From a virus: a stretch of 20,710 nt of DNA. The notes beneath the pieces are model-generated. The model saw nothing but the letters and a program-made list of their open reading frames with translations. It had not been told where the DNA came from and made no database searches. Location: positions 1 through 20,710 of the IMG/VR virus record IMGVR_UViG_3300044956_000617, one strand, 5' to 3'. The translations under genes and the position numbers were made by a program. Positions 1-20,710 of this stretch are shown piece after piece; within the stretch, counting starts at the first letter, position 1, and each line of letters begins with the position of its first letter.

Positions 1-114
1 GCCGCGTGAAAAAACCGGAGCCTGGTCCCGAAATCTTGCATGGTTTCGTCGGTGAACGCGGGAACGGCCGTTGGCGGCGCGAGGTTGCCCCGAGAGGGGC
101 CGGAGGGTAGTCGG

Positions 115-699
115 ATGGATCGTGGGAAGTCGGAGGCGAGCGAGGCCGTAGAAGGCCGGGGAGAGGCCGCGGGCGAATGGCGTCCCACGGCGTCGTTGCG
201 GCCTCTCCCCGGAAACCCGCGGTCGCACTCGCCCGCGCAGGTCCGGCGGATCGCCGCGCTCGTCGAGCGGTTCGGTTGGGGCCGGACGATCGTGATCCGG
301 CCGGACGGCACGATCCTCGCCGGTCACGGCGCATGGTTGGCCGCGAAGCACCTCGGGATGGCACGAGTGCCCGTCCGGGTGCTCGACCTCGACCCCAAGG
401 CGAGCCGCGAGTTCGCGCTCGCGGACAACGCGCGCGACTTCGGCGACGACGACGAGCGCGAGGTGCAGGCGATCCTCGCCGGGGCCGACGACGACTTCGC
501 GGAGATCCTCTCGGGCGAGCCCGAAGAGGGGCTCGAGGTCGACGACGTCGACGTTGGGGAGGTCGAGAAGCGCGCGGGCGAGGGCCGCTTCGAGCTCACC
601 GTGCGCGGGCCTCTGCTCGCAGAGCCGGAGGCGCTCGACCGGCTTCGCGCCGCGCTCGAGGACATCGAGGGCGTGACCGTTGAAGCGAGCTGGACGTGA
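115..699 (+). CDS. ParB/Srx-fold nuclease-like protein
   Basis: A 194-residue protein with one ParB/sulfiredoxin-like domain at about residues 25-125. The pattern is the ParB N-domain one: a PxxNPR-like LPGNPR at 31-36, a helix leading to ERFGW at 51-55, the signature GTILAGHGAW at 65-74, AAKHLGMARVPVRVL, then a DNAR segment near 104-107. In phages this family often sits next to DNA methyltransferases or terminases, and some members nick DNA. Activity here is inference. The C-terminal part (about 158-194) has the form often seen in phage ParB-like proteins. I chose the ATG at 115 because GGAGG lies 8 nt upstream (102-106). An in-frame ATG at 40 has no ribosome site and would add a low-complexity tail. 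The stop overlaps the next start as GTGA. Confidence 0.85.
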   Translation: MDRGKSEASEAVEGRGEAAGEWRPTASLRPLPGNPRSHSPAQVRRIAALVERFGWGRTIVIRPDGTILAGHGAWLAAKHLGMARVPVRVLDLDPKASREFALADNARDFGDDDEREVQAILAGADDDFAEILSGEPEEGLEVDDVDVGEVEKRAGEGRFELTVRGPLLAEPEALDRLRAALEDIEGVTVEASWT

Positions 700-1310
700 C
701 CGCGCCGGTCCACAATTCGAGCGCCTCGATCGCCGCGAAGATCGAGCTGCGAGAGCGCGCCCTCGCGCACGTCGGGGAGGCCCACGTCGTCGACCTCTTC
801 TGCGGCCCCGTCGGGGAAATGCACCGTCACGTTTGGTCGCGCGCGGCCTCGTACCTCGGCGTCGACGTGGTCTACCGTTGGCCGGATCGGCGCGCGCGCA
901 TCGTGGCTCCGTGGCGCGACGCGCTCGAGCACGTTCCGATGGCGCGGTTCAACGTGTTCGACCTCGACGCGTTCGGTGCTCCGTGGCCTGCGCTGCTCGA
1001 GCTGACGCAATGGCGGCGCGCGAAGCCCGGAGAGAAGCTCGCGATCGTCACGACGGACGGCAACTGGCGATCGACGATGCGCGGGTTTGCACAGGCCGTC
1101 GAGTCTCGCGCGGCGTTCCGAAAGCTCGGCGTCGAGCCACCGTCGGAAATGGGAGGCGAGCAACGCAGCGCGTGCGAGTCGGCGCTGCTCGGCGCGGCCC
1201 ACGCGATGGGAGCTCGCGTAGCGTCGATGGCGGTCGCCGGGTACGGGCGTCACCGAAGCAAGCGAGTCGGGTACGCCGTCGCGCTGCTCGTCGGCGTCAC
1301 CACGGCATGA
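696..1310 (+). CDS. SAM-dependent methyltransferase-like protein
   Basis: A 204-residue protein starting at GTG in a GTGA overlap with the ParB-like gene, so the two are probably translationally coupled. VVDLFCGPVGEM (31-42) looks like a Rossmann methyltransferase motif I. It is followed by GVDVV (55-59), suiting the acidic strand-2 motif, and by FNVFDLDAFGAPW (85-97), in the place of motif IV. No DPPY or PC catalytic motif is present, so the substrate (DNA, RNA, protein or small molecule) is unknown. The rest is helical and basic near the C-terminus (RHRSKR, 186-191). The SAM-binding fold is inferred from motif order only. It may be a degenerate phage methylase working with the ParB-like partner. 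Confidence 0.7.
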   Translation: MTAPVHNSSASIAAKIELRERALAHVGEAHVVDLFCGPVGEMHRHVWSRAASYLGVDVVYRWPDRRARIVAPWRDALEHVPMARFNVFDLDAFGAPWPALLELTQWRRAKPGEKLAIVTTDGNWRSTMRGFAQAVESRAAFRKLGVEPPSEMGGEQRSACESALLGAAHAMGARVASMAVAGYGRHRSKRVGYAVALLVGVTTA

Positions 1311-1384
1311 GCATCTGCGTCGGAGCCGACTGCGAGAGCACGCCGAGGGTCTTTTCGCGCCATCGGAGAGCCCAGCGTAGCAGG
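1311..1384. other. Convergent gap between two operons
   Basis: This 74-bp gap separates the end of the plus-strand methyltransferase-like gene from the end of the minus-strand accessory operon. A GTCGG/CCGAC dyad with a 2-nt centre lies around 1320-1331, but it is too tight for a normal terminator loop. I see no convincing terminator and no gene. Confidence 0.4.
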
Positions 1385-1600
1385 TCAGCGCAGCCTGCCC
1401 ACCGCGCGCACCCAAGATCGCCACGTCTCGGCGGTCACGCGCATGACGCGCACACCGTCGCCGGCCACGCGCACGCAGGGACGGATCGTGACCTCGTAGC
1501 CCGTCGTGCCGTCGTCGCACTCGACGCCGCCGCGCACCTCGATCTCCATATCCGCCTCGCCGTCCCTCAGCACTGCCCGCTGCTCGTGGTACCCGGTCAT
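1385..1600 (-). CDS. Hypothetical 71-residue protein, last gene of the accessory operon
   Basis: A small protein with no family I recognise. The N-terminus is acidic and strand-like, with MEIEVRGG at about 18-25 and YEVTIRPCVRV at about 35-45. The C-terminus holds Trp and Arg (TWRSWVRAVGRLR). The pattern suggests a small beta-sheet domain. The start is supported by a strong GAGGAG ribosome site about 8-9 nt upstream on the minus strand, and the gene follows the 38-residue ORF after 12 bp. That context makes it more likely real than a chance ORF. Function unknown. Confidence 0.65.
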   Translation of the reverse strand: MTGYHEQRAVLRDGEADMEIEVRGGVECDDGTTGYEVTIRPCVRVAGDGVRVMRVTAETWRSWVRAVGRLR

Positions 1601-1612
1601 GTCCAGCCCTCC

Positions 1613-1729
1613 TCAGCGCTCCTCTTGCCAGTCGTCGGCGTCGATGGCTTCGGCCGCGAGAAGCATCGCCTCTTTGCGATCGGTGCGCGGAGGCGATGCG
1701 CCGTCGAGCCGGTAGATCGGCTCGCTCAC
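1613..1729 (-). CDS. Very small ORF (38 residues) coupled to the DUF5131 gene
   Basis: GTG start in a GTGA overlap with the stop of the DUF5131 gene. It encodes 38 residues that begin MSEPIYRLDGASPP, continue with an amphipathic helix (DRKEAMLLAAEAIDADDW) and end QEER. The overlap type matches the other junctions in this operon, and the next gene's ribosome site begins just after its stop, so it fills the gap exactly. No function can be assigned. A longer reading in this frame (up to 1975) is mostly an Arg-rich shadow of the DUF5131 gene. Confidence 0.55.
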   Translation of the reverse strand: MSEPIYRLDGASPPRTDRKEAMLLAAEAIDADDWQEER

Positions 1730-2586
1730 GACACGACCTCGAGCGCGAGCTTCGCGGCCTCCATGTGCTTCGTCTGCCGCTCCGCGTGAACGTAGCCCTC
1801 GGGCATCGCGCCCTCGACGTGCGGCATCTGATCCCACGTCGCGCCGTCGATCGTGCGCCCGCCGCTCGTCGGCCGCGGGCCTCCCCACTGTTTGAACCAG
1901 AACGCGACGTTCTGCGCGATGCACGCGTCGCGGAGCTGGCGCACGATCGAGAGCCCGCGCTCGGTCGGAGCCCACCGGCCGTTGACGCGCGCGACGAGCC
2001 CGCGCTCGCGGCAGACCTCGGGACGCATCAGGTGTAGACCGCTCTCACCGCCTCCGATCAGCCAGTCGATCCCGCGCAGGTCGACGTTCGGTCCGAGCCC
2101 TCCGATCAGAGGCTCGGCGCTCACGAACCGCACGCGAGCGTTGATCGCGCGGAGGTGCTCGAGGCGATCGAGCACGCGCGCATCCTCGACCGTGGTGCCC
2201 ATCCACACGTTGGCGGGGCACGGGTGACGATCGAACCACGCGCGCGCGAGGTGCGGGCGCTTCGTGAGGATCTGGTAGCGATGCTGCGGGGTGCGAGCGA
2301 TGGTGTCGAAGACGGCCTCGCGGAACACCACGGGTACCTCTTCGAAGAAGACGTCGGTCATCGACGACGTGAAGATCAACGAGGGGCGCTTCTCCCGCAG
2401 AGGCTCAGTCAGCTTGTGCGGACGCAACGTCAGGTCGAAGCCGTTCGGAAACGCGGCAGTTCCACGCTTGTTCTCGGCGAGGGTGTCGGCGTAGCAGTAC
2501 TTGCAGCCCGCGGAGACCTTCGCGCATCCGCTCCATGGCGACCACGTCAACGAGGTCCAGTTGATAGCAGTTTCGTTCATGCTCAT
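1726..2586 (-). CDS. DUF5131 (phage Gp37/Gp68) family protein
   Basis: A 286-residue protein with the hallmark N-terminus of the phage Gp37/Gp68 family. INWTSLTWSPWSGC is followed by three cysteines at C21, C28 and C31 (C-x6-C-x2-C, then Tyr), a radical-SAM-like iron-sulfur cluster pattern. Other family-typical segments are FTSSMTDVFFE (72-82), YQILTKRP (104-111), VWMGTTVE (127-134), FVSAEPL (154-160), WLIGGGESG (175-183) and FWFKQWGG (229-236). Relation to radical SAM enzymes is known for the family; no phage substrate is established. The ATG at 2586 is chosen because GAGGAG lies about 7 nt upstream. It overlaps the HNH gene stop as ATGA, so the two are coupled. A second in-frame ATG lies 2 codons in. 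Confidence 0.9.
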   Translation of the reverse strand: MSMNETAINWTSLTWSPWSGCAKVSAGCKYCYADTLAENKRGTAAFPNGFDLTLRPHKLTEPLREKRPSLIFTSSMTDVFFEEVPVVFREAVFDTIARTPQHRYQILTKRPHLARAWFDRHPCPANVWMGTTVEDARVLDRLEHLRAINARVRFVSAEPLIGGLGPNVDLRGIDWLIGGGESGLHLMRPEVCRERGLVARVNGRWAPTERGLSIVRQLRDACIAQNVAFWFKQWGGPRPTSGGRTIDGATWDQMPHVEGAMPEGYVHAERQTKHMEAAKLALEVVS

Positions 2587-3080
2587 CGGGTCTCTCCTCG
2601 CGATCTCGTTCGTTGGTGATGACAGCGCGAGCAGACGATCTGTACGTGCTCATGGTGCTCGGCGGCGTAGCCGAGGTGGTGGTCGTACTCGTGTCGTCGG
2701 CCTTTGCCGATGTGCCCGCAGTCCACGCAGGCGACCTTGTTGGGATTAGGCAATCGCCCGTCCTTCTGTAGATGGTTGACACGAGCGCGCGCCTGCTTCT
2801 TGTCGCCGGATCTCACGCTCACGAAGCGACGCCCCTTGGTCTGGCCGCGAGGCCCGCGGCTCACGTAGGTGGCTGCGTAGTGTGCCCTGCGGCTCTCGAT
2901 GCAGGCTGCCGCGAGACCGTCAGGTCTTGAGCCGTCTGCGCCGAATGCCGCGGTCGGGTGCCACGCCTTGCAGCGTGTGCAGCGCTTCTCGCCGCTCGCG
3001 CAGCGAAGTCGGTACTCCTCTTCCGTGCATCCGGCGACCGTCGCAGCTCGCCGGATGCCGCCCTCGATTGTTCCTGCCAT
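2583..3080 (-). CDS. HNH endonuclease with N-terminal zinc ribbon
   Basis: A 165-residue protein with two metal-binding parts. The first is CTRCKAWHP (34-42) with a later Cys (C60), the ribbon that often precedes phage HNH domains. The second is the HNH core: C118-x2-C121, HEYDHH (130-135) carrying the catalytic His pair, a His at 146, and C150-x2-C153-H. Phage HNH proteins may nick DNA during packaging or be homing nucleases; the role here is open. I chose the ATG at 3080. It has no Shine-Dalgarno sequence, but TACCAT lies exactly 6 nt upstream, suggesting a leaderless transcript. An in-frame TTG at 3104 is the alternative start. Confidence 0.85.
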   Translation of the reverse strand: MAGTIEGGIRRAATVAGCTEEEYRLRCASGEKRCTRCKAWHPTAAFGADGSRPDGLAAACIESRRAHYAATYVSRGPRGQTKGRRFVSVRSGDKKQARARVNHLQKDGRLPNPNKVACVDCGHIGKGRRHEYDHHLGYAAEHHEHVQIVCSRCHHQRTRSRGETR

Positions 3081-3086
3081 GGCGGC

Positions 3087-3115
3087 ATGGTATCGCGTGG
3101 CCAACGATTCGTCCA
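3087..3115 (-). promoter_or_regulatory. Candidate promoter for a leaderless HNH-DUF5131 mRNA
   Basis: On the minus strand TGGACG (3110-3115) is followed by a 17-nt spacer and TACCAT (3087-3092), then 6 nt, then the ATG at 3080. Both hexamers match 4 of 6 consensus positions for a housekeeping promoter. The spacing would place the transcription start at or next to the A of the ATG. It lies in the 90-bp gap (3081-3170), the only sizeable gap inside the minus operon. Confidence 0.45.
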
Positions 3116-3170
3116 GTCGATGCGCCCGCCCGGTGTCGCTCCGGGTGTCGTTCTCCGCGGGCGCGGTGCG

Positions 3171-3620
3171 TTAGGTGCGGAGATCCACGGCGCGCGCGAT
3201 CGCCGGATCGCGCGGCTGCGCCACCAGCTCCCCGTCGACGTTTAGCAGGCCGCCGCGCATCGCGTGCTCTGGTCGCACGCGCCCGGTGAGGACCGCGAGC
3301 GCGTGCTTGGTGAGCGTCGCGCGCTTGTATCGCTCGCTCTCCTCGCGCTGGATGTCGCGCGCGTAGCCGAGCGTCACGGAACGCGAGCCCGCGTTCAGCG
3401 GCGAACCCTCGCTCACGGCTCGCGCGAGCCCGCCGATGTAGTAGCGAGCGTTGTACGCGAGACGCCGGCACTCGGCCTCGACCGCGTCTCGGACGCCGAC
3501 GTAGTAGGCCTCTCGCTCCGCAGGGGGCATTGCCTCGGCGCGATCGATCAGCGCGACACGCGCCGCGTCGTCGGCCCCGAGTTCCTTGATTAGTGCGTCT
3601 TGCTCTTTCGTCGTGCTCAT
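3171..3620 (-). CDS. Hypothetical 149-residue helical protein
   Basis: Not recognised. The first two thirds look alpha-helical and charged, with KEQDALIKELGADDAARVAL near the N-terminus and AEREAYYVGVRDAVEAECRR at about 35-55. A basic stretch (ERYKRATLTKHAL) follows. The tail, NVDGELVAQPRDPAIARAVD, may be a small beta hairpin. GAGGAG lies 8 nt before the ATG at 3620, and only 2 nt before an upstream in-frame ATG at 3626, so 3620 is the better start. It follows the RHH gene after 12 bp and belongs to the same operon. It could be a structural or regulatory accessory protein. Confidence 0.8.
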   Translation of the reverse strand: MSTTKEQDALIKELGADDAARVALIDRAEAMPPAEREAYYVGVRDAVEAECRRLAYNARYYIGGLARAVSEGSPLNAGSRSVTLGYARDIQREESERYKRATLTKHALAVLTGRVRPEHAMRGGLLNVDGELVAQPRDPAIARAVDLRT

Positions 3621-3632
3621 GGTCATAACTCC

Positions 3633-3887
3633 TCAGTCAATGGGCTTGTCGAGGTCGCCGCCGACCTCGCGTGCGATGCGAGCTCGCTCGCGCGAGTCGC
3701 GGAACCGCGTGTCTTGCGCGGGCCGGTCGAGGTCCGAGCGTCCCGCGGCGCTCAGCAAGATCCGGCGCAGCGCCGCGGAGAGGCTTTCGCTCGGGCTCGT
3801 GCGCGTGCGGTGTGCGTGCGCTTCGATCGCCTCGCGCTGCTCAGCGGAGAGCAGACGCACGAGGATCGCGTGCCTCGAGGCGCTCAC
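3633..3887 (-). CDS. Ribbon-helix-helix-like small DNA-binding protein
   Basis: An 84-residue protein starting at GTG in a GTGA overlap with the upstream gene. Residues 5-45 fit an RHH (CopG/Arc) layout: a strand RHAILVRLLS, helix A SAEQREAIEAHAHRT, a turn with SPSES, and helix B LSAALRRILLSA. The tail (about 50-84) is highly charged (RFRDSRERARIAREVGGD) and probably disordered or helical. RHH proteins bind DNA as dimers and often autoregulate their operon. The dyad in the divergent region (5296-5310) is a natural candidate target, but this is inference. The longer reading of the frame up to 4115 is an Arg-rich shadow. Confidence 0.7.
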   Translation of the reverse strand: MSASRHAILVRLLSAEQREAIEAHAHRTRTSPSESLSAALRRILLSAAGRSDLDRPAQDTRFRDSRERARIAREVGGDLDKPID

Positions 3888-4249
3888 GACGCGACCTCGT
3901 CGGGTCCGGCGATCGTGAAGCCCGCGGCCTCGAGCGCGTCGGCGATCTCGTCCAGCGTGTCGGCGTCCCACGTCTTGCCGTTCATCGCGTCGAAGATCCG
4001 ACGCAGCGTGACCTCGTCGCTCGCGGGCGTCCCGAGCGCGGCGCGCGCGGTCACCATGCGATCGCGCACGTCCGCCTCGAGCTGCGAGAGCGTGCGAGAC
4101 GTTCGGTAGCGCCACACGAACGAGGGATCGTCGCCGTGAGGGTCGTTGTTGACGTGGTACGTCGGCGCGTCGGCGTCGGCGTCGTCGTCGAGGTGAAGCG
4201 TGATCCCGGCGATCGCGATCGTCTCGGGGTTCTGGTTCATCTGGTCCAT
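3884..4249 (-). CDS. Hypothetical acidic protein (121 residues)
   Basis: Not recognised. It begins MDQMNQNPETIAIAGITLHL, then a short acidic run with DDDADADAP (21-29), a segment with FVWRYRTSRTLSQLEADV (44-61), and a C-terminal helical part (RRIFDAMNGKTW, DTLDEIADALEAAGF). The overall charge is strongly negative, which in phages is seen in DNA mimics and in ordinary small structural proteins alike; nothing here decides. GGAGG lies 6 nt before the ATG at 4249, fixing the start well inside a longer open frame. It overlaps the end of the Cys-rich gene upstream by 13 bp and the RHH gene downstream by 4 bp. Confidence 0.8.
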   Translation of the reverse strand: MDQMNQNPETIAIAGITLHLDDDADADAPTYHVNNDPHGDDPSFVWRYRTSRTLSQLEADVRDRMVTARAALGTPASDEVTLRRIFDAMNGKTWDADTLDEIADALEAAGFTIAGPDEVAS

Positions 4250-4500
4250 GTTCGTCCTCCCTTGTTCCACGGGCCTCGGGCGCGAGGTCCGTCGCAATTG
4301 CACAGGCGCGGGGTCGCGTACTCGACCGGCACGCGCTTCGTTTTCTCTTGCCGGAACGAGCGATGGATCGCCTGACACGTCGGCTCGTGCGTCTCGACCA
4401 TGCAGCACACGCAGTCGTGATGCTCGGCCGCGCCGCAGCGGCGACACGGAAGCGCCCATTCGTCGGGGTCCGCGAGATCGAGCCGGAGCTGCGTCGTCAC
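4237..4500 (-). CDS. Small Cys-rich, probably zinc-binding protein
   Basis: An 87-residue protein starting at GTG in a GTGA overlap with the preceding gene. It has eight cysteines: C19-x2-C22, then C30-x-C32-C33, C42, and C67-x-C69, with His at 27, 28, 38 and 46. The spacing (CRRCGAAEHHDCVCC) suggests one or two zinc sites. The C-terminus is basic (GPRARGPWNKGGRTWTR) and could contact nucleic acid. No family is recognised. An in-frame ATG at 4527 would add nine residues, but the coupled GTG fits the operon's pattern better. Confidence 0.7.
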   Translation of the reverse strand: MTTQLRLDLADPDEWALPCRRCGAAEHHDCVCCMVETHEPTCQAIHRSFRQEKTKRVPVEYATPRLCNCDGPRARGPWNKGGRTWTR

Positions 4501-4955
4501 CACGTCACCATGCTCGCGAGGGTCCACATGATCGGCGTCCTCGGCGTCCAGGCGAGGTCACCGCGCTCGCACGCGAGCCAGAGGCCGCGATCGATCGGCG
4601 CATCGAAGAGCACGTCGGCCGTCGTGCCGACGAGCTGCAGGCAGATCGCGTTGAACGTGCGCGGCCTGCCATCCTCGAGCAGCGCGACGATCGCGCTGGC
4701 CCACCGCTCGGGAGAGCCCGACTTCTTCGCGACATCGTTCTCGCCACCGAGCGACCTTGAGGTCTTGCCGCGCGCCATCGTCTCGACATCGGGCTCGATC
4801 GCGAGCGGCGCGCGGATCAGATGCAGGTATGCGCGGAGCCCGGAGCGGTCGGGCAGGCCGCGGAGGTACGCGTAGGCGTCCTCGTACAGCCAGCCCGTGC
4901 CGCTCGCGAGAGCGGGTAGCTCGAGCTGGACGGGCTCCGCGCGACGACGGGTCAC
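4497..4955 (-). CDS. Hypothetical protein, possible winged-helix domain
   Basis: 152 residues from the GTG at 4955. The C-terminal half (81-145) reads like a helix-turn-helix or winged-helix unit: SPERWASAIVALLEDGRPRT, FNAICLQLVGTTADVLFDAP, then a wing-like GDLAWTPRTPIMWTL. The N-terminal half holds aromatic residues (GWLYEDAYAYLRGLP, 21-35) and a basic linker (ARGKTSRS). A regulatory or replication role is possible but unproven. The start is uncertain. A TTG at 5078, in a TTGA overlap with the previous gene, would add 41 Arg/Gly-rich residues that look like an off-frame reading (see the 4952-5078 entry). Confidence 0.65.
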   Translation of the reverse strand: MTRRRAEPVQLELPALASGTGWLYEDAYAYLRGLPDRSGLRAYLHLIRAPLAIEPDVETMARGKTSRSLGGENDVAKKSGSPERWASAIVALLEDGRPRTFNAICLQLVGTTADVLFDAPIDRGLWLACERGDLAWTPRTPIMWTLASMVTW

Positions 4956-5078
4956 GCCGCACCCGCTGCGCGAACGTGGCCGGTCTCGCAGCCCGTCGCC
5001 GCAGCGGCGCGCGCGCGGCGCGTCTCGACCGCCTTGCGCGCGGCTTCCTTGCTGCGAGCGCGCGCTCGCCACGATCAA
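4952..5078 (-). pseudogene. Possible frameshifted small ORF
   Basis: On the minus strand the frame after the TGA at 5075-5077 reads SKEAARKAVETRRARAAAA and ends at a TGA (4952-4954) that overlaps the GTG at 4955 in the standard GTGA way. This frame has no start codon. A TTG start at 5078 (TTGA overlap) lies in the neighbouring frame. A single-base change around 5045-5060 would join a normally coupled start to a normally coupled stop and give a protein of about 40 residues. Seen: both junctions and the open frame. Inferred: a recent indel, a sequencing error or a +1 recoding event. Confidence 0.35.
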
Positions 5079-5269
5079 CCCCCGAAACCGACAGCAAAGC
5101 GAACGGCGGCGATGCGGGCCTCTCCGTCGACGGGAAGAGCGGCCCCGCGGGCGAGAACCGCGATCAGGTTTCCGGCAAACACGGTGGCGTTCTTCATGTC
5201 GCCAGACCTGATCGCCTCTTCTGCCGCTGCGAGATTTAACCGGGCCAGGCTGTCGTATCGGCTCGTCAT
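5075..5269 (-). CDS. Hypothetical 64-residue protein, first gene of the accessory operon
   Basis: Starts at ATG 5269 and begins MTSRYDSLARLNLAAAEEAI. It is a mostly helical small protein with a hydrophobic stretch NATVFAGNLIAVLARGAAL (27-45), which could be a buried helix or a weak membrane segment. No family is recognised. It is the first gene transcribed leftward from the divergent region. Shine-Dalgarno support is weak (only AAGG about 7 nt upstream), and a TA-box sits 6 nt before the ATG, so it may be read from a leaderless mRNA. Confidence 0.65.
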   Translation of the reverse strand: MTSRYDSLARLNLAAAEEAIRSGDMKNATVFAGNLIAVLARGAALPVDGEARIAAVRFAVGFGG

Positions 5270-5275
5270 GGGAGA

Positions 5276-5281
5276 GCCTTA
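5276..5281 (-). promoter_or_regulatory. Candidate -10 box of the leftward operon
   Basis: TAAGGC on the minus strand ends 6 nt before the ATG at 5269, the same geometry as at other transcription-unit starts in this window. An overlapping reading, AATAAG preceded by TGC (5278-5286), resembles an extended -10. Either would give an almost leaderless mRNA. Weak match to consensus. Confidence 0.3.
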
Positions 5282-5295
5282 TTGCAGACGTCGTG

Positions 5296-5310
5296 CCACG
5301 GTATCCGTGG
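5296..5310. promoter_or_regulatory. Perfect 15-bp dyad, candidate operator
   Basis: CCACGG-TAT-CCGTGG is a perfect inverted repeat with a 3-bp centre. If transcription of the leftward operon starts near 5269, the dyad covers about -27 to -41, i.e. the -35 region. That position suits a repressor site. Two RHH-like proteins are encoded in the flanking operons (3633-3887 and 5450-5665). Which protein binds, if any, is not shown by sequence. Confidence 0.45.
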
Positions 5311-5415
5311 GCAAAACATTCGGGAAATCGGGAAACGGGCCGGAGAACGGGGGCCGACTGTCGCCGGTTGCTGTGTCGCTTGGTCGCGATCGAGACGCTC
5401 TGTCGCGGTTTACTG

Positions 5416-5442
5416 TTGCCCCGATATTCTCGGTGCTACAGT
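5416..5442 (+). promoter_or_regulatory. Candidate promoter of the rightward packaging operon
   Basis: TTGCCC (5416-5421) and TACAGT (5437-5442) are separated by 15 nt, and the -10-like box is preceded by TGC as in extended -10 promoters. The box ends 7 nt before the GTG at 5450, so the transcript would begin at about the start codon. The 15-nt spacer is short, so the extended -10 is the stronger part of the claim. Confidence 0.45.
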
Positions 5443-5449
5443 GCTCGGG

Positions 5450-5665
5450 GTGAGCAAAGAAAAGAGAGAGAAGAGAAGCCCCGGTCGACCTCCTATGAGG
5501 CCCGGAGAGGCCCGGAGCGCGCGCCTGGTAGTGAAGGTGCGGCCCGTGCTCGCGCGGGCTGTGGGGCGCGCGGCGAAGCGGGAAGGGCTGTCCGTCCCCG
5601 CATGGGTCCGCGACGCGCTCGTCGCTGCGGTCGCTCGATCGCTCGCTCGCGCGGAGGGCGCGTGA
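5450..5665 (+). CDS. Small RHH-like DNA-binding protein
   Basis: 71 residues from the GTG at 5450. A basic, Pro-rich N-terminus (KEKREKRSPGRPP, containing an AT-hook-like GRPP) precedes an RHH-like core: strand SARLVVKV (23-30), helix PVLARAVGRAAKREG, turn LSVP, helix AWVRDALVAAVARSL. It is the first gene of the rightward unit and is coupled by GTGA to the probable small terminase. It may be an autoregulator of the divergent region or a packaging accessory factor. The start is uncertain: GTG at 5441 and ATG at 5282 are in frame, none has a Shine-Dalgarno sequence, and residues encoded before 5441 look non-coding. Confidence 0.65.
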   Translation: MSKEKREKRSPGRPPMRPGEARSARLVVKVRPVLARAVGRAAKREGLSVPAWVRDALVAAVARSLARAEGA

Positions 5666-6135
5666 TCGTGGCACGCATGCCGAACGAGGCGCTCGTCGCC
5701 CGGATCTTTGAAGAGTCGATCAAGGGCCGCAGCGCCGCAAAGATCGCGGAGCTGCTCGAGCTGGATCAGACCACCGTGCGCGTCGCGATGCGCGATCCCG
5801 CGTTCCGCGCGAGCGTGACGCAGTACCGCGCCGAGGTCGTCGACGCCGCGGTGTCGAAGCTCCACGCGCAGGCCGAGCTTGCGGTCGTTCAGCTCGGCGC
5901 GGTGATGACCGGGAAGGTGAAAGGCACGGGTGCCGCTGCGGTCGTGCGAGCTGCAGAAGCCGTGCTCGACCGGATCGGCGTGCGGCGCGTGAGCCCGCTC
6001 GACGAGCAGCGCGCGCCCGAGGCCGAGCGCATCGTCAACGTGCTCGTTCAAGTGATCTCGCAACACCCCGAGGTCAAAGAGCAGGCGATGCGCGCGATCG
6101 AAGCCGAGGTCGTCGGAGAGGGCGAGCCGCATTGA
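5662..6135 (+). CDS. Probable terminase small subunit
   Basis: 157 residues from GTG in a GTGA overlap. The N-terminal part contains a helix-turn-helix: VARIFEESIKGRSAAKIAEL, LELDQTTVRVAMRDPAF (about 10-50), typical of small terminases that recognise the packaging site. A long helical middle follows (RAEVVDAAVSKLHAQAELAV; AAAVVRAAEAVLDRIGV), suited to oligomerisation. The tail, EVKEQAMRAIEAEVVGEG, may contact the large subunit. The assignment rests on the HTH plus helical layout, the length and a position two genes before the large terminase; no diagnostic motif exists for this diverse family. Another HTH regulator is the alternative. Confidence 0.65.
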   Translation: MIVARMPNEALVARIFEESIKGRSAAKIAELLELDQTTVRVAMRDPAFRASVTQYRAEVVDAAVSKLHAQAELAVVQLGAVMTGKVKGTGAAAVVRAAEAVLDRIGVRRVSPLDEQRAPEAERIVNVLVQVISQHPEVKEQAMRAIEAEVVGEGEPH

Positions 6136-6749
6136 CCGCGACAATCGCCGCACTCTTCGTCGAGGCCGGAGGCGCATACGCGCACCTCAAGGGCGTCGAG
6201 ACTTGGCCGGAGGATCGGGACGCACGCACCTACGACGGCCCGCACGTCGTGATCGCGCATCCTCCGTGCTCGACGTGGTCGCAGCTCGCGAAGGTCAACG
6301 AGAAGCGATACGGGCACGCCGTGGGCGACGACGCCGGGTGCTTCGCGAGCGCGCTCGCATCGGTTCAACGATGGGGCGGCGTGCTCGAGCATCCTGCCTA
6401 CTCGCACGCATGGCCGCGCTTCGCGCTGCCGCGTCCCGTGCGCGGCGCGTGGTCTCGGTGTCTCTTCGCAAGCATCCCCGAAGGGCGTCGAGCGTGGGTC
6501 ACGGAGGTCTCGCAGTCTGCCTACGGGCACCAAGCTCGAAAACGAACGTGGCTCTACGTCGTCGCGCGGCACGCGCCGGAGGCGCTCGACTGGCGCGACC
6601 TCGAGGGCACCGCATGGTGCGGTTGGAACAACCCCGACCGCGAGCGCATGCGCGAGCGCGGCAAGCGCACCCTGTCGAAAGCGGAATCGAAGGCGACCCC
6701 GCCTGCGTTCAGCGAGCTGCTTCTCTCGATCGCAAGGTCGTGCGCGTGA
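6132..6749 (+). CDS. HPPC-motif DNA-methylase-like protein
   Basis: 205 residues, starting at TTG in a TTGA overlap. Conserved-looking blocks include RDARTYDGPHVVIAHPPCST (30-49) with a PPC motif like the catalytic loop of C5-cytosine methyltransferases, GGVLEHPAYSHAW (81-93), GHQARKRTWLYVV (132-144) and TPPAFSELLLSIA near the end (189-201). Phage genes with the same HPPC, EHPxxS and RKxTWLY blocks are usually annotated as methylase-like or hypothetical. The canonical FxGxG SAM motif is not evident, so true methyltransferase activity is doubtful. Its place between the two terminase genes suggests a link to DNA modification or packaging (inference). Confidence 0.75.
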   Translation: MTATIAALFVEAGGAYAHLKGVETWPEDRDARTYDGPHVVIAHPPCSTWSQLAKVNEKRYGHAVGDDAGCFASALASVQRWGGVLEHPAYSHAWPRFALPRPVRGAWSRCLFASIPEGRRAWVTEVSQSAYGHQARKRTWLYVVARHAPEALDWRDLEGTAWCGWNNPDRERMRERGKRTLSKAESKATPPAFSELLLSIARSCA

Positions 6750-8314
6750 CCACGTCGAAGAAACGCGAGCGCGAGAAGCGCGCGGGCTCTGCGTCGCTCG
6801 CGAGCAACGTGCTCGCATCGCTCAAGTCGAGCGGCCAGCACACCGCGGAGTTCTACCGATCGAACGTGGTTGCGTACTTCGACGAGGTGCTCGGGCTCAC
6901 GCTCTGGCCCGAGCAGGCGAGCCTCGTGACGCTCGTGCAGAAGAACGATCGCGTGGCGGGCAAGAGCGGCCGACGCACCGGGAAGTCGACGGCGTGCGCG
7001 GGCCTCGCGCTCTGGTGGTACGATTGCTGGAACGGTCGCGCGATCCTCACCAGCGCGACCGACCGACAGGTCAACGCGATCCTGTGGCGCGAGGTCACGC
7101 TGCTCCGCGCTCAAGCACGTCGACCGATCGACGGGACGATCGGCGTGCTCGCGCGTACCGGCATGCGCGACGGGACCGGGCGCGAGATTATCGGGTTCAC
7201 CGCTCGAGAGGGCGAGGCCATGCAGGGCTTCGCGGCCTCCGCGCGGAACCCGCTGCTCTTCATCGTCGACGAGGCCTCCGGCGTCGAGCAAGCCGTGTTC
7301 GATGCCATTCAGGGCAACCGCGCGGGCGGGGGCAAGCTCTTGCTGACCGGCAACCCGACGCAGACCGTGGGCGAGTTCTTCGACGCCTTCCACTCGAAGA
7401 AACGCGACGACGACGACGCATCGAGCGTTGGCTACAGCACGGTCACGCTTTCGACCGTCGAGGCCGCGAAGTACTCGATCCCCGGCCTCGCGACGCCCGA
7501 GTATCTGCGGGAGCGCGCCGCAGAATGGGGAGCCGACTCCGCGCTCTACAAGGTGCACGTTCTCGGAGAGTTCGCGCTCGCAGAGGACGGGCGGATCTTC
7601 ACGCTCGCGATGATCCAAGAAGCGATCGATCGCTGGCACGACACGAAGGCAGAGGGCCCGATCTCGATCGGCCTCGACCCCGCAGGGCCGGGAGGCGGCG
7701 GCGACGAGAGCGCGCTCGCGGTGCGACGCGGTCGCAAGATCATCGCGCTGCAGGCTCGGCGCGGACTCTCCGAGAACGAGCACGTCGCATGGTGCGTCGG
7801 AGCTGCGAAAGAGTACGGCGACGGCGCGCGCGTCACCGTCACGATCGACCGCGACGGTCCCGTCGGATGGGCCGTGCTCAACGCGTTCCGCGAGTCGATC
7901 AACGCGCTCGGGCTTCGGATCACGCTCGTCCCCGTTCGCTCAAGCGACCGCGCGCGACGCAGGCCGCAGGACTATGAGCGCGTGCGCGACGAGCTCGCTG
8001 CGAACCTGCTCGCATGGGTCAAGGATGGTGGCGCGCTCCCCGACGATCCGAAGCTCGCGGCCGAGCTTCACGCGTTCTCGTGGGAGTACCAAGTCACCGG
8101 ACGATTGAAGGTCACGCGCAAGGACGCGATCCGCGAAGAGATCGGTCGCTCGCCCGATCGATACGACGCCGTCGCGCTCGCGTGCTGGGAGCGACCGAAG
8201 TGGTCCGCGCTCGAGGCCGACGACGGCGACGACGGCGACGACGCGCCGGGCGCGACCTACGACGACGGCGCGACCGATGCACCCTACGGCGTGCCGAGCC
8301 CCTACGATGACTGA
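6746..8314 (+). CDS. terL: Terminase large subunit
   Basis: 522 residues from GTG in a GTGA overlap. The N-terminal ATPase has WPEQ (54-57, adenine-side Q motif), a Walker A-type GKSGRRTGKST (72-82), Walker B LLFIVDEAS (170-178) with the catalytic Glu, and a coupling motif LLLTGNP (198-204). The C-terminal RNase H-like nuclease shows SIGLDPAGPGGGGDESA (307-323), TIDRDGPVG (367-375) and PDRYDAVALAC (470-480), supplying the acidic metal ligands. The enzyme pumps DNA into the prohead through the portal and cuts the concatemer. The acidic C-tail (491-522, Asp/Gly-rich) may be the portal-binding end. The open frame extends to 6203, but that part overlaps the previous gene off-frame. Confidence 0.96.
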   Translation: MTTSKKREREKRAGSASLASNVLASLKSSGQHTAEFYRSNVVAYFDEVLGLTLWPEQASLVTLVQKNDRVAGKSGRRTGKSTACAGLALWWYDCWNGRAILTSATDRQVNAILWREVTLLRAQARRPIDGTIGVLARTGMRDGTGREIIGFTAREGEAMQGFAASARNPLLFIVDEASGVEQAVFDAIQGNRAGGGKLLLTGNPTQTVGEFFDAFHSKKRDDDDASSVGYSTVTLSTVEAAKYSIPGLATPEYLRERAAEWGADSALYKVHVLGEFALAEDGRIFTLAMIQEAIDRWHDTKAEGPISIGLDPAGPGGGGDESALAVRRGRKIIALQARRGLSENEHVAWCVGAAKEYGDGARVTVTIDRDGPVGWAVLNAFRESINALGLRITLVPVRSSDRARRRPQDYERVRDELAANLLAWVKDGGALPDDPKLAAELHAFSWEYQVTGRLKVTRKDAIREEIGRSPDRYDAVALACWERPKWSALEADDGDDGDDAPGATYDDGATDAPYGVPSPYDD

Positions 8315-8525
8315 CCGATGCGGCTACCGAGACCAGGCGTCGCGGCGCGCGCGTCGCTCGTGTATCGGTTGCGGCGAGGAGCTGCCGGACGATCGCGGCC
8401 TATGGTGTCGGGCCTGCGTGTCCGAGGAGTACCTGCGGTGCGTGGTCGAGCGGCAGCGCATCAAGATAGTCAGTGCGTCAGCCGTCGAGGCGCCTGCGCC
8501 GTCGCCGGGTTCTCGGTCTCGATGA
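8307..8525 (+). CDS. Small zinc-ribbon protein
   Basis: 72 residues from ATG 8307, overlapping the terL stop by 8 bp. C19-x2-C22 and C34-x2-C37 (CIGCGEEL ... WCRAC) form a classical four-Cys zinc ribbon, with extra Cys at 5 and 45. The N-terminus is Arg-rich; the tail is Pro/Ser/Arg and looks disordered. Function unknown; such ribbons in phages often accompany nucleases or polymerase-binding factors. The last 56 bp overlap the 3' end of the oppositely oriented portal gene, so the two transcripts converge. Confidence 0.65.
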   Translation: MTDRCGYRDQASRRARRSCIGCGEELPDDRGLWCRACVSEEYLRCVVERQRIKIVSASAVEAPAPSPGSRSR

Positions 8526-9867
8526 TGCGCGGCACCATCTTCTTCGCGGTCACCGGGATCCCGAACGTCGCGACCATCTGATCGACGTCGAGCTCTCGAC
8601 CGCTCGCGGCCAGCGCATCGCGAAGCAGGTTCATCGCGTTCGCTGCGGTCACGAGACTCGCGGCGATCGAGTTGAGATCGCTCGGCGGGCTCACGTCCCA
8701 CGACACCGTCGCGAGGTCGCTCGCGAGCAGCGCATCCTCGCCGTACTCGAGCGCGACCCACGCCGGGATGATCTGCGTGTTGATCGTGAACGCGAGCGCG
8801 CTCTCGTCGCGCTGGATCAGATCCGCGCGCACGCTCTTGTGCACGTCTTGGTTCGAAAAGCCAGAGCCGCCGTCGACGGTCACGACCTGCCCGTTGATCG
8901 CGAGCACGATCTCTTTGTTCTGCTCGTCGATCGTGAGGCGGAACGAGTCCGCACCCTTCCCGTTGCTCTCGACGAGCTTGATATCCCACCCGACCGGCAG
9001 GCCGAACACCGTGTTCATGCCCCACGCGAGCAACTTCTGGAACGCGTTGCGTCGCGTCGGCTCGTCGGCTCCGAGCGGCGCGACCGCGACGCGCGCGGGG
9101 TTCGCGAGCTTCATCTCCCAGTTCTCGCGACGAAGGCGCGCGTGCTCCTTCGTGACGTAGCTCCGCGCGAGCGCGCGCCACAGGCCGTTCTGCCACGGGT
9201 ACACGCGGCCACCGGGGACGTGCAGCACCCATCGACCGTCGCCGGGAGTGATCGGCAGAAGGCCCGCGATCGACGAGTAGAACCAGCGGTTCTCGAACCA
9301 CCGATAGCGCAGATGCTCGGGCGGCAAGCGGTTCAACACCGGATGCGTGCGGCCGGGCACGGGCACCAGCTCACCGACGGCGACGCCGAGCTCGACGCCG
9401 TCGCGATCCATCATCTCGAGCTCGGCGGGCGGGCACATCTCGTCAAAGATCGAATGCGCCTCGAGGCCGCCCTCCTGCAGACGGTCGATCATGTCCGCGC
9501 GACCGCGGAACCGTCGCGGCAAGCGGATCAGACCACCGCAGCGCGTCGACATGATGCCCGCGATCACACCGTCCTTGTGCGCGCTCCGCATGAGCGCCCC
9601 GGCGAGCGAGAGGTCGCCTTGATCGGCAAGCACCTCGGCGCGTTCCACGTCTTGCTGCGTCCATCGCGTGATCGAGGTGACCGGCAGCGCGAGCTGCCCC
9701 CCGAACCCCTCGCGGATCTGCTCGACGCTCGGATCGCCGAGGCTCGGCAGCATCGACTCGGGCAGCGCGTAGGCCGCGATGCCTTGCAGCGCGCGACGGA
9801 TGCGCTCGCTGATCGTCGCAGGCCGTTCCTCGCTCTTCACCACGCGGGTCGTGATCTCGTATGCCAT
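8470..9867 (-). CDS. Portal protein (DUF935, Mu gp29-like), on the opposite strand
   Basis: 465 residues. Layout and motifs fit the Mu gp29/DUF935 portal family: an N-terminal basic region, ALMRSAHKDGVIAGIMSTR (91-109), a core with VLNRLPPEHLRYRW (177-190), HVPGGRVYPWQNGLWRALAR (216-235), a stem-like part through FGLPVGWDIKLVE (288-300), and VHKSVRADLIQRDESALAFT (342-361) with IIPAWVALEYGED (366-378). The portal forms the dodecameric packaging gate at one capsid vertex. The ATG at 9867 has AGGAG 4-5 nt upstream. The gene points against terL and the protease, which is odd for a late head operon. The long plus-strand ORFs across it are Arg/His-rich shadows. Confidence 0.9.
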   Translation of the reverse strand: MAYEITTRVVKSEERPATISERIRRALQGIAAYALPESMLPSLGDPSVEQIREGFGGQLALPVTSITRWTQQDVERAEVLADQGDLSLAGALMRSAHKDGVIAGIMSTRCGGLIRLPRRFRGRADMIDRLQEGGLEAHSIFDEMCPPAELEMMDRDGVELGVAVGELVPVPGRTHPVLNRLPPEHLRYRWFENRWFYSSIAGLLPITPGDGRWVLHVPGGRVYPWQNGLWRALARSYVTKEHARLRRENWEMKLANPARVAVAPLGADEPTRRNAFQKLLAWGMNTVFGLPVGWDIKLVESNGKGADSFRLTIDEQNKEIVLAINGQVVTVDGGSGFSNQDVHKSVRADLIQRDESALAFTINTQIIPAWVALEYGEDALLASDLATVSWDVSPPSDLNSIAASLVTAANAMNLLRDALAASGRELDVDQMVATFGIPVTAKKMVPRIIETENPATAQAPRRLTH

Positions 9868-9877
9868 GGAGCTCCTC

Positions 9878-9907
9878 TTGCCGCGAACGGCTGCGCGATG
9901 CTACCAC
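9878..9907 (+). promoter_or_regulatory. Divergent promoter between portal and protease genes
   Basis: Only 46 bp separate the two divergent starts. Rightward: TTGCCG (9878-9883), 18 nt, TACCAC (9902-9907) preceded by TGC, then 6 nt and the protease ATG (9914), which has no Shine-Dalgarno sequence. Leftward: TAGCAT (minus strand of 9898-9903) is a plausible -10 for the portal and leaves about 24 nt of leader including AGGAG. The two -10-like boxes overlap, so the promoters could compete. Confidence 0.45.
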
Positions 9908-9913
9908 CTCACC

Positions 9914-11425
9914 ATGAGCGACTCCGATCCCGCGCGCGAGCCAAAGGCCCCCGCGACGTTCCCGCGCAACGCGAGCGCGGGCTCGCTCGCTCTTCTGCCG
10001 ACCGCGTTCGGATGGCTCTTCTTCGAACCGTTCGAGGCACCGGAGGTCGAGACTCGCGACGACGGCGTCGCCGTCGTCAAGATCATGGGCCCGCTTGAGC
10101 ACGACGAGAGCTACTTCGCGGACAGCTACCACGCGATCCGCGATCGCTTCGACTCCGCGCTCGCGACCACGCCGAAGGCGGTGCTGCTCTACATCAACTC
10201 GCCGGGCGGTCTCGTCGAGGGCTGCTTCGAGCTCGCGGAGTACATGCGCGCCGAGAGCGCGCGCACCGGCATCCCGCTCTACGCCTACGGTGAAGGGATG
10301 ATGTGCTCGGCCGCCTACGCGCTCGCGTGCTCGGCACAGAAGATCGGCGCGAGCAAGACCACGATGGTCGGCTCGATCGGAGTGATCGACTGCCTCGTCG
10401 ACGCGACCGCGATGGACGAGGCGTGGGGCATGAAGTACCGCCTGATCACCTCGGGCGCGCGCAAGGCCGACGGCAACCCGCACCAGCCTATCGACGACGG
10501 CGCGGTGCTCGCGACGCAACAGCGCGTCGACGACCTCGCGGGCCTCTTCTTCGACTGGGTCGGTCAGGCTCGCTCGCAGCTCGGCGCGGACGGCGCGCGC
10601 TCTCTTGAGGCGGCCGTGCTCATCGGCGCGCGAGCCCTTTCTGCGGGGATGCTTGACGTTCTCGCCGATCCCAGCGTACACCTCACCGAGTCCAGTCCCA
10701 CCACGGAGACGACCACGATGCAGACCGAGCCGACGCAGCCCAAGGCCGAGGACAAGCCCGCCGACGACAAGACCGACGGCGACATGTACCGCAAGCTCCG
10801 CAAGATGGCCGAAGAGGGCGACGAGGACGCGAAGCGCATGCTGCAGAGGCTCATGGACGACGACGAGCACGACGAGCCCGACGGCGACGAGAAGATGGGC
10901 GACGAGAAGATGGGCGACAAGAAGATGGGCGACAAGAGGATGGGCGACGAGGCCAAGGCGATCGCGCTCCGCGCGCTCGCGGCCGTCGAGCGACAAGAGC
11001 GCGCCGCGCTCATCGCGAGCCGCCCCGACTTCGACGAGGCCACGCGCGAGCTGCTGGCGCACGCGCCGCTTGAGAGCGTTCGCGCGCACGTCGCGAAGGC
11101 ACCCAAGCGCACGATGCCCGATCGCGCGGCCTCGGCGCAGCCCAACGTGCGGCCCACGGCGCAGCCGGGGAGCGCGAAGGATCGCGCGCCGCACGCGCTC
11201 ACGCCTCCCGTGACGCAGAACGACATCGCGCGGCACGCGCTCGCGAACCGCCTGATCGGCAACACGCAGGTCGTCGTCGGAAGCCGCCTCGAGCGCGACG
11301 CGACGGGCCGCGTCGCAAAGGTCGAGTTTGGCGTCGACCGCGATCTCGTCGCGGGCGAGCGCAACCCCGACCGCCTCGCCGCGGTTCGCCTCCGGGGCTC
11401 GAGCCCCGTCACGCGCATCGACTGA
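9914..11425 (+). CDS. S49-family prohead protease fused to scaffold
   Basis: 503 residues. The N-terminal domain (about 50-260) is a ClpP-fold S49 (SppA/SohB-like) phage protease: AVLLYINSPGG (89-99) gives the oxyanion loop, GMMCSAAYALA (128-138) carries the nucleophile Ser132, and GARKADGNPH (181-190) carries the probable general base Lys184. The C-terminal part (about 269-503) is charged, helical and partly repetitive, as expected of a scaffold domain later cut away. It includes four 5-residue units of the form [EK][KR]MGD at 326-345. Mu protease I/scaffold Z is the model. ATG 9914 has no ribosome site but has a -10-like box 6 nt upstream. Confidence 0.92.
   Translation: MSDSDPAREPKAPATFPRNASAGSLALLPTAFGWLFFEPFEAPEVETRDDGVAVVKIMGPLEHDESYFADSYHAIRDRFDSALATTPKAVLLYINSPGGLVEGCFELAEYMRAESARTGIPLYAYGEGMMCSAAYALACSAQKIGASKTTMVGSIGVIDCLVDATAMDEAWGMKYRLITSGARKADGNPHQPIDDGAVLATQQRVDDLAGLFFDWVGQARSQLGADGARSLEAAVLIGARALSAGMLDVLADPSVHLTESSPTTETTTMQTEPTQPKAEDKPADDKTDGDMYRKLRKMAEEGDEDAKRMLQRLMDDDEHDEPDGDEKMGDEKMGDKKMGDKRMGDEAKAIALRALAAVERQERAALIASRPDFDEATRELLAHAPLESVRAHVAKAPKRTMPDRAASAQPNVRPTAQPGSAKDRAPHALTPPVTQNDIARHALANRLIGNTQVVVGSRLERDATGRVAKVEFGVDRDLVAGERNPDRLAAVRLRGSSPVTRID
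10718..11425 (+). CDS. Nested in-frame scaffold protein
   Basis: An internal ATG (codon 269 of the protease gene) is preceded by GGAG at 10705-10708 with a 9-nt spacer. It would produce a separate 235-residue product consisting only of the charged, helical C-terminal part. The same arrangement is established for Mu I/Z and lambda C/Nu3, where the nested product is the scaffold. Seen: ribosome site, ATG and the domain boundary. Inferred: separate expression. Confidence 0.55.
   Translation: MQTEPTQPKAEDKPADDKTDGDMYRKLRKMAEEGDEDAKRMLQRLMDDDEHDEPDGDEKMGDEKMGDKKMGDKRMGDEAKAIALRALAAVERQERAALIASRPDFDEATRELLAHAPLESVRAHVAKAPKRTMPDRAASAQPNVRPTAQPGSAKDRAPHALTPPVTQNDIARHALANRLIGNTQVVVGSRLERDATGRVAKVEFGVDRDLVAGERNPDRLAAVRLRGSSPVTRID
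10889..10948 (+). repeat. Four 15-bp tandem repeats inside the scaffold region
   Basis: Four near-identical in-frame 15-bp units encode [EK][KR]MGD repeats (residues 326-345 of the protease-scaffold protein). Such runs can change copy number by slippage, so length variation among relatives would be expected. Confidence 0.8.
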
Positions 11426-11476
11426 TCGACTGATCGCACGACCTGATCACCACGCTCACCCGAGAGGCCGCACACC

Positions 11477-11887
11477 ATGTCCTTCTTCCTGCGAAAGCCG
11501 ATCACGCTCAACTCTCTTCGCGCGGTGCTCGCCGCTGCGGAGGTCGCCGTCAAGGGCGAGACGGCCTGCATTGACACCGCCTCGGGCGAGTTCGTCGTCG
11601 GAGCCGTCGGCACCGGCCTCGTTCCGGTGGGCACGTTCACGGAGGCGCTCACGGGCGACGGCGTCAAGACCACGCTCGTCGCGACCTTCGACGAGATCCG
11701 TGCGCAGGAATGGATCAACGACACCGTCGCGCCGGTCCTCGCGACGCACCTCGGCCAGACCGTCTACATCAAGGACGGTCGCACCGTGACGATCACCTCG
11801 GCGGGACACAGCAAGGCCGGGACGTTCCTCGGCTTCGACACCAACGGGCGGTGCATGGTCGCGCCGCGTCCCTTCTTCACGGCCTGA
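11477..11887 (+). CDS. Probable capsid decoration/stabilisation protein
   Basis: 136 residues between the protease-scaffold and the major capsid gene, where many Mu-like phages place a decoration protein. It is mostly beta: ETACIDTASGEFVVGAVGTG (28-47), VPVGTFTEALTGDGVKTTLV (49-68), QTVYIKDGRTVTITSAG (94-110), plus one helical part EIRAQEWINDTVAPVLATHL (73-92). No catalytic motif. GAGAGG lies 9 nt upstream. The role is inferred from position and composition. Confidence 0.75.
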   Translation: MSFFLRKPITLNSLRAVLAAAEVAVKGETACIDTASGEFVVGAVGTGLVPVGTFTEALTGDGVKTTLVATFDEIRAQEWINDTVAPVLATHLGQTVYIKDGRTVTITSAGHSKAGTFLGFDTNGRCMVAPRPFFTA

Positions 11888-11910
11888 TCTCGATCTCCCA
11901 CCACGTTCGC

Positions 11911-11926
11911 GCGCTCGAGTGAGCGC
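11911..11926 (+). other. Short hairpin before the capsid gene
   Basis: GCGCTC-GAGT-GAGCGC is a perfect 6-bp stem with a 4-nt loop, ending just before the AGGAG of the major capsid gene. It has no U-tract. It could be an mRNA processing or stabilising element for the abundant capsid message, or chance. Confidence 0.3.
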
Positions 11927-11940
11927 ACAGGAGTCCTCAC

Positions 11941-13023
11941 ATGGATAGCGTCGAGCTGCAGTCGGTCGTGATCACTCTCGAAGAGTCGATGTCGATCGCG
12001 ATGATCACCGACTACCAGCGCGCGATGCGCTCGGAGAACATCTGGTGGCCGTCGATCGCTCGCCCGCGCGACATCAGCTCGCGCAAGGAGACGATCCACT
12101 GGCTGCTCGACTCCGCGAAGATCGAGCCGCGCGACATCGGACAGATCGCATTCGAGGACATGAGCACGGTCGACCTCGTCGTCGAGCCGAAGTTCGCGTC
12201 GAGCGGCCTTGAGATCGGCATCGAGGCGTTCCAAGACCTCGAGAACGGCGTGTGGGGAGGCCGCGCGATCAACGCGGGCACGGCATGGGCGCGTCAGATC
12301 GGCGTGCAGATGGCCTACTACCCGCAATTCCGTCTCGCTGCGGCGATGCTCGGCAACCCGACGGCCTACGACGGCGTCGCCTTCTTCGCGCACGGGCACC
12401 CGACGAACCTCAACGATCCGTCGGCGGGCACGTACACGAACCTTCTTGACGCGGTCGCGGCCGACGGATGGTCCGGCGTGCTCGCGCCGATCGACTCGTC
12501 GGTCACCGTCGACGCCGCGCTCAACAACATCCAGCGCGTGCTCGCGTACATCGCGAGTCTCAAAGCCCCGAACGGCCGCGATCCGCGCTTCCTGCGGCCG
12601 ATCGGGATCCTCGTGCCGCCCGCGCTCACGGTGCGAGCGCAGCAACTCACGAACGCGCGGTTCATCGCGCAGGCCGCGGGCGCGACGGGCGGTGGCTCCG
12701 GCGACATCGAAGCCGTGGTCCGCAACTGGGGCATGGGCGATCCGCTCGTCGCCGCGGAGCTGGGCGCGGGCTTCTCGTACTCGTACCAAGGCGGGCCGAA
12801 CGTCGCGGGCTCCGATCGCGACTACTACATCATCTGCGAGACGCAGGACGTCGAAGTCTCCGGGTTCATCTACGGCCGACGCGAGGCGTTCAACGTCATC
12901 TACCACGACCTCGCCTCGAGCGCGGAGCTCGCGCGCAAGGGCAAGCTGCAGTGGGTCTGCCGTGGCCGCAACGAGATCGTGCCGGGCCTGCCCTACACGA
13001 TCTTCAAGGTCAAGGGCGTCTGA
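11941..13023 (+). CDS. Major capsid protein (Mu gpT-like)
   Basis: 360 residues matching the Mu gpT-type HK97-fold capsid family in layout. An N-terminal arm (LEESMSIAMITDYQRAM) leads to a segment with IWWPSIARP (34-42). The central domain includes GGRAINAGTAWARQIGVQMA at about 105-124 and AYDGVAFFAHGHPTNLNDPS. A P-domain-like part has LVPPALTVRAQQL and IEAVVRNWG, and a C-terminal strand run has DYYIICETQDVEVSGFIYGR. It is made in hundreds of copies per virion. AGGAG lies 7 nt upstream of the ATG. Two hairpins directly follow the gene, in line with the need for a strong, separately ended transcript. Confidence 0.92.
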   Translation: MDSVELQSVVITLEESMSIAMITDYQRAMRSENIWWPSIARPRDISSRKETIHWLLDSAKIEPRDIGQIAFEDMSTVDLVVEPKFASSGLEIGIEAFQDLENGVWGGRAINAGTAWARQIGVQMAYYPQFRLAAAMLGNPTAYDGVAFFAHGHPTNLNDPSAGTYTNLLDAVAADGWSGVLAPIDSSVTVDAALNNIQRVLAYIASLKAPNGRDPRFLRPIGILVPPALTVRAQQLTNARFIAQAAGATGGGSGDIEAVVRNWGMGDPLVAAELGAGFSYSYQGGPNVAGSDRDYYIICETQDVEVSGFIYGRREAFNVIYHDLASSAELARKGKLQWVCRGRNEIVPGLPYTIFKVKGV

Positions 13024-13030
13024 CGCTCTC

Positions 13031-13058
13031 ATCCCGCTCGGTGCCACACGAGCGGGGT
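13031..13058 (+). terminator. First hairpin after the capsid gene
   Basis: CCCGCTCG (13033-13040) pairs perfectly with CGAGCGGG (13049-13056) across an 8-nt loop; the stem extends by a U-G and an A-U pair to 13031/13058. It starts 8 nt after the capsid stop. There is no T-run, as is common in high-GC genomes. Confidence 0.55.
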
Positions 13059-13067
13059 CGCCATGGG

Positions 13068-13107
13068 AAGGCACAGAGCTCGAGCTTCGGCTCGGGCTCT
13101 TTGCCTT
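13068..13107 (+). terminator. Second, strong UUCG hairpin after the capsid gene
   Basis: AGAGCTCGAGC (13075-13085) and GCTCGGGCTCT (13090-13100) pair with a single G-U wobble around a TTCG tetraloop. Beyond one mismatch the stem continues with AAGGCA/TGCCTT, giving about 18 paired positions. UUCG-capped stems are classic bacterial terminator hairpins. The T-tract is minimal. Confidence 0.7.
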
Positions 13108-13112
13108 CGTGC

Positions 13113-13118
13113 TAGGGT
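13113..13118 (+). promoter_or_regulatory. Candidate -10 box after the capsid terminators
   Basis: TAGGGT preceded by TGC (an extended -10 pattern, TGnTAnnnT) ends 6 nt before the GTG at 13125. No good -35 is visible because the terminator stem occupies that stretch. It would restart transcription for the neck and tail genes. Confidence 0.35.
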
Positions 13119-13124
13119 GAGGCC

Positions 13125-13625
13125 GTGCCCGCTTACCTCTCACTCGCCACGTTCAAGGCAGCAACGGTCGCGGCCGACGAGTCTGTCGACGAGGTCGAGG
13201 CGCGTTATCCCGGCTGGATCGACAACCAGCTCGCGATCAAATCGCAATGGCTCGATTCCAGGCTTCGCAAGCGGTACCTCTTCCCGCTCACGACGACGCC
13301 GTACCCGCTCGTCGTGACCGACTGGCTCTCGCGCATCGTCACCGAAGCGATGATGCGAAAGCGCGGGATCGATCCGACGGACGAGCAGGCCGCGACGTAC
13401 ATTGACGATCGCAAGACGGCCGAAGCGGAGGTGCTCGAGGCCGCGAACGCCGAAGAGGGTCTCTTCGATCTGCCGCTGCGGGCCGACACGTCGACGACGG
13501 GCATCGTCGCGCCGGTCGTGCTCGGGTACTCGGAGGCTTCGCCCTACGTCGCGTTCGACATCCAGGCCGAAGCGGCGCGGCGCGAGGACGCGCAGGGCAC
13601 CGGGACCGGCGACGGGGCACCGTGA
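13125..13625 (+). CDS. Head-tail connector, DUF1320 (Mu gp36-like)
   Basis: 166 residues. The family pattern is clear: YLSLATFKAA near the N-terminus, QWLDSRLRKRYLFPL (41-55) with the Arg-rich RLRKRY, PLVVTDWLSRIVTEAMMRKRG (61-81), and a C-terminal extension ending in acidic and Gly residues. Gp36-type proteins form a neck ring below the portal. GTG 13125 has GAGG only 2 nt upstream, too close for normal use, but a TA-box 6 nt upstream, so the mRNA may be leaderless. The stop overlaps the next gene as GTGA. Confidence 0.85.
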   Translation: MPAYLSLATFKAATVAADESVDEVEARYPGWIDNQLAIKSQWLDSRLRKRYLFPLTTTPYPLVVTDWLSRIVTEAMMRKRGIDPTDEQAATYIDDRKTAEAEVLEAANAEEGLFDLPLRADTSTTGIVAPVVLGYSEASPYVAFDIQAEAARREDAQGTGTGDGAP

Positions 13626-13990
13626 AGCGGCCCCCGGTCTCGATCTCGGAGCTGCGAGCGCCCAACGACGCGCAACCGGGCGACGAATGGCCTCCCGTGC
13701 TCTTCGGCGTCCCGCAGAGGCCTCCGATCCGCCTCGTGGGAGCGCCTGGGACGCCCTGTGATGCCCCTTCGGGCGCTCGGACGGGTGAAGGTAGCCCCAC
13801 GGAAACGGAGCCCGTAGAGCGCCGGGAGGCGGCCGGTCGCGAAGCGGCGCTCTTCGGCCTCCCGAAGCGCCCGCCGAGAGGCCTCCGGAGAGCTTCTGGG
13901 AGCCCCGTGGAAGCCCCGGAGGGCGACCGGACGAGCGATGGTAGGTCCGAAGAGCCGGAGCCCGTAGAAGAGCTCGGGGAGGCCTCTTGA
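13622..13990 (+). CDS. Pro/Glu-rich protein with a tandem 50-residue duplication
   Basis: 122 residues, GTG start in a GTGA overlap. After a short head (MKRPPVSISELRAPNDAQPG) the protein consists of two copies of one unit, beginning LFGVPQRPP at 27 and LFGLPKRPP at 77. Each copy continues with a SG/PEG-R-T stretch and ends in an EPVE motif. It looks intrinsically disordered: Pro, Gly, Glu, Arg and Ser dominate and few hydrophobic residues are present. Coupled starts at both ends argue that it is translated. The family is unrecognised; it might be a linker, a chaperone-like tether, or a coding dispersed repeat placed in the neck operon. Confidence 0.6.
   Translation: MKRPPVSISELRAPNDAQPGDEWPPVLFGVPQRPPIRLVGAPGTPCDAPSGARTGEGSPTETEPVERREAAGREAALFGLPKRPPRGLRRASGSPVEAPEGDRTSDGRSEEPEPVEELGEAS
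13697..13984 (+). repeat. Two direct copies of a 150-bp coding unit
   Basis: Copy 1 begins near 13697 (GTGCTCTTCGGCGTCCCGC) and copy 2 near 13847 (GCGCTCTTCGGCCTCCCGA), a period of 150 bp. Both keep the block GGAGCCCGTAGA near their 3' ends. Divergence is substantial, so the duplication is not recent. Confidence 0.75.
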
Positions 13991-14814
13991 CCACGCCCGT
14001 TCTCGCGCTCGAGCGCCTTTTCGTCGACGTTCAGACCCGTTTCGCGAGCGAGGCGGGCCTGATCGGGCTCCCCGAGACCGCCTACTTCACCGGAACCGCC
14101 TCGATCGCTGGGTCTCCGACCGCTGCGGCCGAGGTGAAGATCCTTTTCACGGTCGGCGGGACCGTCGGAGTGGCCGGGATCGTCTACCGCGTCTCGACCG
14201 ACGACGGTGCGACCTACGGCGCGCCGATCGCGCTCGGTCTCGCGACGGCGATCGTCGTGTTCGGCGTCACGCTCACGCTCGCGGGCGCTGTCACGGCGCT
14301 CGACTACGTTCGCTGGACGCAGAACGGTCCCGCGGTGCCCGTGTTCCAGTTCGGGACGCGCGAGCCCGCGAAGCGCGGCGACGTGTATCGCGTCGTGTTC
14401 GTCCCCGGCGACGCGTCGGGCAACGCGGGCGAGGTCGTCGCGCCGCGGAACCCCGGCCGCAACCCTCGCCCGCTCGCGACGCTCGTCGAGCTGTTCACGA
14501 TCTACTGCGAGGCGTTCGACTCGAGCGCGGGCTCTCCCGAGGTCGAGCTGCGACAGTGGAAAGCAGCGCGCCTCTTGTGGGACGCGGTTATCCGTGCGAT
14601 CTACCTCTCGGCCCACGGAACCTACGAAGTGATCAGCACCGAGCACATGGTCGAGCGAGCGACGCGCCGACACGCGTGGTCGATGCGCTCCGTCCTCGCG
14701 ATCCAGGCGATGGTGCCCGACGCGCCCGCGTTCGTGGTCACGCCTCCGCAGGTCGCACTGACCGTCGGGCTCGAGGTCGACGACGACCCCGTCGAGATCA
14801 TCACCCCGCCATGA
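13987..14814 (+). CDS. Tail-terminator-like neck protein with inserted beta domain
   Basis: 275 residues starting at TTG in a TTGA overlap. The N-terminal helix (LALERLFVDVQTRFASEAG) and the C-terminal part from residue 115 fit a tail-terminator/completion protein lying between gp36-like and morphogenesis genes: PVFQFGTREPAKR, YRVVFVPGD, PRNPGRNPRPLATLVELFTI (153-172), and a long helical RQWKAARLLWDAVIRAIYL (189-207). Between them, about residues 35-112 form a beta-rich insertion with GGTVGVAGI, STDDGATYG and GLATAIVVF, similar to one in the sheath protein downstream. The terminator role is inferred from order; the shared domain is visible directly. Confidence 0.7.
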   Translation: MTTPVLALERLFVDVQTRFASEAGLIGLPETAYFTGTASIAGSPTAAAEVKILFTVGGTVGVAGIVYRVSTDDGATYGAPIALGLATAIVVFGVTLTLAGAVTALDYVRWTQNGPAVPVFQFGTREPAKRGDVYRVVFVPGDASGNAGEVVAPRNPGRNPRPLATLVELFTIYCEAFDSSAGSPEVELRQWKAARLLWDAVIRAIYLSAHGTYEVISTEHMVERATRRHAWSMRSVLAIQAMVPDAPAFVVTPPQVALTVGLEVDDDPVEIITPP

Positions 14815-15218
14815 GCAACGGAGCTGCACAGCTGGACGGACAGATCGCTCGCTTGCGCGAGCTGGCGAAGCTCGTGCCGAGCGCGGCACCCGCGGTCGCC
14901 GTCGCGATGTCCGATGTCATCGTCGCGAACATCGCGCGCGGAGTCGGGCCGGACGGCGCGCCGTGGGAGCGCACGGAGGAGGGCAAGCAGCCGCTCCGCG
15001 GCGCGGCCAAGGCGCTCGAGGTGCGAGCCGTCGGCACCGTCGTCGTCGCTACTCTCACCGGCCCGGAAGCACGGCATCACCTCGGAGCCGTGCGCGGAGG
15101 CGTGAGACGTGAGATTCTCCCCACGGGCGGCACGATCCCCGGCCCGATGGTCGATCGGATCGAGCGCGCGGTCACAGACAGGTTTCGGGCGATCATGTCC
15201 CCAACGGTTCGTCGCTGA
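14811..15218 (+). CDS. Virion morphogenesis / tail completion protein
   Basis: 135 residues, ATG in an ATGA overlap. Typical of the phage virion morphogenesis (Mu gpG, P2 gpS-like) group: an N-terminal helix (LDGQIARLRELAKLVPSA), a SDVIVANIARGVGPDGAPWE block (36-55) with the GxxPDGxPW signature, KQPLRGAAKALEV, a short beta segment VGTVVVATLTG, and a C-terminal helix IERAVTDRFRAIM. It is thought to act at the head-tail joint or in tail completion. Confidence 0.75.
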   Translation: MSNGAAQLDGQIARLRELAKLVPSAAPAVAVAMSDVIVANIARGVGPDGAPWERTEEGKQPLRGAAKALEVRAVGTVVVATLTGPEARHHLGAVRGGVRREILPTGGTIPGPMVDRIERAVTDRFRAIMSPTVRR

Positions 15219-15232
15219 ACGGAGAGCACGTC

Positions 15233-16693
15233 ATGTCCCAACCCTCGGTCACGATCACGGAGCTCGATGGCGCGCTCGGCATTCTGCCGACGAGCGCGGG
15301 CCGACTTCTCGCCGTCGTCGGCGTCTCGAGCGCGGGGCCGGTCAACACGCCCGCGACCTACGCACGGATTCCGCAGCTGACCGCGGACTTCGGGATCGGC
15401 CCGATGGTCGAGGCGGCCGCCTATTACATCGAGAAGTTCGGGCGACCCGTGATCGTGGTCCGCACCGGGCAGAGCATCGCGGGGAGCTATCCCGCGGGAG
15501 CTGCCACCGTCGCGACGGGCACCGGCACCTCCGTCACCACGGTCGATCTGCTCACCGCGCCCAACGACGACTTCGAGTGCTACTTCAAGGTCGTCACCGG
15601 AGGCACCATCGGCGTCGCGGGCATCACGTTCCAGTGGTCGCTCGACGGAGGGCGCACGCTCTCGCCCGTCACCGCGCTCGGGGTCGCGACGAGCTTCGTG
15701 TTCCCGACGAGCGGAGGCGTGAAGATCGACTTCGCCGCGGGCACGCTCGTCGCGGGCGACACGCGCACGTTCCGCGCGACGGCCCCCAACTGGAACACGA
15801 CCGAGATCGGTACCGCGCTCGACGCGCTGTTCGCGACCGCGGCTTCGTGGGAGTCGGCGCACATCGTCGGCCCGATCAACGGCGCGGACTTCGACACGAT
15901 CGATCCAAAGTTCTCGGCGGGCCTCACGTCCGGCAAGTACCACGGATGGATCGGCAACACGCGCATGCCCGACCTCGGCGAGAGCGAGGCGACCTACCTC
16001 GCGGCGATGTCCGCGATCTTCAACAGCAAGGCGACGATCTTCGGTGAGCTGTGCTCCGCGGCCGCGAAGATCATCTCGTCGGTCTCCGGGCGGCAGTACC
16101 GGCGACCCGTCGCGTTCGCGGTCGCCGCGCGCGAGGGCTTCTACTCCGAAGAGATCGACATCGCAGACGTGAACCTCGGCACGCTGCTCGGCGTGTCGAT
16201 CCGCGACGCGAACGGCAACCCCGACGAGCACGACGAGTCGCTCAACCCCGGCCTCGACGACGCGCGCTTCACCGTGCTCCGAACGTGGGACGGCATCCAA
16301 GGCGTCTACGTCAACCGGCCGCGCATCCTCTCGGCCGCGGGCTCGGACTTCGACCTCTACACGAAGCGCCGCGTCATCAACCTCGCGCACGCCGCGCTGC
16401 GGTCCTACTTCATCCGTCGGCTCAACAAGCCGATCCAGGTCGACACGTCGACCGGGTTCATCCTCGAGAGCGAGGCGCTCGAGATCGAGAACGGCGCGCT
16501 CGCCGCGATGCGCTCCGTGCTGCTCGCGAAGCCGAAGGCCTCGGGGATCCAGTTCGCGCTCTCGCGCACCGACAACGTGCTCAGCACCAAGACGCTGACC
16601 GGGCAGGCTCGCGTCATCCCGCTCGCCTACCCCGAGTTCATCGAGCTCGAGGTCGGCTTCCTCAACCCCGCGCTGCAGGTCCAGACCGTCTGA
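15233..16693 (+). CDS. Contractile tail sheath protein
   Basis: 486 residues, GGAGAG 6 nt upstream of the ATG. It resembles DUF2586-type sheaths: an N-terminal strand QPSVTITELDG (3-13), a core domain with RLLAVVGVSSAGP, YYIEKFGRPVIVVRTG (64-79), then an inserted beta domain (about 95-187), and the C-terminal sheath domain with VYVNRPRIL, VINLAHAALRSYFIRRLN, TSTGFILESEALEIENG and a closing strand FIELEVGFLNPALQVQT that would thread into neighbouring subunits. Its presence makes the tail contractile. The insertion shares motifs (GGTIGVAGI, SLDGGRT, GVATSFVFP) with the terminator-like protein. In known sheaths such insertions face outward. Confidence 0.9.
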   Translation: MSQPSVTITELDGALGILPTSAGRLLAVVGVSSAGPVNTPATYARIPQLTADFGIGPMVEAAAYYIEKFGRPVIVVRTGQSIAGSYPAGAATVATGTGTSVTTVDLLTAPNDDFECYFKVVTGGTIGVAGITFQWSLDGGRTLSPVTALGVATSFVFPTSGGVKIDFAAGTLVAGDTRTFRATAPNWNTTEIGTALDALFATAASWESAHIVGPINGADFDTIDPKFSAGLTSGKYHGWIGNTRMPDLGESEATYLAAMSAIFNSKATIFGELCSAAAKIISSVSGRQYRRPVAFAVAAREGFYSEEIDIADVNLGTLLGVSIRDANGNPDEHDESLNPGLDDARFTVLRTWDGIQGVYVNRPRILSAAGSDFDLYTKRRVINLAHAALRSYFIRRLNKPIQVDTSTGFILESEALEIENGALAAMRSVLLAKPKASGIQFALSRTDNVLSTKTLTGQARVIPLAYPEFIELEVGFLNPALQVQTV

Positions 16694-16708
16694 TCGCGCG
16701 ACGCGCGA
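16694..16708 (+). terminator. Perfect GC dyad between sheath and tube genes
   Basis: TCGCGCG-A-CGCGCGA starts directly after the sheath stop codon and is followed by CCATTTAGG. As RNA it would form a short GC stem. It may end part of the sheath transcript, act as an attenuator, or protect the 3' end; a real terminator is uncertain. Confidence 0.35.
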
Positions 16709-16728
16709 CCATTTAGGGAGCAACGAAC

Positions 16729-17202
16729 ATGAGCGACGCGATCAGGGTCAACGGCAATCAGCTCTCCTGGGGCTCGATCTCCGTCAAGGTGAACGGAGAG
16801 CGCTACTTCGGGTTCACGTCGATCGGCTACGCCGACTCGCGCGAGCGCGTGAAGGCCTACGGCATGGGCCGCGCGCACGCGCCGCGCGGACGCTCGCGCG
16901 GCAAGTACGCCGTCGAGCCCGTCACGCTCACGGGATGGAAGTCGAGCATGCAGGCGCTTCGCAAGGCGCTCGCGGACGCGGGCGACGGCGAGAGCTACGG
17001 CGACACGATCTGTCAGATCGTCGTGCAGTACGTCGAGGCCGACGACACGCCGGTCACCGTCGAGCTCGAGGACTGCGTGTGGTCCAAGAACACGACGAGC
17101 GAGGAAGAGAGCCCCGACCCGTTGAAGGAAGATGCCGAGTTCGACTGCATGCGGATCCGGCGTAACGGGCTCGTGCTCTTCGACAACTCCGAAGGGAGCT
17201 GA
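16729..17202 (+). CDS. Tail tube protein
   Basis: 157 residues, AGGGAG 8 nt upstream. Its place right after the sheath, its size, and its alternating strand pattern fit a myovirus tube protein: IRVNGNQLSWGSISVKVNGE (5-24), YFGFTSIGYADSRERVKAYG (26-45), KYAVEPVTLTGW (59-70), CQIVVQYVEADDTPVTVELE (94-113), RIRRNGLVLFDN (142-153). The loop with MGRAHAPRGRSRGKY is basic. Tube subunits stack as hexamers around the tape measure inside the sheath. Confidence 0.85.
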   Translation: MSDAIRVNGNQLSWGSISVKVNGERYFGFTSIGYADSRERVKAYGMGRAHAPRGRSRGKYAVEPVTLTGWKSSMQALRKALADAGDGESYGDTICQIVVQYVEADDTPVTVELEDCVWSKNTTSEEESPDPLKEDAEFDCMRIRRNGLVLFDNSEGS

Positions 17203-17242
17203 TCGAGCACACGCGCAGGCGACGCGCGAAGGAAGGTGAATC

Positions 17243-17716
17243 GTGGCCGAGGACAAGCGACAACCATCCCCCCCGCTGCAGGCGGGCGGGTCTCTCGAGG
17301 AGCGGCTCGCAGCGGCGCGCGAGCGCAAGAGGCTCGCGGACGAGCAGCGCGAGCGAGCTGCGGACGCTGCGAGCTTGCTCGCGGAGGTCGAGGCGGCAGA
17401 GCGCGAGGCGAGCGACGCCGAAGCCATCGCGAAGGCGACGGCGGAACACGGCGCGGGCAAGATCGCGACGATCGCGACCGAGCTTGGGGTCGTGATCGTG
17501 AAGCGCCCGCACCCGGCGCACTACAAGCGGTTCCGCGACAAGGGTGAGACCAAGTCGGCCGACCTCGAGCAACTCGTGCGACCGTGCCTCGTGCATCCCG
17601 ACGCGTCGCGGTTCGATCAGATCCTCAACGAGCAGCCCGCGACGCTCGACCGCTGCGCCGATCAGGTCGTCACGCTCGCGGGCTTCCGCGGAAAGGAGCT
17701 GTCGGGAAAATCGTAG
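17243..17716 (+). CDS. Tail assembly chaperone, short (G-like) form
   Basis: 157 residues from GTG, with GGAAGG 6 nt upstream. The N-terminal third is a charged coiled-coil-like helix (EERLAAARERKRLADEQRER and onward to about 75). The C-terminal part has VVIVKRPHPAHYKRFRDKGE (83-102) and LEQLVRPCLVHPDASRFDQI (108-127), a pattern common in chaperones encoded between tube and tape measure. It is expected to bind the tape measure and recruit tube subunits. It ends seven codons after AAGGAG and two codons after a G_GGA_AAA heptamer, with a -1 open frame continuing beyond. Confidence 0.85.
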   Translation: MAEDKRQPSPPLQAGGSLEERLAAARERKRLADEQRERAADAASLLAEVEAAEREASDAEAIAKATAEHGAGKIATIATELGVVIVKRPHPAHYKRFRDKGETKSADLEQLVRPCLVHPDASRFDQILNEQPATLDRCADQVVTLAGFRGKELSGKS

Positions 17717-17898
17717 CCCTGCGAGCGGAGGCGCGGCGCGACCTCGGCGTGTGGGCCGAGTGCCTGCTCGCCATGTTCGGCAACGAGTCGCAGGGAACCG
17801 ACGCCGAGGTCGTGCGCGCGCTCACCGGAGCGAGCATGCTCGCAGAGGCGATGCACGACGTCAGGCAGATCAAGCGCCTGCTCACACCGAAAGAGTGA
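17243..17898 (+). CDS. Tail assembly chaperone, -1 frameshift (GT-like) fusion
   Basis: Slippage by -1 at 17704-17710 joins residues 1-156 of the short form to 62 more residues read from ATC at 17710, ending at 17898, for a 218-residue product. The extension (VALRAEARRDLGVWAECLLA ... DVRQIKRLLTPKE) is helical, protein-like and has no start codon of its own close by. The codon change GGA-AAA to GGG-AAA lets both tRNAs re-pair. Lambda gpG/gpGT and many long-tailed phages make such a pair in a fixed ratio. Nothing else explains the extension frame. Confidence 0.8.
17704..17710 (+). promoter_or_regulatory. Slippery heptamer G_GGA_AAA
   Basis: In the zero frame the codons are TCG GGA AAA TCG TAG, so the heptamer is in the exact X_XXY_YYZ register. 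An AAGGAG lies 5 nt upstream (17693-17698). A CTCGGC/GCCGAG stem (17743-17748 with 17755-17760) lies about 32 nt downstream. The distances differ from the best-known stimulators, so only the heptamer is a firm call. Confidence 0.8.
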
Positions 17899-17904
17899 CC
17901 GACC

Positions 17905-19716
17905 GTGACCACGACCGCGACCTTCACCGTCGAGCTGCGAGACGAGACCTCCGGGGCCGCGAACGCGGCCGCGGGCTCGCTCTCGCGGCTCAGGGCGAAG
18001 ATCGAGCAAGACACGAAGGCTCTTCGCGAAATGCAGGCCGCGATGGGCCGGTTGAAGGGCGGCACCTCGCGCTCGAGCGCGGCCGCCACGGAGCTTCGGA
18101 ACCGCATCGCGGCACAGCGCGCCGCGATCGCGAGCGCGCAAGAGCGGTTCATCGCGCTCGGAGGCACCTTCGGGAAGGCCGAAGAGCGCGCGACGGGCTT
18201 CGCGGGCATGCTCGGGGAGCTTGCGGGCAACCTACAGGGCGCGGGCGGTGCTCTCGGAGGCTTCGGAGGCCAGCTCGCGACGCTCGCCGGGGCTCTCACG
18301 AACCCGATCGCGCTCGCGGGCCTCTTCGTGACGGGCCTCGTCGCGCTCGCGGGAGCTGCGATCGCCGCGAACCTCGCGATCGCGGGCATGATCGTTCAGC
18401 TCGCTCGCCTTGCGGTCACGGAGAGCGACGCGCGGAGGTCTGAGGCGCTGCACATCGAGGGTCTCAACACGCTTCGGCAGGCCTACGGGCTCGGCACCGC
18501 GAGCGTCCGCGACTACCAGGCAGCGATCGACCGCGCGAGCGACTCGACGAACCTCTCGCGCGACGCGCTCGAGGGCTACGCGCGCTCGCTCTCTCGCGCT
18601 GGGCTCCGCGGCGACGCGCTGCGCGACGCGGTCGAGGCGATGGGCATCGCGGCGATGGTGCAAGGCGAGCGCGGCGCGCAGAGGTTCCGTGCGCTCGCGA
18701 TGCAGGCGCGACTTGCGGGTCGTTCCGTCGCGGAGCTCGCAGAGCAGTACCGCGATCGCCTCGGGCCGATCGCGCATCGCATGATGCTGTCGCTGCCGAA
18801 CCAGACCGAGCGCCTTCGACGCTCGATCGCGCGCATCTTCTCGGGCCTCAACACCGATCGCCTGCTCGGCGCGCTCGACATGGTGCTCTCACTCTTCTCG
18901 CAGAGCACGGCCTCGGGCCGCGCGCTCTCTCGCATCGTCGAGGCCGTGTTTCAGCCTATGATCGACGACGTCGCGGTGCTCGGGCCGATCGTGCGGCGCT
19001 TCTTCCAAGGCATCGTGATCGGCGCGCTCGTCACCACGATCGCGGTGCTTCGCGTTCGCAACGCTCTCCGCGACACGTTCGGAGGCACCGACCTATTCGA
19101 GAACGTCGATTCTCTCAACTTTGCGCTCGGAGTCGGCGTCGCGCTCTTCGGGCTTCTGGCGATCTCGCTCGCCTCGATCGCGTTCCTCGCGGCGCTCGCG
19201 ATCGGTCCGTTCGTCGCGCTCGGGCTCGCGATCCTCGCGATCGGAGCTGCAGCGGCGCGCGCGGTTCGCACCGTCGTCGACTTCTTCTCGTCGAACAACG
19301 TCGGCGGGCTCGCCGAGGGGATGATCAACGGGATCGTGTCCGGGCTCACGAAGGGGCGCGACCGGATCATCGAGACCGTGCGCGGCCTCGCGCAGTCTGC
19401 GGCCGACACGTTCCGCGAGGCGCTCGGGATCGCGAGCCCCTCGCGTGTGTTCGCGGAGTTCGGCGCGTCGATCACGGGCGGTCTCACCGAAGGCATCGAC
19501 GCGGGCACGCCGGACGTCGACGCAGCGGTCGGCGGGCTCGTCGAGGCACCCGCGGGCGGCGCTGCGCGCGCGGGCGGGTCGACCGTCTCGATCACGATCG
19601 GCGAGATCGTCGTCAACGCGGGCAACACGCAGAACCCGCGCGACCTCGCGCTCGGGATCCGCGACGAGCTCGCTTCGCTTCTCGAGGGCGTGTCGATCGA
19701 GCTGGGGGCGACGTGA
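17905..19716 (+). CDS. Tail tape measure protein
   Basis: 603 residues from GTG; ribosome site weak. The N-terminal part has a coiled coil (25-85) rich in Ala, Arg and Glu, then two hydrophobic segments, TNPIALAGLFVTGLVALAGA through about 172 and a longer one at about 406-455 (GVALFGLLAISLASIAFLAA). Near the C-terminus is the motif LGIASPSRVFAEFGASITGG (507-526), typical of tape measures. The closing part (557-603) is a small beta/alpha segment. The protein sets tail length and is released through the tail tip; its hydrophobic parts may help DNA cross the membrane. At about 0.15 nm per residue the tail would be near 90 nm. Confidence 0.93.
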   Translation: MTTTATFTVELRDETSGAANAAAGSLSRLRAKIEQDTKALREMQAAMGRLKGGTSRSSAAATELRNRIAAQRAAIASAQERFIALGGTFGKAEERATGFAGMLGELAGNLQGAGGALGGFGGQLATLAGALTNPIALAGLFVTGLVALAGAAIAANLAIAGMIVQLARLAVTESDARRSEALHIEGLNTLRQAYGLGTASVRDYQAAIDRASDSTNLSRDALEGYARSLSRAGLRGDALRDAVEAMGIAAMVQGERGAQRFRALAMQARLAGRSVAELAEQYRDRLGPIAHRMMLSLPNQTERLRRSIARIFSGLNTDRLLGALDMVLSLFSQSTASGRALSRIVEAVFQPMIDDVAVLGPIVRRFFQGIVIGALVTTIAVLRVRNALRDTFGGTDLFENVDSLNFALGVGVALFGLLAISLASIAFLAALAIGPFVALGLAILAIGAAAARAVRTVVDFFSSNNVGGLAEGMINGIVSGLTKGRDRIIETVRGLAQSAADTFREALGIASPSRVFAEFGASITGGLTEGIDAGTPDVDAAVGGLVEAPAGGAARAGGSTVSITIGEIVVNAGNTQNPRDLALGIRDELASLLEGVSIELGAT

Positions 19717-20237
19717 GCTTCAACCCGATCAGCTCGCCCGTCGACTACATCCTGCTCGCGAACCGCAGGTCTCCGGGCATCGCGACGTTGTCGAACGTCA
19801 ACTCTCCGCGCATGTGGGACGAGCGTCGAGGCTTCGCGCTCTCCGGCGCGCGCGTCGTGTTCCGCGGTATCGGCCTCGCGCGGCCGATCTGCACGCTGCG
19901 TCTCGTGAACGACGCGGACTTCGATGCGTGGCACGAATGGCGCGAGCTGGTGCAGCGCCCGCCCATCGGTGAGCGCGGGCGCGCGCAGGACATTTGGCAC
20001 CCCATCCTCGAGGATCTCGGCATCGTCTCCGTCGTCGTCGAGGACGTCACGCAGCCCCGGCAGGTCGAGGACGGCGTGTGGGACATCGACATCAAGTTCA
20101 TCGAATTCCGTCGACCCGTCGTGACGCTCGAGACCATCGGCTCGAGCGAGACCACGCCCACCGACCCCGTCGATCGTTTCATCGACGAGCTCTCGTCGCA
20201 GGTCCAAGCTCTCGCCGGAGGGCCGGGAACACCGTGA
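19713..20237 (+). CDS. Baseplate-proximal tail protein
   Basis: 174 residues, GTG in a GTGA overlap with the tape measure. It has a beta-rich core: SPGIATLSNVNSPRMWDERR (20-39), RVVFRGIGLARPICTLRLVN (47-66), then DADFDAWHEWRELVQ, IWHPILEDLGIVSVVVEDV (94-112) and VWDIDIKFIEFRRP (122-135). The closing DIKFIEFRRP is like that of phage tail proteins that sit between tape measure and hub genes (T4 gp53/Mu gp43-like positions). The tail after 140 is acidic and probably flexible. The exact family is not certain. Confidence 0.7.
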   Translation: MSFNPISSPVDYILLANRRSPGIATLSNVNSPRMWDERRGFALSGARVVFRGIGLARPICTLRLVNDADFDAWHEWRELVQRPPIGERGRAQDIWHPILEDLGIVSVVVEDVTQPRQVEDGVWDIDIKFIEFRRPVVTLETIGSSETTPTDPVDRFIDELSSQVQALAGGPGTP

Positions 20238-20710
20238 CCGCGTACTGCCACATCGGAGGCGACACCATCCTCGAGGCGACCGTCGTCGTCCCCAACGTCG
20301 GCCCGTGGTACGCGAACCTCGTGTTCGAAGGCGCGCCCGACGTGTCCGGCGCGGTCGTGCTCAACGTCGGCGCGCTTGAGCTGCACGGCTTCGTCGACCC
20401 TCGCGCGAACGGCGTGTTCGGTGAGCAGCGGAGGTGCCGTGTCGTCGCGGGCGCTGCGGGGTGGGGCACCGTGCTTCCCGCGCTCCACTATCACAGCGAC
20501 TCGGGCGTTCGCTCGCGCTCGGTCGCGGACGACGCGGCGCGGCTCGCGGGCGAGACGATCGGCGCGTTCAACCCGACCGCGACGCAGGTCGGGATCGACT
20601 ACACGCGGCAGGCGGGCCTCGCGTCGCGCGTCCTCGAGGACGTGATCGGCACCGCGCCGTGGTGGGTCGGCTACGACGGGCGCACGAACGTCGGCGCACG
20701 CAGCGCGTCG
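20234..20710 (+). CDS. Baseplate hub protein (partial, runs off the window)
   Basis: GTG start in a GTGA overlap; open for 159 codons to the end of the window. The N-terminus is beta-rich (CHIGGDTILEATVVVPNVGP; LNVGALELHGFVDPRANGVF). Next come VVAGAAGWGTVLPALHYHSD (70-89), GVRSRSVADDAARLAGETIG (91-110), RQAGLASRVLEDVIG and WWVGYDGRTNVGAR (142-155). This arrangement is the form of hub-type baseplate proteins in Mu-like and related phages, here inferred from motif style and position after the tape measure. Confidence 0.7.
   Translation, partial: MTAYCHIGGDTILEATVVVPNVGPWYANLVFEGAPDVSGAVVLNVGALELHGFVDPRANGVFGEQRRCRVVAGAAGWGTVLPALHYHSDSGVRSRSVADDAARLAGETIGAFNPTATQVGIDYTRQAGLASRVLEDVIGTAPWWVGYDGRTNVGARSAS

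Follow-up and report, generated by a model that had tools for sequence, protein, structure and literature searches.

A packed cluster of ten minus-strand open reading frames (ORFs) on a 20.7-kb IMG/VR fragment of a Mu-head phage with late genes encodes a DUF5131 protein (g8) with a predicted radical-SAM fold and intact motif cysteines, and TcmP, the partner of DUF5131 in cells, was found neither in the window (the whole 20,710-nucleotide stretch analysed) nor in most phage records examined. We lean, by a modest degree, towards reading the cluster as an early or accessory operon of a tailed phage with g8 as a radical-SAM enzyme that is self-sufficient and has nucleic acid as its substrate. The operon would be read from the gap upstream of g1, divergent from the late genes, and g8 would be made early and without TcmP. 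It would bind a [4Fe-4S] cluster and S-adenosylmethionine, generate a 5'-deoxyadenosyl radical and direct this at a base in phage or host nucleic acid, for modification or repair, presumably to the benefit of the phage.

Layout and conservation of the gene cluster

The ORFs form the packed unit of small genes, facing away from the late genes, that the sequence-only reading had described (Table 1). Direct inspection of the sequence shows a 4-base overlap (GTGA or ATGA) at four junctions and a 13-base one between g3 and g4, and Shine-Dalgarno-like sequences lie upstream of g4, g6, g8 and g10. When scored against codon use pooled from ten genes of the same phage, seven of the ten ORFs (the g2 core, g4, g5, g6, g8, g9 and g10) followed the phage codon bias, scoring between 0.33 and 0.73 bits per codon; for late genes, most of them inside the training set, the range was 0.52 to 0.72. 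The score of g1 was near zero and that of g3 negative, and both are unproven as genes. The g7 score was also negative (-0.24), and we take g7 to be real despite this because family matches support it (phrog_2340, 2.6e-6; phrog_1035, 2.1e-4), which also bear out its earlier assignment as an HNH / endonuclease VII protein; Pfam gave no match. Since the 40 residues preceding GTG 4955 have a non-coding look (score -0.07; codon-position-2 GC of 0.76), g2 probably starts at 4955, not at 5078.

Table 1. Features of the cluster and its surroundings in the window
Feature	Position	Strand	Remarks
Orphan, 204 aa	696..1310	+	methyltransferase-like DLFCGP motif; convergent neighbour of the cluster
g10, orphan, 71 aa	1385..1600	-	codon score 0.35
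g9, 38 aa	1613..1729	-	start overlaps g8 stop; codon score 0.42 for 1613-1735
g8/g9 4-base overlap	1726-1729		
g8, DUF5131, spore-photoproduct-lyase-like radical-SAM protein, 286 aa	1726..2586	-	PF07505, fold, motif
g7/g8 4-base overlap	2583-2586		ATGA
g7, HNH / endonuclease-VII-like, 173 aa	2583..3104	-	from TTG 3104 (or 165 aa, ATG 3080)
g6, orphan, 151 aa	3171..3626	-	codon score 0.47; family matches sub-threshold
g5, suspected ribbon-helix-helix, 84 aa	3633..3887	-	codon score 0.33; pattern by eye
g4/g5 4-base overlap	3884-3887		
g4, acidic, 121 aa	3884..4249	-	pI 4.2, charge -15; codon score 0.73
g3, Cys-rich ORF, ~87 aa	4237..4500	-	overlaps g2; codon score -0.15; weak phrog_25165, E 0.054
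g2/g3 4-base overlap	4497-4500		
g2, orphan, 152 aa	4497..4955	-	from GTG 4955; codon score 0.44; no family or relatives
g1, orphan ORF, 64 aa	5075..5269	-	codon score 0.05; no family match
Imperfect palindrome, 31 bases	5412..5442		13-base arms, 2 mismatches; divergent gap upstream of g1

The palindrome in the divergent gap is a possible operator. Its score was reached by 9 of 500 dinucleotide shuffles of 5270-5480, seven higher-scoring palindromes lie elsewhere in the window, and occurrence of its half-sites elsewhere is not above chance. The leaderless promoter formerly proposed for the DUF5131 and HNH genes was not confirmed by a scan of 1000-6200 for sigma-70-type sites, which returned none (0.1 expected by chance). 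Neither an Rfam match nor a tRNA was found in the window. Beyond the cluster, the convergent orphan at 696-1310 carries a DLFCGP motif and later a D-FG-PW motif, reminiscent of TcmP; no relatives of it were found.

As anticipated, searches of the Pfam, PHROGs, NCBIfam and PADLOC libraries left most cluster products without a family, and no product matched a virion family. Even at E 1, these libraries gave nothing for the ribbon-helix-helix suspected in g5, a short sequence, or for the winged helix suspected by eye in g2. A C-terminal stretch of g4 matches phrog_15104, of unknown function (6.1e-7; 1.7e-9 in another search), which was found in none of 22 other phage records. No solved structure related by sequence to g7 was found. 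In tblastn searches of INPHARED, g7 had three partial phage matches and g4, g6 and g2 had none. Single-query pattern scans of IMG/VR, which require an exact shared 8-residue stretch and can thus miss distant relatives, gave one weak relative for g7 and none for g6 or g2. The comparisons for g1, g3, g5, g9 and g10 covered the family libraries and loci L003-L025.

The outcome named beforehand as counting against the sequence-only reading, genes occurring singly without a conserved partnership, was largely borne out. None of g1-g10 matched any of 17 terminase-related loci by tblastn, and DUF5131 was present in 0/17 of these records, many of which are short fragments. A conserved operon was likewise rejected: g8 was the sole cluster gene to match any of loci L003-L025 (tblastn), and the phage collections searched yielded no relative of g2, g4 or g6. 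The cluster appears to be a patchwork of small genes particular to its lineage, not a conserved system; the rest of it, DUF5131 aside, is an unremarkable accessory cassette of orphans without conservation.

Family, predicted fold and motif of the DUF5131 protein

The DUF5131 assignment of g8, made earlier from the sequence alone, is certain (PF07505, 1.6e-71; 241 bits against a curated cut-off of 28.9). The protein also matches phrog_2045 ('Gp37/Gp68 family', 3.1e-71) and the PADLOC-DB 2.0 models PDC-M41B and PDC-M30B (1.4e-76 and 1.3e-74), the B halves of candidate defence pairs in which TcmP is A and DUF5131 is B. Unlike those pairs, the window has no A component (TcmP, TIGR04474), and g8 has a 21-residue insert common to one other contig and missing in 107/109 compared sequences. 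A match to TIGR04471 (radical SAM mobile pair protein A) is local (3.7e-19, residues 25-184) and, at 69 bits, far below the cut-off of 355; a second radical-SAM gene beside g8 was not noticed. The literature searched gave no published function for DUF5131 or TcmP.

The AlphaFold2 model of g8 (pLDDT 85.9), from an alignment of 48 of 80 cellular loci, six IMG/VR loci and the window, is predicted to adopt a partial TIM-barrel fold matching mostly radical-SAM enzymes. All six Foldseek matches at E <= 0.001 were spore photoproduct lyase, the best fold match overall (Foldseek 1.7e-4; VIA-align Z 12.8, 3.7 Å over 214 residues), but identity to g8 is 10-12%, the Foldseek TM-score only 0.37-0.52, and the cysteine spacing differs. 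Scans of Pfam and NCBIfam with g8 returned no spore photoproduct lyase family, and no solved structure related by sequence to DUF5131 was found. Because the VIA-align fold matches also include lipoyl synthase, viperin and RlmN, the substrate could be something other than nucleic acid. Cysteines 21/28/31 are present in 109/109 DUF5131 sequences, the g8 copy included. Their spacing is CX6CX2C in 108/109 and CX3CX2C, the canonical radical-SAM cluster spacing, in one viral copy. Outside the cysteines, a few viral copies deviate at otherwise invariant residues.

DUF5131 and TcmP in cells and phages

The cellular partner of DUF5131 is TcmP, modelled as a predicted RlmJ-like methyltransferase, and the pair occurs across many bacterial phyla. 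The cellular loci were the best-scoring 80 of more than 566, and the TcmP profile was built from their neighbours, four of which were checked against NCBIfam and were all TcmP; the neighbour analysis took in all 108 fetched DUF5131 loci. Fourteen cellular loci had no TcmP within 600 bases; among these, L028, L090 and L094 end ~250 bases or less from the gene, and L074 has TcmP 794 bases off. Among 121 genomes of one order, full-length DUF5131 was found in 14, and the same 14 carried TcmP, 12/14 within ~450 bases and 14/14 on one contig. The order was that of the genome holding L042, picked from four candidate genomes and known beforehand to hold the pair, so the coincidence is 13/13 without it. 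In three further genomes the DUF5131 matches were fragmentary or broken and TcmP was absent; another four had TcmP-like matches below the cut-off and lacked DUF5131.

Phages presented a different picture. DUF5131 was without TcmP in 19 of 22 complete phage records, hand-picked for diversity from DUF5131 matches (151 and 157 records, many near-copies); the other three carried the pair, two of them beside an immunity repressor. Like these solo copies (phrog_2045), the window copy lies alone in a phage accessory region, and no TcmP was found in the 20.7-kb fragment or in the 46.5 kb of L003, carrier of the closest DUF5131 copy. At the 22 named-phage loci, the genes annotated within 2.5-3 kb either side of DUF5131 included none for head, tail or terminase. 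Annotated neighbours included RecT, SSB, methylases, replication initiators, integrases and repressors, early-type surroundings that agree, as does the direction of the unit, with the early-gene role first suggested. The immediate neighbour was ASCH in 4/22, a superfamily of nucleic-acid-binding domains (PMC7641849).

In the tree, 22 of 26 unpaired viral DUF5131 copies formed one supported group (99/99), the pattern that a long history of working without a partner would produce. This group is not nested among its hosts' copies, so recent capture is not indicated. On a branch separate from it (100/99) sit the window and L003, possibly reflecting a separate second viral origin; a single origin of 23/26 unpaired copies was not rejected (p-AU 0.069) in a test that omitted the long-branched L004, L115 and L128.

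Competing explanations and significance

We give very little credence to a two-gene unit of HNH and DUF5131 acting together from its own promoter. The ATGA overlap links g7 and g8, mycobacteriophage TChen has an HNH gene directly after DUF5131, Bipper, RHph_N28_2, Sbash and Matteo have one in the flank, and an HNH family adjoins DUF5131 in three cellular loci (L049, L056 and L071). Against this, HNH was immediately adjacent in just 1/22 named-phage loci and somewhere in the flank in 5/22, the HNH types are unlike (endonuclease-VII-like in the window, weak IscB/HlpB matches in TChen), the sigma-70-like scan left the pair without a promoter-like site, and g7 codon use is atypical, as for a gene acquired separately. 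A complete pair in the phage, with TcmP beyond the fragment or too divergent and the operon half of a portable defence module, is decidedly unlikely. The window record is a fragment, the three paired phage records set a precedent, and the motifs of the 696-1310 neighbour recall TcmP; but cellular pairs lie close together, L003 shows no TcmP, and 696-1310 fails as a hidden TcmP (no NCBIfam match; hmmsearch 0.7 bits; hhalign 13.8%).

Counter-defence, in which the solo radical-SAM half subverts a host DUF5131-TcmP pair by replacing the partner, undoing the mark or pre-marking phage nucleic acid, is unlikely in our judgement. In its favour, PADLOC lists the pair among its candidate defence systems (PDC-M30/M41), the g8 motif cysteines are intact, and the coincidence of the two genes in cells stands against the missing TcmP of most phage records; the un-nested main viral group, lacking any sign of recent capture, speaks against it. 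Unlikely, too, is a broader proposal that phages split the widespread cellular radical-SAM/RlmJ-like methyltransferase pair and kept the radical-SAM half alone (the 22/26 group and possibly a second line of window and L003), the solo enzyme being an antidote to or hijacker of the cellular pair that premarks, unmarks or mis-marks a nucleic-acid target early in infection. The self-sufficient enzyme that we favour draws on the packed one-strand layout, codon use, the DUF5131 family, fold and cysteines, the solo phage copies, early-type neighbours where annotated, ASCH adjacency and the RlmJ-like model of the cellular partner. Counting against it are the fragmentary record, the non-canonical CX6CX2C spacing, the lack of a sequence-level match to a solved structure, the other radical-SAM folds that match g8 and the few viral copies deviating at invariant non-cysteine residues. 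Of the sequence-only interpretation, the packed unit of mostly unmatched products stands and the HNH-DUF5131 partnership is not supported; a role in host takeover or anti-defence is possible, and the cellular partner TcmP had gone unnoticed.

DUF5131-TcmP is a suspected antiviral pair, and the window, like many other phages, has only its radical-SAM half. Should the pair prove to defend, its solo half in phages would point to an arms race, and the chemistry could be tested from the phage side as well as the host side. Otherwise, the copies in phages still suggest a radical-SAM reaction used by phages, probably on nucleic acid.

The minus-strand operon and its surroundings

The window, an IMG/VR virus record, has a GC content of 66-72% (1-kb windows over 20,710 bases), and its plus strand carries terminase, head protease and Mu gpT-like capsid protein genes, together with sheath, tail tube and tape measure genes named solely by reading of their proteins. 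The minus-strand operon that the sequence-only reading had placed at 1385-5269 is present as ten co-directional ORFs (g1-g10) with 4-base overlaps at four junctions. Small corrections apply to the boundaries of g2, which probably starts at 4955, g3 and g9. With the pooled codon usage of ten genes of this phage as reference, seven of the ten ORFs scored positive, g1 about zero, and g3 and g7 negative. Family matches support g7; g1 and g3 are unproven as genes.

The earlier HNH and DUF5131 calls were borne out by profile matches of g7 (HNH/endonuclease VII: phrog_2340, 2.6e-6; phrog_1035, 2.1e-4) and g8 (DUF5131: PF07505, 1.6e-71; phrog_2045, 3.1e-71), the only two operon products identified. 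The acidic g4 has a C-terminal stretch in common with phrog_15104, a family without assigned function, and the ribbon-helix-helix of g5 and winged helix of g2 are impressions only, with no match in the family libraries scanned. The operon is real and accessory in type, and its timing would be early. A search confined to sigma-70-like promoters, a type of site rare by chance at this GC, found none in 1000-6200. The gap upstream of g1 had the lowest GC (58.8%) of five stretches compared and contains a 31-base palindrome equalled by 9 of 500 shuffles; seven others in the window outscore it. Divergent promoters could reasonably lie in this gap.

The portal gene of L009, a terminase-related contig, is 92% identical to that of the window and likewise on the minus strand; in L010-L016 the portal occupies the same slot on the plus strand. 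The minus-strand portal of the window and L009 suggests an old inversion of this one gene within the late region.

Coordinates of features in the window and in comparison loci
Feature	Record	Coordinates	Strand	Remark
Orphan 204-aa gene	window	696-1310	+	convergent with operon
g9	window	1613-1729	-	corrected coordinates
g8	window	1726-2586	-	286 aa
g7	window	2583-3104	-	
g3	window	4237-4500	-	corrected coordinates
Gap	window	5270-5480		
Palindrome	window	5412-5442		
ORF	window	5282-5665	+	listed start likely too early, L009 match only from residue 64 on; codon use of whole ORF non-phage; C-terminal half weakly matches HicB-like antitoxin family (0.0017)
ORF	window	6132-6749	+	directly before terminase; phrog_12600, 1.4e-53 (function not assigned to family); methyltransferase-like HPPC motif by eye
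Portal gene	window	8470-9867	-	Mu-type; between plus-strand terminase and protease
Portal gene	L009	2295-3683	-	
DUF5131-TcmP frame	L026	1047-3062		
DUF5131-TcmP frame	L033	4977-6671		
Solo DUF5131 locus	L126 (Mycobacterium phage prophiGD11-3)	2495-4608		PAPS-reductase-like gene directly after DUF5131

Fold of DUF5131 and its cellular partner

The AlphaFold2 model of g8, built from 55 aligned sequences, was of good quality (pLDDT 85.9, pTM 0.84). All six Foldseek matches at E <= 0.001 were spore photoproduct lyase, which also led in VIA-align (Z 12.8, 3.7 Å over 214 residues; g8 1-233 against lyase 70-341), with viperin-like enzymes (11.3) next and SkfB, RlmN, LIAS and further radical-SAM enzymes after them. 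NCBIfam gave TIGR04471 as a distant radical-SAM relation (3.7e-19, under cut-off). Cysteines 21, 28 and 31 were present in 109 of 109 DUF5131 sequences, spaced CX6CX2C in 108 and CX3CX2C in one viral sequence; the ranges aligned by VIA-align are compatible with a position of cysteine 21 near the cluster cysteines of the lyase. Among the 109, the GGESG motif is followed by a 21-residue insertion only in the window and in L003, the contig with the closest DUF5131. Mechanistically, the operon can be read only through g8, a predicted radical-SAM enzyme with its cysteines intact and no partner in view.

In cells, a gene for the methyltransferase-like TcmP lay within 600 bases of DUF5131, in either order or convergent, in 66 of the 80 best-scoring loci (of >566), and two of these 66 have both in one open frame (L026 and L033); these are natural fusions of the pair. 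To lessen best-hit bias, 121 genomes of one order were searched, and full-length DUF5131 was found in 14, one of them pre-chosen since the order was selected via it. TcmP exceeded its cut-off in the same 14, on one contig with DUF5131 in every case, the matched ranges lying within ~450 bases in 12 and ~1.0 and 2.8 kb apart in the other two. The TcmP model (37 sequences, pLDDT 88.5) is a class I methyltransferase. VIA-align ranked the 23S rRNA m6A enzyme RlmJ best (Z 16.6, 3.3 Å over 211 residues) with the tRNA methyltransferase Trm1 (14.3) behind, whereas Foldseek put a DUF519 protein at the top and Trm1, closely trailed by RlmJ, after it. By these folds, the two cellular partners resemble a radical-SAM enzyme and a methyltransferase of RNA type, and nucleic acid would be the substrate of both members.

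PADLOC lists TcmP as the A and DUF5131 as the B component of PDC-M30 and PDC-M41. One paper describes PDC systems as candidates from 'guilt by embedding'; among 100 P. aeruginosa strains it predicts PDC-M30 in 32, of which 68.8% were called resistant (PMC10855318). An S. meliloti table of regulated genes has TcmP next to the Hna defence gene (PMC12445080). Searches of the open PMC library, which covers few subscription journals or preprints, turned up no publication that addresses what DUF5131 or the pair does.

DUF5131 in phages and the likely role of g8

By tblastn, DUF5131 occurred in 151 phage records, from which 22 were chosen for diversity. A convergent TcmP gene adjoined it in three (BaxterFox, Fairfaxidum and Synechococcus phage Ssp-JY39), and whole-record searches found no TcmP in the other 19, in the window, or in six IMG/VR records, which are fragments. 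The two Gordonia pairs adjoin an immunity repressor and group in the tree with actinobacterial chromosomal pairs. In the same tree of 109 sequences, 22 of 26 unpaired viral copies formed one supported group (99/99), and the window and L003 paired elsewhere among cellular copies (100/99); a single origin for 23 of the 26 was not rejected by a topology test (p-AU 0.069). To judge from these sequences, the pair is usually broken in phages, DUF5131 being the half kept. Solo copies, where annotated, are surrounded by early-type genes. The DUF5131 of prophiGD11-3 is annotated as an RNA methyltransferase, and that of Mesorhizobium phage vB_MseS-P1 as spore photoproduct lyase.

A two-gene unit of HNH and DUF5131, which the sequence-only reading had proposed, now seems very improbable: HNH was the immediate neighbour in 1 of the 22 loci, whereas ASCH was in 4. 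The ASCH-domain gene lies immediately downstream of solo DUF5131 in L111, L117, L119 and L122.

Nor was the make-up of the operon kept in the relatives seen. A terminase query retrieved 17 related contigs, eight of which (L009-L016) have the portal, protease and capsid genes in common with the window; g1-g10 gave no match to any of these contigs, and DUF5131 was in none of the 17 records, many of them short. On present data the cassette is therefore particular to the window's lineage. In L010 and L016, with a 10-kb flank upstream of terminase, a rough gene call placed mainly plus-strand genes near terminase, and reading identified ParB-like proteins upstream of it. The DUF5131 gene of L003, whose sequence gave no match to the window terminase, sits in a similar slot, divergent from putative terminase genes (by reading) and convergent with a ParB-methyltransferase gene (ParB part by reading). 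The equivalent place in the window holds a ParB-like gene (phrog_620, 2.3e-24), then the orphan gene convergent with the operon.

That orphan, with a methyltransferase-like DLFCGP motif and no relatives found, gained no support as TcmP from NCBIfam, hmmsearch or hhalign, which speaks against a full pair in this phage; the record is a fragment and TcmP might lie out of view, though we consider this quite improbable. That g8 serves as counter-defence against the cellular DUF5131-TcmP pair is a somewhat less remote but still unlikely reading. We lean, by a little, towards a self-sufficient role for g8, in which it would work on nucleic acid without TcmP.
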